Shown here piece after piece: positions 1 to 64,000 of a stretch of 64,000 bases of DNA. The stretch is from Nostoc sp. NMS7 (GTDB lineage: Bacteria; Cyanobacteriota; Cyanobacteriia; Cyanobacteriales; Nostocaceae): assembly GCF_017115085.1 (NCBI RefSeq), contig NZ_JABXKJ010000201.1, positions 1 to 64,000 on the forward strand, written 5' to 3'. The position numbers and the translations under genes were made by a program. Position 1 is the stretch's first letter. The number at the start of each line of letters is the position of its first letter. The notes beneath the pieces were generated by a model. That model was given only the letters and a program-made list of their open reading frames with translations, made no database searches and was not told where the DNA came from.

Positions 1-55
1 ATGCCCAATGCCCAATGCCCAATGCCCAATGCCCAATGCCCAATGCCCAATGCCC
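1..55. repeat. Heptanucleotide tandem repeat (ATGCCCA)n
   Basis: The window opens with seven perfect tandem copies of ATGCCCA followed by a partial copy. Heptameric short tandemly repeated repetitive (STRR) sequences are typical of filamentous nitrogen-fixing cyanobacteria. The array may extend further left, outside the window. The run is open in one frame, but only because the repeat happens to encode Met-Pro-Asn-Ala-Gln-Cys. Confidence 0.9.
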
Positions 56-139
56 TGTGTTCCTGTAGACTTAATCTTTACTTTATAACCAGGGAAAGAG
101 GTACACAAAGCTACTTGTGTGGAATCTTAGGTATTAGAG

Positions 140-1300
140 ATGAAACTAATTTCTCACTTTTCCTCCAAAGCTACCGAAGATTCCATGCAAAGCAATTTAG
201 TTATATTTCCTAACGCTGAGGCTGCTAAAAAGAGCAGACAAACAGAAGAAAGAACAATTACCAAGTACGAGCGTGCTGAGGAGCAATTTATAGAACTGCT
301 AGCAATGGAGGATTTGGACAATCAACTGGATGTAGAACCTGCAATAGCCAGTGAGTTTGAACAGACGCTCTCTATGGCAATTCGCGCCGCTTATCATGAC
401 GATCGCTCTGATGCACAGGCTCACCGTTTTCTGCAACGGATACTTTATCGAATTAATCGGCTAAAGCTATTTTGGTATGACGATTTGTGCCACTATACCA
501 ATGAGCGATCGCTTTACTTGTATTCATGTCGTGACCAAATTGAAGCTGCTTGGCAAAAGTGGGAACTGGCACAAATCGATGTGACCGCACTGCAACAATT
601 GGATGTCAAACAAGCTTTAATTGCGCGTGCATCTGCTGATTTAGATCCGCCCTTGTCAAACAATAGCCGATACATCCGTGAGGAAATGACGGAAGTTGGC
701 TATCGCCATTTGCTAGCGATCGCTTCCTTTGATGGCTTAGTTGAAGGTAGTCGTCTTTGCTACGTATTGGGTGGTGCTGCTAATGAAGTGCAGTGTACGC
801 TGGTGCGAGTATTACTAGAAGAATACGGCAATGGTCGTTTATCCCGCAAGCACTCGACGTTTTTTGCTCAAATGCTGGCTGAGTTTGGCATGAACACTGA
901 ACCAGAAGGATACTTCGATTTAGTACCTTGGGAAGTCCTGGCTTGCGATAATCATAACTTTCTCACCACTGATCGCAAACGCTATTTCCTACGTTACAGT
1001 GGCGCGTTGACATATTTTGAGGTGGGTGGGCCTGCGGCTTACAAAAACTATTTGGCGGCGGCGCAACGACTCTCACTCTCAGAGGCGGCGATGGGTTATT
1101 GGGAACTGCACATCAAAGAAGATGAACGCCACGGCCGTTGGATGTTGGATGATGTAGCTTTGCCTTTGGCAGAACGATATCCCGCTCAGGCGTGGGAACT
1201 GGTGCTTGGGTATGACCAGGAGAAACTAATGGGCGAGCGCGCGGCGGGTGCTGTGATGCGATCAATACGTGAAGCAGAACAAGCCGCTTTAATCATCTAA
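140..1300 (+). CDS. Iron-containing redox / heme-oxygenase-fold protein
   Basis: A soluble, largely helical protein of about 386 residues. The C-terminal half looks like the heme-oxygenase-like diiron oxidase/oxygenase fold (Haem_oxygenase_2 group). It has a Glu-rich helix VLLEEYGNGRLSRKH and, near the end, GYWELHIKEDERHGRWM, which would supply the Glu/His metal ligands. The N-terminal 150 residues are helical and less conserved. An internal Met at position 16 (base 185, MQSNLVIFPN) is an equally plausible start, because neither start has a strong ribosome site. No operon partner is visible: the gene stands alone between a repeat array and an AT-rich gap. The substrate cannot be told from sequence. 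Family members include fatty-acid decarboxylases and cofactor or metallophore biosynthesis oxidases. Confidence 0.7.
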   Translation: MKLISHFSSKATEDSMQSNLVIFPNAEAAKKSRQTEERTITKYERAEEQFIELLAMEDLDNQLDVEPAIASEFEQTLSMAIRAAYHDDRSDAQAHRFLQRILYRINRLKLFWYDDLCHYTNERSLYLYSCRDQIEAAWQKWELAQIDVTALQQLDVKQALIARASADLDPPLSNNSRYIREEMTEVGYRHLLAIASFDGLVEGSRLCYVLGGAANEVQCTLVRVLLEEYGNGRLSRKHSTFFAQMLAEFGMNTEPEGYFDLVPWEVLACDNHNFLTTDRKRYFLRYSGALTYFEVGGPAAYKNYLAAAQRLSLSEAAMGYWELHIKEDERHGRWMLDDVALPLAERYPAQAWELVLGYDQEKLMGERAAGAVMRSIREAEQAALII

Positions 1301-1511
1301 GAAAACTCAAAAATTAGAATTAAAAATGGCAAACTTTTCTGGCGTTTCTAATTTGACATTTTTAAATCATTCTATTGCTAATCCACTTCCAACCTAATTT
1401 CTTTAGTGAGGGCTTCTTTACTAAAGGAACGGTTATTTATTGCCTTGAGATTAAGGTAGTAAACAACCTTGAATCACATTGATTATACCATACATTTTGA
1501 AGTGCAGTCAA

Positions 1512-2207
1512 ATGAAAGACATATTTTTTTGCCCTGAAGAATCTAATTTCTACTCAAACTGTTTAGAAAGCTTTGTTATTAGAAATTGTAAAAAGTCTGA
1601 GTTGGTTGTGGAATTTGGTTCAGGAGATGGCAGCCCTGTGATTAATTCATTATTGAGAAATCAGTTTGATGGAGTGATACATGGATTTGAATTAAATACT
1701 TCTGCATGGAAAGTCGCAAATTCAACCATCGATGAATATGATCTCACTAATAAATACATAATCCATAATTCATGTTTGTTTAATTCTTCTCAACCAGATG
1801 CAGAGTATCTTGTAGCCAATCCACCGTATCTCCCCGCACCAGATAATGATATTTATATGCCACTCTTATTTGGGGGCGTAGATGGAGCCACAGTTACCAA
1901 CGAGCTTTTATCGTTAGATTATGAAAATGTCTTGGTTTTAATATCTAGCTTTTCTAATCCAATAAGTACGCTGAAGCTCGCAAAACAAAATGGATATTGT
2001 GTTTCAAATTTCATGGTGTTACCTTTGCAGTTCGGCTACTATAGCTCTGATCCCAAGGTAAAGAAACACATAGAAAAACTCCGAAAAAATCAGATGGCAT
2101 TTTATTCTGGCGATTATTATTTTTTAGCTGGGGTTTTATTTAAAAAATGCCAGGATTCTGTAATTGATTTATCTAATCAATTAGCTCAGGTTATGACTAG
2201 TTTGTGA
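1512..2207 (+). CDS. Class I SAM-dependent methyltransferase (NPPY type)
   Basis: About 231 residues. Motif I reads VVEFGSGDGSP, an acidic position follows in HGFELN, and the catalytic motif is VANPPYLPAP. NPPY is the signature of N-methyltransferases acting on amide or exocyclic amines, such as the PrmC/HemK and RNA/DNA amino-methyltransferase groups. The substrate is not identifiable. An upstream TTG at 1479 would add 11 residues; I prefer the ATG at 1512 because it begins a natural N-terminus (MKDIFFCPEES). The coding sequence is clearly more AT-rich than its neighbours and lies between a normal gene and an integrase/tRNA junction. It may therefore be cargo of the decayed element ending at the tRNA; that is inference. 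Confidence 0.7.
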   Translation: MKDIFFCPEESNFYSNCLESFVIRNCKKSELVVEFGSGDGSPVINSLLRNQFDGVIHGFELNTSAWKVANSTIDEYDLTNKYIIHNSCLFNSSQPDAEYLVANPPYLPAPDNDIYMPLLFGGVDGATVTNELLSLDYENVLVLISSFSNPISTLKLAKQNGYCVSNFMVLPLQFGYYSSDPKVKKHIEKLRKNQMAFYSGDYYFLAGVLFKKCQDSVIDLSNQLAQVMTSL

Positions 2208-2610
2208 AGATGGAGAACAACTTACCAGTGCTGTCTTTAGGAACCAGCAAATTTTTAGAAATGCCAACCGCCTGGGGATATTTAGCAATATCCCTTAAAC
2301 ATGATGCGGTTACTATAGCAGTTATCGTACCCTGCGGGTACTCCGTTAGAGAACTCGTAGAGTAGCCATTACGCGTCTATGGATGCAACACATGGTAGGG
2401 GCACACAAAAAGATCAGGCGTGTCAACTTCAGCTAAAACTCCTTTAAAATCTCTTTGTGTTATTTACACAAATGCTAAGAGTTGATGAACAAGGTGATCA
2501 TAAGTAGCAGCATTCGATGTAGATGTAAAAGCTACTTTGATCAGATGACCGTATTTTCTGATTAACACAATTGCTTTGTAGGCGATCGCCTATATTTTAA
2601 TTCAACAAAT
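2208..2610. other. Gap with truncated small ORF and dispersed repeat
   Basis: Two bases after the methyltransferase stop, an ATG at 2210 opens a 51-codon frame to 2365 (begins MENNLPVLSLGTSKFLEMP). Its last codons come from a dispersed palindromic repeat (about 2325-2375, GTACCCTGCGGGTAC and a CTCGTAGAG core). The frame may be the start of a gene cut off by repeat insertion. I do not recognise a family. The rest of the gap up to the integrase stop shows no supportable gene; a short minus-strand frame at about 2457-2570 has no good start. Confidence 0.35.
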
Positions 2611-3849
2611 TTATAGTTCTGGCACCTGTAGGTTACGTTTATTACCTGCGTAATGCTTGTAAATAATTTCTGGAGAGTTACCAACCCACCTTCCTACATC
2701 CTTCGCATTAATATCAGCTTCTAGGCAAAGAGTAATAAAAGTGTGTCTGCATTGGTAAGGTTTGCGATATTCGCTTACTACACGTTGTTTTACAAGTTTA
2801 GTTACGATTCCATCTATATGTGTACCACGATGATTTTTGTAACCTTTCCAGGCATGATTGAGAAAATCTCCAAAGTCTACTATGCCGCCTTTCTTGCTTC
2901 TAAAGATAAAATCATCTGGTTTACAGTTCTCAGGTTTGATAGAGTCTAAAATTTCACGGTGCTGATGATTAATCGGAAAACGTCTTTGGCTTTGGGTTTT
3001 TAATCCATCTTTGAGAGCTAACCCTTTAGTACTGATTGTAATTGCTTGCTCAAAGGTAATGTATTTATCACTGATATGCTTCCATTGTAGAGCGATCGCT
3101 TCTGATGGTCTGCACCCAGTAAAAAATAATAATTTTACTAAAGGAGCATAGTAGCTGTAGAATTTGCTCTCCTCAAATGCTTGAATTATGCTATCCCGTT
3201 CTTCCTTAGTAAAGGGATTAATTTCATATTCTGATGATTCTGACTTCGGCATCTGAATGTCTTTTGCCATACTTTGAAAGGGATTGGATTCAATTAGCTG
3301 ACTTTTAAGTGCCCAATCACAGCAAGCATTTATATTTGTCAAAGTACGTTTGGCAGCATTAGCACTGAGATTTGCAAGTAAATAGTCTCGAATTGCGATC
3401 GCATCATCTAAAGTTTTAGTTGGTAACTTAGCAATGTGATTGCGATATTTACGGTAGTCAACCGCATAAGTAGAAGGACTAACCTGTGGTTTTTTAAACT
3501 CAGCGTATTTTTGCCATAATTCTCCCAAGTCATATTGGGGGGTAGCTGAAGGATTAATTGGCGTAATTGGGCTAACGGTGCTTAATGAAGCTACTGGTTT
3601 GTACTTAGCTAAACTGGCATCAAACTCTCCATAGTCAATATCCCTCTGGATTGTTGCCGCTAAAGTTGATGCTTAATGTCTTCCTAAAGGTGTATCGTAG
3701 TGCCTTGTCGAAAGGTAGAAACGCTTGGTTTTTAGCTCTCCCGTCGGCGTAACAATAGGATGAGAAAAAACTAATTGGAGACTGCCGTTAGAGTTCTTAA
3801 TCTGCACTGAACCCCTACGGGCAATACTTTGAGATTTTTGAAGTTCCAT
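2611..3849 (-). pseudogene. Tyrosine-recombinase integrase, in-frame stop
   Basis: Reading on the minus strand from the ATG at 3849, the frame is continuous for 413 codons except for one TAA at 3675-3673 (codon 59). The 58 codons before the stop and the codons after it belong to one protein. The N-terminus (RRGSVQIKNSNGSL, then LKTKRFYLSTRH) looks like the arm-DNA-binding domain common in cyanobacterial integrases. A SAM-like core-binding domain follows, then the catalytic domain with FFTGCRPSEA (Arg I), CRHTF (His-x-x-Arg), GRWVGNS and the nucleophile in IIYKHYAG. Catalytic residues are all present, so loss is by the stop only. A TTG at 3528 could restart a 305-residue protein lacking the arm domain. 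It faces away from tRNA-Cys, as expected for an element integrated at the 3' end of that tRNA gene. Confidence 0.85.
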
Positions 3850-3861
3850 AAGGTAAATTAA

Positions 3862-3968
3862 CTGGGGTAAATACCTTTATCCTTCTACTTTACCCCAGTT
3901 TTACCCCAGAAATACCTATTGGGGTAAAAACCTCTATCTTACATTTTTACCCCAGTTCTTTACCCAAA
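3862..3968. repeat. TTACCCCAG repeat cluster (putative arm sites)
   Basis: Between the integrase start and the tRNA there are four exact or near-exact nonamers TTACCCCAG (3890-3898, 3901-3909, 3947-3955, and inverted 3862-3870). There is one inverted TTACCCCAA (3919-3927) and a weaker TTACCCAAA (3960-3968). Tyrosine integrases with an arm-binding domain bind such short direct and inverted repeats beside the attachment core. Position and repetition fit; the binding role is inferred. Confidence 0.6.
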
Positions 3969-4028
3969 CTACCCAAAATAACCCCAAAAATCTCTGAAGG
4001 CTTTGAAAACAAGCCTTTAATGCCCAAT

Positions 4029-4049
4029 AAAAAAGGGCTTCAAAGCCCT
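4029..4049 (-). terminator. Rho-independent terminator after tRNA-Cys
   Basis: On the minus strand, just downstream of the tRNA, AGGGCTTTGAAGCCCT forms a 7-bp stem followed by a T tract (read from 4049 down to 4029). It is a standard intrinsic terminator in the right place for the tRNA transcript. Confidence 0.7.
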
Positions 4050-4070
4050 GTAATGCTTATATTTCTTTGA

Positions 4071-4141
<71 letters not shown>

Positions 4142-4319
4142 ACAGCATGAAACATACAGTCTTCTGCCTGCCACTCGATAGTTTTGAGAGCCAAAGAGGA
4201 GCTAACAGCCCTAGTTTAACAATAGTAGCACAAAAACTAATCTGTAATTTTTTTCCTTGTTCCCATGTGAAGCATGGGAACAAGAGAACAATAGAGAAAT
4301 CGGGCTTTTTTTCGACTTG

Positions 4320-4910
4320 TCAAACCTTTACTTCATCGGCAAAACTGCCCCATCGAACAAAGTGAAATGGCCCGGCAATAGAACCCCATAGACGTTCATT
4401 TGTCTCTAAATCCCTTCCCCGGTCGAGGCTGAAAAATTCTTTAGCGTCAATCTCAAATTCGTTATCTAGATAAGTATTTTTGCCGTCACGAACCACAATG
4501 CAGCCTTTACCAGGTTCGACTCTGCCTTTAAAGCTATTACCTGTCCACTCTACAACCATGTTGCAACCTGGCATTTTTTCCAATTGGTCAACGGATAAAA
4601 CTTTTAAACGTTCGGGTTCACGAGATGCGCCGAAAAATTTTTGTTCTTCTTTAACTGTGTAGTGTTCAATAACAATGTGGTTTTCTGTCGGAATCAACTT
4701 CATTACCCGCATTCGGTAGGGTTGATTGAGCATAAAATCATAAGCTTGTTCGAGAAATAAACTTACTCCTGAGAACAATTCCCAGGGAAGGGGACGGATA
4801 CACACACGAATGTGAGCATAAAAAGGCGGGTTTTCAAAAGCTTGTTCTTGATTGCTAAAGTCAGCTGCCATCCACCGGGCTAAGGTGGCAATATCAGTAG
4901 AATGAGTCAC
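4320..4910 (-). CDS. cpcT: Chromophore lyase CpcT/CpeT family
   Basis: A protein of 196 residues from the GTG at 4910 (MTHSTDIATLARWMAAD). An ATG seven codons earlier (4931) is the alternative start. CpcT is a phycobiliprotein lyase that attaches phycocyanobilin to the beta-subunit cysteine (about Cys-153/155) of phycocyanin and phycoerythrocyanin in phycobilisome assembly. Recognisable family stretches are FENPPFYAHIRVCIRPLPW, LFLEQAYDFMLNQPYR, MPGCNMVVEWTGNSFKG, GKGCIVVRDGKNTYLDN and the C-terminal SIAGPFHFVRWGSFADEV. Length matches the family. It stands alone, with tRNA-Cys on one side and thrC upstream on the same strand 107 bases or more away, so it is probably transcribed separately. 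Confidence 0.88.
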   Translation of the reverse strand: MTHSTDIATLARWMAADFSNQEQAFENPPFYAHIRVCIRPLPWELFSGVSLFLEQAYDFMLNQPYRMRVMKLIPTENHIVIEHYTVKEEQKFFGASREPERLKVLSVDQLEKMPGCNMVVEWTGNSFKGRVEPGKGCIVVRDGKNTYLDNEFEIDAKEFFSLDRGRDLETNERLWGSIAGPFHFVRWGSFADEVKV

Positions 4911-5017
4911 GTTGCTTCGCTCCGAATTCAAACATTCAAAATTCGTCTGGGAAAGTTCTGATGTCTACGCAATTTTTCAATTAGATATTACGATCGCTCT
5001 TAGTTCCAGAGTGCTAA

Positions 5018-6109
5018 CTAAAATCCCATTGCCTGGGCGACTGCGCCCAATTCTGCGGCAATACCCTGTTGAAATTGACTGTGATTGTGTTTAATCGCTG
5101 TATCTGGGTCTTTTAGACCATTGCCTGTGAGGACACAAACCACTGTCGCCCCTGTCGGAATTTGGTCTTTCACCTGCAACAACCCAGCTACAGAAGCGGC
5201 GCTAGCAGGTTCGCAGAAGATACCTTCTGATGTTGCCAAAAGTCGATAAGCGTCGAGAATTTCGGCATCGGTAACGGCGTGGAAATTTCCCTGACTTGCG
5301 GTTTGCGCTGCAACAGCTAACTCCCAACTAGCAGGGTTGCCAATGCGAATTGCTGTCGCTAGGGTTTCGGGATGCGCCACTCGCTGACCATGTACTAATG
5401 GGGCTGCACCTGCGGCTTGGAATCCCATCATTCGGGGTAGGCGATCGCACTTTTTGGCTTGATGATATTGACAAAACCCCATCCAATATGCTGTGATATT
5501 TCCGGCATTGCCCACGGGGATACATAGCCAGTCTGGGGCATCACCCAGCACATCAACAATTTCAAAGGCTGCCGTTTTCTGCCCTTCTATGCGGTAGGGA
5601 TTGACCGAATTCACCAAAGTTATGGGATAGCTTTTGGACATCTCGCGGACAATTTCTAGCGCTTGGTCAAAATTACCTTTAATTGCCAATACTTCTGCAC
5701 CGTAGAGTAATGCTTGGGCTAACTTGCCTAGCGCTACATAACCTTCGGGAATCAGTACAAAGGCATTCATTCCCCCACGCCTAGCATAAGCGGCGGCTGA
5801 GGCTGAGGTATTGCCCGTGCTAGCACAAATTACTGCTTTTGCCCCTGCTTCCTTGGCTTTGGAAATTGCCATAGTCATCCCCCGGTCTTTGAAGCTGCCG
5901 GTGGGATTCAGACCGTCATATTTGACAAAAACCTGCACTTGTCTGCCAATGCGTTCGGTGATCGCTGGCACTGGTATTAGAGGTGTGTTACCCTCCAACA
6001 ATGTGACAATCGGTGTTTTTTCGCTGACAGGCAAATATTCACGATAGGCTTCTATCAGTCCAGGCCAGGGTTGGCGATGAGATTTAGCAGTAGACAGGCT
6101 CAAAGTCAC
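5018..6109 (-). CDS. thrC: Threonine synthase
   Basis: A 363-residue PLP enzyme of fold type II. It converts O-phosphohomoserine to threonine and phosphate, the last step of threonine synthesis. The Schiff-base lysine lies in [10 protein letters not shown] (about residue 73), after the substrate loop [11 protein letters not shown]. The phosphate-binding Gly-rich segment is IPVGNAGN, and [15 protein letters not shown] and [12 protein letters not shown] are family hallmarks. The length is that of the short (bacterial/cyanobacterial) class without the plant-type SAM-regulated N-terminal extension. No linked threonine genes are seen. Confidence 0.93.
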
Positions 6110-6462
6110 GGGATTTAAAATTTCTTAATGTAAGGATTGGATATTTAGAAACGGTGGCATAGTGAAGCACAAAATCGGGAAAAGGAAGAAAGTAAATTTT
6201 TCTTTGCCAGTTCCCAGTTCAGAGTCCCCTAATTCCAAACGTATATTATTAAGAATATTATTTTTTGTCGTGCAGGCGTTACACTTGCTATTTTTATTTT
6301 ATTTGGAACGTTGGTTTATCGTAAACTGCCACGGTACTCTTCGGTCTAACAAAATATAGTCTATATTTGACGTTCTCCCCGATAATCACAGGTACGGGGA
6401 TTCTAATCATTGCTGATTAGGTTTTCTCTTTCGTCGAGTTCCCTTACAAAAAAGTGTTTCCA
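6110..6462. other. Gap holding tnpB right end / possible omega-RNA
   Basis: The part next to tnpB (about 6360-6462, minus strand) is the expected place for the element's right end and the omega-RNA scaffold that TnpB uses. A short stem CCCCG...CGGGG is visible around 6376-6400. I could not define the element boundary or a guide. The rest of the gap to thrC is AT-rich with no supportable gene; a 65-codon plus-strand frame lacks any coding character. Confidence 0.3.
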
Positions 6463-7633
6463 CTATGCATTGCAGAGGGGAATCTCTCCAGAGACTTGAA
6501 ATACGGTGCGCCCCACCGTATTTGCCAATTCTTTCAGGGATAGTTTTAAAATGTTCAACGCTGCGTTTTCGTCTCTATCAGCTATATATCCGCAGTGTGG
6601 ACAAGTATGAGTTCTGGTTGAGAGTGTTTTAACTACTATTTGACCGCAGGTTGAGCAATTTTGACTGGTATAACTGGGATTAACCGCGATCACCGGAACA
6701 CCATAAACAATACCAAAATACTGTAACCACTCTCGAAACCTATACCATGCAACGTCAGATATTGATTTGGCTAAACAGTGATTTTTAATCATGTTACGCA
6801 CTTTGAGGTTTTCAATCGCTACCAAGTCGTGAGACTGGATGACGCGCTGGGCTAATTTACAAACCCAATCGTTGACGCCTGCGTGATACCTTCAGATGCG
6901 CTCTACCTAATTTATTTCTAGCTTTAGCTCTATTCCTACTTCCTTTTTGAGATTTAGATAAACGACGGTTTAAGCGTTTAATTTTGCGCTCATCTGTTCT
7001 CAAAAAACTGGGATTGTCTATTTTTTCACCATTGCTATCTGTGTAGAAATGGCTTAGACCAACATCTAGACCTATTTGTTTACCGGTTAACTCTTTATTA
7101 TCCTCCCTGTTGTGATCAATTAAAAACTGTGCATAATAACCATCGTGCCTTCTAACAACTCTTAGCCGTTTAATTTGGTCAAGTTGATAAAAGTGCAAGT
7201 CTCTAGTTCCCCAAAGTTTAAATGTACCTGCTTTGAAACCATCGGTAAATTCTATATAGCGCCTATCTAACGATAGCTTCCATCCAGTAACCTTATACTC
7301 TAGCGATGCTCTCAGAGCCTGTTTCTTAAATTTAGGGAATCCCTTTTTTCCCTTAACTTGCGCTTTGCAATTTTGATAAAATCTCTCAATGCTTGCCCAG
7401 GCTCTTTCAGCATGAGCTTGCCGAGCTTGAGAATTTAGCAACTTGCAAAAAGGGAATTCAGCATTATCTACTAAAGTTTTGCAGTGTTTGTAGGCATCAT
7501 TACGACTTTTAACTAGACCATCTAACCAAGCACGAATTATAGAATTACGCACAAAAAGACCAGTCCGAATCCCGCTATCGAGTTTATAGTATTGGTTCTG
7601 TGTTCCTTCTAGCTTTGCTTCGTAGACTAGCAT
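6463..7633 (-). pseudogene. tnpB: TnpB (IS200/IS605 family), frameshifted
   Basis: RNA-guided nuclease of IS200/IS605-type elements, in two frames. The first part runs 7633-6857 (258 codons) with the RuvC Asp in GKQIGLDVGLSHFY. The second part ends at 6463 with the Glu in LVAIENLKV, the zinc ribbon CSTCG...CPHCG and the last Asp in DRDENAALNI. Between them, at about 6870-6876 (minus strand CGTCAACGATTGG), shifting frame joins RRRQ directly to DWVCKLAQRVIQSHDLVAIENL. One extra base or a 2-base loss explains the break. All catalytic positions survive. No TnpA is adjacent, so this was probably a non-autonomous tnpB-only element. Confidence 0.85.
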
Positions 7634-7659
7634 CTTATCGTTTGAGACTACGATAAGAT
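7632..7659 (-). repeat. Perfect 10-bp hairpin over tnpB start
   Basis: ATCTTATCGT (7632-7641) and ACGATAAGAT (7650-7659) form a perfect inverted repeat with an 8-nt loop. The tnpB ATG begins at the inner edge of one arm (7633). In IS200/IS605 elements a subterminal hairpin marks the left end, so this is a candidate left-end structure; it may also repress translation. Confidence 0.55.
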
Positions 7660-7922
7660 TATATCATCTATCTCAGAAAAAGTAGAACTGGAAAGGTGAG
7701 GCTTTATACCCAATTTTTCGGTAACGTCAAGTGGACAGAAGCTTTGCACACTTAGGGCGATGTATTCTCTGGAACACAGCCATTATGATCACCGTCTCTT
7801 ATGATTGAACCTGAAATCCATTAGAGTAATTGATTGAAAATATCCAATATTATAATAAAGCTGAAAAGAGAATTATTATAATATTTCTAATGGTGTGAGT
7901 TAAATTGTGGATTTAATTAGCG

Positions 7923-8114
7923 ATGCCTACTTGTTTATCTAGTGTTTCCGATCGCGAGTCCCAGACCAACTGGGTGAGTAAGTTAACCAAGTCTTATTAT
8001 CAAGACGATCAGCAAGCTAAATTTATGCATTTACAAGCAGAGGTAGACTCTCTGTTGCAGCAGTTGGAAAACCTGAAGCACCAACGTCTAGCACAGACCA
8101 ACCAAAAAGAATAA
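7923..8114 (+). CDS. Small hypothetical protein, 63 aa
   Basis: A 63-residue protein beginning MPTCLSSVSDRESQTNW. It has a basic/aromatic N-terminal half and a C-terminal heptad-like stretch (MHLQAEVDSLLQQLENLKHQR) that should form a short coiled coil. I believe close relatives occur in other Nostocales but cannot name a function. It is preceded by an AT-rich promoter-like region and followed by a dispersed repeat (about 8143-8185). It is transcribed convergently with the large membrane protein gene to the right. Confidence 0.6.
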   Translation: MPTCLSSVSDRESQTNWVSKLTKSYYQDDQQAKFMHLQAEVDSLLQQLENLKHQRLAQTNQKE

Positions 8115-8237
8115 GTCGTTTTTGGAGATAGCGATGTCTACGATGGTTACTGAGCTTGCCGAAGTACGGGCTACGCCTACGCTTTTCCCCTCTCTAATTT
8201 AAATTTGAGGCAGGGGTAAATTTTAGTTAGGGGCGTG

Positions 8238-10619
8238 CTATTCAAAGCGCTGATTTTTCTCAGACCAGCGCCTCAAACTGTAGTTATGAGCATTTTCTAC
8301 AAGTAAAGCTAAGGATTGCCCCCCTGAAAGCTTGGCGATCGCCGAGAGTTTTTGTAAGTAATTTCTTGTAAAATCAGTGTAAATGACTTTATTCTGATCA
8401 GACAAAATTATAGTCCGGTCACGGGGTTTATTTGTGTTTTCTCTCTGAATTCGAGATTTAGGCAGATTCAAGGATGCTATTTCTTCTACTGAGATAGTCA
8501 GTATTATTTCTGGTTGAGCGTTATTTGTTAAATCAATCACTTGAACCGGCCAATCACCCAACTTTTCCTGCATCTGCTCAAAGCTAGGAATAGCACCAGC
8601 CGGAACTTCACCAGATTGCTGTAAAGATTGCCACAGACTCGATAAAATTACCTTCACCCCTTGGGGATTTTTTTGATGCAGTTCTTGGAGAGTAATTGGA
8701 GATGGTTGCACCCATTCCAGTGCTGCATTTGTCAAAGCTAAAGGTTTGGGTTGGAGAAGATTATTTTGATTCTGTGAAATTTTTGGGCTAGCAGCTAATA
8801 GGCGCAAAACTTTACCCTGTAGTTGCACCGCTTTGATAGTGGCTATACTAATTTGTTGTTCTCCATTTGGCAACCAGACCACAATCTGGATTTCCGGGTC
8901 AGAAGTGATTCCCAAAGTTTTCCATAAAAATTTAGCGGCATCAGTTTTGGGTAAGTTTAAATTCTCAAAGGGGGAATTTAGCCAGCGTTTCCCATCATTA
9001 AATGCACTCACTTCTACCTGATACCAAACTTGGTTATCCCTGAGTTTCAAATCTGCTGGGGAATTTGGTTGCAGCCATTCGCTGTTGATAACTTGAGTGA
9101 TTGGTTGCACACTACCAACAATCTGACTAGGGTGAGTAGAGGATATTTGCGACTTTCTACCCCCACCATTAAGTTTTGCTAACAAACCTTGAATATAGGC
9201 AAGATTATCTTTTGTAATTTTTGGTTGCGCCTTTAACCAAGAATTAGCATGTTCTTCTCCTCGCTGAACTCCTAAAATCAAAGCGAACCAAGCTTGCACA
9301 TCTAGTCTATTTGGGTTCACCCGCAACGCTGCCACCGTGCGATTCCACAACCGATTTTCATCAGCTTTGAGTAAGGTAACAATTTCTTGGGTATTATGTG
9401 GCGACGCTTCAAAGACCTGTAAAGCCTTCCCCCAGCGACCATCAATTAAATCTGCCAATACTTGTTGACTAGGACTTGCCCAATTTTTATCAGCTTGAGT
9501 TTTAGTAAGTTGGGAATGCAAGCCAATCAAATCCATTTGCGCTTGCGCCGCCTCTGGCAAAACTCCTTTGCGCTGTTTCTTGATGAATTTCAACCATTCA
9601 AAGGCTGGTGTCCAAAGTCCACTACGGGCAATTGACAGGGCGTTTTGGTATGCTAAATCCTTGAGGGCTGGTGATTTGAGAGTAATCGCCTCCAATTCAA
9701 TTGGTTTGAGGAATAATTTTAGAGGCTTGACTTGGTAAAGCTGTAAGTGCGGTTCTAAACCGATAGTTTGATCAACAACCAACTCTTTTGTACCATCACC
9801 AGTTACCTGCTGCCATTTGGGAAATTGTCCATTAGGACTACTCCAAGACAACATTTGTAGTAAATTGGTGCGTTCTGGATTGTAGTATACGACGTAACCG
9901 TAGGCGTTCGCACCAGTTACTTGTTGGCGTTGACCCCACAAATTAAACCAAACCCCTGATGATGGTGTACCGCTTTCAAAGGGTTGCACTTGAGTTAAAG
10001 GTAGGGAAATATTGATATCCTGGGGTTCTGATGTGCCATCAAGCAAGAGAGAAATCACAAAGGATTCTTCTAGTCCAGTTATCGGCAATTGAGTCGCCAG
10101 ATAGTAGTAATTTTCTGACTGAGATTTAAACTCTAACTCTTCTGAGCGCTCGTAAACCCTGAGTTCCACAAGTTCTTCACAATCAGATTCACAATTAGCA
10201 CGCTGTTGAAAAACTGGGAGTAAAAATGAGTTTTCCGCATCCTGATTTAAAGGCAGAGTTTCCCCAAATATTTGGTTTTTTTTACTCAAATCGAGTTGAA
10301 TTTGTTTGAGAGTTTGGGGGCGTTCGTGCTTCCCAAGCGGGATTTGTGCCCATGCAGGTAAAATTTTATTTAACCAGCTTACCTGATCTGGATTGAAGAT
10401 GAAGAGAACGCTAATCCAGGCAAAAGCCATAATTAGACTAACACTAGTTAACAGAATTGCGTAGGCGCAGCCCGTCGTAGACATCGCTAGCATTGACGAC
10501 AACCAACTTCCCCGTTTTAGCTTTTTCTGGGGTTTTTTAGCGACGCGTTTTATCACACCTGCATGAGGTTGATTTCCTTTAGAAGCTTTTGGCGTCAGCT
10601 TGCGTGAGCGTTTTGCCAT
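8238..10619 (-). CDS. Large membrane-anchored protein, unknown function
   Basis: About 793 residues from the ATG at 10619 (MAKRSRKLTPKASKG); a TTG at 10631 is the alternative. The N-terminus is strongly basic (Lys/Arg-rich, about 45 residues). One transmembrane helix follows (YAILLTSVSLIMAFAWISVL), so the remaining 720 residues are probably periplasmic. The middle part (AYQNALSIARSGLWTPAFEW, then helices rich in Ala/Leu/Gln) looks like a helical repeat solenoid. No catalytic motif is visible. It resembles a cyanobacterium-specific conserved family that I cannot name. The gene is isolated, with a repeat-rich gap upstream. Confidence 0.75.
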   Translation of the reverse strand: MAKRSRKLTPKASKGNQPHAGVIKRVAKKPQKKLKRGSWLSSMLAMSTTGCAYAILLTSVSLIMAFAWISVLFIFNPDQVSWLNKILPAWAQIPLGKHERPQTLKQIQLDLSKKNQIFGETLPLNQDAENSFLLPVFQQRANCESDCEELVELRVYERSEELEFKSQSENYYYLATQLPITGLEESFVISLLLDGTSEPQDINISLPLTQVQPFESGTPSSGVWFNLWGQRQQVTGANAYGYVVYYNPERTNLLQMLSWSSPNGQFPKWQQVTGDGTKELVVDQTIGLEPHLQLYQVKPLKLFLKPIELEAITLKSPALKDLAYQNALSIARSGLWTPAFEWLKFIKKQRKGVLPEAAQAQMDLIGLHSQLTKTQADKNWASPSQQVLADLIDGRWGKALQVFEASPHNTQEIVTLLKADENRLWNRTVAALRVNPNRLDVQAWFALILGVQRGEEHANSWLKAQPKITKDNLAYIQGLLAKLNGGGRKSQISSTHPSQIVGSVQPITQVINSEWLQPNSPADLKLRDNQVWYQVEVSAFNDGKRWLNSPFENLNLPKTDAAKFLWKTLGITSDPEIQIVVWLPNGEQQISIATIKAVQLQGKVLRLLAASPKISQNQNNLLQPKPLALTNAALEWVQPSPITLQELHQKNPQGVKVILSSLWQSLQQSGEVPAGAIPSFEQMQEKLGDWPVQVIDLTNNAQPEIILTISVEEIASLNLPKSRIQRENTNKPRDRTIILSDQNKVIYTDFTRNYLQKLSAIAKLSGGQSLALLVENAHNYSLRRWSEKNQRFE

Positions 10620-10675
10620 ATTAGTTTTCAATCAATCCAATAAGACTTATTAGGTATGGGGCATTGGGCACTTGT

Positions 10676-10772
10676 ACTGAGCGAACGCGAACAGCGTCTC
10701 GTAGAGAAGTCGTTGGCGTGGTCACTGAGCCTTGCCGAAGTGCAGCCTCTCGTAGAGAAGTATTGGGACTGA
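10676..10772. repeat. Dispersed palindromic repeats (TCTCGTAGAGAAG type)
   Basis: Two or more copies of the TCTCGTAGAGAAG core lie here with GAGCGAACGCGAACAGCG and CTTGCCGAAGTGCAG segments. The same modules recur near 2325, 8143, 14690, 31750, 32670, 37330 and 42740. They are non-coding repeats typical of Nostoc genomes. The remainder of the 10.63-11.07 kb gap holds only the hairpin listed next. Confidence 0.75.
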
Positions 10773-10910
10773 ATTCTTCCCAATAAACAATACCTAATAG
10801 CTAACTCCTAACTCCCCACTCCCTAATATCCTGTTATACTCATCCTTTCAAAAAGTTGCCCAGAAGCATTAAGTCTAATTTGGGAAAAAATCCGTAAATT
10901 TCCCCATGCC

Positions 10911-10943
10911 AAAAACTCCATCCCTTTGTGGGTGGAGTTTTTT
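10911..10943 (-). terminator. Hairpin terminator, repeated element
   Basis: AAAAACTCCATCCC and its complement GGGTGGAGTTTTTT form a stem with A/T tracts on both sides, so it could terminate transcription in either direction. It lies downstream of the minus-strand lipoate-ligase-like gene. Nearly the same hairpin, also preceded by CCCCATGCC, occurs at 14760-14793, so it is a dispersed sequence. Confidence 0.6.
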
Positions 10944-11076
10944 ATCAGATATATTACAATAGTCAAGCTTTTCACCCTTCGGGTTCAGCAGTTCCCTGCG
11001 ACGGGAAACCCGTCTTCAGGGCTGCTTCACCGTATTTACGATGGGAGCGATTATTGGGGTCAGGGTTTTTATATTG

Positions 11077-11796
11077 CTAATGCGCCAAAATTTCCTCCCA
11101 CTCAGATTGTGAGAGAGGTTGCAACTCTATTTGCATATCAAAACAATTACTAGCTGCGGCAACCAAAGCTGCAATCAGCTTTTCAATACTTAGACTTTGA
11201 GGCAGTTGTACATTCGTAAAAGATTCTGCACCAAATACTTGATTGAACAGTTCAGCATCGGGTTGCAAACGGATTGAACCATGTTGCAAAATTACCCCAG
11301 CACGTCGCATTTGAGCGCTACCAATGAGTTTAGCACCATCTGGTAAAACTAAATCTGCACTGGTAGCGGTGCCAAAACAATTAGGGTTGTGGATGTAACC
11401 TCGCCCAGCCGTACCGTAATGTAATTGTACGCCAAGCGATCGCCAGCCTTGAATCAAAAACTCACAAATTTTTTCGTACACCTGGAGGCGACTACCCATT
11501 AATCCAGATGTGACTACAGCGTAAGTTAAATCACCTTGATGTAGCACCGCCCGTCCACCGCTAGGACGCCGCACTAAATCCAGTTTTTGCCCTTGCCAAG
11601 TTAAATGTTGCCAATATTCAGGGTATTGGCGTTGATGATAGCCGAGAGAAATGGCAGGCGGCGACCAGGTATAAAAGCGCAAAGTTGGCGGATGCTTTCC
11701 AGACTGGTGCTGTTCTAGTAACCATCGGTCAATCACCATCTGCACATCCCCAGCCGCCTCTAGCAAAGGAATTAGTCGCCACACTTTAGAATTCAA
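11077..11796 (-). CDS. Lipoate-protein ligase / octanoyltransferase-like
   Basis: A 239-residue protein of the biotin/lipoate A/B protein ligase fold. Diagnostic segments are LVRRPSGGRAVLHQGDLTYAVV (binding loop and invariant His region) and KLIGSAQMRRAGVILQHGSI with the conserved Lys. A Cys in NPNCFGTATSADL sits where LipM-type octanoyltransferases have their thioester cysteine. A LipM-like octanoyl transfer role is therefore possible; ligase activity is the alternative. Start is a TTG. It follows the YbjN-domain gene by 59 bases on the same strand and may share its transcript. A hairpin terminator lies downstream. Confidence 0.8.
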   Translation of the reverse strand: MNSKVWRLIPLLEAAGDVQMVIDRWLLEQHQSGKHPPTLRFYTWSPPAISLGYHQRQYPEYWQHLTWQGQKLDLVRRPSGGRAVLHQGDLTYAVVTSGLMGSRLQVYEKICEFLIQGWRSLGVQLHYGTAGRGYIHNPNCFGTATSADLVLPDGAKLIGSAQMRRAGVILQHGSIRLQPDAELFNQVFGAESFTNVQLPQSLSIEKLIAALVAAASNCFDMQIELQPLSQSEWEEILAH

Positions 11797-11855
11797 GAGT
11801 TAGAGACGCGATTAATTACGTCTGTACAGGAGTTGGGAGTTAGAGACGCGATTAG

Positions 11856-12335
11856 TCAAGCTGCACCAAATTCCGATTGTAAAGCTTCATCGTTATTATC
11901 AGCGATCGTTGCCACAATGGTAATCAGCCGAGAAACTTCGCCAGGAGATAACTCCGCTAAGGTGCGTGTTGATATCACAACCACTCGGTTTTCAACAATA
12001 CCAAAACGCGCTTCAAAAGTGCTGGAGCAGTTCAACTCCAACAAATAACGCAGCAATCTGGGTTCATCTTTAGCAGGTAAATTTAGCACCTCAGACCAAA
12101 CCGTTATGGTGTCTTCATCGGTTGTCCCGTTGAGTTGGACAAATACTTGCACACTTCCATACTTAAACTTCCAGAGATGACCACCTTCTGGAGTGTGGCT
12201 AACCATCGCACTGTCGTCTTGTTCCAAAGAGTCGATGACATTTTCAATTACCTCCACATGGTTGATGCTTGTCCTTTCGGCGATTAGCTCATTAATGGAT
12301 TCGTTACTAGTTAGGGTTTCTTGGGAGCTTGTCAT
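11856..12335 (-). CDS. YbjN domain-containing protein
   Basis: A 159-residue acidic protein. After a variable N-terminal tail of about 25 residues, it shows the YbjN fold pattern: WKFKYGSVQVFVQL, a run of strands, LLRYLLELNCSSTFEARFGI and VVVISTRTLAELSPGEVSRL. This alpha/beta fold resembles type III secretion chaperones and is widespread in cyanobacteria. In enterobacteria YbjN affects stress tolerance and motility, but its molecular role is not settled. It sits in a same-strand series with the MoxR ATPase (123-base gap) and the lipoate-ligase-like gene. Functional linkage is not established. Confidence 0.8.
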   Translation of the reverse strand: MTSSQETLTSNESINELIAERTSINHVEVIENVIDSLEQDDSAMVSHTPEGGHLWKFKYGSVQVFVQLNGTTDEDTITVWSEVLNLPAKDEPRLLRYLLELNCSSTFEARFGIVENRVVVISTRTLAELSPGEVSRLITIVATIADNNDEALQSEFGAA

Positions 12336-12458
12336 ACAAATTTTTTCTCAACATACTCGCTGTTTGATCTACACATACTTTATAACTTGTAGACGCAGTT
12401 AGTTTGAGCTTCCTTTTGCGGCTACCTTCCAAATGTCCATATAGCCTGACGAATTTTT

Positions 12459-13409
12459 TCACCTGGGAACTGGTACCTGATTAATTACCGACGCAATTAT
12501 CGCATTCATTTGTAAACCATCCAGCATCGCTTCTGGTTTCAAAATCAGGCGATGACGTAGCAGTGGCGCTGCAACTGCTTTCACATCATCTGGCGTGACA
12601 AAATCTCTCGCACCTAACCACGCTAGGGCTTGAGATGTCTGCAACCAAGCACCGGCGGCGCGAGGCGATGCACCCAAAGTTAAATCAGGATATTGACGCG
12701 ATGTTCTCACCAACGCCAACAAATAATCAACGATCGCTTCTGATACTTTAACCTCTTTGACTGCTTGTCGTGCTTGCAAAATGTCGGCTACTGTGGCGAT
12801 TGGTTTCAAACGGCTAATATCCAAACGCCGTGCTGCAAAACCCGCCTGACGATTAAGTAACATTTGCTTTTCGGCAGCTTGATCGGGATAATCTACCACC
12901 AGCTTAAATAAAAATCTGTCTAACTGCGCCTCTGGTAAGGGATAAGTCCCCTCAAATTCCAGGGGATTTTGGGTTGCAATCACCCAAAATAAATCTGGTA
13001 AGGGTAAACTTTCACCATCCAGCGTTACCTGCATCTCTTCCATCGCTTCCAGTAGCGCCGCCTGGGTTTTGGGAGGAGTACGGTTGATTTCGTCTGCTAG
13101 CAGCACTTCGGTAAATATTGGCCCTTTTTTCAAAGTGAAATTGCGGCTATTCAAGTCAAAAATATTTGTACCAGTAATATCTGAAGGTAAAACATCTGGT
13201 GTTAGTTGAATCCGGCGAAACTCCCCTTGGATTAACTGCGCCAACACTTTTACTAGAAGGGTTTTACCAGTTCCCGGTACTCCTTCCAAAATTACGTGTC
13301 CACCCGCTAGCAGTGCCACTAAGACTTGTTGTATTAGGCTAGATTGTCCAACAACTACTTGATTAAGACCTTGACCAAGGCGAGTTAAGATAGGATGGGT
13401 TTCGCTCAT
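12459..13409 (-). CDS. MoxR family AAA+ ATPase
   Basis: A 316-residue AAA+ ATPase with Walker A LEGVPGTGKTLLVK (about residues 41-54), Walker B VLLADEINRTPPKTQAALLEAMEE and sensor 1 WVIATQNPLEFEGTYPLPEAQLDRF. A C-terminal lid domain (TLGASPRAAGAWLQTSQALAW) follows. MoxR ATPases act as chaperones that mature or insert metal cofactors into partner complexes, usually with VWA or DUF58 proteins. Here the gene lies 62 bases after the DUF4350 gene on the same strand. The DUF58 partner is 1.5 kb away and divergent, so the classic module is present but rearranged. Confidence 0.92.
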   Translation of the reverse strand: MSETHPILTRLGQGLNQVVVGQSSLIQQVLVALLAGGHVILEGVPGTGKTLLVKVLAQLIQGEFRRIQLTPDVLPSDITGTNIFDLNSRNFTLKKGPIFTEVLLADEINRTPPKTQAALLEAMEEMQVTLDGESLPLPDLFWVIATQNPLEFEGTYPLPEAQLDRFLFKLVVDYPDQAAEKQMLLNRQAGFAARRLDISRLKPIATVADILQARQAVKEVKVSEAIVDYLLALVRTSRQYPDLTLGASPRAAGAWLQTSQALAWLGARDFVTPDDVKAVAAPLLRHRLILKPEAMLDGLQMNAIIASVINQVPVPR

Positions 13410-13471
13410 ATTTTTTTATTTGGAAGTCCTCAAAAATTAATTACGAACTTGTACTGAGCGCAGCCCAAGTA

Positions 13472-14566
13472 TTACGAATTACGAATTAGTCTAATGGTTC
13501 GCCATTTCCCCAACCAGCTTAATAAGTCTCGTTCACTGATGGGTTGTTTGCGAGATTGTAGCTTTAAAACTGCATCTAGTTCTGCTGCACTTGCGCCTGT
13601 TTTTTCTATCCATAAATTTATCAAAGCTTGAGGTTCTAAAAGTACTTGCCCTAATCCCAAAGCTTTTTGGAGTTGTAGTTGTTCTTGTTTACCCACCATC
13701 TGTACAACAAAGTCGGCGGTATCAACTTTCTGCAACACTCCCGCTAAAGCTTGGATGTATGCCTGACTGTTATCTACAACTGGTATATTTAAAGCTAGTG
13801 GCTTACCAAAACGGCGATTCTGCCCCCAAGTTAGCAGCAATAGCAGGATACCTACTTGCACCAATATTGGAAATAAAGGAGTTTTAGTAAAAAAGCTAGA
13901 TAAATCTCCTTCACTTTCTTTCTTCCTGACATCGGCATCTTTATAGCCGTGGATGTATTCATCGACAAATACTGTGTTACCTTTTTCAGTAACCAAATTG
14001 GCTAAATATTTGAAATTACTTAAATAATCTTGGTAGGCGTTGGCGGCTAAATAAGGAGTGGTAGAAAAAATCACCTTTCCTTGTTTGTAATTTTCTTCCC
14101 AGACAATAGCACCAAAGCGATCGCCTAAATCAACTTGCTTTGAGTTAGCTTTTTTATATCGTCTACGTGTATCAATTTTGATATCACCTTGGGGAGATTT
14201 CTGCATCGTGCTAAACTCTGCTTCTGTAACCCGCGCCCCTGCACCCAAAATTACCAAAGTATTCCCTTTTTCTACCCATTCACGCTCTTGACTATTCAGT
14301 ATCGTCTCCCTTGGATAGCCGCCTACCTGTAGGATGGTAATCGGGCTGTTCTCTGGCTGAATCTCACTAAAAGGCTTTTGCCAGCGCTTGATAGAAATTC
14401 CCTGCTGTTGCATAAAAGCATACCAAGCACCATAGCCATCGGAGGCGCGGTTATAGGTAGAACCAGTGTTAAGTTTAGTATTATTAGGAGCCGCGAGCAA
14501 ACTAAGTAAAACGATCGCAGCTAGTGCGATCGCTCCCATCCAAGCAAGGCGATTTGAACGTTTCAT
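13472..14566 (-). CDS. DUF4350 domain membrane protein
   Basis: A 364-residue protein. It starts with a signal-anchor (LAWMGAIALAAIVLLSLLA) followed by SDGYGAWYAFMQQQGISIKRW and a Rossmann-like segment (TILQVGGYPRE, WVEKGNTLVILGAGA), the pattern of DUF4350. A second transmembrane helix (LFPILVQVGILLLLLTWGQ) near residue 240 is followed by a cytoplasmic tail. DUF4350 proteins are found with MoxR, DUF58 and DUF4129 genes and probably form a membrane complex with them. It is first in the minus-strand group leading to MoxR. Confidence 0.85.
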   Translation of the reverse strand: MKRSNRLAWMGAIALAAIVLLSLLAAPNNTKLNTGSTYNRASDGYGAWYAFMQQQGISIKRWQKPFSEIQPENSPITILQVGGYPRETILNSQEREWVEKGNTLVILGAGARVTEAEFSTMQKSPQGDIKIDTRRRYKKANSKQVDLGDRFGAIVWEENYKQGKVIFSTTPYLAANAYQDYLSNFKYLANLVTEKGNTVFVDEYIHGYKDADVRKKESEGDLSSFFTKTPLFPILVQVGILLLLLTWGQNRRFGKPLALNIPVVDNSQAYIQALAGVLQKVDTADFVVQMVGKQEQLQLQKALGLGQVLLEPQALINLWIEKTGASAAELDAVLKLQSRKQPISERDLLSWLGKWRTIRLIRNS

Positions 14567-14679
14567 TTTTGACTTTCACTAATAATCACTTCGTTGCAGG
14601 ATCACTAGTGTTAATACTTACTTATTTTTTAGGTAAAGTCAAAAATATAATTAATCTTATTAACGAACCGCATACTCTT

Positions 14680-14793
14680 ACGGAGAAGCTACGCGCAGCG
14701 TCCGACAAGCTCAGTAACCATCGTAGACATCGCTTCCCCATGCCCCATTCCCCATGCCCAAAAACTCCACCCACAAGGGGATGGAGTTTTTTA
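14680..14793. repeat. Repeat block and hairpin in divergent promoter gap
   Basis: The 333-base gap between the divergent DUF4350 and DUF58 genes holds a palindromic-repeat fragment (GAAGCTACGCGCAGCGTCC) and a CCCCATTCCCCATGCCC run. It also holds a hairpin with A/T tracts (14760-14793) nearly identical to that at 10911. A terminator-like hairpin upstream of two divergent genes makes little sense as a terminator, so it is more likely a repeat insertion. Promoters must lie on either side of it. Confidence 0.6.
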
Positions 14794-14899
14794 TATTCTT
14801 TTTCCCAATGTCGTGTACAAAGCGATTACCACGACATGAGAAAGCGCTGTGAAAAGATAATACTGTGAATTTCGGGTGGTGTTGAGTTAAAAAAGAAAC

Positions 14900-16084
14900 A
14901 TGAAAATCCTCAAACCCATCACTAATTGGTTAGAAACCCGCGCTTGTGCCCCTTCTTATGGCGGTTGGATACTAGCAGCAACCGCTATTTGTTTTTTTGG
15001 AGCAGGTATCAATACGATGGCTGGTTGGCTGTACGCCATTAGTGGCATCAGTTTTGCCCTTTTGGGTGTAGCAGCTATCTTACCACCGCGATCGCTCACA
15101 GGTCTATCAATTACCCGGCGTCCCATGCAGGCTGTATCAGCCGGCGATGATCTAACGGTGGAATTAGAAATCCGCAATCAGACACAGCAGCCTGTCAGCT
15201 TGTTGCAAGTTGAGGATATACTACCCTTCGTCTTAGGGAAACCAGTACAAAAGGCAATCGAAACAATTCCTAGCCAAGGTAGTTACCGTTGGGTATATTA
15301 CCATCCTACCCAGCGCCGAGGCGTTTATCGCTGGCATACAGTCGAACTAGGTTCTGGTGCGCCTTTGGGATTGTTCTGGTGTCGCCGTCAGCGTGATTGT
15401 GCTGCAATGGCGATCGTCTATCCGACAGTGTTACCCTTGGTTATCTGCCCCCTAGTCGATGAAATGGGGCAAGAAGAGAGCAAAAGGGGCGATGCCCGTG
15501 GTAGACCATTGCAGACAGCGACAACGGGGCTGGTGCGATCGCTCCGTCCTTACCGCATCGGAGATCCGACTCGTCTGATTCACTGGCGGACTAGCGCCCG
15601 TTATGGCGAATTAAGGGTGCGAGAGTTAGAAATGGTTACAGGTGGACAAGAAATAGTTATTGCCCTTGACAGTGCTAGCAAGTGGGAAGAAGAAAACTTT
15701 GAACAAGCAGTAATTGCCGCCGCCTCGCTGTACTTTTACGCACAGCAACAGCAATTAGAGGTGCAACTCTGGACAGCATCAACAAGTTTAATTAAAGGCG
15801 ATCGCTTTGTTTTAGAAACCTTAGCAGCAACCACAGCCCTAGAAGATGCCAGTTCAGTAGTTCCTAAAAACTACCCTTTGATTTGGCTGACTCAAAACCC
15901 CCTGAGCCTTGCTACTCTTCCTCAAGGCAGTCGCTGGGTTTTGTGGCCAAATATTTCTTCACCAGCAGAACCAGAGGTAATCAATTTGGAACACCCTGGT
16001 ATAATTTTGCAAAGCGATGTCTCCGACGGGCTACACCTACGCCCTCTGCAACCCCAACTGCAAAGAACATTAAATTCGTATTAA
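14900..16084 (+). CDS. DUF58 domain-containing protein
   Basis: A 394-residue protein with two N-terminal transmembrane helices (GGWILAATAICFFGAGINTM and YAISGISFALLGVAAILP). An Ig-like strand region follows, then the DUF58 signature RSLRPYRIGDPTRLIHW followed by RTSARYGELRVRELE. After it comes a degenerate VWA-like region starting IVIALDSAS. DUF58 proteins partner MoxR ATPases; here the ATPase gene is on the opposite strand 1.5 kb to the left. The ATG at 14900 follows AAAGAAAC, a weak ribosome site. Confidence 0.88.
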   Translation: MKILKPITNWLETRACAPSYGGWILAATAICFFGAGINTMAGWLYAISGISFALLGVAAILPPRSLTGLSITRRPMQAVSAGDDLTVELEIRNQTQQPVSLLQVEDILPFVLGKPVQKAIETIPSQGSYRWVYYHPTQRRGVYRWHTVELGSGAPLGLFWCRRQRDCAAMAIVYPTVLPLVICPLVDEMGQEESKRGDARGRPLQTATTGLVRSLRPYRIGDPTRLIHWRTSARYGELRVRELEMVTGGQEIVIALDSASKWEEENFEQAVIAAASLYFYAQQQQLEVQLWTASTSLIKGDRFVLETLAATTALEDASSVVPKNYPLIWLTQNPLSLATLPQGSRWVLWPNISSPAEPEVINLEHPGIILQSDVSDGLHLRPLQPQLQRTLNSY

Positions 16085-16110
16085 TCAATACCTTCGCCAA
16101 AAAATACACC

Positions 16111-16181
16111 ATAGAAGGGCTATACAAACAAAGCTTTTAGCCCACGGAGGTAAACTTTGTTTGTGTAGCCGCAACTTCTAT
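16111..16181. repeat. Imperfect inverted repeat between convergent genes
   Basis: ATAGAAGGGCTATACAAACAAAG (left arm ends at 16133) and a right arm containing CTTTGTTTGTGTAGCC...CTTCTAT (16155-16181) form a long imperfect hairpin. The inner 15 bases of the arms differ at one position. It lies between the convergent DUF58 and PEP-CTERM genes and may end both transcripts. The sequence type (CCCACGGAGGT...TTTGTTTGTGTAGCC) is one I associate with dispersed repeats in Nostocales. Confidence 0.55.
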
Positions 16182-16208
16182 TAGTTCGGGCAAAGTGCAA
16201 GGTTTGAG

Positions 16209-16865
16209 TTAACTTTGTTTTAGCTGTTTACGTCTTAATACTGAACCAGCACTTAAAGTAGCTATTGTTAGTAGTGCTGGTAGCAATGTTGGTTCGGGAA
16301 CAGATGTAGCTTTTTCATTAAAGGTAAAGTTATCTAGCGCAAAGTGTGTCCCAGCACCCGACTTTATAAGATAATCTGGTTCAACTCCACCAAATGACGT
16401 AAACTTTAATTCATCAACACCAAAAAAATCAAAATTAACTAAAGTTGGCTGTGTCGTATCTACAACCACAGTTTTTGAATACAGGGTTGCGCCGCTCTTT
16501 AAACCTTTTACAGTAACCGAAAGACCATTATTCCAAGCAGCTGTGAGGTAAGCACTGTTGAAGTCAAAAACACTATTACTTACTAGCGCTGGGTTTCCAT
16601 CCCCGTTGAAAGCCACATAGTCTCCTGATACTCTGCCATTGTCATAGCCTGTACGTCTATCGATAGTATTTAAGCCATTTACGTAGTTGAAATTATCCCA
16701 ATTAAATCCTCCGTAACCATTAGGAATCTGCTCATAATATGAAATAGGCGCTATGTCATCAAATGTTAAAACAGTTGCTTGTGCTACGGCTCCTATTCCC
16801 AAAACAATGGCTGTTGCTGCGATCGCAGCAGTCGATAACTTTTTCCCAACAGTTGAAATACTCAT
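16209..16865 (-). CDS. PEP-CTERM sorting-domain secreted protein
   Basis: About 218 residues from the ATG at 16865 (MSISTVGKKLSTAAIAATA). An in-frame upstream start at 16937 would only add a Cys/Lys-rich leader unlike a signal peptide. A Sec signal ends near AVAQATVLTF. The mature part is beta-rich (FDDIAPISYYEQIPNGYGGFNWDNF, ending in ALDNFTFNE) like other extracellular PEP-CTERM proteins. The C-terminus has the sorting signal: SVPEPTLLP, a hydrophobic helix, then RRKQLKQS. Such proteins are processed by exosortase and exported to the surface or exopolysaccharide. No exosortase gene is in the window. Confidence 0.88.
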   Translation of the reverse strand: MSISTVGKKLSTAAIAATAIVLGIGAVAQATVLTFDDIAPISYYEQIPNGYGGFNWDNFNYVNGLNTIDRRTGYDNGRVSGDYVAFNGDGNPALVSNSVFDFNSAYLTAAWNNGLSVTVKGLKSGATLYSKTVVVDTTQPTLVNFDFFGVDELKFTSFGGVEPDYLIKSGAGTHFALDNFTFNEKATSVPEPTLLPALLTIATLSAGSVLRRKQLKQS

Positions 16866-16950
16866 ATAGTAGTTGTAACTCTTGATAAGTTTGTGCTTTT
16901 TTTTGTTACACATTTCACAATATACATTCACTTGCAAAAAGCAAGTATTA

Positions 16951-17142
16951 TTACTTAATTATTTCATGAAGTCTCATAAAGTTATGATGAAGAGAATTCA
17001 GCAAAATGTCTAAATAAACAAAGCCTGACATAAGTCTGCTCAAAGGATCGCCCTTGGCATCTTCCCTTAGACGCATCACAGCGTCGTTTGTTGATGAGAA
17101 TAAATCAACCTCTTGACTTTTAAATTCTGCCTGAAGATGCAA
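16951..17142 (-). CDS. Possible small protein, 63 aa
   Basis: A 63-codon frame from a TTG at 17142 (MHLQAEFKSQEVDLF), ending 86 bases upstream of the PEP-CTERM ATG on the same strand. Composition is protein-like (amphipathic C-terminal helix, LDILLNSLHHNFMRLHEI), but there is no ribosome site and no recognised family. It may be a decayed or spurious frame. Confidence 0.25.
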   Translation of the reverse strand: MHLQAEFKSQEVDLFSSTNDAVMRLREDAKGDPLSRLMSGFVYLDILLNSLHHNFMRLHEIIK

Positions 17143-17323
17143 CTTGAATTTTGATTAGCTTATAAGTTAAGCTTGTGAGATTTATGAGATTTTGTCTGAT
17201 CCCAGCACACCGGACATATCAGCCTTTGAGCAAAGTAAAACAATTTGAGCAGGTAAAGTTGGGGAAATACACCCAGTAATCCCTTAGTGAGGCTAAGGTA
17301 CAATGCAAAGAAATATTTAAATT

Positions 17324-17698
17324 ATGAGCGACATGATCACATCAGAAAATAACACAAAATCCACCGATAAAAGCCTAGAGGCGATGCGGCATTTTTCCGA
17401 ACAATACGCCAAGCGTACTGGAACCTACTTCTGTTCTGAACCTTCTGTCACCGCAGTTGTGATTGAAGGACTAGCTAAACATAAAGACGATCTAGGTGCG
17501 CCCTTATGTCCTTGTCGCCACTACGAAGATAAAGAGGCTGAGGTTCACGCCACATATTGGAACTGTCCTTGTGTACCCATGAGAGAACGCAAAGAGTGCC
17601 ATTGTATGTTGTTCCTCACCCCTGACAACGAGTTTGCTGGAGAAAAACAAGAAATCTCTCTCGAAACAATTAAAGAAGTACGAGAGAGCATGGGATGA
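17324..17698 (+). CDS. ftrC: Ferredoxin-thioredoxin reductase, catalytic subunit
   Basis: A 124-residue protein. It passes electrons from photosystem I-reduced ferredoxin to thioredoxins through a [4Fe-4S] cluster and an adjacent redox disulfide. All cysteines are visible: TGTYFCSEPS, APLCPCRHYEDK, YWNCPCVPMRERKECHCMLFL, giving the family CPC and CHC motifs. Length is usual for the beta subunit, with a slightly long N-terminus (MSDMITSENNTKSTDK). Its stop overlaps the start of the DUF309 gene by four bases (ATGA), so the two are translationally coupled. The variable subunit (ftrV) is not in the window. Confidence 0.96.
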   Translation: MSDMITSENNTKSTDKSLEAMRHFSEQYAKRTGTYFCSEPSVTAVVIEGLAKHKDDLGAPLCPCRHYEDKEAEVHATYWNCPCVPMRERKECHCMLFLTPDNEFAGEKQEISLETIKEVRESMG

Positions 17699-18087
17699 GC
17701 GAAATTATGCCCCAAGAGTTTTGGCAAGGCGTAGAACAGTTCAATTCTGGTCAGTTCTATGCCTGTCATGACACTTTAGAGGCTTTGTGGATTGAAGCTA
17801 GTGAACCAGAAAAAACCTTTTATCAAGGCATTCTCCAAATTGCTGTAGCGCTGTATCATTTGGAGAATCTTAACTGGCGAGGTGCAGTAATTCTACTTGG
17901 AGAAGGCGGCAATCGCCTGCGGCGTTACCCATCTAGTTACGGCAGCGTTGATGTCGATGAGCTATTGAGTCAGAGCGCAGCATTGTTGACAACATTACAA
18001 CAAATCGGGCCAGAGAAGATTACATCTGGTGATTTGGGTGAAAATCAAGTCTTATCTTTGCCTAGAATTGTGCTAACTACTGATTAG
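17695..18087 (+). CDS. DUF309 domain-containing protein
   Basis: A 130-residue helical protein with the DUF309 signature near its start: FWQGVEQFNSGQFYACHDTL, then EALWIEA, and FYQGILQIAVALYHL. The conserved His/Glu pair (CHDTLE, ALW) is intact. Function is unknown. It starts inside the ftrC stop codon, which implies co-expression with the ferredoxin-thioredoxin system; a functional link is only suggested by that. Confidence 0.88.
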   Translation: MSEIMPQEFWQGVEQFNSGQFYACHDTLEALWIEASEPEKTFYQGILQIAVALYHLENLNWRGAVILLGEGGNRLRRYPSSYGSVDVDELLSQSAALLTTLQQIGPEKITSGDLGENQVLSLPRIVLTTD

Positions 18088-18188
18088 TAATGAGTTGAAG
18101 TTGGGAAAAGTAGCTGCAATATTCGGCAGAATAACTAATTTTTGGAATAACCGCATTTTCAGCTTGGATGTTTGATTATAGATATTAG

Positions 18189-18306
18189 AGTTCCGAGTTT
18201 TGAGCTTGAAGTTCCGAGTTTTGAGCTTGAAGTTCCGAGTTCTGAGCTTAGAGTTCCGAGTTCTGAGCTTAAAGTTCCGAGTTCTGAGCTTAGAGTTCCG
18301 AGTTCC
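18189..18306 (+). repeat. 21-bp tandem repeat, 5.6 copies
   Basis: Units of 21 bases starting AGTTCCGAGTTTTGAGCTTG begin at 18189, 18210, 18231, 18252 and 18273, with a partial sixth at 18294. Copies differ at two or three positions (TTTTGAG/TTCTGAG, TTGA/TTAG/TTAA). The array lies in the 396-base gap before lptA. No gene is seen in that gap. Confidence 0.92.
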
Positions 18307-18483
18307 AATATTATTAAGCTGTAGTAGATTTCATACCAATTACTTGAAACTTTGAGGTTGGGGGTAGCGTCACTATTTCAGGCAGTAGTTATCTGAAATC
18401 ACTCCAGGTCATATATTTCTTAGTCTGGATAAAGTACTTGAGATAATTACAATACAAGCTGAAATCCTAAATCCCAAATTGCT

Positions 18484-18981
18484 ATGATGCCCTGCTATCA
18501 ATTGCCCATATCACAGATGCGTCGCTTTGGATTAGCTTTAATGCTGCCAGTTGCACTCTTGGGCGCTTTCGTCTTCCCTACCCAACTACAAACCGCTACT
18601 GCACAAACATCTGGAGCAAATCGTCCCCTCACTATCCGCGCTGATGTGCAAGAATATGACGCTAAAAATCAAGTAATCACCGCTCGCGGTAATGTGCAAA
18701 TGTTGTATCCGGCTCGCCAGATTCAGGCAACATCTGCCCAAGCACAGTACTTTAGTAAAGAACGCCGAATTGATTTCAGTGGCAATGTCTATATTTTGCA
18801 ACAGGGCGGTAACAGTATCCGAGCAGAAAAGGTAACTTATTTAATTGACGAAGGGCGATTTGTTGCCTTACCCCAATCCAACCGTCAGGTAGAGTCCATC
18901 TACATGATCCAGGAATCAAATAATGATGGCCAAACTGCGAAGCCTGCCCCACAGGCACCAGCATTCAAACCTTCTAATTAG
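18484..18981 (+). CDS. lptA: LptA/OstA family periplasmic LPS-transport protein
   Basis: A 165-residue exported protein. The signal peptide is MRRFGLALMLPVALLGAFVF with cleavage near ATAQT. The OstA-like jelly-roll repeats are ADVQEYDAKNQVITARGNVQM, then AQYFSKERRIDFSGNVYILQ. LptA bridges the inner-membrane Lpt complex to the outer membrane and shields lipid A chains in transit. lptB starts 30 bases downstream and an lptF/G-like gene follows, which supports the assignment. The C-terminal tail is Pro/Gln-rich and probably disordered. Confidence 0.87.
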   Translation: MMPCYQLPISQMRRFGLALMLPVALLGAFVFPTQLQTATAQTSGANRPLTIRADVQEYDAKNQVITARGNVQMLYPARQIQATSAQAQYFSKERRIDFSGNVYILQQGGNSIRAEKVTYLIDEGRFVALPQSNRQVESIYMIQESNNDGQTAKPAPQAPAFKPSN

Positions 18982-19011
18982 CATCTACCATCAAGAAAGA
19001 GTGCCTCCAGC

Positions 19012-19740
19012 GTGAAAATTGTTTTAGAGAATATTCACAAATCTTACGGCAAGCGAGTAATTGTTAATCGTGTCAATCTTTCTGTTGCTCAAGGCGAAGT
19101 CGTTGGTTTACTAGGCCCCAATGGGGCTGGTAAAACGACGACCTTTTATATTGCCACAGGTTTAGAAAAACCCAATCAAGGAAAAGTCTGGTTAGGTAAT
19201 CTCGACGTTACGGGAATGCCAATGCACAAAAGGGCGCGATTGGGTATTGGTTATCTAGCACAAGAACCAAGTGTTTTTCGCCAACTCTCGGTAGAGGATA
19301 ATATTCTGTTGGTGCTAGAGCAAACTAATGTGCCACGATGGGAGTGGTCAAGACGACTCAGAACTTTACTGCGGGAGTTTCGGTTGGAAAAATTAGCCAA
19401 TAGCAAAGGAATTCAACTTTCTGGTGGTGAGCGACGGCGAACGGAATTAGCAAGGTCTTTAGCTGCTGGACAAGAAGGGCCAAAATTTTTACTTTTGGAT
19501 GAACCATTTGCGGGAGTTGATCCGATCGCAGTCTCAGAAATTCAGCAAATCGTAGCACAACTGCGCGATCGCGGTATGGGAATCTTAATTACAGATCATA
19601 ATGTGCGCGAAACCCTCGCCATCACCGATCGCGCCTACATCATGCGCGAGGGACAAATACTCGCTTTTGGCGCTGCTGACGAACTCTACAGCAACCCTCT
19701 GGTGCGGCAATATTATTTAGGGGATAATTTTCAAGTCTAA
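19012..19740 (+). CDS. lptB: LPS export ABC transporter ATPase LptB
   Basis: A 242-residue ABC ATPase from a GTG start. Walker A is GLLGPNGAGKTTTFY, the Q-loop lies in GYLAQEPSVFRQLSVEDN, the signature is LSGGERRRTELARSLA, Walker B is FLLLDEPFAGVDPIAV and the switch His is LITDHNVRE. The GYLAQEPSVFR stretch and the C-terminal LYSNPLVRQYYLGDNF are characteristic of LptB. It energises extraction of LPS by the LptFG permeases. It forms an operon with lptA (30-base gap) and probably with the permease gene downstream. Confidence 0.93.
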   Translation: MKIVLENIHKSYGKRVIVNRVNLSVAQGEVVGLLGPNGAGKTTTFYIATGLEKPNQGKVWLGNLDVTGMPMHKRARLGIGYLAQEPSVFRQLSVEDNILLVLEQTNVPRWEWSRRLRTLLREFRLEKLANSKGIQLSGGERRRTELARSLAAGQEGPKFLLLDEPFAGVDPIAVSEIQQIVAQLRDRGMGILITDHNVRETLAITDRAYIMREGQILAFGAADELYSNPLVRQYYLGDNFQV

Positions 19741-20071
19741 ATTAACAATTATTTAGTTAATATTTTCAAAGGATATTTTTATTGTTTGTTCTTAAGCATA
19801 AATTTCTTAATTCATTTCATTTTGCTTTCTCAGCTATTGAGAATTGAACTTTGATGCTAAATACAGTAGATACAGCAGTTTGCAATTAAGTGAGTTACAG
19901 AGCCTAGACTCAAGACCCAAACTCCTGTACAGACGCGATCGCGGCTCTCCAAACTCCTGCTGTATACTTTGCTTTACCAAGGTTATCAATATTTAACTTT
20001 TCAACTTGCTTATGATCTCAAAGAAGCTCACGTCTTTCTACAGCCTTCATTCGCTGCTGCCTTTTACGATC

Positions 20072-21187
20072 ATGGATCGCTATCTTGCCAGCGAATTGTT
20101 AGCGCCCTTTTTCTTTGGTGTCGGAGCTTTTTCTTCGCTAGGCGTTACCATTGATGCTGTATTTGATCTCGTCAGAAAAATTGTAGAATCTGGGCTACCT
20201 ATAGACATTGCTATTCAAGTTTTTTTGTTAAAATTTCCCAACTTTATCGTTTTAGCCTTCCCCATGTCTACGCTGCTGGCTACTTTGATGACCTACAGTC
20301 GTCTTTCTAGCGACAGCGAACTAATTGCCCTGCGTGGTTGTGGGGTCAGTGTCTATCGCATGGTGCTAACTGCTGTGATGTTAAGTCTTGTAGTAACAGG
20401 AATGACATTTATATTTAACGAACAAATTGCACCAGCAGCAAATTATCAAGCGGCGATGACTCTAGATAAAGCCCTCAAATCAGATAAGCCAACTTTTAAA
20501 CAGCAAAATATTTTCTATCCTGAATACCAGGATGTTGTCCAGCCAGATGGCTCTAAGAATAAAAGATTGACACGCTTGTTTTACGCCGACCAGTTTGATG
20601 GTAAGCGGATGAAAGGTTTGACGATTATAGACGGCTCAACAAAAGGTCTGAATCAAATTGTGGTATCAGAATCTGCCCAGTGGAATCCTTCGCAAAATGT
20701 CTGGGATTTTTACAACGGCACGATCTATTTTGTCGCTGCCGATCGCTCTTATCGCAACATTGTCAGATTTGAACACCAACAACTGCAACTACCGCGCACA
20801 CCATTAAGTCTGGCAGAAAAAAGCCGGGACTATGGTGAGATGAATATTTCTGAAGCACTACAGCAACTAGAAGTAGAAAATCTCGGCGGCGATCGCCAAA
20901 AAATTCGTAAACTCGAAGTGCGGATTCAACAAAAAATCTCTTTACCTTTTGTATGCGTAGTTTTTGGCTTAGTAGGTGCAGCGATGGGAAGCATACCCCA
21001 GCGAACTGGGAGAGGTACCAGTTTTGGGATTAGTGTCATAGTTATATTTTCGTACTACTTAATTTTCTTTATTAGTGGTGCGATCGGGCAAGCAGGTGTC
21101 CTCTCTCCCTTTATGGGGGCTTGGTTGCCCAACTTTCTTTTTTTGGGAATAGGTCTATTCTTATTGATCCGAGTTGCCAAACGGTAA
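20072..21187 (+). CDS. LptF/LptG family permease
   Basis: About 371 residues from the ATG at 20072 (MDRYLASELLAPFFFG). In-frame TTG and ATG codons at 20006 and 20012 would add a short non-homologous leader. It is a YjgP/YjgQ family permease with three transmembrane helices at the N-terminus, a periplasmic jelly-roll domain (AADRSYRNIVRFEHQQLQLP) and three helices at the C-terminus (FVCVVFGLVGAAMGSIPQRT). Family stretch FPMSTLLATLMTYSRLSSDSE is clear. Cyanobacteria often have a single permease gene in place of lptF plus lptG. It lies 331 bases after lptB. Confidence 0.88.
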   Translation: MDRYLASELLAPFFFGVGAFSSLGVTIDAVFDLVRKIVESGLPIDIAIQVFLLKFPNFIVLAFPMSTLLATLMTYSRLSSDSELIALRGCGVSVYRMVLTAVMLSLVVTGMTFIFNEQIAPAANYQAAMTLDKALKSDKPTFKQQNIFYPEYQDVVQPDGSKNKRLTRLFYADQFDGKRMKGLTIIDGSTKGLNQIVVSESAQWNPSQNVWDFYNGTIYFVAADRSYRNIVRFEHQQLQLPRTPLSLAEKSRDYGEMNISEALQQLEVENLGGDRQKIRKLEVRIQQKISLPFVCVVFGLVGAAMGSIPQRTGRGTSFGISVIVIFSYYLIFFISGAIGQAGVLSPFMGAWLPNFLFLGIGLFLLIRVAKR

Positions 21188-21237
21188 ATTCCGGAAGTCC
21201 TACGGTATACACACAAGTCATCCAACTACCCAAAACA

Positions 21238-21322
21238 AAAACCTCACCCTATCCTGACGGACATCCCTCTCCTTACCAAGGAGAGGGACAGGTTTTGCGT
21301 AGCAGAACCAGGGTGAGGTTTT
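21238..21322 (+). terminator. Nested hairpin repeat after the permease gene
   Basis: Outer arms AAAACCTCACCCT (21238-21250) and AGGGTGAGGTTTT (21310-21322) are perfectly complementary. Inside, CCCTCTCC/GGAGAGGG (21265-21287) forms a second stem. A related copy of the inner stem with GAGGGTGAGG lies at 22336-22373. It is a dispersed cyanobacterial repeat that may end both the lpt transcript and the convergent CBS-CP12 transcript. Confidence 0.65.
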
Positions 21323-21328
21323 CTTAAG

Positions 21329-21448
21329 CTATTCGATAAACCGTAAATTGCGTCCAGAGAAACTTCTGTGTACACCGTAGCCTTCTAACAGAGAGGTCAA
21401 ATTCCAGCCATCGAACTCACGTTCAATTACGGATGATAATTTCGACAT
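21329..21448 (-). other. Possible 39-aa ORF overlapping CBS-CP12 stop
   Basis: On the minus strand an ATG at 21448, inside the last codons of the CBS-CP12 gene, opens a 39-codon frame (MSKLSSVIEREFDGWNLTSL...) ending at 21329 beside the hairpin repeat. The overlap of 22 bases would allow coupled translation. No ribosome site or family is seen, so it may be chance. Confidence 0.25.
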
Positions 21449-22047
21449 TCCGGTGCATCTGGATTTTCCTTACAGTATTCTTCAAAAGAAACTTTGGCTG
21501 ATACCATACCCTCAGCTTTCTGATGAGCTGCTTCTGCTTGGAGTTCTTCTACTTCATCCCAGGCGACTGCACAGGGTTTAGAATAGGCACCTTGTTCAGT
21601 GCAAATAGCACGAGCCTGCTCAATTGCTTTTTGAATTCTCTCCTCCAGCAGTAGCGCTTGTGGCGCTTCCACAAAGTCGCTTTTGGTCAAAATGTCGGTA
21701 ATCGAGATGATGCCCAACAGCTTGCCTTGAATCACAGGTGCCCTGTGAATACCAGTGTTAGCAAATAACCGCGCTACATATTCCACAGCCAAATCAGGAT
21801 TTACTACAATGCAGGGCTTGCTCATAATTTCGTAAACCCGCACTTGCTTTGGGTCTTTACCGTAGGCTGTTACTTTATAGACAATATCCGTTTCTGTGAC
21901 AATACCATAAGCATCATTATCATAGCGACGATCCACAACCAGCGATCGCAATCCTTTTTCTTTCATCACCCCCACTGCTTCAGCAACAGTCGCCGAACCG
22001 CGAATGGTAACTACGTCTTTGGTCATGATATCTTCAGCTTTCATCAT
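21427..22047 (-). CDS. CBS-CP12 fusion protein
   Basis: About 206 residues from the ATG at 22047, with GGAG nine bases upstream. A longer frame to 22191 has no such site. Two CBS motifs come first (MKAEDIMTKDVVTIRGSATV, then VYEIMSKPCIVVNPDLAVEY with GIHRAPVIQGKLLGIISITD). A complete CP12 domain follows: IQKAIEQARAICTEQGAYS, KPCAVAWDEVEELQAEAAHQ, and the C-terminal cysteine pair EEYCKENPDAPECRNY. CP12 is the redox-disordered linker that inhibits GAPDH and phosphoribulokinase in the dark. CBS pairs bind adenine nucleotides. The fusion is known only as a cyanobacterial architecture and probably couples energy charge to a CP12-type switch. Both cysteine pairs are present. Confidence 0.93.
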   Translation of the reverse strand: MMKAEDIMTKDVVTIRGSATVAEAVGVMKEKGLRSLVVDRRYDNDAYGIVTETDIVYKVTAYGKDPKQVRVYEIMSKPCIVVNPDLAVEYVARLFANTGIHRAPVIQGKLLGIISITDILTKSDFVEAPQALLLEERIQKAIEQARAICTEQGAYSKPCAVAWDEVEELQAEAAHQKAEGMVSAKVSFEEYCKENPDAPECRNYHP

Positions 22048-22601
22048 TGCTGTAGTCTCCTGGTTAATAGTCCGGTGCAGCACAGCGCCTTCAGAGGCGT
22101 ATCGAAGCATTGCAGCGCACAGTTTGCTAACTAGAAAGTAAAAAAGTTGAACTTTTGTCCAGCCACAACAATAAATTAGACCAGTTGTCAACTCCTGATG
22201 TTATCCAGTGTTACCGATATCCAAAAACTAACCATAAATTGCCATAACTTTCTAGAAAATCTTGCCAAAGGACTCCAGCCGCTAATAAGGAACGTGGATT
22301 AAATAAAATGCAAAACTCCATCCTGTATCTAGCTTCCCTCTCCAATATATCGGAGAGGGATTGAGGGTGAGGTAAGCCAGGGACATAAATTGTATGTCAT
22401 TTAATTCTTATTTCTAAGTAAATTTTTGACTACTATATGTCTATTGGTAATGACTAATAACTGATGGAGAAGTTAGGATGAAATCACCATTCAAACTTAA
22501 GTTAAGACATTTCCTGTTGAGGAAAGCAAAAACATTAAACAGCAACGTCTTCAGCTTCCGTCAAGTTTTCTCGATTCGAGTAAATTTCAATTACCAATCC
22601 C
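22048..22601. other. Gap with hairpin repeat, no gene
   Basis: This 554-base gap between divergent genes contains one dispersed hairpin (CCCTCTCC/GGAGAGGG at 22336-22359, continued by TTGAGGGTGAGG). It is otherwise AT-rich. A 93-codon frame starting at 22478 overlaps the next gene and has no protein-like pattern. Promoters for both flanking genes must lie here, but I see no certain -35/-10 pair. Confidence 0.5.
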
Positions 22602-23867
22602 ATGCCAAATCGTCATTATCCTCCCGCTTACTTACGCTATCTCAAAGCCAGGTTATCGAATCTAGGGCGACCTGCTTTTTGGGGAACTGCAATTTTTTTA
22701 TCTGTAGTAGGGCTAGTAACCTGGGAATACTGGTCAAACCCAGATATTTTCGTTTATAAGCAAAAAAAACAAGTCACTTCACAAGAGCCTGCGGATTCCT
22801 CCCTGTCAGCAGAAAACAGAGCTATTGCAGCGGATATTGATAACTTACCAGTTTTATTTAATGACTTTGAGCAAACAACTCTCTCAGCAACAGCAAATAC
22901 CCCGAAGGAAAACACTCAGGGAGAAAACAGCAAAGACTTATTAGAGGATATAACTAACAAACAAAAGTCTGCTAGTGATACCAAATTAAATCCTGGTTTA
23001 GGCGTTAATGGCGACACCTCGCCAGCCGTAGAAAATCCCTTTGTTGTACAAACAGAAAATTTATTGCGTACTGGGACGGTTGATAATAATAACCAACTTC
23101 TAGGTCTTAAGACTTTAAATGCGGTGTCTGAACCAACAGGGGAGCAACAAACATCCTCTAGCCTCGGTATTGGATTTACTAATCAAACCAACAAGAATCA
23201 AAATTCTCTCTCTATCAGCCCTCTGCAAGCGACGCTCAACCAATCGACAAACCAGAAATTGTCTAGCTTCAATGGTACTGCAACTCAGACAAATGCTTTA
23301 GGCCGAGTCTCTGACCCAGGAACAACGCTAATGTCACCCATTAACAGCTTACCCAGTCAGAATTCTCTACCAAGTACTGGGTTAACTGCTGGGACAGGCT
23401 ACACGTCAACGGGTACGAACTTCCCACAAAATTCCTATAATAATTTAAATAACGGTCAGGTGTTACCTAACAATGGGTTAACTACTGGTACAGGTTATAC
23501 TTCAACGGCTACGAACTTACCGCAAAATCCCTACAATAATTTAAATAGTGGTCAGGTAGTACCTAATGTATCAACATTGACACCCCCAGTCACCTCTCTC
23601 GCACCAACTAATATTGCACCTTACTCTAGCCAGAGTCCAAGTCAAGGCGTTGTCACCCCCACAAACCCAGTAGGATATGGTAATTATGGCTTGCAGCAAC
23701 CGACGCAACTACCACAGTCCTATGGTAATTATGGCTTGCAGCAGCCGGCTCAACTACCACAGTCGTATGGTAATTATGGCTTGCAGCAGCCGGCTCAACT
23801 ACCACAGTCTAATTCCCTATATCTTCGCCAGCTTCGACAGAAGTATACAGGTAGTGGGCAAAGGTGA
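22602..23867 (+). CDS. Membrane-anchored Asn/Gln/Pro-rich protein with repeats
   Basis: A 421-residue protein with a short basic cytoplasmic N-terminus (MPNRHYPPAYLRYLKARL). One transmembrane helix follows (PAFWGTAIFLSVVGLVTWEY) and then about 370 residues of low-complexity Ser/Thr/Asn/Gln/Pro sequence outside the membrane. Two approximate repeats TGTGYTSTGTNFPQNSYNNL are followed by three near-exact 15-residue repeats (YGNYGLQQPAQLPQS). The C-terminus is SLYLRQLRQKYTGSGQR. I recognise no enzyme domain. The layout suggests a surface or wall-spanning linker. Repeat number may vary between strains. Confidence 0.75.
   Translation: MPNRHYPPAYLRYLKARLSNLGRPAFWGTAIFLSVVGLVTWEYWSNPDIFVYKQKKQVTSQEPADSSLSAENRAIAADIDNLPVLFNDFEQTTLSATANTPKENTQGENSKDLLEDITNKQKSASDTKLNPGLGVNGDTSPAVENPFVVQTENLLRTGTVDNNNQLLGLKTLNAVSEPTGEQQTSSSLGIGFTNQTNKNQNSLSISPLQATLNQSTNQKLSSFNGTATQTNALGRVSDPGTTLMSPINSLPSQNSLPSTGLTAGTGYTSTGTNFPQNSYNNLNNGQVLPNNGLTTGTGYTSTATNLPQNPYNNLNSGQVVPNVSTLTPPVTSLAPTNIAPYSSQSPSQGVVTPTNPVGYGNYGLQQPTQLPQSYGNYGLQQPAQLPQSYGNYGLQQPAQLPQSNSLYLRQLRQKYTGSGQR
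23676..23810 (+). repeat. 45-bp tandem repeat in coding sequence, 3 copies
   Basis: Three units (23676-23720, 23721-23765, 23766-23810) each encode YGNYGLQQPxQLPQS. They are almost identical at the DNA level, which points to recent duplication or slippage. The unit is a multiple of three so the frame is kept. Confidence 0.9.
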
Positions 23868-24097
23868 TTTTATTTATTTGCAGTGAACATAGTGATTTAT
23901 AGGAGAATTCATCTTGATGAGATATATCAAGATTATTGTCAAAAATACTTGCAATAAATCTTTGATAATTGGTATCAATTAGGGTATAAAATAAATAAAT
24001 AAATAAATAATTTAATTTGAATACAGAATCATCTAACTAGCAGACATTTAATGCTGGTTCAGTTGCAGTTAATCCTAGCTGAAGCCGAATATATAGG

Positions 24098-24222
24098 AAT
24101 ACAGTTCAGTTAAGCATCGATCTTCCCAACCCCCCTTTTTAAAGGAGGCTAAAAATGCCTTACCCCTTTTTAAGGGGGACTAAGGGATCTCCAATCACTA
24201 TGCACCTTAACTGAACCGTATT
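24098..24222. repeat. MITE-like element, 125 bp
   Basis: AATACAGTTCAGTTAAG (24098-24114) and CTTAACTGAACCGTATT (24206-24222) are terminal inverted repeats matching at 16 of 17 positions. They enclose a second imperfect hairpin made of CCCCCTTTTTAAAGGAGG and CCCCTTTTTAAGGGGG. No coding capacity. The rest of the 434-base gap is AT-rich, with a TAAA tetranucleotide run at about 23990-24010. Confidence 0.75.
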
Positions 24223-24301
24223 GGCGTAATTGCCTCCACAACTGCGATGCACCTGCCCCTTTTTTCTAACGTGAGCGATCGCATAAAGACTTTATATTGA
24301 G

Positions 24302-24979
24302 CTAAGGTGATTGTGGGCTATTTGGAATAATCGGAACTTCTGGTGTTTCGGGTTGTTGCTGTTGTCGTTGCAAATATTTACTCAATACATAAGCCATATC
24401 CCCACGGGTCAGGGGTTTTAATGGGAAAATATTGCCTTGAGCATCTGTATTGAGAAATCCCTCAGTAGCTACTGTAGCGATCGCTTTTCTAGCCCAAGCT
24501 GGGATAGACTTTTCATCAGGATGTGAAGCAAGAATCTCATTAACAGCGTCATCGGAAAACTGAAATACACCATAAGCCTGGGCGAAAATAGCCAGAGCTT
24601 CTGCCCTTGTCACCTTTTGATTAGGGAAAAATTCATTGCCTCGATAGCCTTTCATGATATCAGTTTTTAAGACTATCTGTATATTATTAAATGCCCAATC
24701 AGAACGAGAAACATCTGGAATAGTTAAATTTTCTTTGTTAACAGCTTGTCTTTTATCTAGCCGAAATGCTTTGACCATAATCGATGCTAATTCAGCCCTA
24801 CTCAGTAATCTTTCTGGATAAAACTTACCATCAGAAAAATTTGTCATCCATTTGACAGCAGTTACCTGTTGAATGGAATCAGATGCGATTGCAGAAGTAG
24901 TTTCTGGCACTTGAGCAATTGCTGGCAAGCTTTGTAGTAGTGCCACTAAAGATAGAGTAATTGAAAGCTGACGCATCAT
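24302..24979 (-). CDS. S-layer homology (SLH) domain protein
   Basis: About 225 residues with a signal peptide (MMRQLSITLSLVALLQSLPAIA). Three SLH-type segments fill the rest: FSDGKFYPERLLSRAELASI, then WAFNNIQIVLKTDIMKGYRG with KVTRAEALAIFAQAYG, then WARKAIATVATEGFLN with LTRGDMAYVLSKYL. The tail is Pro/Gln-rich. SLH triplets bind pyruvylated wall polysaccharide. Here nothing else is attached, so the protein is an SLH-only wall-binding protein. A GTG at 24988 is an alternative start. Confidence 0.88.
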   Translation of the reverse strand: MMRQLSITLSLVALLQSLPAIAQVPETTSAIASDSIQQVTAVKWMTNFSDGKFYPERLLSRAELASIMVKAFRLDKRQAVNKENLTIPDVSRSDWAFNNIQIVLKTDIMKGYRGNEFFPNQKVTRAEALAIFAQAYGVFQFSDDAVNEILASHPDEKSIPAWARKAIATVATEGFLNTDAQGNIFPLKPLTRGDMAYVLSKYLQRQQQQPETPEVPIIPNSPQSP

Positions 24980-25234
24980 AATAACCACTTTTAGCTGCTA
25001 AATGAATTTAAAAACTACGTTACTGAAGTTAACGCCAAATTTGGTGTTCCGAATAACCTGTAACTCAGTTAATGACGAACTTCGGCTGGTCAATGTTGCG
25101 TAGCTACGTAGGGTATTCGCTGGTTTTCATACCAAGGGAGTAGAAATCAGCAAAAACTTGTTTTTTACCTTTCATGTTTTAGCGTTATCTCCCCACTACT
25201 ATGGACTATAGTCAGTTTTTCAGGAGTTTTGGGA

Positions 25235-25945
25235 ATGACAGCAGCAGCAGATCCCGTAAAGTTGATGAAGCAAGAAGTTGGCAAAGCCGCCGCAGCCCTA
25301 GTCAAGTCGGGTTCCATTGTGGGGTTGGGTACGGGGTCAACTACAGCATATACGATTCAGTATTTAGGCGATCGCCTCAAGTCCGGTGAACTCAAAGATA
25401 TCATTGGCATACCTACCTCGTTTCAATCAGAAGTGCTGGCGAAGCAGTACGGTATTCCTCTCGCCACCTTGGACGCTATCGACCACATTGATATTGCCAT
25501 TGATGGGGCTGATGAAGTTGATCCGCAGAAGAATTTGATTAAAGGCGGTGGTGCAGCACATACCCGCGAAAAAGTCGTAGATTATCTGGCAGAACAGTTT
25601 ATCGTTGTGGTAGACAGTGGGAAGTTAGTAGACCGCTTAGGTTCTAGTTTCCCTGTACCCGTGGAAGTGATTCCAATGGCAATTACTCCTGTTACCAATG
25701 CGATCAAAAAACTTGGTGGCAAACCAGAACTCCGCATGGGTGTAAAAAAAGCTGGCCCAGTAATCACTGATCAAGGAAATTTTGTCTTAGATGTCAGATT
25801 TGACTCGATTGAAGATCCAGCCAGCCTAGAAAAGACATTGAATAACATTCCTGGCGTTCTGGAAAATGGCATCTTCGTTAACTGTGTCGATTTAGTTTTG
25901 ATTGGTGAAGTCAAAGATGGTCAGCCATTAGTGCAGCAACTCTAA
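25235..25945 (+). CDS. rpiA: Ribose-5-phosphate isomerase A
   Basis: About 236 residues from the ATG at 25235, eight bases after CAGGAG. A TTG at 25229 is too close to that site. It interconverts ribose-5-phosphate and ribulose-5-phosphate in the Calvin cycle and pentose phosphate pathway. Visible motifs are the phosphate loop [17 protein letters not shown], the catalytic acidic loop [20 protein letters not shown] (Asp/Glu/Lys), [12 protein letters not shown] and a PVEVIPMA strand. Length is standard. It is monocistronic. Confidence 0.95.
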
Positions 25946-26004
25946 GAGTAGAGATTTTGGATTTTAGAGGCATCTAAAATCCAAAATTAAGCAATAGGAG
26001 TGGA

Positions 26005-27159
26005 CTACTTCGGCTGAATTGCTGTTAGGGCTACACCTTGATAATAATGTCCCAAAATTTGCAGGTGGTTTACTCCTTGCCGAGCCAGATTGTACGCCCC
26101 CCACTGACTCATGCCTAAACCATGACCGTAGCCAAGCCCTTGCAGTACAAAACTACCATCGGCTCCCTTGGTGACGGTAAAGCGGGTACTTTTTAACTTC
26201 AGGGCTGTTCGCACTTCCTCGCCCTGTAGCACCTTTGTGCCCTTGTTGCCGACAATTTTCAAGATTTTAACACTGCGGAAAGGTGAGTATGTCTCTGGAA
26301 TCATCGCCGTCACACTCCCCACCTGAGGAAATTTAGCGCTAATTTCAGTAGGTGAGAAGGTTTTCACCCAACTACACTCGCGGATATTTTGATCGTAGTC
26401 TTGAACAGCACGTAGGTAAGGCTCGTTGCTTCCCCAAACATCTTCGACGTTTTCAGTGTGTCCCCCAGAACAAGCGTGGAAGACTGAGAGAATAATCTGG
26501 TTTTTGTAAGTTAGTACCTGCCCTAGTGTGGAATCGACTGCGGCGTAAGTAGAAGGAGCTTCACTGATTACACCTTTGTAAATTTGCCAACGATCTGGGG
26601 TATTACCTAAATCGTAAACGGGATTATTCCGTTGTTTTTCTCGTTCGTAGAGGGCATAAGTACGGGCTGCGATCGCTTGGGCTTTTAAAGCTTCTTGAGG
26701 CCAGCTAGCATCCATTTCGCCACCAAGAACGCTGTAGAGATATTCTTGGTCATCAACCCAGTTAACAGCAGTTAAGCCTTTTTCTGTAGGAACAACCAGA
26801 GTTCTACCCCGATACCAGCGATCGCCAATATAAACGAATCCTTTACCAGTTGGCTCAATCCAAAATAAACCAGACTGCCACTTATCTAAAGCCACTCCCC
26901 CAGGAACAGCTTGGGCATAATATGCACTCATCGCTGGTAACTGTCCGAGAGTCCGTCCAGTACTATCCTTAACGATCCCAGTGGTGGAAGTGCCCACTTT
27001 TACCTGATTAACACCCCTCTCAATTGCCACGCGCAGGATTACAGACGCTTGGGCTGGTGCAACCAAAGCTATCCACAAAAGGATACTTACCCACCAATAA
27101 CGTACTTTAATCTGGGAAAATAAAGAGCCTAAGTAAAGTTGGAATTTCATGCTGATCAT
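26005..27159 (-). CDS. SpoIID/LytB domain protein
   Basis: A 384-residue exported protein with a signal-anchor (WWVSILLWIALVAPAQASVI). The SpoIID fold follows: GGEMDASWPQEALKAQAIAA, ARTYALYE, HACSGGHTENVEDVWG, then TRFTVTKGADGSFVLQG and GYGHGLGMSQWGAYNLARQG. SpoIID of Bacillus is a lytic transglycosylase acting on denuded glycan in spore engulfment, and the family's catalytic Glu is within GGEM. In cyanobacteria the role is probably peptidoglycan remodelling. It is a single gene, convergent with rpiA. Confidence 0.9.
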   Translation of the reverse strand: MISMKFQLYLGSLFSQIKVRYWWVSILLWIALVAPAQASVILRVAIERGVNQVKVGTSTTGIVKDSTGRTLGQLPAMSAYYAQAVPGGVALDKWQSGLFWIEPTGKGFVYIGDRWYRGRTLVVPTEKGLTAVNWVDDQEYLYSVLGGEMDASWPQEALKAQAIAARTYALYEREKQRNNPVYDLGNTPDRWQIYKGVISEAPSTYAAVDSTLGQVLTYKNQIILSVFHACSGGHTENVEDVWGSNEPYLRAVQDYDQNIRECSWVKTFSPTEISAKFPQVGSVTAMIPETYSPFRSVKILKIVGNKGTKVLQGEEVRTALKLKSTRFTVTKGADGSFVLQGLGYGHGLGMSQWGAYNLARQGVNHLQILGHYYQGVALTAIQPK

Positions 27160-27320
27160 CTAATCATACTAGTATCTAATTGACGCTCTCAACTATGGCG
27201 TCTATTACTTTAAGATGAGACACTTCTCCAACGCAGGAGGTTGCCACCTCCTACTTATTATGCATTTTGCTTTAGCTATAGGACTAGTATTTGATTTTTG
27301 AAATGCACCTAGTAGACCCT

Positions 27321-27497
27321 CTAGGCTAAAATAGTGCATTAAACGTAGACGTAGGTTGGGTGGAGCGGAGCGCAACCCAACTGATTATCAGGATGTTGGC
27401 TTTGGCAAAGCCTCCAACGCCACTTGCTACAACGCTCTTAACCCGCGCAACGCAGTGGCTCCCCAACCTACAATTTTTTTGCAACATTTTAGCCTAG
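27321..27497. repeat. Nested inverted-repeat elements (177 bp / 121 bp)
   Basis: Outer pair: CTAGGCTAAAATAGTGCA at 27321-27338 and its inverted partner at 27480-27497 (16 of 18 match). Inner pair: GTAGGTTGGG at 27351-27360 and CCCAACCTAC at 27462-27471. The inner unit (GTAGGTTGGG...GAGCGCAACCCAAC) is a common cyanobacterial repeat. It appears to sit inside the outer one, suggesting one MITE-like element landed in another. Confidence 0.7.
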
Positions 27498-27531
27498 ACT
27501 GCATCTTTCCAATGCCCTCTACTTCTTCGCT

Positions 27532-29742
27532 CTATGATGCCAATACCTTTTGAGAGTTGCTCACTTCATTAGCGATAATTCCAATTAAATTCAACTTACT
27601 CAAAATTTCTGTAGCTTGAGTCAGTTCAGTTCGGGTCACTTTCCCCATACGCTCTACCATCACAATAGCATTGCAAAAAGATGCTACAATTCTGGCATCA
27701 ACCGTGCCTAAAATAGGTGGAGCATCTATCAGTACTAGGTCATAACTTTGCTCAAACAATTCTATTAGTTCTTTCATCCGTTGAGAACTGAGCAACTTCA
27801 CCGTGTCTTCTGGTTCCGGTCCAGCAGTCAAAATATCAATGGAGGGGTGAATGGGCTGGATGTAATCTTGAAAATCAGTAGTTGTCTCATCAACTAATAA
27901 CAAAGATAGTCCCCAGTTATTGGATAGTTCTAGGATTTTGTGCAAGCTAGGATTCTGCAAATTAGCATCAATAACTAATACCCGTCGATGCATCCGGATA
28001 GCACTAGCCACAAGCCCTAATACTAAGGTTGTCTTCCCTTCTCCTGGTAGTGCTGAAGTAAACATCAGCGACTTCAAGGGTAAAGGATATTTTAATATTT
28101 GAATATTTTGGTAAATCATGTCCAGGTTTTCATGGACAGGCAATCTAGTAATGGCTTCTATTACACAGTCATCTGAACTTCGCCGCCGATTCCAAGGCAG
28201 ATCGAGCCGCCGCTTTCCACCACGCGACGGTAGTTTTGGTACTGACCCCAGTACACGTAGGTTCGTCAGTTTCTTTAAATCTCCCGCACAATAAATAGCG
28301 TCATTAAACTTTTCCCAAATCAAGGCTGCTAAGATACCTAAAATCGGCCCAATTACCGCTCCTCCAACCAAAAGTAATAATCTGTTGCTCCCCATATAAG
28401 TACCCAGAGCAGGTTCTGTCAAAACTTGCCAGTTATATCCTTCCTGAGCAATTTTCAGTCCCAATGACTGTTGCGCCTGAAGCAGTTGTTCAAGGGTTTT
28501 GCGACTACTTTCTACCTTTGGCAGCAGACGGTTATACTCTGCTATTAAACTTGGATATTTGTTTACCTCAGAGCGTAGTCGCTGTTCTGACTCGGCTAGA
28601 TTCTTTTCATTGGCAGTTAGTCCTAAGACAGTTGTCTGCACCAGAATAAACTCGTCTAATAGCGTTGGCTCAACCCCTACCATTTGCCCTTTGAACAGAG
28701 GTTCTCCCATATTGCTACTAGTAATAGCTTTCACCTCTTCTCGTAATAGCGATAATTGACTTTGGCGTTGCTGCTTTAGCTTTTGTACAGATGGGTAATC
28801 GTCTGTATAACGCAGCCTCTCCTTAGCCAACGCTAGTTCAGTCTTTTGAATTTCACTCAATAGTGCTTGGTAGCGGCTTGACTGATTTAAACGAGAAGAA
28901 ATTAGTTCATTTTGCTGGGATGAAGACGCTATTTGTTGCTCTAGGTTATTGTAGCGAGCGTTTACATCTTGAAGGTTGGCACGAGTGCTTTGTAGCTGTT
29001 GTTGAATATCGGCTAGAGATTCTAGCAGGATTTTACTTTGGACTTCAGGATCGAGTAATTTATGTTTCTTGCGAAACTCTTCTAAATTTTTCTCCGCTTT
29101 ACTCGCCTCTTTTTTTACTTCAGGTAGGCGAGTGTTTACAAAAGCTAGTCCCTGATTCAGACGTTCTTTTTGTTGGTCTTTGTTATAGTTTTGATAGACT
29201 TTCTGTAGAGTTTGAAGTACTCTTTGTGCTTTGACTGGATTATCATCATTAAAAGAAACTTCAAATACTTGATTAAAAATTTTATTAGTTCCTATGCCTC
29301 CCTCTTCTGGAGTCACTTCTAGAGATGCTTTTTTGTTCTGTCCTGTTTGCCCATTGATATCTTCTAAGGTAATATCAGGATAATCAGAATGAAGTAAATC
29401 TACGGCTTTCTGGAGCAGCTTAGAACTCAGCATAAGTTTCATCTGAGTAGTGGAATCAATAACTTGAGAATTGGAATCAGTAACTTGAGTATCTCCCCCG
29501 ACTGGGATATTATTTGACTGTGCCCCTTCAGATAAATTGGAACTCACCAATATCTGCATATTGCTCTGGTAAGTAGGTTTGGCAATGACAGCTAACAGGC
29601 TAGCAGCTGACATAACTACACAGGAAACTCCCAAGATTAGAAAGCGTCGGCGAAGCAAAATACTAGATAGTTGTCTGATGTCAACTGCGCCTTGTGCTGA
29701 AGTAGTAACCTGTTGCTCTTGATTCAGACTAGTCTTAGCCAC
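27532..29742 (-). CDS. Wzz-type polysaccharide co-polymerase with BY-kinase domain
   Basis: About 736 residues from the GTG at 29742, seven bases after GAGGAG. N-terminal Wzz domain with TM1 (LILGVSCVVMSAASLLAVIA), a long periplasmic coiled coil (residues about 200-430), TM2 (LLLLVGGAVIGPILGILAAL), then a cytoplasmic tyrosine autokinase. The kinase has Walker A ALPGEGKTTLVLGL (about residue 565), Walker A' VLVIDANLQNP and Walker B LVLIDAPPILG. Such proteins set chain length and export of exopolysaccharide. The C-terminus (ANEVSNSQKVLAS) lacks the usual tyrosine cluster. It stands alone, with a large AT-rich region upstream that probably holds its promoter. Confidence 0.9.
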   Translation of the reverse strand: MAKTSLNQEQQVTTSAQGAVDIRQLSSILLRRRFLILGVSCVVMSAASLLAVIAKPTYQSNMQILVSSNLSEGAQSNNIPVGGDTQVTDSNSQVIDSTTQMKLMLSSKLLQKAVDLLHSDYPDITLEDINGQTGQNKKASLEVTPEEGGIGTNKIFNQVFEVSFNDDNPVKAQRVLQTLQKVYQNYNKDQQKERLNQGLAFVNTRLPEVKKEASKAEKNLEEFRKKHKLLDPEVQSKILLESLADIQQQLQSTRANLQDVNARYNNLEQQIASSSQQNELISSRLNQSSRYQALLSEIQKTELALAKERLRYTDDYPSVQKLKQQRQSQLSLLREEVKAITSSNMGEPLFKGQMVGVEPTLLDEFILVQTTVLGLTANEKNLAESEQRLRSEVNKYPSLIAEYNRLLPKVESSRKTLEQLLQAQQSLGLKIAQEGYNWQVLTEPALGTYMGSNRLLLLVGGAVIGPILGILAALIWEKFNDAIYCAGDLKKLTNLRVLGSVPKLPSRGGKRRLDLPWNRRRSSDDCVIEAITRLPVHENLDMIYQNIQILKYPLPLKSLMFTSALPGEGKTTLVLGLVASAIRMHRRVLVIDANLQNPSLHKILELSNNWGLSLLLVDETTTDFQDYIQPIHPSIDILTAGPEPEDTVKLLSSQRMKELIELFEQSYDLVLIDAPPILGTVDARIVASFCNAIVMVERMGKVTRTELTQATEILSKLNLIGIIANEVSNSQKVLAS

Positions 29743-30308
29743 TATCAAACTCCTCTAATATCGAAACACTATATTTATTTGGAAGATTTATGAAAAATGT
29801 GAAATGATTTTTTTACACCTATAGCTGCAATAGCATACTTAATTATTCTTCCAACGATGACAAGCTGACTTGGCACAATAATTATGCCAACTGCGCTTTC
29901 ATGTTCATCAATTCAGGCATATAAATTCTTAATCAGTGTTGGAAGAATAAATTTTCAATAAATATTTTACTTAAAAAAGAAAAATCTTGACTAAAAATTA
30001 ATTATTTTTCCTAAATATTTAAGTAAAAAATTCTCTAATTCACAACCTTACTATATATTAAAGTTCTTTTGATAACTCGTAATCTAAAAAAACATTCAGA
30101 AAAATATTTAAGCCATACTATTTATATATTTTTGATACACCTAGTTAACCGTAAATTATTGGTTAACTAGTTGACTTATTCGTAAAACTAAACTGCTGTC
30201 TATTGGCTGGACGTTATGAGTTAGATCACTAAACTCCAAGACAGAGCCTGGTTAATTTTAGATTTTAGATTAGAAGGGTTGAATAGGAAATCTAAAATCC
30301 ATAATCGT
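29743..30308. other. AT-rich gap with perfect palindrome
   Basis: Upstream of the BY-kinase gene there is no credible ORF. The only strong structure is CTAGTTAACC (30141-30150) and GGTTAACTAG (30161-30170), a perfect 10-bp inverted repeat with a 10-nt spacer. It could be an operator, a hairpin or the remains of an insertion end. Confidence 0.5.
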
Positions 30309-30480
30309 TCGACTGAGCATCTCGACTTACTTCGACTGCGCTCAGCACAAGTCGCTCGATGGAACCGTAGCCGTACTCCTTCTCTACGAGACCCTTCTCT
30401 ACGAGACGCTACGCGAACGGCAAGCTCAGGGCATCGCGCTCCGCGAACGGAGAAGCAAGCTACGCGTAGCGTTCCGCAGG
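30309..30480. repeat. Block of dispersed palindromic repeats
   Basis: The block begins with TCGACTTACTTCGACTGCGCTCAG, broken by other modules, then has two CCTTCTCTACGAGA copies, GACGCTACGCGAACGGCAAG, and GAAGCAAGCTACGCGTAGCG. The same modules in the same order recur at 32671-32790. A 90-codon frame over the block is only a by-product of the repeats. Confidence 0.8.
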
Positions 30481-30492
30481 AAAGTCCAAAAT

Positions 30493-31452
30493 TTAAATGC
30501 CTACCTTGGTTAACTCTACTTCCCGTCGCCTGGGTACTTCATGAATCATAAAATCATAAGCCATATCAGTACGGGGAAAAATTGCACGGGCTTCCTTGAG
30601 GAGATCCTTCAATTCCAAGGTATTTCCAGGAGCATAGCGGGGACTAAAATGACTCATAATCAGCCGATGTGCCCCAGCCGCTAAAGCTGTTTGTGCTGCC
30701 ATTGTGGTTGTGGAATGCAACCGTTGAAAAGCCATATCTGCATCTTGATGGGCGTAGGTTGCTTCGTGAATTAATACATCTGCATCATGAGCTAATTGCA
30801 CTGCACCATCACAATAAATTGTGTCTGTACAATACGCAATCTTTCGACCAATTTCTGTAGGTCCGCATAATTGGCTGCCATCAATCACCCGTCCGTCAGT
30901 AAGTGTAACTGTTTCACCGCGCTTGAGTTGACCGTAAATGCGGCCTGGAGGAATTTGCAACGCCTTGGCTTTTTCCACATCAAAGCGTCCTGATCGGTCT
31001 TTTTCGGCTACGCGGTAGCCGAAAGCTGTAATGCGGTGATGCAAATCACCGCAGCTAACGGTGAAGTCATCGTCTTCATAAATTACCCCTGGACGGATAG
31101 CATGGACTTTAATGGGGTAAGAAAAGTGTGTGTAGGAGTAACGTGAGGCGGATTGAATGTAATCATTTAATCCGGGTGGGCCATATATATCAATTCGTTC
31201 CACATTGCCAGCCAAGCCACAAGTAGCAAGAAGTCCCATCAAGCCAAAGATGTGGTCGCCGTGCATATGAGTGATAAAAATTCGGGAGAGTTGACTGATT
31301 TTCAGTTCACTCCGCATAATTTGGTGCTGAGTACCTTCGCCACAGTCGAATAACCACAGTTCTGCCCTTTGGGGTAATCTCAGGGCTACACTGGAAACAT
31401 TGCGCGATCGCGTGGGTACACCTGAACTCGTCCCTAAGAATGTTATCTGCAC
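30493..31452 (-). CDS. rnz: Ribonuclease Z
   Basis: A 319-residue metallo-beta-lactamase fold tRNase Z that removes tRNA 3' trailers before CCA addition, which is needed here because the tRNA-Cys gene does not encode CCA. The N-terminal signature is MQITFLGTSSGVPTRSRNVS. Zinc ligands are in FITHMHGDHIFG (HxHxDH), AYCTDT and HEATYAHQD, with LIMSHFSPRY supplying the last His. The flexible exosite arm (VEKAKALQIPPGRIYGQLKR) has the standard PPG-x-x-G-x-L pattern. Length is typical of the short form. Confidence 0.95.
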   Translation of the reverse strand: MQITFLGTSSGVPTRSRNVSSVALRLPQRAELWLFDCGEGTQHQIMRSELKISQLSRIFITHMHGDHIFGLMGLLATCGLAGNVERIDIYGPPGLNDYIQSASRYSYTHFSYPIKVHAIRPGVIYEDDDFTVSCGDLHHRITAFGYRVAEKDRSGRFDVEKAKALQIPPGRIYGQLKRGETVTLTDGRVIDGSQLCGPTEIGRKIAYCTDTIYCDGAVQLAHDADVLIHEATYAHQDADMAFQRLHSTTTMAAQTALAAGAHRLIMSHFSPRYAPGNTLELKDLLKEARAIFPRTDMAYDFMIHEVPRRREVELTKVGI

Positions 31453-31898
31453 AGCGTTCTTTAGTTTTCCTATTCCTCAATTTGCAGCTCTATTTTCTAT
31501 AGTGACACGGTTCGTGAGCAAAATACTTTTGAGAGGAAGTCGCCTTTTTGAACTGGGAATATTATACTAATTTTAGATTAATTAAGATGCAATCTCAAAT
31601 AGGTTCTTGATTCTATCTCTGCCGAAGCGAGCGCATCGATTTGTGGATGGAATTACATACCTCTGCTTTATTAAGTGCATCTTCAGTTTTAATACTAAGT
31701 TGCAATCAGATGTAGTAAGCTAATGAGCATTTAAGTTGCATAAAAGCAGGGCTGTTGGCGTTGGCGGAGCCTCTCGTAGAGAAGCGTTCCCGTAGTGTAG
31801 CCTTTACTACAAGCGAATCATTCTGGAAAAATGAATGACGATTAGCTTAGGGTATAAAAAGAGATTACTCTTAACAGATGTCAAAGTTCTGATCAAAA
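31453..31898. other. Gap with repeat fragment, no gene
   Basis: The 446-base gap between rnz and the cyclase gene contains a palindromic-repeat fragment at about 31748-31805 (GGCGGAGCCTCTCGTAGAG). It is otherwise AT-rich. I see no gene or clear regulatory site. Confidence 0.5.
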
Positions 31899-32621
31899 TT
31901 AAGGGACGAACGCCAACACCCCCACAGGAGAACCAGAACCACCACGTAATCTCAGAACTGCGATCGCTAGAGTAGTACCTTTAGGTGGCAGTTGATCCAA
32001 ATTTGTCAGATTCTCCAACACAATGCGCGGTTTTTCTAAAACTAAGCGGTTAATCGCAAAACTGTTATCTTGTCCAGTATCTACGCCATGAGTATCAATT
32101 CCTACCCCTGCTATTTGCCGTTCATCCAGTAAGAATTCAGTCGCAGCCCTGCCAAACCCAGGAAAGTGGGCAATTCCTTCAGCATCATGATTCAGGAATG
32201 CACTTTTATCAAACCACTTTTTTTGCCAACCAGTATTCAATATAACTACGCAGCCACCAAAAATTTCACCGTATTGTTTTTCCCAAGCCCGAACATCAGC
32301 AATAGTCAGGGCATAATCAGGATTAGCGTCTGTGGCTTGGCGAATATCTATGACTACCGCAGGTACAACCAAAGACTGGGCTGGGTATTGGTCAATTCCT
32401 ATAGCATAACTATGAAAACTATTAGGGGCATTGATATGGGTAGCGCTATGTTCTCCCAAAGAGAAACGCCGCAGGTAATAGCCATCATTATTTAGTTCAG
32501 CTACAGTTTCAAATTCTACTGTGGGATCTCCAGACCATTGGGGAATATCTATGTCAATTACATGACTTAGGTGGATAACGCGTGTGTAGGTGATACTATT
32601 TTGACTTTGGGGTTGTATCAT
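31899..32621 (-). CDS. Cyclase family protein (kynurenine formamidase fold)
   Basis: A 240-residue member of the cyclase family (PF04199 type), metal-dependent hydrolases that include bacterial kynurenine formamidase and isatin hydrolase. It has LSHVIDIDIPQWSGDP near the start and, at the metal-binding motif, GEHSATHINAPNSFH. Family members normally read HxGTHxDxPxH, so here the Asp is Asn and the Gly-Thr is Ala-Thr. The second metal region (GFGRAATEFLLD, GVGIDTHGVDTGQ) is intact. Activity may be altered. Substrate unknown; no tryptophan-degradation genes are nearby. Confidence 0.82.
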   Translation of the reverse strand: MIQPQSQNSITYTRVIHLSHVIDIDIPQWSGDPTVEFETVAELNNDGYYLRRFSLGEHSATHINAPNSFHSYAIGIDQYPAQSLVVPAVVIDIRQATDANPDYALTIADVRAWEKQYGEIFGGCVVILNTGWQKKWFDKSAFLNHDAEGIAHFPGFGRAATEFLLDERQIAGVGIDTHGVDTGQDNSFAINRLVLEKPRIVLENLTNLDQLPPKGTTLAIAVLRLRGGSGSPVGVLAFVP

Positions 32622-32667
32622 CCCAGCCTTCTATTTTATTTGTACTCAGGGATTTTTTCAAAGGTGC

Positions 32668-32825
32668 TATGCCCTTCTCTACGAGACCCTTCTCTACGAG
32701 ACGCTGCGCGAACGGCAAGCTCAGGGCATCGCGCTGCGCGTAGCTTGCTTCCCGTTGGCGCAGCCTCTCGTAGAGAAGGGTACGGCGCAGGTGTGACAGT
32801 GAGCCTATCGAACTGCTCAGGGTAA
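32668..32825. repeat. Long palindromic repeat (94-bp hairpin core)
   Basis: The left arm (32687-32715, starting CCCTTCTCTACGAGACGCTG) and right arm (32751-32780, ending CTCTCGTAGAGAAGGG) match with about three differences in 29. They would fold into a long hairpin. Flanks carry an extra CCCTTCTCTACGAGA copy and CTATCGAACTGCTCAGG. The rest of the 610-base gap up to the aldehyde dehydrogenase gene is AT-rich and empty. Confidence 0.8.
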
Positions 32826-33231
32826 GACCTGGGTTCGCCAACGCCGGAGCAAAGATAGTACTACCATTAGAAAGGTTTTTAATCGATTCAACTGCAAAAT
32901 TTCTACTTCTAATTTCCTATAATAACAAAAATAATCCCCCCAATTACTAGAAATTCTAGGTTTTTGGGGAGGTTCAAATGTTGCAGCAAAAAGTGAATTA
33001 ATCTTAGTTAACAGCCAATAGGTTAAATTTTAATTAATCATAGATTAAACTTATGTGATTTCTACGTTGAGGATTGCTCGTGTAGTGGAATTGGGCTGTG
33101 AGCTGGTTGAAATATTAAACGAATATTTTCAGGAACAGTAATAGCGGTCTGCTATAACTTGAGGATAACCTAAGAAAGCAAGCAAACTTAATACACAAAT
33201 TTCAGTAGTTCATCAGCCGGAGATTTTCAAG

Positions 33232-34728
33232 ATGACAACTCCGCTATCTTGCCGCAATTACATCGACGGTAAATGGTTGAGTGCTGTAGGGGAAGCAACC
33301 CTGGAGCGCCGCAACCCTGCTGACAAAACCGAAGTCGTTGCCACCTTTCCCCGTTCCCAAGCCAACGATGTAGATACAGCAGTAGCCGCAGCCCGTAAAG
33401 CCTACCACAGTTGGCGCAAAGTTCCAGCCCCGGCTAGGGCAGAATACATCTTTCGGGTTGGGGAAATATTACTCCAGCATAAAGAAGAACTTGCCCAGTT
33501 AATCAGTCGGGAAATGGGTAAACCTCTGACAGAAGCCAGGGGAGATGTGCAAGAAGGTATTGATTGCGCCTTTTACAGTGCTGGCGAAGGACGGCGACTA
33601 TTTGGGCAAACCACACCGTCGGAAATGTCCAATAAATTCGCCATGACTGTGCGGATGCCCATAGGAGTCTGTGCCTTAATTACTCCCTGGAATTTCCCAG
33701 TGGCAATTCCTTGCTGGAAAGCTATGCCAGCCTTGGTGTGTGGCAATACAGTCATCCTCAAACCTGCTGAAGATACCTCCGCCTGTGCAGCTAAATTGAT
33801 TGAAATTTTCCAACAAGCAGGTTTACCACCAGGAGTAATTAATTTAGTGCATGGTGTGGGAGAGGAAGCGGGGAAAGCTTTGGTTGAGCATCCCAATGTA
33901 GATTTGGTATCGTTTACTGGTTCTTCAGAAACGGGTGCCTTTGTCGGCGCTACTTGCGGACGCACTCACAAGCGCGTCTGTCTGGAAATGGGGGGTAAAA
34001 ATGCCCAAGTCGTGATGGAAGATGCGGATTTGGAACTTGCTCTCGATGGTGCAGTGTGGGGAGCATTTGGGACAACCGGGCAACGATGTACGGCTACCAG
34101 TCGGCTGATTTTGCATCGTGATATCAAAGAAAAATTTACCACCATGCTCTATGAGCGTACCAGTAAGTTACGCTTGGGTGCTGGCACTGACCCAAATACA
34201 GATATTGGCCCGATTGTCAATGAAAAGCAACTCCAACAGGTGAGCAAGTATTTGGATATCGCCCGTGAGGAAGGAGCAAAGGTTTTAATTGGTGGAGAAA
34301 TTGCTACTGAAGGCTCACTGAAAAACGGTTATTTCTTTCAACCAACTATTTTGGATGATGTAACTGGTGATATGCGAGTTGCGCGTGAAGAGATATTTGG
34401 CCCAGTAGTGGTATTGATTGAGGTTAGTTCTTTTGAGGAAGCGATCGCAATTCTCAACGATAGCAATTACGGTCTTTCTTCTTCAGTTTACACCCGCGAT
34501 ATCAACCGGGCTTTTACTGCCATGCGTGACATCGAAGCAGGTATCACCTATATTAACGGCCCGACTATTGGTGCAGAGGTACACTTGCCTTTTGGTGGTG
34601 TGAAACAAACCGGTAACGGACACCGCGAAGCTGGAACTACTGCAATGGATGTTTTCACAGAATGGAAAAGTGTTTATGTTGACTTTTCTGGAAGTTTGCA
34701 ACGCCCTCAGATAGATAACCGCAGTTAA
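33232..34728 (+). CDS. NAD(P)-dependent aldehyde dehydrogenase
   Basis: A 498-residue ALDH superfamily enzyme oxidising an aldehyde to its acid. Motifs are [14 protein letters not shown] (catalytic Asn), [11 protein letters not shown] (cofactor loop), [13 protein letters not shown] (general-base Glu), [17 protein letters not shown] (catalytic Cys), [14 protein letters not shown] and [17 protein letters not shown]. The [12 protein letters not shown] stretch resembles alpha-ketoglutarate-semialdehyde and aminoadipate-semialdehyde types more than betaine-aldehyde types, but the substrate is not determined. The ATG follows GGAGATTTTCAAG. It is monocistronic. Confidence 0.9.
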
Positions 34729-34922
34729 TTATATGCGCTATTAATATGATCTCCTGCTAATAACAGTTGTCCTGTTTGCGGCAACTGTGCCGTGTACAAC
34801 TGCATCAATTAAGCGCGTGGTGGCAAGCTATCTTCTATGGCTTCATAAATACTCGACCATTGCCGCCGAAATACTGGTGATATTGATAACTCAACGAATG
34901 AGTAAACACGTAGTATTGAGGT
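34725..34922 (-). pseudogene. Transposase N-terminal fragment
   Basis: The minus-strand frame reads ILRVYSFVELSISPVFRRQW, SSIYEAIEDSLPPRA, then a TAA (34811-34809) and LMQLYTAQLPQTGQLLLAGD before ending at 34725. This matches the start of a DDE transposase family common in Nostocales, whose members carry SPVF-R-WSSIYEA and LLAGDHTAW. The stop and the missing remainder show it is a remnant. It exactly fills the gap between the ALDH stop and the RHH gene. Confidence 0.6.
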
Positions 34923-35135
34923 ATGATGATGACTCGAAATATATATAAATCTGTGAGTAGAAAATTTTCAGTAACAGTACCAGACTACGTTTTTGAGGAT
35001 TTAGAATTATTAGCCCAAATTCAAGGCAGACCTACAGCTGCATTGGCCGCGTTTTTAATTGAAACAGCTATGAGAGAAGCAAAAGAGCGTGGCGAATTAC
35101 CACCAAAAGAACATAATCAGGAGAAATTAGCATGA
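34923..35135 (+). CDS. Ribbon-helix-helix (CopG-like) small protein
   Basis: A 70-residue protein with three consecutive ATG codons; the third, at 34929, is best spaced from GAGG. The pattern fits an RHH DNA-binding dimer: a basic strand SRKFSVTVPDYVFEDLELLA, then a helix-turn-helix pair with TAALAAFLIETAMREAKERG. Such proteins often act as antitoxins or autorepressors. Its TGA overlaps the ATG of the next ORF by four bases, and that ORF in turn overlaps the Uma2 gene, so the three form a tightly coupled operon. Confidence 0.75.
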   Translation: MMMTRNIYKSVSRKFSVTVPDYVFEDLELLAQIQGRPTAALAAFLIETAMREAKERGELPPKEHNQEKLA

Positions 35136-35245
35136 CAGAAGCACAAATCCAAGACATTTACTCACGCCTGGACAGCCTTACATCTGAGGTCAACTCGCTC
35201 AACTTCTTACTGTCCAGCGATCGCAATGGAGGCAGTAAATTATGA
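35132..35245 (+). CDS. 37-aa ORF between RHH and Uma2 genes
   Basis: A 37-residue ORF (MTEAQIQDIYSRLDSLTSEV...SKL). GGAG lies 11 bases upstream, its start overlaps the RHH stop and its stop overlaps the Uma2 start (ATGA in both cases). The sequence has heptad-like spacing (I-Y-L-L-V-L-L) and may form a short coiled coil. Double coupling makes real translation likely. Function unknown. Confidence 0.65.
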   Translation: MTEAQIQDIYSRLDSLTSEVNSLNFLLSSDRNGGSKL

Positions 35246-35868
35246 TTCAAGCCTTACGTAAACTAGTAACATTTGATGAATTCATCGCTTGGTATCCAGA
35301 AAACCTACAACAACGTTATGAACTGCATGATGGAGTAATTGTTGAAATGGCACCACCAACAGGCGACCATGAAGAGGTCGTTGGATTTTTGGCGCTAAAT
35401 ATATCTATCGAAATTGGGCGACTAAAACTTCCCTACTTCATTCCCAAAACAGCATTTATTAAACCATTAGAAAATGAATCAGCTTATTCGCCAGATGTGC
35501 TGATATTAAATCGGACTAATTTAGTAAATGAACCTTTGTGGAAAAAAGAATCGACTGTAAGCCAAGCAGCATCAATCCCATTAGTTATAGAGGTAGTTAG
35601 TACCAACTGGAGAGATGATTATTTAAAAAAAGTGGCTGACTATGAGGCAGTAGGCATTCCCGAATACTGGATCGTAGATTATGCAGCTTTAGGTGGTAAG
35701 CGGTTTATTGGCAATCCCAAACAACCAACTATCTGGGTTTACTCCTTAGTTGACGGCGAATACCAAGTCAGACAGTTTCGAGGCAGCGATCATATTGTCT
35801 CGTTTACTTTCCCAGAATTGAATTTAACCGCCGAACAGATTTTTCAAGGTGGAGGTCTGTCAACATAG
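35242..35868 (+). CDS. Uma2 family endonuclease (DUF820)
   Basis: A 208-residue PD-(D/E)XK-fold protein. Family landmarks are FDEFIAWYPENLQQRYELHD, the acidic residues of the core in YSPDVLILN and LVIEVVSTNWRDDY, then KKVADYEAVGIPEYWIVDY. Uma2-type proteins are greatly expanded in cyanobacteria and are presumed nucleases, but the biological role is not established. The catalytic Asp and E-V-x-S/T-x-x-x-R motif are intact. It is the third gene of the coupled RHH/37-aa/Uma2 operon. Confidence 0.88.
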   Translation: MIQALRKLVTFDEFIAWYPENLQQRYELHDGVIVEMAPPTGDHEEVVGFLALNISIEIGRLKLPYFIPKTAFIKPLENESAYSPDVLILNRTNLVNEPLWKKESTVSQAASIPLVIEVVSTNWRDDYLKKVADYEAVGIPEYWIVDYAALGGKRFIGNPKQPTIWVYSLVDGEYQVRQFRGSDHIVSFTFPELNLTAEQIFQGGGLST

Positions 35869-36261
35869 CCACAAGCCACTCGACTAATTTTGAAGACAGG
35901 CGATCGCACTTCTTAACAATCAAAATTTTTGTATGAGGCGTTTCTGCTCTAATTCCATTTTTTTCTCTCTTAATGCCTTCAAACCCTCATTTCCTCCTAC
36001 AGCTAGATGGCGATCGCTCCTTCCGTGCAAATCCTTGTAACTCTCTCCTGGTAAGCTTTCATGATTCGCGGATGAGTCTAATGAGGTGATACTGATGAGC
36101 TAGATGAAAAAGGCGTTTGAAGTGGCAGCGATCGCACTACTGTAAAATCTCTCTTTTCATCTTTTCCAATAACAACTTCTTGCCTGCCTTAAATTCTTCC
36201 CGCGCATTCAATCTCTGGTTTTGTAGATTGCGATCCCTACGGTGGGCTACGCCCATCAGAA
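35869..36261. other. Gap, no gene seen
   Basis: A 393-base gap between the convergent Uma2 and sigma-factor genes, with several GCGATCGC-like octamers. A repeat fragment GATCCCTACGGTGGGCTACGC lies at about 36231-36251. Nothing else can be supported. Confidence 0.5.
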
Positions 36262-37260
36262 TTAACTAGCTAGATAGCTGTGTATCTTATCCTTATGTCT
36301 TCGTAGAACACCCAAAGCTTGTTGCTCTACCTGTCGGACTCGTTCTCGACTAATACCCAGACGTTGACCAATCTGCACTAAAGAAAGTTCATTTCCATCT
36401 GTTAAACCAAAACGTAAAGTTAATATTTCTCGTTGCTGAGGATTTAATTTTAACAATAAATTTTGAATATTTTGTTCGAGAAACTTTTGGTCAGCGTATA
36501 ATTCTGGGGATAGTCCATCATCCTCCAACATATCTTGTAATTCTGTATCTTTTTCTGAGCCAACTCGCAATTCTAGAGAGACAGGTTGACGTGCTAAAAG
36601 TAAATAATCTCGAATTTGTTTGGGATCTAAAGATAGTTCTTCGGCGATATCAACTGCGGTAGGGATACGACCTAATTTTTGAGTTAGTTCACGTTGAATA
36701 CGCTTGATTTTGTTCAGTTTTTCTGTAACATGAATAGGCAAGCGGATAATACGTCCTTTTTCGGCGATCGCTCGTGTAATTGCCTGACGAATCCACCAAT
36801 AGCCATAAGTTGAAAACTTGTACCCTTTACTAGGGTCGAATTTCTCAACTCCTCGCTCTAAACCTAAACTTCCTTCTTGAATTAAGTCGAGAAAATCTAG
36901 GTTATGTCTTTGATATTTTTTAGCAATAGACACCACAAGTCGCAGGTTAGCCTGAATCATTTTCTGCTTGGCTTGATGTCCCTGACGTAGCTGTTGCAGC
37001 AGTGATTTTTCGCCGATATTTATATTTTCTACCCACTCTTGTTGTGTCGGTTGACGCTTTAATTGAACAGCTAATTTTTCTTTGGCAGCAAGTAAAGCCA
37101 TCATTTGTTGAACTTGCTTGGCGAAATTAATCTCTTGCTCAGGAGTTAATAAAGGTATACGTCCAATCTCGCTAAGATAAGTACGCACTGTATCAGCAGT
37201 ATATAGAGGTTTTTCATTTTTCTTACTTACTTCTAGAGACTGGCTAGATAGATTATTCAT
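36262..37260 (-). CDS. Group 2 sigma-70 factor (RpoD/SigA-like)
   Basis: A 332-residue sigma factor. It lacks region 1.1 and begins with region 1.2 (YTADTVRTYLSEIGRIPLL). It keeps regions 2.1-2.4 (ANLRLVVSIAKKYQ, LDFLDLIQEGSLGL, YKFSTYGYWWIRQAITRAI), region 3 (RIIRLPIHVTEKLNKIKR) and 4.1-4.2 (LRFGLTDGNELSLVQIG, ISRERVRQVEQQALGVLRR). Non-essential group 2 factors of cyanobacteria respond to nitrogen, light, carbon or stress. It resembles the SigB/SigC/SigD cluster, but I cannot assign a letter. Three flanking repeats separate it from its neighbours. Confidence 0.92.
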   Translation of the reverse strand: MNNLSSQSLEVSKKNEKPLYTADTVRTYLSEIGRIPLLTPEQEINFAKQVQQMMALLAAKEKLAVQLKRQPTQQEWVENINIGEKSLLQQLRQGHQAKQKMIQANLRLVVSIAKKYQRHNLDFLDLIQEGSLGLERGVEKFDPSKGYKFSTYGYWWIRQAITRAIAEKGRIIRLPIHVTEKLNKIKRIQRELTQKLGRIPTAVDIAEELSLDPKQIRDYLLLARQPVSLELRVGSEKDTELQDMLEDDGLSPELYADQKFLEQNIQNLLLKLNPQQREILTLRFGLTDGNELSLVQIGQRLGISRERVRQVEQQALGVLRRHKDKIHSYLAS

Positions 37261-37917
37261 AGTTATTTGTACCTTCAGAAATACTTGTTGGTTTAGAGGG
37301 AATTAACAATTCAAAATTCACAATTGTACCCTTACAGGGAAGCAAGCTACGCACAGCGTCTCATAGAGAAGAGAGTTTCAAAATGAAATTGTGATTGAAA
37401 TCGGTTTGTAGCTTGACTTTCAAAGGTAAAAATCAAGAATTTGTGAAGATTTTTCTGGTTTTTGTCACGTATAATGATTTGCCAAAACTAATATTTGTTA
37501 ACTTAAGAGCTTAATGTGACAGGAGCTTGTCAAAGAATTGAAAAAGTTATGTCTGTCCAAATTGCAGGGGATTTCAAGGAAGGTGAAATACACAACCTAA
37601 GTCTCAAAACCAGGCATAAAGCCTGTTTTACTCCATAATTATCCTGTAACTAGCCAGACATCATGTAGACTATGACGCATGAAATTACTTTTCCTTCCTT
37701 CTCTGGTTAACTCTTTATATTTTTATCCTAAGTTCAGTTACGTTTTGGGAATCTAAGCAAAAAAATCACTCCTGCAAGTGTTGCTACGACGTACACACAA
37801 GTCATCGAATTACCTAAAACAGCCTCTTGAAGTTCTTAAAAAATATATCCAATATCAAGAAAAGCCGTCCTTCTAGGACGGGATTTTAAACCCAATTTTT
37901 CGATAAATGGAAGAAAT
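37261..37917. other. Long gap with hairpin and IS200/605-like end
   Basis: No gene is visible in this 657-base gap. It contains a dispersed repeat fragment (about 37330-37375, AGCAAGCTACGCACAGCGTC) and a short hairpin AGGCATAAAGCCT. Near its end, CCGTCCT/AGGACGG (37865-37881, 7-bp stem, 3-nt loop) is followed by TTTAAACCCAATTTTTCGATAA. That last 22-mer matches 20 of 22 bases at 7703-7724 beside tnpB and resembles an IS200/IS605 right end. It may be a solo end left by an element. Confidence 0.5.
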
Positions 37918-39588
37918 TCAAAAGGGCGGCAATTCTTTAAGAATCGTAAACCGAATATGATTTATTGCCAAATCACCGATGGGGATATCTTCTTTGGTTA
38001 GCCGCGCACCTCGACTGGTAACAGTTTCAAAGGTTATACCTTTGCCAATTTCAATGTGATACCAACACAAGCCCATAAAAAAGCGCGTGGGATAAGGCCC
38101 ACCTTCACCGATATCGTCAGGATTTGATTCCATTGGCAACCAGCCAAAATTCGGGACGTAAAACTCCAGCCAAACATGATTAAAGTCGGGTTGTAGCGGC
38201 ACTCCTTGTAAGTCACTATGGGCAGGACATTTGTACCTACCGACGGTGCGGCAGGGGATGCCATTTAAACGGGATAGGGCAAGCAAGACGCCAACATATT
38301 CGCCACAGGAACCAACGCCCCGTTCTAAAACTGTATCTGGCGTGTCAATGTAAGGTTTAATACCATAGGACAACTTATCGTAGACGTAGTTGCGGATGGT
38401 GTGCATTTTCCGCAGCACATTGGTTTCAGAACCAATTGCTTCTCTGGCGGCACGGCGAACAATGGGAGTATCCATTGCTAAATCGTCGTCATCCACTAGG
38501 TAGCGTGTTTGTAATTCTGGGGGCAGTTGCGGTATATTTTCCACATCTCTGGGTGTGATGCGATACTTAATTCCTCGAACTTCCAAAAGTGCTTTCCAGC
38601 CAAATATATGCCGTTCTCCTGGGGCCAGAGAATCAAATTTAAAGACTGCTACACGTTGCCCCTCGATGACTTCTTCGGTAAATGGTATACCAATGGATTC
38701 AACGTGTTTCACCTTTTGACGCTCAGTTTCGGATGGTAGGGCGATGCGCCACTCGACATCAGGTAAATAAACCTCGTCTAAGGGTGCAATTTCCTCTGCA
38801 TAAGACATTTCGATCAGATAGCCATTAGAGAGGGCGTAGCGCTGATCTGGCTGATAATGATAATACAAAGGGTGGATAAAAGTGCGATCGCGGAATGTTA
38901 GCTCATGACTGGGATCAGCATTGGGGTTATCCCGAATATAAGCCTCTTCTGAGGCGTAAGCGACGTAAATACTTTCTTTGCCTGTTTCGTCATTTTTATG
39001 GATTGCTATGCCTGTGGGACATTCAAAGGGTGTCAGAACACTAAATTGAAGTTCTCCTGTCGCCCGATCCATTGCATAAACTGATTGTTCAGTGCGATCG
39101 CAAATCCACAGCATTTCTTCACTTACTGCCAAATTCTCTATCCCAACGCCTGGGGCATAAAATCTGGTAATCTCTTTTCGGGTTTCGCGGTCAAAAATCA
39201 GAATGTAGCCCAGCCTTTGGGAACTAACATAAACTGTTGTTTCCCAAACGGCAACGCCGTCAGCAGGATAAGGCAATGTAACAAAATGTTCCAGACTCAA
39301 ATCATTGAGCTTGCACAAGTAAACACTATTTTCTCGGCTGACCCACAGGGTATCTGACCAAGCCGCTAGACCAGTGGCATCGGTAAATTCTTTAACTTGA
39401 TGGGGATTGAGAATTTTGCTGTTGTCAGAGGTGGGATCAATCTCCAGTAGATGCCCTTTAATACTGTCAATGGCAATCAGTTTATCTTTAATGAAAGCAA
39501 TGCCACACAGGGTAGCAGCAGTAAGCGGTCGAATTGTTTTTTGCCCAAACATCTGGCTTGCGGTCAAAGTGGGGAGTGCAAAACTCAT
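37918..39588 (-). CDS. Beta-propeller plus transglutaminase-like protein
   Basis: About 556 residues from the ATG at 39588 (MSFALPTLTASQMFG), preceded by AAGG. A start at 39672 would add 28 unlike residues. The N-terminal 260 residues show repeated strand patterns (LWVSRENSVYLCKLNDL, VYVSSQRLGYILIFDRETRK, LWICDRTEQSVYAMDRATGE), like an NHL/SGL propeller. The C-terminal part is a transglutaminase-like domain with Cys428 in VGSCGEYVGVLLALSRLNG, His in FNHVWLEFY and Asp in MESNPDD, so the Cys-His-Asp triad is intact. No signal peptide is seen. Substrate unknown; peptidase or amidase activity is as likely as cross-linking. Confidence 0.85.
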   Translation of the reverse strand: MSFALPTLTASQMFGQKTIRPLTAATLCGIAFIKDKLIAIDSIKGHLLEIDPTSDNSKILNPHQVKEFTDATGLAAWSDTLWVSRENSVYLCKLNDLSLEHFVTLPYPADGVAVWETTVYVSSQRLGYILIFDRETRKEITRFYAPGVGIENLAVSEEMLWICDRTEQSVYAMDRATGELQFSVLTPFECPTGIAIHKNDETGKESIYVAYASEEAYIRDNPNADPSHELTFRDRTFIHPLYYHYQPDQRYALSNGYLIEMSYAEEIAPLDEVYLPDVEWRIALPSETERQKVKHVESIGIPFTEEVIEGQRVAVFKFDSLAPGERHIFGWKALLEVRGIKYRITPRDVENIPQLPPELQTRYLVDDDDLAMDTPIVRRAAREAIGSETNVLRKMHTIRNYVYDKLSYGIKPYIDTPDTVLERGVGSCGEYVGVLLALSRLNGIPCRTVGRYKCPAHSDLQGVPLQPDFNHVWLEFYVPNFGWLPMESNPDDIGEGGPYPTRFFMGLCWYHIEIGKGITFETVTSRGARLTKEDIPIGDLAINHIRFTILKELPPF

Positions 39589-39847
39589 AGAACCTTGTGG
39601 GAAGTGTAATGATGCTCGGTAACAAAGCTTCAAAGCTCTATTACTGACAATTATCGGTAGGATGTGTTCCAAAAAACTCTTTCGTGAGAAATAAGACTAT
39701 CTCAAAAAAGTATAAATTTACAAATATTAAGAATTACCTATACACTCATACAACTGGGCGATCGCCTGAATGTAACTTTAGGACATGGTTTTCCAGCCAT
39801 CACTAAATTATGATCGAATTTTGTAACCATTTCCTGTGACCTACACA

Positions 39848-42706
39848 ATGTCTGCTAATTCTCTGCCTGAAGGTGCCGGCGTTTGGCATAGTTTAGAAGT
39901 TAATAAAGCCTTAGACCAGCTCGAAAGTAATCCAAACAGTGGCTTAACACCCCAAGAAATTCAACAGAGGTTGCAAAAATACGGCCCCAACGAATTACAA
40001 GAAACTGCTGGCCGTAGTGCTTGGGAAATTCTGCTGGATCAGTTCAAGAACATTATGTTGTTGATGCTGATTGGCGTAGCTCTGATTTCTGGGTTTTTAG
40101 ACCTGATGCGTTTGCAGTCTGGCGATTCCAAGCCTGGTGAAGTACCATTCAAAGATTCGATCGCTATTTTAGCAATTGTCATCCTCAATGGCATACTCGG
40201 CTATGTCCAAGAAAGCCGTGCCGAAAAAGCCCTGGCAGCCCTGAAAAAAATGACCTCTCCCTTAGTGCGGGTGATCCGCGACACCAGACAGGTGGAGATA
40301 GCAGCCAAGGAACTAGTTCCAGGGGATGTCATGCTGCTAGAAGCTGGGATGCAGATAGCCGCAGATGGGCGTTTGATAGAAGAGTCTAATTTACAAGTGC
40401 GTGAGTCGGCATTAACGGGTGAAGCCGAAGCGGTGAATAAACAGGCATCACTACAATTGCCAGCAGAAACAGATTTAGGCGATCGCTTAAATGTCGTGTT
40501 TCAAGGAACTGAAGTAGTCCAAGGACGCGCGAAGGTTCTGGTAACTAACACCGGCATGACAACAGAACTCGGCAAAATTGCCACTATGTTGCAGTCGGTG
40601 GAAAGTGAACCGACACCGTTACAGCAACGGATGACTCAACTGGGTAACGTCCTAGTTACGGGTTCTTTAATTCTCGTGGCGATCGTTGTCATCGGCGGTG
40701 TGATCAAGGACGGAGGTTTTAAAAACATCCAAGAACTTTTGGAAGTCTCCTTGAGTATGGCGGTTGCTGTGGTGCCAGAAGGTTTACCAGCTGTAATTAC
40801 CGTCACCCTGGCACTGGGAACTCAGCGAATGGTGCGCCAAAACGCCTTGATTCGCAAACTGCCAGCCGTGGAAACATTGGGTTCTGTGACAACCATCTGT
40901 TCTGATAAAACCGGCACCCTGACTCAAAATAAAATGGTGGTGCAATCGGTTTACACGAATAACAAAACTTTTCGCGTCACTGGCGAAGGTTATGCTCCCA
41001 CAGGGGACTTTCAGTTAGATGGTCAAAAAATTTCCCTAGAGGAGTCTCCAGAAATCTTAGCGCTGTCAGTCGCCTGTGCCGTTTGTAATGATTCGGTGTT
41101 GCAAAAAGAACAAGGAGAATGGGCGATTTTGGGAGATCCCACAGAGGGGGCATTGTTAACACTGGGGGGAAAAGCTGGAATCGAAAAAGACCAGTGGAAC
41201 AGTAAGTTACCTCGCGTTGCGGAGTTCCCTTTTTCCTCGGAACGTAAGCGGATGAGCGTGATTTTTCAGGTGCAGAAAGTTGCCAGTCTGGAAGCGGCTT
41301 CCAGAGGCGTTGATCCAGCGATCGCCAGTTTATTACAATCTGAACCTTACTTAATGTTTACCAAAGGTTCTCCAGAGTTAATTTTGGCACGTTCGACTCA
41401 GATTCATTTGGGCAATCATTCAACCCCCTTGACCGAAGAACAACGCCAGAAAATTTTGGCAGAAAATGACCAAATGGCGAGTAAAGGTTTGCGGGTGCTA
41501 GGTTTTGCCTACAAACCCCTGGTACAGATTCCACCGGAACGTGCCGATGAAACATCGGAGCAAAGCTTGGTGTGGCTGGGATTGGTAGGAATGCTAGATG
41601 CACCACGCCCAGAAGTCAGGGCAGCAGTGCAAGAATGTCGAGATGCAGGTATTCGCCCAGTAATGATTACTGGCGACCACCAATTAACAGCACGAGCGAT
41701 CGCTACCGATTTAGGAATTGCCCAAGAAGGCGATCGCGTCCTCACAGGTCAAGAATTGCAACGGATGAGTGACCAGGAATTAGAGCAAAACGTTGACTTA
41801 GTAAGCATCTATGCCAGGGTTTCCCCAGAACACAAATTGCGAATTGTCCAAGCACTGCAACGCCGGGGTAGATTTGTAGCGATGACAGGCGATGGTGTTA
41901 ACGATGCCCCAGCCCTCAAACAAGCTGACATCGGCATTGCAATGGGTATTACCGGCACTGATGTCAGTAAAGAAGCTAGCGATATGGTGTTACTTGATGA
42001 CAACTTCGCTACCATTGTCAGCGCCACCAGGGAAGGCAGAGTTGTTTACACTAATATCCGCCGCTTTATTAAATACATTTTGGGCAGTAACATTGGTGAA
42101 GTTCTCACAATTGCTGCTGCACCCCTAATTGGTTTGGGAGGCGTTCCCCTGACTCCCTTACAAATTCTCTGGATGAACTTGGTAACAGACGGTTTACCAG
42201 CCTTGGCATTAGCTGTAGAACCTCCAGAACCGGATGTGATGCAACGTCCGCCTTTTAGTCCCCGCGAAAGTATTTTCGCTAGGGGATTGGGTTCTTATAT
42301 AATTCGCATTGGGATAATATTTGCGATTATCACCATTGCCTTGATGTGGTGGGCTTATCAACATACCCATGCCCCAAGTTATCAGGGCGATCGCGACGCT
42401 TGGAAAACAATGGTATTTACTACCTTGTGTATTGCCCAAATGGGTCATGCGATCGCTATTCGTTCCAACAACCGACTGACTATCGAGATGAATCCCTTCT
42501 CGAATATCTTTGTACTAGCAGCTGTTGTTGTCACCACAATTTTGCAGCTAATGCTAGTTTACGTCCCACCCCTGCGAGAGTTCTTTGGTACTCACTACCT
42601 GAATATGCAAGAATTGGGGGTTTGTATTGGCTTCAGTGCTTTAATGTTTGTCTGGATTGAAGCAGAGAAGATATTTTTGCGGATTATGGGCAAGAAGGCT
42701 GTGTAA
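39848..42706 (+). CDS. Cation-transporting P-type ATPase (Ca2+ type, P2A)
   Basis: About 952 residues from the ATG at 39848; an in-frame GTG lies at 39836. The architecture is SERCA/PMR1-like: N-terminal cation-ATPase domain ([20 protein letters not shown]), actuator motif with LTGEAEAV, phosphorylated Asp353 in [13 protein letters not shown], nucleotide-binding FTKGSPELI, hinge [22 protein letters not shown]4 is [19 protein letters not shown], with the PEGLP ion-site motif of type II pumps. It probably exports Ca2+ (or Mn2+) from the cytoplasm. It is monocistronic. Confidence 0.92.
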
Positions 42707-42719
42707 ATTGGGCATAGGG

Positions 42720-42899
42720 CATGGGGCATGGGGCACTTGTACTGACTTGTACTGAGCGACATCGAAGTAGCGTTGCCGTTGGCGTAGCCTCTCGTAGAGA
42801 AGTATTGGTTATTAATTATTCTCCTCTACCCCTCTGCTCTGCTGCTTCTTCTTTGTCTTCCTCCTCTCCAATGCCCAATCCCCAATGCCCCATGCCCAA
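42720..42899. repeat. STRR heptamers and palindromic repeats before recF
   Basis: GGCATGGGGCATGGGGCAC at the left and CCAATGCCCAATCCCCAATG at the right are heptamer-type repeats. Between them lie GTTGCCGTTGGCGTAGCCTC and TCGTAGAGAAG, a palindromic-repeat fragment. The block ends eight bases before the recF ATG and probably contains or displaces its promoter. Confidence 0.75.
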
Positions 42900-42907
42900 C
42901 CCTGACT

Positions 42908-44035
42908 ATGTACCTGAATACTCTAAACCTCCGACAATTTCGCAATTATCAAGACCAAAAGGTTGAGTTTACTGCTGCTAAAACAATTCTGGTAGGTAAT
43001 AACGCTCAGGGAAAGTCGAATTTGTTGGAGGCGGTGGAGTTGCTGGCGACATTGCGATCGCACCGAATCAGCCGCGATCGCGATTTAGTTCAAGAAGGGG
43101 AAGCCGTAGCCCAAATTAATGCTACCCTTGAGCGACAAACAGGCGTTAGTGACCTGACTTTAACCCTGCGCCGCAATGGTCGCCGTAGTGTTGCTCTCAA
43201 TGGCGAATCTATCCGCCGTCAAATGGATTTTCTCGGCGTTCTGAATGCAGTCCAATTTTCCAGCTTGGATTTAGAATTAGTACGCGGCGGCCCGGAAGGT
43301 CGCCGCAACTGGTTAGATACACTCTTAATTCAACTCGAACCAGTTTATGCTCATATTTTCCAGCAGTATAACCATGTGTTACGCCAGCGCAATGCTTTTT
43401 TGAAACGCCATATAGAGACGTTATATGCAACGTCTCTAGACTCAGAACTCGCTGTGTGGGATGCACAGTTAGCCACCACAGGAACCAGAGTAATTAGACG
43501 ACGCGATCGCGCCATCCAACGACTAGCTCCCATTGCTACCGCTTGGCACGCCAGTATCAGTGGTAGTACAGAACATTTGCAAATCAAATATGTGCCTAAT
43601 ATTCCTTTAGAGGATAACCATCCAGAACAAGTTGAGCAAGCTTTTTTAGCCAAAATTCAGCAACGAGCGATCGCCGAAATCCACCAAGGAACTACCCTGG
43701 TCGGTCCCCATCGAGACGAAATAGAATTAACTATTAACCAGACACCGGCGCGTCAATACGGTTCTCAAGGTCAACAACGAACGCTGGTTCTAGCCTTAAA
43801 ATTAGCAGAATTACAATTAATTGAAGAAGTCGTCAAAGAGCCACCATTACTATTACTTGATGATGTTCTTGCCGAACTCGATTTATCCCGCCAAAATCAA
43901 TTGCTTGATGCTATTCAAGACCGTTTCCAAACTCTGATTACTACCACTCACTTAGGTTCTTTTGATTCCCAGTGGTTGAAATCCTCCCAAATTTTGTTTG
44001 TGAAAGCAGGAGAAATAATTCGACATTTATCATAA
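42908..44035 (+). CDS. recF: DNA replication/repair protein RecF
   Basis: A 375-residue SMC-like ATPase that binds gapped DNA and helps RecOR load RecA. N-terminal [15 protein letters not shown] with Walker [21 protein letters not shown], the family segments [20 protein letters not shown] and [16 protein letters not shown] signature [19 protein letters not shown], Walker [15 protein letters not shown]. Length is normal. As often in cyanobacteria, it is not beside dnaA/dnaN/gyrB. Confidence 0.95.
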
Positions 44036-44217
44036 TTTCGGTTGAAAACCTCCTGCTTTTCCTCCAGGTGCTTGGGCGCTAATATAAACAATTCCTGTTT
44101 GGAGGCTGTAAGTACTATTATTATTTGCTTGACAGGTTGCTGACATCAGAATAGAATTTTTTCGGCAGTATTATCTAATACAAACTATTCTGTCGCACCG
44201 TCAAGGAGCAAAGATTT

Positions 44218-45335
44218 GTGGAAAAATCCTTAACATCTTCGCCTGGAACCAATCCACAGGCTTCGTTAGGTGTAAACGCACACTCAAAGATGTATATACC
44301 ATCCCTAGATGGAATGAGAATTCTTGCTTTCATAGTTGTTTTTTTATCCCATACAGGACTTGCGAACGCTTTTCCGGGAAGTTTCGGTGTAACAGTATTT
44401 TTCTTTCTCAGTGGTTACTTAATTACAACTCTTCTCAGGCAAGAGTGCGATCGCTATGAGACTATTGATTTTAAACTCTTCTATCTAAGACGAATCCTGC
44501 GTATTTGGCCGTCATTTTATCTAGTTTTGGGGTTAGGAGCTGGCTTAACTATCTTAGGATTACTTCCGGGAAAAATTCTTCTACCAGCCTTCTTGGCTCA
44601 GTCTCTGCACTATACCAACTACTATGGAATTTTTTTTGGCGATGGATTCGTCGCCGGTAGTTGGGTATATTGGTCTCTCGCTGTTGAAGAACACTTCTAT
44701 TTACTTTTTCCACTGCTTTATCTAGCTCTACGTAAACTGCGTGTGAGTTCACGCAGACAAATGCTCATTTTTTGGGGATTATGTTTAACGGTCTTACTTT
44801 GGCGGTGTATTCTAGTTTATGGTTTTCAAGTACCTGAACTACGTATATTTTGTTCAACAGATACCCGGATAGATAGTATTCTCTTTGGTTGTGCATTGGC
44901 AGTCAATAATAATCCAATGCTGGATACACAACAAGATTACTCTAATAAACTCTGGAAGTATTTCTTTCTGCCTGCCGGAATAATCTTGATTCTTTTTTCA
45001 TGCCTATCTCGCTCACCTGAGTTCGACAAACCATTCGTTATACTATACAGGGAATTGCCTTATACCCAGTCTTTATTACCGCTATTCGCTTTCCCAGTTG
45101 GGGATTATTCGCAGTGCTAAATTTAAAGTGGATGCGTTTTCTTGGTGCCCTATCTTACTCTTTGTACCTTGTCCATTACACTGTTCTTTTCGGTGTTTGG
45201 AAGTATTTCCCCCAATTAGATAAAGTTCTCCAAGCCGGAATTGCTCTATTAATTTCTTTTGGATTAGCCTATATGATTCACAAGTTTATAGAGTTGCCAT
45301 TGGGACGGCTACGCAAAAAGTTTTCCCGGGCATAA
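44218..45335 (+). pseudogene. Acyltransferase 3 (OafA/YrhL-like), frameshifted
   Basis: A multi-pass acyltransferase starting at a GTG, with YIPSLDGMRILAFIVVFLSH (motif with the catalytic His), FFFLSGYLITTLL and YWSLAVEEHFYLLFPLLYL. The first frame runs to 45120 but loses homology after CLSRSPEF. From that point the next frame reads RQTIRYTIQGIALYPVFITA, then IRFPSWGLFAVLNLKWMRFL and ALSYSLYLVHYTVLFGVW to 45335. Loss of one C at about 45023-45026 (GAGTTCGACAAACC) explains the break. Intact relatives O-acylate surface polysaccharides. It may be a real lesion or a sequence error. Confidence 0.85.
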
Positions 45336-45444
45336 TATGGCAAAAAAGATAGTCTTTGCTGAGAGCAGGGCTATTTAATTCCCTAAAAAGGCGCTGATTT
45401 ACAAGCGTTATTAGCAAAAAAATCAGGTGATTAAAAATTTATAA

Positions 45445-45527
45445 AAAGCGGCGGTAAACTGCATCCCCAGGTGTCTGTAGAGGGATAGCACAACGGCCGC
45501 GCTCACTGACCACCGCCCCGCCGCTTT
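45445..45527. ncRNA. GC-rich hairpin, candidate structured RNA
   Basis: AAAGCGGCGG (45445-45454) and CCGCCGCTTT (45518-45527) are perfect complements. They close an 83-nt segment that is strikingly GC-rich in an AT-rich gap. Inside, GGCGGT and ACCGCC offer an alternative pairing. I do not recognise a known RNA family (not SRP RNA, tRNA or 6S RNA). There is no T tract, and strand is undecided. A repeat relic is the alternative. Confidence 0.35.
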
Positions 45528-45574
45528 AGTCCTGCCGTCAAAAGTCATTGGTCATTGGTACTAATGACTAATAA

Positions 45575-46033
45575 CTAATCACGTTTTTCTAACCTTCTAA
45601 AAACGTTCAGAACCAGAAAAGTCAGCAGAACACCAATTAATCCTAACTGCCACAAACCACAGCCGGCAGCAATTCCCAAAGCAGCCGAAACCCAAATAGC
45701 TGCTGCTGATGTCAGTCCGTGAATTTCAAGTTGCTGTGATTGCTGAGAAGATTGGCGTACAATCTCTCCAGCACCAAGAAATCCCACACCGGCTGCAATC
45801 CCCTGAATCACGCGGCTAAGTGCATCATGACTGGACTGTAACTCACCCGTTTGGATAATTATGAGAGTAAAAATCGCTGAACCTAAACTCACTAGCACAT
45901 GAGTTCTTAAACCCGCTGGTTTGTGCCTAATTTGGCGTTCTAAGCCGATAATTGCTCCAATAAGCAATGCAAAGCATAGCCTGAGGGTGATGTTTAGCCA
46001 ATCATTAGTTGCAAGGTAGTAAGTGTTTGGCAA
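45575..46033 (-). CDS. MgtC/SapB family membrane protein
   Basis: A 152-residue membrane protein with four hydrophobic helices. Family signature is LLIGAIIGLERQIRHKPAGL, then RTHVLVSLGSAIF, GIAAGVGFLGAGEIVR and LTSAAAIWVSAALGIAAG. It is the short form lacking the C-terminal ACT-like domain found in Salmonella MgtC. The role in cyanobacteria is unclear; in pathogens MgtC inhibits the F-type ATP synthase and aids growth at low Mg2+. It stands alone. Confidence 0.9.
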   Translation of the reverse strand: MPNTYYLATNDWLNITLRLCFALLIGAIIGLERQIRHKPAGLRTHVLVSLGSAIFTLIIIQTGELQSSHDALSRVIQGIAAGVGFLGAGEIVRQSSQQSQQLEIHGLTSAAAIWVSAALGIAAGCGLWQLGLIGVLLTFLVLNVFRRLEKRD

Positions 46034-46280
46034 TGCTTAGTCTGGTATAGACAGTTTTATATACTAGCACAGCACGGCGGAAATCCAGCTACGATTTAAA
46101 TTAATGAGACTTGGGGTTTGTTAATGATCATAATCTGGGCAAACGACATGAATTTTAAGTTTATTAGATAGTTTTTTGTTTTTTGTCTATTTAAAATATT
46201 TGATGTATAAAATTTTACTTGAGATTGCGAGATTTAACCCATACACTCAATAATTAAATATGATCCCGCTAATAAATTGA

Positions 46281-48626
46281 GTGGACAAACTCTACTGGCT
46301 AGACGAAATTAAACTACAAGACCGTGCCAAAGTAGGTGACAAAGCATTTTACTTGAGCAGAATTATGCAACGTGGCTATCCGGTGGTGCCTGGTTTTGTC
46401 GTTTCGGCAGAAATTTTGCGACAATTTCTCGAAAATCTCAATAGTTCAGAGTCATTAGTGGCTGACTTACCCCATTCTTCGTTACACCTAGATGTAGCTA
46501 ATTGGCGTCAACTTCAGCAGGTAGCTGGTCGCTTGCGCCAAGAAATTCTGACTGCAACTGTGCCACAGCAATGGGTAAGTACAATTTTCCAAGCAGCTAG
46601 AAAATGGCAAACTGGCTGTTTGATTCTTCGACCAACCTTGGCAGTATCAACTGCTACCCCAGGTATGAAGAATATATCTGGCTTGTTGGAGTCGGTATTT
46701 TGCCAGTGCGAACCCGAAGCGATCGCAAAAGCGTTAAAACGTACCTGGAGCCAGATGTTTCGGGCTAGAAGTCTCCTATATTGGCAGCGAGCCGGAATTG
46801 ACCTCCAACAAATTAATCTCGCCGTTTTGGTGCAACCTGTTGAAAATGCGATCGCCAGTGGTTTACTTAAAGCCAACTCCTCTGGGTGGGAAATTGAAGC
46901 TACTTGGGGATTAGGAATTGCGATCGCTCAAGGTGAAGTCCAGCCAGATGTCTACTACATTCAACAAGAAACTGGGGTTGTGTTTGAGCAACAACTGGGC
47001 AATAAAATGCTGGCTTATGGTGTTGATGATCCCGCACCTGGAGCTTTTTCGCAAGCGATGCCCAAGTCAGTGCTAACACCAGATCATACTTGTCTGAGTA
47101 CTTACTTAATTGAGTCAGCCCAACAAAAACAGTACGCCTTACAAAAAGAATACTTACAACAAATAATTTCTCTGGGAACTCAACTGGTGAGTGAACTAGG
47201 TAAAACTTTTACGATGAAATGGACTATCGCTGGGCAAACTACATCTGGCAAGCTCTACATAACACAAGTCAGTTCTCCCCAATTTGTAATTCCCCACAGA
47301 CACTTCATTCGGGGACTAGGGGCAGCAGGGGGACGTGTTGTGGCGACTGCCCTAGTAATTAATAATCCTCAACATAAACCCGAACAACTACCCAAGGGAG
47401 TGATTTTAGTAATAAGTGCGATCGCACCTGATTGGTTGCCATTACTGCAACAAGTTGCTGGTATTATCACCGAACAAGGCGGATTAACCAGCCACGCTGC
47501 CATTCTTGCCAGAGAATTAAGTATTGCAGCAGTAGTGAATGCAACATCAGCGACCAGCTTAATCCAAACTGGCGAACGACTGTTGCTTGATGGCGACAGA
47601 GGAGAAGTTTATCGGATTAAAGGAGACTCAAAGGAGGAGATGGAGAGATGGGGAGAAAAAAATCTTCTTTCCCCCCATCGCCCCAACCCGAAAGCGCTCC
47701 CTCCTCCTGTTACTTCTCATCTACCGATGATTGCTACCCAACTGCTGGTTAACTTGAGTCAGTCGAGTTTAATAGAACAAGTGCAAAGCTTACCTGTGGA
47801 TGGGGTGGGATTGTTGCGATCAGAATTGATGGTACTAAATATATTGTCTGGGCAACATCCCAATAGTTGGATTTTAGGCGGACGTCAGGCAGAATTGTTA
47901 GAGCTATGGTCTGAGCAGATTATGCAGTTTGCCCGTGCTTTTGCACCAAGACCAGTTTTTTATCGTTCTTTAGATTGGCCGCAAGATTTAAGAGCATTGA
48001 GTGATAGTTTGCAATCTTCAGCACAGTCGATGTTGGGTGAACGTGGCACTTTTAGCTATTTACGAAATCCCGTAGTATTTGAGTTGGAACTGAAAGCTTT
48101 AGCGAGTGTACAGCAAGCTGGTTACAGCAATGTCAACCTCATGTTGCCCTTTGTGCGGACTGTGGAAGAATTTGTCTTTTGCCGTCGTAAAGTTGAGCAA
48201 GCTCTTTTAACTGAGGTGTCACAGTTTCAATTGTGGATGATGGCAGAAGTGCCAAGCGTACTATTTTTATTGCCAGAATATGTTAAAGCAGGTGCAGCGG
48301 GAATTTCTATTGGCACAAACGACCTAACCCAATTACTGCTAGGAGTCGATCGAGAACAAGGACATCTAGCAAAAGTATTTAATGAACGTCATCCGGCAGT
48401 TATGAGTGCGATCGCTCAACTCATCCAAATGGCTAAAAGTGCTGGCATACCTTGTTCCATCTGCGGTGAAGCACCAGCCCTCTATCCAGAAATTATTGAT
48501 AAGTTAGTGGAATGGGGCATAACTTCAATTTCTGTTGAACCGGAAGCAGTCGAGCGAACATATCAAGCGATCGCTCGTGCTGAACAACGCTTAATTTTAG
48601 CAGCAGCACGACGAAAACTGTATTAG
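46281..48626 (+). CDS. PEP synthase / pyruvate phosphate dikinase-like protein
   Basis: A 781-residue protein from a GTG with the order of PEP synthase: N-terminal ATP-grasp-like part (KVGDKAFYLSRIMQRGYPVV), swivelling domain with the phospho-His in EQGGLTSHAAILARELSIAA, and C-terminal TIM barrel (PVDGVGLLRSELM, VNLMLPFVRTVEEF, MMAEVPSVLFLLPEY, ISIGTNDLTQLLLGVDRE, CSICGEAPAL with the catalytic Cys). The ATP-binding domain is short and degenerate: the usual RSSATAEDLP region is replaced by RPTLAVSTATPGMKNISGLL. It may not use ATP in the normal way. True ppsA enzymes carry the intact motif. Confidence 0.82.
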   Translation: MDKLYWLDEIKLQDRAKVGDKAFYLSRIMQRGYPVVPGFVVSAEILRQFLENLNSSESLVADLPHSSLHLDVANWRQLQQVAGRLRQEILTATVPQQWVSTIFQAARKWQTGCLILRPTLAVSTATPGMKNISGLLESVFCQCEPEAIAKALKRTWSQMFRARSLLYWQRAGIDLQQINLAVLVQPVENAIASGLLKANSSGWEIEATWGLGIAIAQGEVQPDVYYIQQETGVVFEQQLGNKMLAYGVDDPAPGAFSQAMPKSVLTPDHTCLSTYLIESAQQKQYALQKEYLQQIISLGTQLVSELGKTFTMKWTIAGQTTSGKLYITQVSSPQFVIPHRHFIRGLGAAGGRVVATALVINNPQHKPEQLPKGVILVISAIAPDWLPLLQQVAGIITEQGGLTSHAAILARELSIAAVVNATSATSLIQTGERLLLDGDRGEVYRIKGDSKEEMERWGEKNLLSPHRPNPKALPPPVTSHLPMIATQLLVNLSQSSLIEQVQSLPVDGVGLLRSELMVLNILSGQHPNSWILGGRQAELLELWSEQIMQFARAFAPRPVFYRSLDWPQDLRALSDSLQSSAQSMLGERGTFSYLRNPVVFELELKALASVQQAGYSNVNLMLPFVRTVEEFVFCRRKVEQALLTEVSQFQLWMMAEVPSVLFLLPEYVKAGAAGISIGTNDLTQLLLGVDREQGHLAKVFNERHPAVMSAIAQLIQMAKSAGIPCSICGEAPALYPEIIDKLVEWGITSISVEPEAVERTYQAIARAEQRLILAAARRKLY

Positions 48627-48794
48627 TTAGAAGTTAGAAGCAAAGCCGGAGACGCTCCGCCTCCGGTGAGAAGTTAGGAGTTATAATATTAAGTTATCAC
48701 TGCTAAATTACCCATTGTATAGACTATTTTTTAGATGGAGAAATAGGTGTCTCCAGAAGAATTATGAGGTCAATTGTTGGGAGGTTGGTTAAGT

Positions 48795-49271
48795 ATGGGG
48801 TTTCGGGAGGAAGACTCAATAGAGTACGAGATATTCAAGCAATACGAATATGCATTATCTGCAATTGGTGTAGATTTTGGCAGAGAAGACGTGCAGGATA
48901 TCTTAGAAGTATGTTGTTTTGGACTCGAAGATGCTTTAAAAGCCGTCATTGCTTATTGGATTTGGTTGCAGCAGCAAGAAAAACCAATGGAATATCCTAG
49001 CGCTGTATTAATCCGCGCACTTAACGAACAGTGGAAACCAAAAAAATGGCGTGATGAATGGCTTGGTTTGCCCCAATTGCAATCTCAAGGGCAAAGATGG
49101 TATGAGAGTGCTGCTAAGATTTGGGGTTATGATCTGCGTAATCAAACTGTTGCAAATATTGCTTATGACCGAGGAAAAGAGTACATTGTATTCACTAACA
49201 GTAAAGAATTGCTGATAGAGACTGCATGGCGTTGGGAATGGGAACGAGTACTTAACTACGCAACCACTTGA
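48795..49271 (+). CDS. Unknown protein upstream of HNH-DnaB gene
   Basis: About 158 residues from the ATG at 48795, ten bases after GGGAGG. A TTG at 48774 is less likely. It is acidic and Trp-rich (YWIWLQQQEK, EQWKPKKWRDEWLG, ETAWRWEWERV). I cannot assign a family. The stretch PSAVLIRALNEQWKPKKW recalls a pattern (NPAG-LI-A-E-W-P) in plasmid and phage replication proteins; that is weak similarity by eye. It ends 14 bases before the HNH-DnaB ATG, so they form one transcription unit. This hints at a replication-related partner, such as a helicase loader or regulator. Confidence 0.6.
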   Translation: MGFREEDSIEYEIFKQYEYALSAIGVDFGREDVQDILEVCCFGLEDALKAVIAYWIWLQQQEKPMEYPSAVLIRALNEQWKPKKWRDEWLGLPQLQSQGQRWYESAAKIWGYDLRNQTVANIAYDRGKEYIVFTNSKELLIETAWRWEWERVLNYATT

Positions 49272-49285
49272 TAAATAAATATTTT

Positions 49286-50818
49286 ATGTCGCTAAACTAC
49301 TACGAATATATAGATTCTCAGGATTGGCAGGAAGTCCGAAAACTTGCATTACAACGATCCGGGCGTAAATGTCAAATTTGTGGAGCAGTAAATGATTTGG
49401 ATGTTCATCATAATTCCTACGATAATCTCGGTAATGAACGGGAGCATTTAGAAGATTTAGTAGTGCTGTGTTCTGATCATCATCAACTCTATCATGATTC
49501 ATTAGCTGAGGTTCAGAGGCTTACAGACCAAAGATTGGAAGAAAGACTACTTGGAGCTTTACTCCAGCAAAATCCTGCTTTCATTAAAAGCTTGTCTGAT
49601 TTTCCTCCTGATATTTTTACATCTAGTTTGAGAAGAGAAGTTTTTAATTACTTATGTTATAGAGCTAGTGAGGAAAAAGCGATTGATTCGATAATCATAG
49701 CTGGCTATTTAGCCCAGTGTAAAGTTTTGGAAGCAGAATAAGCTGAAAAATTGCTAAATAATTGGGTTAGTTCTTGCCCTAACTTACAGAATACAGAAAG
49801 TTATGCAAAAGAACTATATGAATTATATTTGCGCCGACAAATTCAACAGTTACCTGCTAAAATTACACGGCTTAATCGAAACTACCAGCGACCTATTATC
49901 GAATTAATCGATACTATACAGGCATCTATTCAGGTAATCGCTAACAAAAGTGACACAAATAAATTAATTCATATATCAGATGCTTTAATCGAGACCTTTC
50001 AAAATCTAGAAGAGAGACATATAGGTATAACATTACCTGGCATTGCTTGTGGATTTTATGACTTGGATTTAATGACTAGCGGATTTCAGCGCTCTGATTT
50101 AATTATTGTGGCTGGACGGACGTCAATGGGCAAGTCTGCCTTCTGCTTAGATATTGCTTCCAATGTCGCTAGCCATTATAAACTACCAGTTTGCATCTTT
50201 AGTTTAGAGATGTCAAAAGAGCAAGTTGTCTCACGCTTATTGTCAGCAGAAGCACAAATTGAAAGTAGTTACTTGCGGACAGGTCGCATTACTAAAAGTC
50301 AATGGGAACCCCTATCACGTGCAATATCCAACTTGGCAGAACTTCCAATTTATATTGATGACCGTCCAAATCTTAGTGTTGGTAAAATTCAGTCTAAAGC
50401 CCGCCAAGTTATGATCGAGCACGAAAGTTCTTTAGGGTTAATTGTGATTGATTATATACAGCTATTGACAGGAGATAATGATGAAAATCGTGCGCGGGAG
50501 TTAGCAAAGATTACACGTTCTCTAAAAGGACTAGCCAAAGAACTCAATGTTCCTGTAATTGTATTATCTCAACTTAACCGAAGTGTTGAATCTCGAACTA
50601 ATAAACGACCAATGTTGTCAGATTTAAAAGAGTCAGGTTCTATTGAGGAAGATGCTGATTTAGTAATCATGCTTTACCGCGATGAATATTACTCTCCTGA
50701 TACTCCCGATCGAGGTATTGCAGAAGTCATTCTAGCTAAACACCGCAATGGGCCCACAGGAACAATTAAGCTTTTGTTCAACACACACTTTGCTTGCTTC
50801 AAGAACATGAAGTTTTAA
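49286..50818 (+). pseudogene. HNH endonuclease - DnaB-like helicase fusion, in-frame stop
   Basis: One frame of 511 codons from the ATG at 49286 with a TAA at 49739-49741 (codon 152). Residues about 15-75 are an HNH nuclease: RKCQICGAVNDLDVHHNSYD and LEDLVVLCSDHHQLYH. Residues about 85-190 are a DnaB N-terminal domain (LEERLLGALLQQNPAFIKSL, then across the stop NTESYAKELYELYLRRQI). The rest is a RecA-like DnaB helicase: GFYDLDLMTSGFQRSDLII, Walker A AGRTSMGKSAFCLDIA, CIFSLEMSKEQVVSRLLSAE, Walker B LGLIVIDYIQLL, VIVLSQLNRSVESR. The stop is the only defect. A TTG at 49751 might restart the helicase part. This is not the host replicative DnaB, which lacks HNH. Confidence 0.85.
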
Positions 50819-50910
50819 AGCATTAAGCTACACGTCTATAGGGGGTGTAGTAATTTACCTTGTGTTCTATAAAATAATAGAAAGTCAAGATTTTGATCAA
50901 AAGCCTTCAG

Positions 50911-51573
50911 TCATCGAGGATTTGGGGTCTTATGATCAGCCGATTGGGTCTTGATAGAATATGCATTTTTTGGTTGGCTGACTAAACCTAAAGTTATTCG
51001 TTTCATAATCCAATACAAACCTGCAAGTACCACAAAAGTGATAGTAATAATCACTAGGGGCTGTTTGCCAAGAATTTCTTCTACCCCTTTAGTCAGTACG
51101 GCATCGGGTTGAGTAATAAAATCCCAACTGTTGAAACGCAAAAATCGCCCCCAATAGACACCAACAGCACAGAGAAAATGTGTAATAAACTCAAAGCGCC
51201 AAATCCATTGGCTCTTGCCGATGCGATGTAAGTAGTAACCCCAATTAATTAACGAGATTACATAAGCTTCAAATCCACCGAAAATTACTAACAAATACAC
51301 AGGAATAAGTACCAAAGTAATCATCCATATCGATTGAATCTTGCGGATATCGTCTATGAGGTGAATTACATCAGTCAACAAATATGGTGCATTCGGTAAG
51401 AAAGCATAGAAAACTAAGAATCCTAGCCACCAAAGCCAAGAGCCACCACGCCGAAAGCGAAATAACCACACACTCAAAGCTAAAGGTATAAAAGCCAGAA
51501 ATAAATTCCAAGTCATCCAACTCATATTAATTCGCAAGACTTGCACAACTCTGGCTATCAATTCTTCTTTCAT
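50911..51573 (-). CDS. DUF1361 domain membrane protein
   Basis: A 220-residue integral membrane protein with about six helices. Segments are WNLFLAFIPLALSVWLF, LWWLGFLVFYAFLPNAPYLL with the DUF1361 motif F-PNAPY, TDVIHL, and VGVYWGRFLRFNSWDF. It is common in cyanobacteria and Gram-positives. Function unknown. The C-terminal 25 residues are polar and cytoplasmic. It is a single gene convergent with the helicase gene. Confidence 0.87.
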   Translation of the reverse strand: MKEELIARVVQVLRINMSWMTWNLFLAFIPLALSVWLFRFRRGGSWLWWLGFLVFYAFLPNAPYLLTDVIHLIDDIRKIQSIWMITLVLIPVYLLVIFGGFEAYVISLINWGYYLHRIGKSQWIWRFEFITHFLCAVGVYWGRFLRFNSWDFITQPDAVLTKGVEEILGKQPLVIITITFVVLAGLYWIMKRITLGLVSQPKNAYSIKTQSADHKTPNPR

Positions 51574-51970
51574 AGGTGCTAACTCAGAAGACGTTTGATT
51601 GATCTAGATTCACTCTGTAATATTAGTGTTAACCTCAGTGATTGACTGAGAAAATTTTTGTACCCCCAAGGAAATTTATTTACTCTCAGACCAGACAAGG
51701 CTTTGGTGTCACTTAAAAGCAAATGCACACTGATATATGTTGTCGGAAATTTAGAGTTTTTATGTCTTTCATACTGGGGGATCAAATTTATCAATCAATC
51801 GGCTTAAATCACTAGTATAGCCAGAAAATCATCAGGGTAAAATCTACCACAGAAAGAAAGTCTGAGCGACATAAAACGCCGCTAAATAACTTTCTGTGGA
51901 CTTTTTTTATGGGAATGTTGCCCCGATCCTAGCTATTATAGGACTTACGCAAAACTACACGCAAATTGGA
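51574..51970. other. Gap with hairpin-terminator (candidate sRNA)
   Basis: The only feature in this gap is CCACAGAAAG (51847-51856) pairing perfectly with CTTTCTGTGG (51890-51899), followed by A and a T7 tract (to 51908). The hairpin loop of 33 nt is large for a plain terminator. A short transcribed RNA ending here on the plus strand is possible. No promoter is certain and no ORF is credible. Confidence 0.45.
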
Positions 51971-52447
51971 TTATTTTGGCTGGCTACAATATTTATTCAT
52001 TTCATTCGTTAATGTATCCGACTGCTTGCCAATAGTTGTAGCTGTTGTCAGTGCTGAGTCAATTTCGGTTCTAGCCTTTTGGATTTTTTCTCTACCAGAT
52101 GCTGAGGCTTCTGCTATCTTAGTTGCACCAAGCGCCCTAGCTGCCTTAGCGATCGCTTCACTGAGATTCTGAAAAATTTTCACAAAACTGCTTTGAAATT
52201 CTTTCAGCTTGGGGTCTGTTAACTTCAGTTCCCGAATCGATTTAGTCACAAATTCCAAATCTTTAGACAGCTGTATGCTGGTGATCACTTGTGTTCCTTT
52301 ATTTTTATCAATCAAAGAAGTTCCCGAATTCACAACTCTAATCAGTCGCTGGCACTGAGAAACTTTATTTTCGCTGCAACTAGTAATCAGCAAAGCAATG
52401 CTCAGGCTCACAGGAGCAAGAACAGTATATTTATGTAAAACAGACAT
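51971..52447 (-). CDS. Putative lipoprotein, helical, unknown function
   Basis: About 158 residues from the ATG at 52447 (MSVLHKYTVLAPVSLSIALL). A frame extending to 52534 gives no better signal. A type II signal peptide ends at the lipobox LITSC. The mature part is helical: LEFVTKSIRELKLTDPKLKEF, then an Ala-rich helix (SEAIAKAARALGATKIAEAS) and LTTATTIGKQSDTLTNEMNKYC. It is probably a membrane-tethered coiled-coil protein. No family is recognised; similar small lipoproteins occur in Nostocales. Confidence 0.65.
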   Translation of the reverse strand: MSVLHKYTVLAPVSLSIALLITSCSENKVSQCQRLIRVVNSGTSLIDKNKGTQVITSIQLSKDLEFVTKSIRELKLTDPKLKEFQSSFVKIFQNLSEAIAKAARALGATKIAEASASGREKIQKARTEIDSALTTATTIGKQSDTLTNEMNKYCSQPK

Positions 52448-52929
52448 TAACACCCCAACAGCAATAAAACCAAGAATATAGTATCCAATATTACAGCAGA
52501 ATTCAGCAGGAGCAATGAGTTGGGGAGCCAGCACTGAACACTAGGCACTTAGTCCCAATCACTACTTTGTATTTATTTCTCTATTTTCTCATGAATGATT
52601 TTAGATTGGCACATTAGCTCAACTAATAGTTCCAAGTCACATAGTCTTGATAATAAACTGTATATTTGCTGACTTCATGGTATAGTATTAATTGTTTTTA
52701 TAAAAAAATTATGTAAGCCTCAGTGCATACCATAAAAATAAGTGATTAAATTTAAAGTTTAGGAAAAGATTTTGAATTTAGGTGCAGGAATTACTAAACT
52801 TTTCAGAACAGCTAACTGTAACAACAGTATTCATAAAGCTTTGAGTAACCAGTTTAGTCAATAAGGCAAGCATTTATTTGGCTATATTTCCTCCAGCCTT
52901 TACACATCCTCGTTCTGTAATGTGAAATT
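52448..52929. other. AT-rich gap, no gene seen
   Basis: A 482-base AT-rich gap separates the divergent lipoprotein and glycosyltransferase genes. I see no repeat and no ORF of interest. Both promoters must be here; TATAGT at about 52680 and TATATT at 52660 are possible -10 boxes but nothing confirms them. Confidence 0.4.
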
Positions 52930-54168
52930 ATGAAGATGAACTCATCCAACTCGCTGTTAACAGTACCAACTGGTCCACTAAAGATTTCAGAGTTGCCACC
53001 TAATGGTGTGGGTACAAATGGTGAATCTATCCATCTTTCTCTAGTGATTCCTACTTATAAAGAGCGTGACAACATCCAGAATGTAGTCAGCATATTGAGT
53101 CGGTTACTGGATGAATCTATTCCAGGAAATTATGAACTGATTGTGGTAGACGATGATAGCCCAGACCGAACTTGGGAAATAGCACAATCCTTGATGCCAG
53201 AATACCCCCAGTTGCGAGTGATGCGACGCCAACAGGAACGGGGGCTATCTTCAGCCGTAATTCGTGGGTGGCAAGCAGCGACGGGGAATGTGTTGGGGGT
53301 GATTGATGGAGATTTGCAGCATCCGCCAGAGGTGCTGATGCAACTGTTGGGTAGTGTTGAGCAGGGAGCAGATTTGGCAGTAGCCAGCCGTCATGTAGAC
53401 GGAGGTGGGGTTAGTAGCTGGAGTGTTGTCAGGCGTTTCTTGTCTCGTGGCGCTCAGTTGTTAGGCTTGGTGATTTTACCGGGGGTACTGGGCAGAGTTT
53501 CCGACCCCATGAGTGGTTATTTTATGGTGCGCCGGAGTGCGATCGCCAATGCAAGACTCAATCCAGTCGGATACAAAATTCTTTTAGAGGTAATCGGGCG
53601 GGGAAATGTAGACCAACTTGCCGAAGTTGGGTATGTGTTCTGCGAACGCAAAGAGGGTGAGAGTAAAGTCACATGGAAGCAATATATAGATTACATTCAC
53701 CACTTAGTACGGTTGCGGCTTTCCACAGGGCGAGTCGGACGAATTAGTAGAAAAGTCAATTTCCCTATTGGTCGATTTCTGCGTTTTGGGTTAGTTGGCT
53801 TTAGTGGTGTGTTTGTGGATTTAACGGTGTTTTACTTGCTGCGTACTGTGATTCATTTAGGTTTAACTCGCAGTACGATTCTTTCGGCGGGAGTGGCAAT
53901 TATAAATAATTTCCTATGGAATGATTTATGGACTTTTAGTGATATTTCTCAGCGACAACGTGATCCGCATCAACGTTTCAAGCGATTCTTAAAGTTCAGT
54001 GCGATCTGTTTGGCAGGAGTTATATTACAAGCTCTAATAATTAACTTTCTCTATAATGTTTTGGGGGTAAATCAGTATTTAGCTAAGTTGATCGCGATCG
54101 CAGTTGCTACCATCTGGAATTTCTGGATTAATTTGAAACTCAGCTGGCGCGTCACTGACGTTAAATAA
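52930..54168 (+). CDS. GT2 polyprenyl-phosphate glycosyltransferase fused to GtrA
   Basis: A 412-residue two-domain membrane protein. Residues about 35-265 are a DPM1-like family 2 glycosyltransferase: LSLVIPTYKERDNIQNVVSI, LIVVDDDSPDRTWEIA, VIDGDLQHPPEVL (D-x-D), MSGYFMVRRSAI. Residues about 280-400 are a GtrA domain with four helices (FLRFGLVGFSGVFVDLTVFY, LSAGVAIINNFLWNDLWTF, FLKFSAICLAGVILQALI, LIAIAVATIWNFWINLKLSW). Such fusions make a polyprenyl-phosphate sugar and flip it for extracytoplasmic glycosylation. The gene downstream (GT39-like) would be the user of that donor. Confidence 0.9.
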   Translation: MKMNSSNSLLTVPTGPLKISELPPNGVGTNGESIHLSLVIPTYKERDNIQNVVSILSRLLDESIPGNYELIVVDDDSPDRTWEIAQSLMPEYPQLRVMRRQQERGLSSAVIRGWQAATGNVLGVIDGDLQHPPEVLMQLLGSVEQGADLAVASRHVDGGGVSSWSVVRRFLSRGAQLLGLVILPGVLGRVSDPMSGYFMVRRSAIANARLNPVGYKILLEVIGRGNVDQLAEVGYVFCERKEGESKVTWKQYIDYIHHLVRLRLSTGRVGRISRKVNFPIGRFLRFGLVGFSGVFVDLTVFYLLRTVIHLGLTRSTILSAGVAIINNFLWNDLWTFSDISQRQRDPHQRFKRFLKFSAICLAGVILQALIINFLYNVLGVNQYLAKLIAIAVATIWNFWINLKLSWRVTDVK

Positions 54169-54270
54169 TCACAACCAGGGATTTGAGATTTAGATTTTTG
54201 CCTTTAGATTTTAGAACCAACTTAAATCTCAAACATCAAATCTACAAATCCATTCCTCTGAGGGCTGGCA

Positions 54271-56130
54271 ATGAGAGTTCTTTTCCCAGGTGCATTTTAT
54301 TTTTACAGAAAAATTATCTCCTTGTTAGCTGTCTATGCTACCCATTTCCTACCTTTGGCAGATGCAAACTCTGGCTCACAACACAAACATTGGCATAATT
54401 GGCATCGCGTCCCTCCTTTTTGGGTTCACCCCTTGCTGAACTTGATGTGGTTGATCATCGGTATCAGCTTGCGCCTAGCCAACTTGACTGCAAAGCCTCC
54501 TTGGACTGATGAGTTTTGCACCTTGGTATTTAGCTTGGGGAATACTTTTTTATCAGTACCCCTAGATGAAGCGATCGCACCTGATATTCTGCTGTCACCA
54601 CTGCAACTAAATCCAGCAGCTAGTGTTGGTGATGTGATTCATAACTTAGTTACACAAGATACCCATCCACCACTATATTTTGTGCTGGCTTACCTGTGGA
54701 TGAAATTATTTCCCAGCGAAGGAGGATTAGTATCGCTGTTTGCGGCGCGATCGCTACCAGCTTTAATCGGTGCTGCCTCCATCCCATGTGTTTACGTATT
54801 AGGTAAGGTAGCGTTTCGTTCGCCATTAGTGGGACACTTGGCTGCTGCCATGATGGCAGTATCACCCTATGCCATTTTTTTAGCACAAGAAGCACGCCAT
54901 TACAGTTTGGCAGCCTTATGGGTAACTGCTTCCCTCACCTGCTTAGTAATTGCCACACGCCATATCCAAAACCGCACACCTTTACCTATCTGGGTAGGAA
55001 TTTCCTGGGTGGTAATTAATGCTTTGGGACTTGCTACTCATTACTTTTTCAGCCTCACCCTGTGTACAGAAGCAGTAGTTTTGATTTTTCTGGCTTGGCT
55101 TCAATTGCAGACTAGCAGGAAATTTTCTCTCCTTTTCTCTCCTTCGTGGCGGCGCATCTATGCCGTTATCATCGGTACTTTTGTGGCGGGTTTAATTTGG
55201 CTACCAATCTTTTTAGAGAATAGAAATCGGAGTAATTTAACCGAGTGGATTCAAGGTTCGCGCGTCGGACTAGATTGGTTGAGCCCAATTTTTCAAGCTT
55301 TAGGAACATTGATTGCAATGATTTCCTTGTTACCAGTTGAATCTTCGCAGGTATTGGTTGTGATTCCTTCGGGACTGGTGATGCTGATTTTCTTTATTTG
55401 GGCAGTACCAATTTTGCTGCGTGGGATCAAGATTCAACTACAGCAACCAGAAAGCCGGATTATGATTCAGGTGTTTATGGGAGTGGTTAGCAGTGCGATC
55501 GCTTTATTCTTTATCTTTACGTACTTTCTCGGTATCGATCTCACCAGAGGCGCTCGTTATAACTTTGTTTACTTTCCGGCGATCGTTATTTTATTAGCGG
55601 CAAGTCTTGCAGTTTGTTGGCATCCTCCCAAGGAATGGAAAGGAAGAAAAAATGGGATAAAAAGCATAGGCAGATGGGGAATAAACGGTAAAAAAGCCGT
55701 GATGTTAATTTGGTTAATGGGATTTTTCAGTGCAGTTACAGTATTCTGCAATCTCGGCTATCAAAAATATTATCGCCCTGACTTGTTTGTGCAACTAATC
55801 CAACAAATATCCCCAGTGCCAGTACTGATTGCCACTACCCACAAAACTTATGTACACACTGGAGAAATGATGGGGGTAGCTAGGGAGTTTAAACTTGCCA
55901 ATTCACCCCAAAAACCTCTGTTTCTCCTTGCCCATCAAGATAAAGATCCGAATACTTCCACCATTGCTCTAGAAAATACTTTAAATAAATTACCACGACC
56001 TTTTGACTTGTGGCTGGTAAACTTTCACGCCCCCGTAGCAGAAACCCTCAAAACATGCGTCTCTGATACTAAATCTTTGTCAAGGGTGAATGGCTACGAA
56101 TATAAACTTTATCATTGTCAGCAGAGTTAG
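54271..56130 (+). CDS. GT39/ArnT-like membrane glycosyltransferase
   Basis: A 619-residue polytopic protein with about ten helices. Near the start LTAKPPWTDEFCTLVFSLG places an Asp-Glu pair in the first periplasmic loop, as in GT-C enzymes of the ArnT/PMT/GT39 type. TQDTHPPLYFVLAYLWMKLF is the second family landmark. The C-terminal soluble part (IATTHKTYVHTGEMMGVARE) is periplasmic. These enzymes transfer a sugar from a polyprenyl phosphate donor. It follows the GT2-GtrA gene by 102 bases on the same strand, which would supply the donor. Acceptor unknown. Confidence 0.83.
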   Translation: MRVLFPGAFYFYRKIISLLAVYATHFLPLADANSGSQHKHWHNWHRVPPFWVHPLLNLMWLIIGISLRLANLTAKPPWTDEFCTLVFSLGNTFLSVPLDEAIAPDILLSPLQLNPAASVGDVIHNLVTQDTHPPLYFVLAYLWMKLFPSEGGLVSLFAARSLPALIGAASIPCVYVLGKVAFRSPLVGHLAAAMMAVSPYAIFLAQEARHYSLAALWVTASLTCLVIATRHIQNRTPLPIWVGISWVVINALGLATHYFFSLTLCTEAVVLIFLAWLQLQTSRKFSLLFSPSWRRIYAVIIGTFVAGLIWLPIFLENRNRSNLTEWIQGSRVGLDWLSPIFQALGTLIAMISLLPVESSQVLVVIPSGLVMLIFFIWAVPILLRGIKIQLQQPESRIMIQVFMGVVSSAIALFFIFTYFLGIDLTRGARYNFVYFPAIVILLAASLAVCWHPPKEWKGRKNGIKSIGRWGINGKKAVMLIWLMGFFSAVTVFCNLGYQKYYRPDLFVQLIQQISPVPVLIATTHKTYVHTGEMMGVAREFKLANSPQKPLFLLAHQDKDPNTSTIALENTLNKLPRPFDLWLVNFHAPVAETLKTCVSDTKSLSRVNGYEYKLYHCQQS

Positions 56131-56663
56131 TTTTCTGATAAATACTACACACTACTCGACTCAAAAATCTGTTGAGCAGTCAAATTCAACTCTGGGAAAA
56201 TGGATGATTGAATGCGACTGCTATTTCTAAACTGACTAAAATACATGGTAGAAAAACTCCCAGTTTTGAATTTTTTTTGAAAGAAAGCATTACAACCTTT
56301 TCAAAGATGAATAATAACTGATTTTTTGCTGGCATATTTTACAAATTTTTTGATGGGAATATCTGATATTTGGAGTATTTTAACTGATTGACAAAAGACG
56401 CTTTATCATAAATTTTCACCGATAGGCAATCCCAAACTAACGCTCTCTGAAGTTGGAACCTCTACTTGGGAAAACTCTGGTATAGCAAATAACTAATGTA
56501 GATTACAGAATCCTCCTGCGTGAACGCTGGGGAGTGTCAACCGCAGATGCATCTTGTGGAAGTTCCTCAAATATCGATATCCATAGGAGACTAGAGAAAG
56601 AAGAACAAAATATATCTGACGCGTTTTCAAGCAGCGAAGGCTGTAAATAGCTAAGGAGGATTT
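56131..56663. other. Gap before GDP-mannose pyrophosphorylase-like gene
   Basis: No gene is seen in this 533-base gap. It ends with a strong ribosome site, AAGGAGG at 56653-56659, five bases before the ATG. The region is AT-rich and must hold the promoter of the downstream gene. No repeat is obvious. Confidence 0.5.
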
Positions 56664-59192
56664 ATGCGTGCAGTACTGATGGCAGGCGGTTCGGGAACGC
56701 GGCTTCGCCCGTTAACTTGCGATTTGCCCAAACCGATGGTGCCGATTCTAAATCGACCAATTGCCGAACATATTATCAATCTCCTCAAACGACATCAAAT
56801 TACAGAAGTTGTTGCGACATTACATTATTTACCTGATGTCTTGCGAGACTACTTTCAAGATGGCAGCGATTTTGGGGTTCAGATGACCTATGCCGTCGAA
56901 GAAGATCAGCCTTTAGGTACAGCAGGCTGTGTGAAAAACATTGCCGAACTTCTTGATGAAACCTTTTTAGTGATTAGCGGCGATAGCATCACAGATTTTG
57001 ATCTCACAGCTGCGATCGCATTTCACAAACAAAAAAAGTCAAAAGCTACTTTGATTTTAACCAGGGTTCCCAACCCGATTGAATTTGGAGTGGTGATTAC
57101 CGACACACAAGGAGGGATTAATCGATTTTTAGAAAAACCCTCTAGTAGTGAAATTTTTTCCGATACCGTCAACACTGGCACTTACATTCTCGAACCAGAA
57201 GTTTTGGAATATCTGCCAGCTAACATTGAATGCGACTTTTCCAAAGACTTATTCCCCTTACTACTAGCAAAAGAGGAGCCGATGTATGGTTACATTGCTC
57301 AAGGTTACTGGTGTGATGTTGGTCATTTAGATGCCTACCGCGAGGCTCAGTATGATGCTTTAGATCGGAAAGTGCAACTAGATTGTGCCTATAAAGAAGT
57401 TTCCCCAAATTTATGGGTAGGTCAAAATACTTACATCGATCAGACGGCTGTGATTGAAGCCCCAGCAGTGATTGGTGACAATTGCCGCATCGGGGCAAGA
57501 GTACAAATTGAGGCAGGAACCGTAATTGGGGATAATGTTACTATTGGTGCTGATGCTAATCTCAAACGCCCGATAGTCTGGAATGGGGCAATCATTGGCG
57601 ACGAAGCAGCTCTTTCTGCCTGTGTAATTTCCCGTGGCACTCGTGTAGACCGCCGAGCTCAAGTATTAGAAGCTGCTGTTGTGGGTTCGCTTTCCACCGT
57701 AGGAGAAGAAGCCCAAATTAGCCCTGGTGTGCGCGTTTGGCCTAGTAAAAAGATTGAGTCAGGGGCGATTTTAAACATTAACTTGATTTGGGGAAACACC
57801 GCCCAACGGAATTTATTTGGGCAACGTGGTGTGCAAGGATTAGCTAATATCGACATCACCCCAGAATTCGCCGTGAAATTGGGAGCCGCTTACGGTTCTA
57901 CCTTAAAACCTGCTTCTAAAGTAACGGTTTCCCGTGATCAGCGTAATGTCTCTCGAATGGTGACGCGATCGCTGATTGCTGGTTTGATGTCAGTAGGTGT
58001 TGATATTCAAAACCTTGATGCTACAGCTATCCCCATCGCCCGCACAGTTATACCCACAATGTCGGTAGCTGGTGGTATCCATGTGCGGGTACACCCCGAT
58101 CGCCCCGACTACATTCTGATTGAATTCATGGATGCTAAGGGGATTAATATCTCCAAAGCCCTGGAGAAGAAAATTGAAGGGGCTTACTTTAAGGAGGATA
58201 TGCGGCGGGCGCTAATTCATGAAATTGGCGATGTCTCTTATCCCAGCCAAGTGATTGAGCGTTACTGCACTGCTTTTGAGAAACTGTTGCATGTTGCCAC
58301 ACTCTGCAACAGTCGGGCAAAAGTGGTAATTGACTATGTTTATGCCGTATCGGGGGCAGTTTTACCCCAAATGTTGGATAAATTTGGCGCGGATGCAGTG
58401 GTGCTGAATGCCAGTGTGAATAAAACGGCGATGTCAATCACTGACCGCGAAGGACTGCTGACTCAGTTAGGTCATGTAGTGGAAGCATTGAAAGCTAACT
58501 TTGGTGTACAAGTATCGGCGAATGGGGAACAGCTGATTTTAGTTGATGAATCAGGCTTCCCAATTCGTGGGGAAATGTTAACAGCACTGATGGTAGACAT
58601 GATTCTCACGGCTAACCCCAGAGGAACGGTAGTAGTACCAGTTCATGCTTCCAGTGCTATTGAACAAGTTGCCCGCCGCCACGATGGCAAAGTGATTCGC
58701 ACCAAAGCCAACCCTACAGCTTTAATGGAGGCTTGTCAGACAAATCAAAATGTGGTATTGGGAGGTAGTGGAGAGACTGGTTTTATTTTCCCGCAACTGC
58801 ATCCGGGATTTGATTCCATGTTCTGCATTGCGAAGATAATTGAGATGTTGACTATACAAGAGCGATCGCTTGCTACTGCGCGGTCAGAATTGCCCCGTGT
58901 AATTCACAAAACTTATACAGTACGCTGCCCGTGGACAGCCAAGGGTGCTTTGATGCGTTACTTGGTAGAAACTCATCCAGCCCAAAACTTAGAACTCATC
59001 GATGGAGTGAAAATTTGTCAACCCTATGATGACAGTTGGCTGTTAGTTTTACCAGATGCCAGCGAACCACTGGTGCATTTGTATGCAAATAGCAACGATC
59101 GCGATTGGGTAGATGAGACGATCAGAAACTACCGCAGCCGTGTGCAAACGTTTGTGGAAAGACAACAAGAATATCAACCCGCCGAAGTGTAA
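56664..59192 (+). CDS. Mannose-1-P guanylyltransferase-like fused to phosphomannomutase-like domain
   Basis: An 842-residue fusion. Residues 1-235 are a nucleotidyltransferase ([44 protein letters not shown]). Residues about 250-370 are left-handed beta-helix hexapeptides ([20 protein letters not shown]). From about 380 to the end is a phosphohexomutase-like fold. That domain keeps [18 protein letters not shown] and the sugar-binding [10 protein letters not shown]. It lacks the phosphoserine loop (family TASHNP; here [15 protein letters not shown]) and the metal loop (family DGDADR; here [11 protein letters not shown]). The mutase part is thus probably non-catalytic and regulatory or structural. 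It likely provides GDP-mannose or a related sugar for envelope glycans. Confidence 0.87.
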
Positions 59193-59275
59193 TTTGTAAT
59201 GACGCTCGCGGACTCGCTACCGCTACGCTAACGTAATTCGTAATTGAATTCTTTAATTACGAATTACGAATTATT

Positions 59276-59536
59276 TTAATAATGGTATCGACAAGAAATA
59301 ATCGTTAGATAGGCATCTTCCACCGCATAAACTAAACGATTTGTATCATCAATTCGCCGTGACCAAAATCCAGCTAAATTTTCCCGTAGAGATTCTGGCT
59401 TACCTATACCCTCAAAAGGCATCCGCATCGTCTCCTCAATCAGTTTATTGATTCTTTTGAGTGTCTTCTTGTTTTGCCCTTGCCAGTAAAGATAATCAGC
59501 CCAAGCCTCATCCGTCCATGCCAGCATTCTAGTCAA
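59276..59536 (-). CDS. Txe/YoeB family mRNA interferase toxin
   Basis: An 86-residue toxin from a TTG at 59536 (ATG at 59527 possible). It follows MLAWTDEAWADYLYWQGQNK, then LKRINKLIEETMRMPFEGIG, KPESLRENLAGFWSRRIDDT, NRLVYAV and ends ISCRYHY, the full YoeB pattern including the catalytic Glu, Arg and C-terminal His-Tyr. YoeB binds the ribosome and cuts mRNA in the A site. Its natural antitoxin (YefM) is not adjacent but 1 kb upstream at 60582-60857, separated by a DUF3368/UPF0175 pair. It starts two bases after the DUF3368 stop, so expression now depends on that gene. Confidence 0.9.
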   Translation of the reverse strand: MTRMLAWTDEAWADYLYWQGQNKKTLKRINKLIEETMRMPFEGIGKPESLRENLAGFWSRRIDDTNRLVYAVEDAYLTIISCRYHY

Positions 59537-59537
59537 T

Positions 59538-60023
59538 CTATTCCCCTACCAATGCCAATGATTGATTGATCACACGGTCAGATAAATACATTCCACACAG
59601 GCGCAATTGTTCTAAAACTGGACGTGCAGTAGGAATTACGCCTCGTTGTTTGGCAGTAATAACAATGCCTAATGTCCCCCGTACCGGAATTCCCAAAGTG
59701 GCGGCACAACGACGGGCTGCTAAATCATCTAGAATTACTTCAGTTCCAGGATTTACATAACCCCAGGTCAGTACAGCTGACTCACCTTGACCTAAATCCC
59801 AGTTTTGAATCACATTCGCGACTGGTGGTGTTTCTTGTACAACCAACCAATCAGTATTATTCAGCGCCACTACTGTTACATCTATTTCCCCATACGCCTG
59901 AATTTCTGCGGCTACAGCATCAGGAACAATAATTGATGATCCCATTAGGAGTAACAAATCAAGAAAGCCGCCCTTGGTCAAAAAAATTAGTGGGGGTGTG
60001 TTGATAACAGGAAGTTCAGCCAC
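59538..60023 (-). CDS. DUF3368 PIN-like toxin
   Basis: A 161-residue PIN-fold protein (VapC-like). Acidic residues are AELPVINTPPLIFLT at the start (the usual first Asp is replaced by Asn), IIVPDAVAAEI, GQGESAVLTWG and EVILDDLAARRCA. The sequence ends GMYLSDRVINQSL, the standard DUF3368 finish. These proteins are paired with UPF0175 antitoxins. Here the GTG start at 60023 overlaps the UPF0175 reading frame, which contains a stop, so the antitoxin would be lost. First-position Asn suggests the nuclease may be weakened. Confidence 0.88.
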   Translation of the reverse strand: MAELPVINTPPLIFLTKGGFLDLLLLMGSSIIVPDAVAAEIQAYGEIDVTVVALNNTDWLVVQETPPVANVIQNWDLGQGESAVLTWGYVNPGTEVILDDLAARRCAATLGIPVRGTLGIVITAKQRGVIPTARPVLEQLRLCGMYLSDRVINQSLALVGE

Positions 60024-60267
60024 GGTTTAACTCGCGCTGCAAATCATCAAAGTCAACAGCAAAGACATCCACTTGTTCACGGGCTAGGACGGCTAGAAAG
60101 TCTCAGCGGTTTAACCCAGCAACTGAAGCTGCTTTTTCCATTGAGATTTCCTGCTTTTGATACCAGTAGATAGCAGCAGCAAGGCGCATATCACGCACAA
60201 ATTCTTCTGGACTCAGGCGACGGGCGCTAAATACTTCTTCTGGCAGGTTAATCGTGACTGATGACAT
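60016..60267 (-). pseudogene. UPF0175 antitoxin, in-frame TGA
   Basis: From the ATG at 60267 the frame reads MSSVTINLPEEVFSARRLSP, then EEFVRDMRLAAAIYWYQKQE, ISMEKAASVAGLNR, a TGA at 60105-60103 (codon 55), then DFLAVLAREQVDVFAVDFDD, LQREL. It is 83 residues with the stop replaced. This is the UPF0175 HTH pattern (KAASVAGLNRxDFL), and the stop sits where most relatives have Arg, consistent with CGA to TGA. Its end overlaps the DUF3368 start. Confidence 0.85.
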
Positions 60268-60541
60268 AATTTATGTCCTAAATTGCTGCGGTTTCTCGCT
60301 GCATTAATAATATCAGTTATCAATCCTGCCAGAATGCCGGAAATTGGGAATTTCGATACCCCAGTGAATGCTTCGCATATCACCCTGAAGTTGTTGGCGA
60401 ATCTTCCAAGCAATATCTGAAAACCGCCTTTTTTTCTATGGGCATGGGCAATGAAGAGCCCAGTAGAAACACCGAAAAACAGATATCAATGAACCAGTTA
60501 CCTAAATTGGGAAATTTTTCATGTGTAGAATTGGTGAGGCG
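60268..60541. other. Unrecognised stretch inside the TA cluster
   Basis: This segment between the yoeB 5' fragment and the UPF0175 frame holds no intact gene. On the minus strand about 60320-60430 reads FSDIAWKIRQQLQGDMRSIH, then WGIEIPNFRHSGRID, which looks like a fragment of a protein, but I cannot name the family. Confidence 0.3.
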
Positions 60542-60610
60542 CTTGTCTTGCCTTTGCCAGTAAAGATAATCAGCCCAAGCCTCATCCGTCCATGCCAGCA
60601 TTCCAGTCAT
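60542..60610 (-). pseudogene. yoeB 5' fragment (duplicate)
   Basis: Sixty-eight bases (60542-60609) match 59468-59535 at about 65 positions and encode MLAWTDEAWADYLYWQRQDK. After that the match stops abruptly (RLTNSTHEKFPNLGN). The ATG at 60610 overlaps the end of yefM by 29 bases, which is the normal yefM-yoeB arrangement. So this is the original toxin start, and the complete gene is 1 kb further on. Confidence 0.8.
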
Positions 60611-60857
60611 TGGGCAAATCTCGTTCCACGGCTTTCCCTTGCTTAAATTGAGCAATAGAACGTTCCAAATGGGTTGCATTTGTCGGAGACTTCAGTAAAT
60701 GCACAGTCTCCATCAGACTATTGAAAAACTCCAGCGACATCACCACCGCATCATCTGCATCTCGTCTGGTGATGATCGTATAGTCGGCATCTTCCGTCAC
60801 CCGATCTAAAACCGTCTTCAGGCTATTTCTCGCCTCGCTAAAAGAAATAACTTTCAT
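60582..60857 (-). CDS. Phd/YefM family antitoxin
   Basis: A 91-residue antitoxin: MKVISFSEARNSLKTVLDRV, then TEDADYTIITRRDADDAVVM and SLEFFNSLMETVHLLKSPTN, the Phd/YefM DNA-binding dimer fold. The C-terminal half (HLERSIAQFKQGKAVERDL) is the toxin-neutralising tail. It is the partner of YoeB-type toxins. The toxin start directly after it is truncated. An intact toxin lies beyond the inserted UPF0175/DUF3368 pair. Confidence 0.9.
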   Translation of the reverse strand: MKVISFSEARNSLKTVLDRVTEDADYTIITRRDADDAVVMSLEFFNSLMETVHLLKSPTNATHLERSIAQFKQGKAVERDLPNDWNAGMDG

Positions 60858-61042
60858 CTTGCACTAACCTGTACTGTTTATTGTACAAGTCTAGCGTTTT
60901 CTTGAATTTGCATCCTGCAAATACTTCACAAAAGTTTACTTTAGTTAAATAAAAATAATTATTAATAAGTCTGATAGGATATCTTCGGGCTTATTGATAT
61001 AGATATCCAACGTCACCGGATGAAATTGACTAAGCCTTAATG

Positions 61043-61417
61043 TTATTCCTTTGGCTTAAGCAATTGTTCTAAAATTCTCTCCAACCTTTCTACAGCAGCA
61101 TTAGTTGAGACTTGATTATCTCGTAATTCAAGTATTACCCCGTCTAATACTGCATTTCGGGCTTTTGTAGTCTCGATAAAATCATCTGTTTTATCGATAA
61201 AATCATCTGTTTTATCGATGAATCTATCAATTTTTTCACCCATAGATTGAACGCTTAGAGCTAATCCATCAAGCTGTCTTTGAGTCAAGTCTTGGCGTTC
61301 AACAAGTCGGTCTAGCCTACTGTTGGATGATTCGGCATAACTGGCTGTAGACACGAGTAATTGTTTTACAGTTTCTAGTTCATTTTCAACATTGTCTAAT
61401 CGCTGTGTGTTGGTCAT
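61043..61417 (-). CDS. Coiled-coil hypothetical protein
   Basis: A 124-residue protein, almost wholly heptad-patterned (RLDNVENELETVKQLLVSTA, then LDRLVERQDLTQRQLDGLAL and AAVERLERILEQLLKPKE). In the middle a 21-bp direct repeat encodes FIDKTDDFIDKTDDFIETTK. No signal peptide or membrane helix is seen. Such coiled-coil proteins are numerous in Nostocales; I assign no function. It is preceded by an AT-rich gap and lies 185 bases from yefM on the same strand. Confidence 0.65.
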   Translation of the reverse strand: MTNTQRLDNVENELETVKQLLVSTASYAESSNSRLDRLVERQDLTQRQLDGLALSVQSMGEKIDRFIDKTDDFIDKTDDFIETTKARNAVLDGVILELRDNQVSTNAAVERLERILEQLLKPKE

Positions 61418-61801
61418 TTTGATGATAGTCTTAATATTGATTGCTGACTACAGAGCGAATCTCAAACATATTACCCATATCGTAATATATTTGGTGTATC
61501 ACTATTACATAATCATGTACTCAACTATTCACTATTACAGCATTTCCGAAATTTGTAGCTTTTTTAAACGCAGAGGGGCGCTGAGTTTTGCTTCGCTATG
61601 AACTGATAAAATTCTGTACTATGTCTTTGATGGTCGAAAGCCAACCCTGAGATACCTCTGGGCAACGTGCTGCCTTTGCAGTAGCTCTTGATATCCTGAT
61701 TCAGCAACGCCATTTTTTGGAACTAATTAGTTAACTGTTCAGAAACTCACCAAAAGCTGATAGCGTCAAACAAAGGAGAATATCATTGTGGACGTTACAG
61801 C
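61418..61801. other. Gap before ABC exporter, no gene seen
   Basis: A 384-base gap between divergent genes. There is no repeat or ORF of note. An AAAGGAG ribosome-like site lies at about 61772-61778, about 24 bases before the assigned TTG, farther than normal, so the exact start of the next gene is uncertain. Confidence 0.45.
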
Positions 61802-63526
61802 TTGAAAACGCGCTCTAATTACTGGCTACTGCTGCCTTATATCCAACTCCAGTGGAAAACGATCGCCAAGGGAATTGTCGGTATCTTGGGATACGTACTG
61901 GCGACATTAGTGTTAATCAATCTCGCCGGGAAGTTGGCAACTCCCTTTGCCCAAGGTAATGTAGTAGCGATCGCTCAAATAACTGGCAGCTGTGCCTTAG
62001 TCTTTCTTGTTAGAGGTTTGTTTCAGTCTATACAAGATATGTACATGGCGAAAGCTGCTTTGAGAGTTGCTTTTCATCTCCGCCAGCAAGTCTACGCCCA
62101 TCTGCAAAAGCTAAATCTCAGCTATTTTGAAACGGCAAAAGCAGGTGATTTATCTTACCGCCTCACGGAAGACGTTGACCGTGTTGGCGAAGTGGTAAAT
62201 AAAGGGTTTCACGACTTTATCCCCTGCATTTTGCAGTTGGTAGCAATTCCGATTTACATGATTTACCTGAATTGGCAACTGACATTAGCAACAGTGATAG
62301 TTGCACCTCTGATGGGTATTTTAGTAGGTTGGTTTGGGGAACGGTTACGCAAGTATTCCTTAAAAAGTCAAAATCGCGTGTCGGGTTTATCAGCCATCCT
62401 CTCAGAAGTTTTCAACGGTATTCGTTTGGTACAGGCTTTTGCTGCCGAAAATTACGAAATCGCCCGCTTTGGACATGAAGCAGAACGCAGTCTTAAAGCA
62501 AAATACTCAGCCGAACGCCTGAAAGCAATTCAGATTCCGATCATCGGATTTCTGGAAGCCTTAAGTGGGTTATCGTTACTGATTGTGGGAACGTGGCAAA
62601 TTTCCCAAAATAACTTGACAGTGGCGAATTTTTTCAGTTATCTGGCGGCGGCGGCGCTGTTAATTGATCCCATTGGTCATACTACTAACAACTACAACGA
62701 ATTTAAGCAGGGTGAAGCATCTGTTGACCGCGTTTTTGAATTGATGGCAATTCAGCCGACGGTGATTGAAAAAACAAATGCGATCGCTCTACCACCAGTC
62801 AAAGGCAAAGTAGAATATCGTCATATTTCCTTTGCTTATAAACTAGGTGAACCCGTATTAAAAGATATCAGTTTATTAGTATCGCCAGGGGAAGCGATCG
62901 CTCTTGTGGGTGCATCTGGTGCTGGTAAAACTACATTTGTGAATCTTCTCCCGCGTTTTTACGATCCCGAAGTTGGCCAAATCTTCATTGACGGTGTTGA
63001 TATTCGGGATGTGAAGCTGCATAGTCTGCGGCGACAAATTGGGATTGTTCCGCAAGAAACCATCATGTTTTCCGGGACAATTGCTCAAAATATCGCTTTT
63101 GGACAAGATGTTTTTGAGATGGAAGCAGTTAAAGAGGCGGCGAAAATTGCTAACGCCCATCAGTTTATTAGCCAACTACCAGAGGGTTATCAGACTTGGG
63201 TGGGTGAGCGTGGGGTAAACTTATCTGGTGGACAAAGACAAAGAATTGCGATCGCTCGTGCTGTTCTGCTCAATCCCCAAATCTTGATTCTGGATGAGGC
63301 GACATCAGCATTAGATTCCGAGTCAGAAGCACTGGTACAGGAAGCACTGGAAAGGTTGATGGAAAAACGCACAGTATTTATTATTGCTCACCGTTTATCA
63401 ACAGTTAGACGGTGCGATCGCATTTTAGTTATCGAACAGGGACAAATTGTGGAATCGGGAACCCATGAAGAATTATTAGCTTTAGAGCGTCGCTATGCGC
63501 GGTCTTATGCCCAGCAGTTTAGTTAA
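61802..63526 (+). CDS. ABC transporter, fused permease-ATPase (exporter type)
   Basis: A 574-residue half-transporter from a TTG at 61802 (MKTRSNYWLLLPYIQ). Six helices (GIVGILGYVLATLVLINLAG, CALVFLVRGLFQSIQDMYMA, FIPCILQLVAIPIYMIYLNW and others) form the type IV exporter core. The ATPase has Walker A LVGASGAGKTTFVNLLP, signature VNLSGGQRQRIAIARAV, Walker B ILILDEATSALDSE and switch His FIIAHRLSTVR. It resembles MsbA-type lipid or polysaccharide exporters; relatives in Nostocales include heterocyst-envelope exporters. Substrate unknown. The LCP gene begins 75 bases after its stop. Confidence 0.9.
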   Translation: MKTRSNYWLLLPYIQLQWKTIAKGIVGILGYVLATLVLINLAGKLATPFAQGNVVAIAQITGSCALVFLVRGLFQSIQDMYMAKAALRVAFHLRQQVYAHLQKLNLSYFETAKAGDLSYRLTEDVDRVGEVVNKGFHDFIPCILQLVAIPIYMIYLNWQLTLATVIVAPLMGILVGWFGERLRKYSLKSQNRVSGLSAILSEVFNGIRLVQAFAAENYEIARFGHEAERSLKAKYSAERLKAIQIPIIGFLEALSGLSLLIVGTWQISQNNLTVANFFSYLAAAALLIDPIGHTTNNYNEFKQGEASVDRVFELMAIQPTVIEKTNAIALPPVKGKVEYRHISFAYKLGEPVLKDISLLVSPGEAIALVGASGAGKTTFVNLLPRFYDPEVGQIFIDGVDIRDVKLHSLRRQIGIVPQETIMFSGTIAQNIAFGQDVFEMEAVKEAAKIANAHQFISQLPEGYQTWVGERGVNLSGGQRQRIAIARAVLLNPQILILDEATSALDSESEALVQEALERLMEKRTVFIIAHRLSTVRRCDRILVIEQGQIVESGTHEELLALERRYARSYAQQFS

Positions 63527-63601
63527 ATATGACCACTCTGGCAGAGTAAGATAATTCCGGGTTAGACCATAGCAATTAATTTTATATGTAGTGGGTGAGA
63601 A

Positions 63602-64000
63602 GTGAAAGGAAAAAATAATCCCAAGAAATCTCAGCTGTTAAAACAGCCATTTGCTTTAGCAATCGGTGCGGCAGTAGTAGCTGCAATTTGCGGAGCAATT
63701 TACTCCTCGGTTGTAAGTTTAACTCCCTTAAAAAATGATCATGATGTTGCTTTACATCTGCCTGGTAGTTCCGAAAGTGTAACAGGTTCGATTCCTGCAA
63801 CTCTAGATCATCCTGTGAATATTTTGATTCTCGGTATCGACAATTCTGGACATCCCCACGAGAAAAATTTTACTCCTGCCGAGGCATTAGCAGGCAATAG
63901 CGATACTATCCTACTAGCCCAAATCATGCCAGATTCTCATTCGATTAATATACTATCTATTCCCAGAGATACTCTCGTTCGATTTTATGGAGTTGGTGTA
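63602..64000 (+). CDS. LytR-CpsA-Psr (LCP) family protein, partial
   Basis: From the GTG at 63602 the frame stays open for 133 codons to the end of the window. The N-terminus is basic with one transmembrane helix (FALAIGAAVVAAICGAIYSS). The LCP domain begins at DHPVNILILGIDNSG, then SDTILLAQIMPDSHSINILS and IPRDTLVRFYG. The Asp and Arg that bind the polyprenyl pyrophosphate ligand are visible. LCP proteins attach glycopolymers to the cell wall. It follows the ABC exporter by 75 bases and may be part of the same unit. The 3' end lies outside. Confidence 0.85.
   Translation, partial: MKGKNNPKKSQLLKQPFALAIGAAVVAAICGAIYSSVVSLTPLKNDHDVALHLPGSSESVTGSIPATLDHPVNILILGIDNSGHPHEKNFTPAEALAGNSDTILLAQIMPDSHSINILSIPRDTLVRFYGVGV

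Follow-up and report, generated by a model that had tools for sequence, protein, structure and literature searches.

A rare two-gene unit of Nostocaceae encodes a DnaB-type helicase fused to an HNH domain

The chromosome of Nostoc sp. NMS7 carries a rare fusion, in which a single reading frame encodes an HNH domain followed by a DnaB N-terminal domain (DnaB_N) and the entire C-terminal helicase domain of DnaB (DnaB_C). The fusion belongs to a previously unnamed two-gene unit, the other member of which is a conserved upstream gene termed ORF1. The genome comprises 8.29 Mb in 271 contigs, and the window analyzed here (a stretch of 64,000 nucleotides) is a chromosome contig. The relevant features of the window are as follows:

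46281..48626, plus strand: left flank, pps-like gene for a PEP-utilising enzyme (Pfam domains PPDK_N, PEP-utilizers, and PEP-utilizers_C)
48757..50806, plus strand: two-gene unit, the DNA shared with the Plectonema radiosum copy (82% identity, 2053 columns; window coordinates deduced via G090)
48774..49271, plus strand: ORF1, 165 aa, with the TTG start as listed; its plasmid relatives align from about residue 8
49268..49271, plus strand: 4-base overlap between the ORF1 stop and the upstream TTG of the fusion, same in four other copies
49286..50818, plus strand: fusion frame, with ATG at 49286, an alternative in-frame TTG at 49268, and one internal TAA
49286..49513, plus strand: HNH nuclease domain, residues 1-76 (profile matches and residue pattern)
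49526..49822, plus strand: DnaB N-terminal domain, with the TAA inside it (residues 81-179, the extent of the match in intact G090)
49739..49741, plus strand: in-frame TAA at codon 152, where all three intact copies have a sense codon
50039..50806, plus strand: DnaB C-terminal RecA-type helicase domain, residues 252-507 (profile match)
50911..51573, minus strand: right flank, DUF1361 gene (Pfam domain)

Coordinates, frame and domain matches agree with a first-pass annotation of the same letters, which had described one frame with an HNH endonuclease, a DnaB N-terminal domain and a complete DnaB helicase, interrupted by a single TAA at codon 152. That annotation overlooked the conserved upstream gene at 48774-49271 and the cassette nature of the gene pair. 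Residues 11-72 of the window protein match HNH families of PHROGs (best phrog_8048, E = 2.3e-11) and the HNH part of the NCBIfam IscB model (E = 3.8e-7, which is below the IscB family cut-off), while the Pfam HNH models have no match to this region. The residues C29, C32, H41/H42, D57, C62, and H66, which we take to be of the metal-binding or catalytic type, are retained across the fusion copies; the profile match and the His/Cys/Asp-Asn pattern place the domain in the HNH endonuclease superfamily, with a predicted nuclease activity. DnaB_N (PF00772) is matched with E = 7e-6 in the window piece (residues 81-149) and with E = 1.2e-11 in the intact copy of G090, a genome of the same genus, and DnaB_C (PF03796) is matched over the whole model behind the window TAA (E = 1e-103) and in G090 (E = 3e-104, model positions 1-255 of 255). 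The piece downstream of the TAA scores 477.9 with TIGR00665 against a cut-off of 385. With both DnaB domains present, the protein is of DnaB type, and its helicase activity and loading at a fork are predicted. AlphaFold models of the fusion and ORF1 are poor (mean pLDDT 40 and 45).

The fusion was identified in 5 of 217 family genomes, namely the window genome, three relatives with intact copies, and Hassallia byssoidea (L029, G112), where an internal deletion follows the HNH domain and ORF1 is split into two frames. The intact frames are open for 516 codons from the upstream TTG and 510 from the ATG in both G090 and Nostoc sp. LPT (L027, G748), and for 517 and 512 codons, respectively, in Plectonema radiosum NIES-515 (L028, G070); over residues 1-151 they are 94% (G090), 93% (LPT), and 79% (Plectonema) identical to the window protein. 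The search for uninterrupted homologues suggested by the first-pass annotation was productive, and the outcome that it had named as fatal to its view, HNH and DnaB homologues always encoded separately, is contradicted by these three copies. At E <= 1e-9, 10 of the 217 genomes have a match, five of them to the fusion and five to a stand-alone HNH frame of 131-205 codons. Further fusions were absent among the matches listed from 118 family, 291 order, and 388 class genomes, in searches that scored few candidates per genome (3 in the class sample and up to 17 in the 217-genome family searches), and also among the matches listed from phage and plasmid records. Contig scans with two short peptide patterns, which detect close relatives only, returned 14 stretches from 3 loci in genome contigs; in viral contigs, 258 stretches found with the N-terminal part included no relative, and 85 stretches found with the helicase part included one distant relative (36%). 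Several candidates were rejected, including the class-search DnaBs of G039, G131, and G652, which align upstream and are ordinary DnaBs lacking HNH; the order-search rows of G250, G334, and G271, which seem to span both domains and are not DnaB fusions; a 'DNA primase' of a Streptomyces plasmid, which matches HNH but is a short gene of 189 codons and not a DnaB; and a Clostridioides phage row spanning the query, which consists of small hypothetical genes. In line with the first-pass statement that no named system has this fusion, we found no description of it in the open-licence literature, where absence is not proof, and no named system of this architecture in Pfam, NCBIfam, PHROGs, or PADLOC.

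The TAA is found in the window genome alone and is most simply read as a recent nonsense mutation. At sites where all other rows agree, the window helicase has 3 departures, including one in the Walker A loop, versus 3, 1, and 2 such departures in the intact copies; since there is no excess, the stop is probably recent, and decay of the window helicase was rejected as proof of an old stop. Because the TAA splits the nuclease from the motor, the window copy is most likely a non-functional pseudogene. For the three intact copies (three pairs, divergence of dS about 0.6), pairwise dN/dS values by the Nei-Gojobori method are 0.226, 0.111, and 0.109 for HNH, 0.40, 0.31, and 0.34 for DnaB_N with the linker, and 0.264, 0.178, and 0.169 for DnaB_C; ORF1 of the same three carriers yields 0.175, 0.187, and 0.265. 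These low ratios indicate that the domains of the intact copies are under purifying selection, and least so the DnaB N-terminal part.

ORF1 has no match in Pfam, NCBIfam, PHROGs, or PADLOC. Its relatives occur in 99 of the 217 family genomes (e.g., loci L174-L199) and are common in Nostocaceae; several genomes contain many ORF1 copies, partly broken. ORF1 relatives are also present on 24 of 72,556 plasmid records, several of them conjugative, whereas 50,697 phage records gave no match. The closest relative (76% identical) is located in G032, alone on a contig that is not a known plasmid. Among 26 stand-alone ORF1 loci, a DnaB match within about 1.5 kb (less at contig ends) was found in none and a weak HNH match in one; similarly, seven plasmid regions with ORF1 relatives contain no annotated DnaB and one HNH gene. 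Since DnaB is missing nearby in all 26 loci, ORF1 is not a dedicated loader. We also rejected the possibility that ORF1 corresponds to the C-terminal part of plasmid initiators, as a profile built from 10 ORF1 sequences found none among the loci examined.

G090 and Plectonema share DNA from 17 bases upstream of ORF1 through to the final helicase codons, and the flanks are unrelated: in Plectonema they encode LytB (IspH, E = 1.5e-76 in Pfam) and HicA (E = 1.7e-18) paired with a HicB-like protein (below the cut-off). Since the common DNA hardly extends beyond the two genes, ORF1 and HNH-DnaB behave as one 2.05-kb unit, which occupies two unrelated chromosomal sites. Inspection of its edges by eye revealed no transposase or terminal repeat, and no integrase, relaxase, partition, initiator, or capsid genes were recognised beside the copies of LPT and Plectonema (the latter on a contig of 9,855 bases). 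Elsewhere in the window, an Acyl_transf_3 acyltransferase at 44218-45335 may carry a frameshift, as its match is divided between overlapping frames of 300 codons (profile positions 2-233) and 73 codons (269-324).

The Nostoc site was surveyed in 50 other genomes of the genus, out of 51 with a match to the DUF1361 gene (G742 was omitted). The interval that separates the PEP-utilising enzyme gene from the DUF1361 gene (48627-50910 in the window) was measurable in 48 of them (not in G733 and G719), where it ranges from 155 to 6428 bp (L099-L149). The unit is present at this site in 3 of 49 genomes, the window included; the rest have other cargo or little. In G755, the site contains three collinear pieces that are 72-79% identical (the ORF1 start with upstream DNA, part of the helicase, and the right flank) and are interpreted as a deletion scar of the unit. 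In a tree of both flank genes, built from 47 genomes (the window and 46 relatives, after removal of G734 and G752, in which these genes are partial), the three Nostoc carriers are not sisters, although several inner branches are weak (0.17 and 0.59 beside the window). In three pairs, the dS of the unit is equal to or lower than that of the flanks (0.06-0.21 vs 0.16-0.25 for the window and G090). The history of the site is best fitted by one old insertion followed by repeated loss, perhaps with exchange between strains.

The first-pass annotation had suggested looking for defence or plasmid genes among the neighbours of the homologues. In LPT, the unit adjoins a gene pair that matches HEC-01, a candidate defence system (E = 5.3e-144 and 4.6e-75), with a baeRF gene between them. 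Pairs of the HEC-01-matching kind occupy 6 of the 48 Nostoc intervals, and baeRF genes account for 32 of the clustered interval ORFs (ORFs of at least 100 aa). The other interval cargo, named by eye, is mostly not defence-like and includes an epimerase, a GGDEF/EAL-type protein, and insertion sequences. A literature search on HEC-01/DUF4276 gave no paper about HEC-01 among the matches listed.

Identity of the helicase half is 52-58% to the closest three DnaB genes in the window genome, at most 56% to class-sample DnaBs among the matches listed, 48.9% at best to plasmid DnaBs (46-49% in the best rows), and 46.5% to the DnaB of phage PaV-LD. In a 22-row DnaB tree, the four fusion helicases group together, apart from the host, plasmid, and PaV-LD rows, on a branch of 0.42 with a support of 93/100, the first measure being one point under the star threshold of the tool. 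The fusion helicase is a divergent DnaB paralogue. It is not the single replicative helicase of its host, given the separate clade and the presence of further dnaB genes, including a host-type gene on contig C266; nor is it an intein-containing DnaB, since HNH precedes DnaB_N and the helicase aligns with other DnaBs with no large gap or insert. Both distinctions had been drawn in the first-pass annotation, and both hold. The host-type dnaB on C266 (L004, L159) is an 899-codon frame, in which the DnaB match falls in two pieces around a large insert, probably an intein. Contigs C27 and C241 of the same genome (L002, L003) carry two plasmid-type dnaB genes that are nearly identical to one another and closely resemble those of small Nostoc plasmids, and an initiator-like frame lies near dnaB on C241, on the same strand. 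As relatives of ORF1, HNH, and DnaB are found apart, the unit looks like a combination of three components, each of which circulates on its own in the Nostocaceae family.

Our preferred explanation, which we put forward tentatively and at less than an even chance, is that the unit is an accessory cassette of Nostocaceae, in which a divergent DnaB ring helicase with HNH on its N-terminal side would bring its own nuclease to foreign replicating DNA. DnaB forms a hexameric ring, the N-terminal domains of which make a collar. Six HNH domains could accordingly be placed on the collar of the fusion ring; ORF1, translated together with the fusion, may help to load or recruit it; the ring would thread onto and unwind the single-stranded DNA of a foreign element that enters the cell or replicates in it; and the HNH domains may nick or cut this DNA near the fork. 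This explanation draws on the low dN/dS of the intact copies, the 4-base overlap in 5 of 5 copies, and the preserved helicase and HNH residues; action on foreign DNA in particular is suggested by the chromosomal two-gene unit, its patchy presence and rapid loss, and the neighbouring candidate defence pair. Points against it are the weak PADLOC matches, the mostly non-defence cargo of the interval, and the ORF1 relatives with no DnaB nearby. In its strongest form, ORF1 and HNH-DnaB would be an undescribed anti-mobile-DNA system, in which a hexameric helicase ringed with HNH is loaded by ORF1, a protein of a plasmid-borne type, onto foreign forks and destroys them; we regard this form as possible, though doubtful.

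Close behind comes the possibility, itself well short of probable, that the unit is a stranded remnant of replication machinery from a plasmid, integrative element or phage once present, with ORF1 as a loader or initiator-adaptor, DnaB as the fork helicase, and HNH as a nuclease that processes DNA or kills competitors of that element. A DnaB gene of their own (48% identity) is found on many Nostoc plasmids, behind a gene annotated as hypothetical or MarR-like, ORF1 relatives reside on plasmids as described above, and the nearest stand-alone HNH gene lies beside parAB on a Nostoc plasmid; however, the carriers hold the two genes alone, with none of the integrase, relaxase, partition, or capsid genes of such elements recognised beside them (L027, L028), the fusion is separated from plasmid DnaBs in the tree, no fusion appears on phage or plasmid records among the matches listed and no ORF1 on phage records, and the closest ORF1 relative is not on a known plasmid. 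Mobility might instead be driven by the HNH domain itself, if a homing-type HNH fused to a helicase moved the unit into a preferred site. Its nearest phage kin are annotated as HNH endonucleases and lie beside DNA polymerase genes in six Streptomyces phages, the non-sister Nostoc carriers share one site, and the low dS of the unit relative to its flanks would fit exchange between strains. We nevertheless consider such selfish movement quite unlikely, as the sites differ between Nostoc and Plectonema/Hassallia, the edges lack terminal repeats (by eye), and the common site is explained equally well by one old insertion with many losses, which the G755 scar supports.

Two further alternatives concern the coding sequence. 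The more ordinary one, a decaying DnaB duplicate that acquired HNH by chance and is functionless in every carrier, would account for the broken copies (2 of 5, with the TAA in the window and the deletion in Hassallia) and for the scar at a sixth locus (G755), but we judge it unlikely, because in the three intact copies each half has a dN/dS far below 1 at a dS of about 0.6 and the catalytic-type residues are retained. The other, advanced in the first-pass annotation, is a switchable gene, where readthrough of the TAA or restart at TTG 49751 yields separate nuclease and helicase. The frame after the TAA is indeed open for 358 codons with no excess of unusual residues, and a restart would remove HNH as proposed; it would also remove the greater part of DnaB_N (Pfam match at residues 81-179). 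In addition, the nearest GGAAG is 17 bases upstream of this TTG, too far for a usual ribosome site, and the three intact copies lack the stop, which makes a switch highly improbable. Action of the intact copies on foreign DNA remains our preferred reading; if it holds, the central replication motor of the cell can become a weapon, and the widespread ORF1 would gain a testable role. If the unit is only a stranded replication gene, it still illustrates cleanly how a two-gene unit is gained, spreads, and is lost within a single bacterial family.

We know of no replicative-type ring helicase that carries its own nuclease, and none was found in the literature searched; several known systems share single traits with the fusion. 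Cyanobacterial chromosomal replicative DnaBs have the same order of DnaB_N and DnaB_C and 52-58% identity over the matched part, whereas the fusion has the extra N-terminal HNH, its own clade, and other gene neighbours. The DnaBs of small Nostoc plasmids are likewise accessory and encoded directly behind another gene; however, they lack HNH, and by profile search their partner genes are unrelated to ORF1. The stand-alone HNH of plasmid pC052_F from Nostoc sp. C052, which adjoins parA/parB, is 46% identical to the fusion domain and shares its His/Cys pattern except for one zinc-type position, but is a single-domain gene of 122 codons with no helicase. Zorya type II, with the HNH protein ZorE, and other defence systems combine an HNH nuclease with a helicase. 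The likeness to Zorya is an analogy of working, accompanied by a weak match of HNH to ZorE (E = 7.9e-4); the fusion locus has no protein of the ZorA/B/D type, and its helicase is of the DnaB type. This ZorE match and that of the helicase to mad8 (E = 1.2e-5) are the best in PADLOC, both weak and confined to single domains, and the full protein set of a known anti-phage defence system was not found by this tool. In phages, Rnl2 RNA ligases with an N-terminal HNH are reported and are proposed in a study of jumbo phages to attack the DNA of rivals (PMC7824862), and Orf recombination mediators are reported to be fused to an HNH domain (PMC4118853). Such proteins resemble HNH-DnaB in that HNH is joined to a nucleic-acid enzyme of mobile DNA, and differ from it in that the enzyme partner is not a ring helicase.
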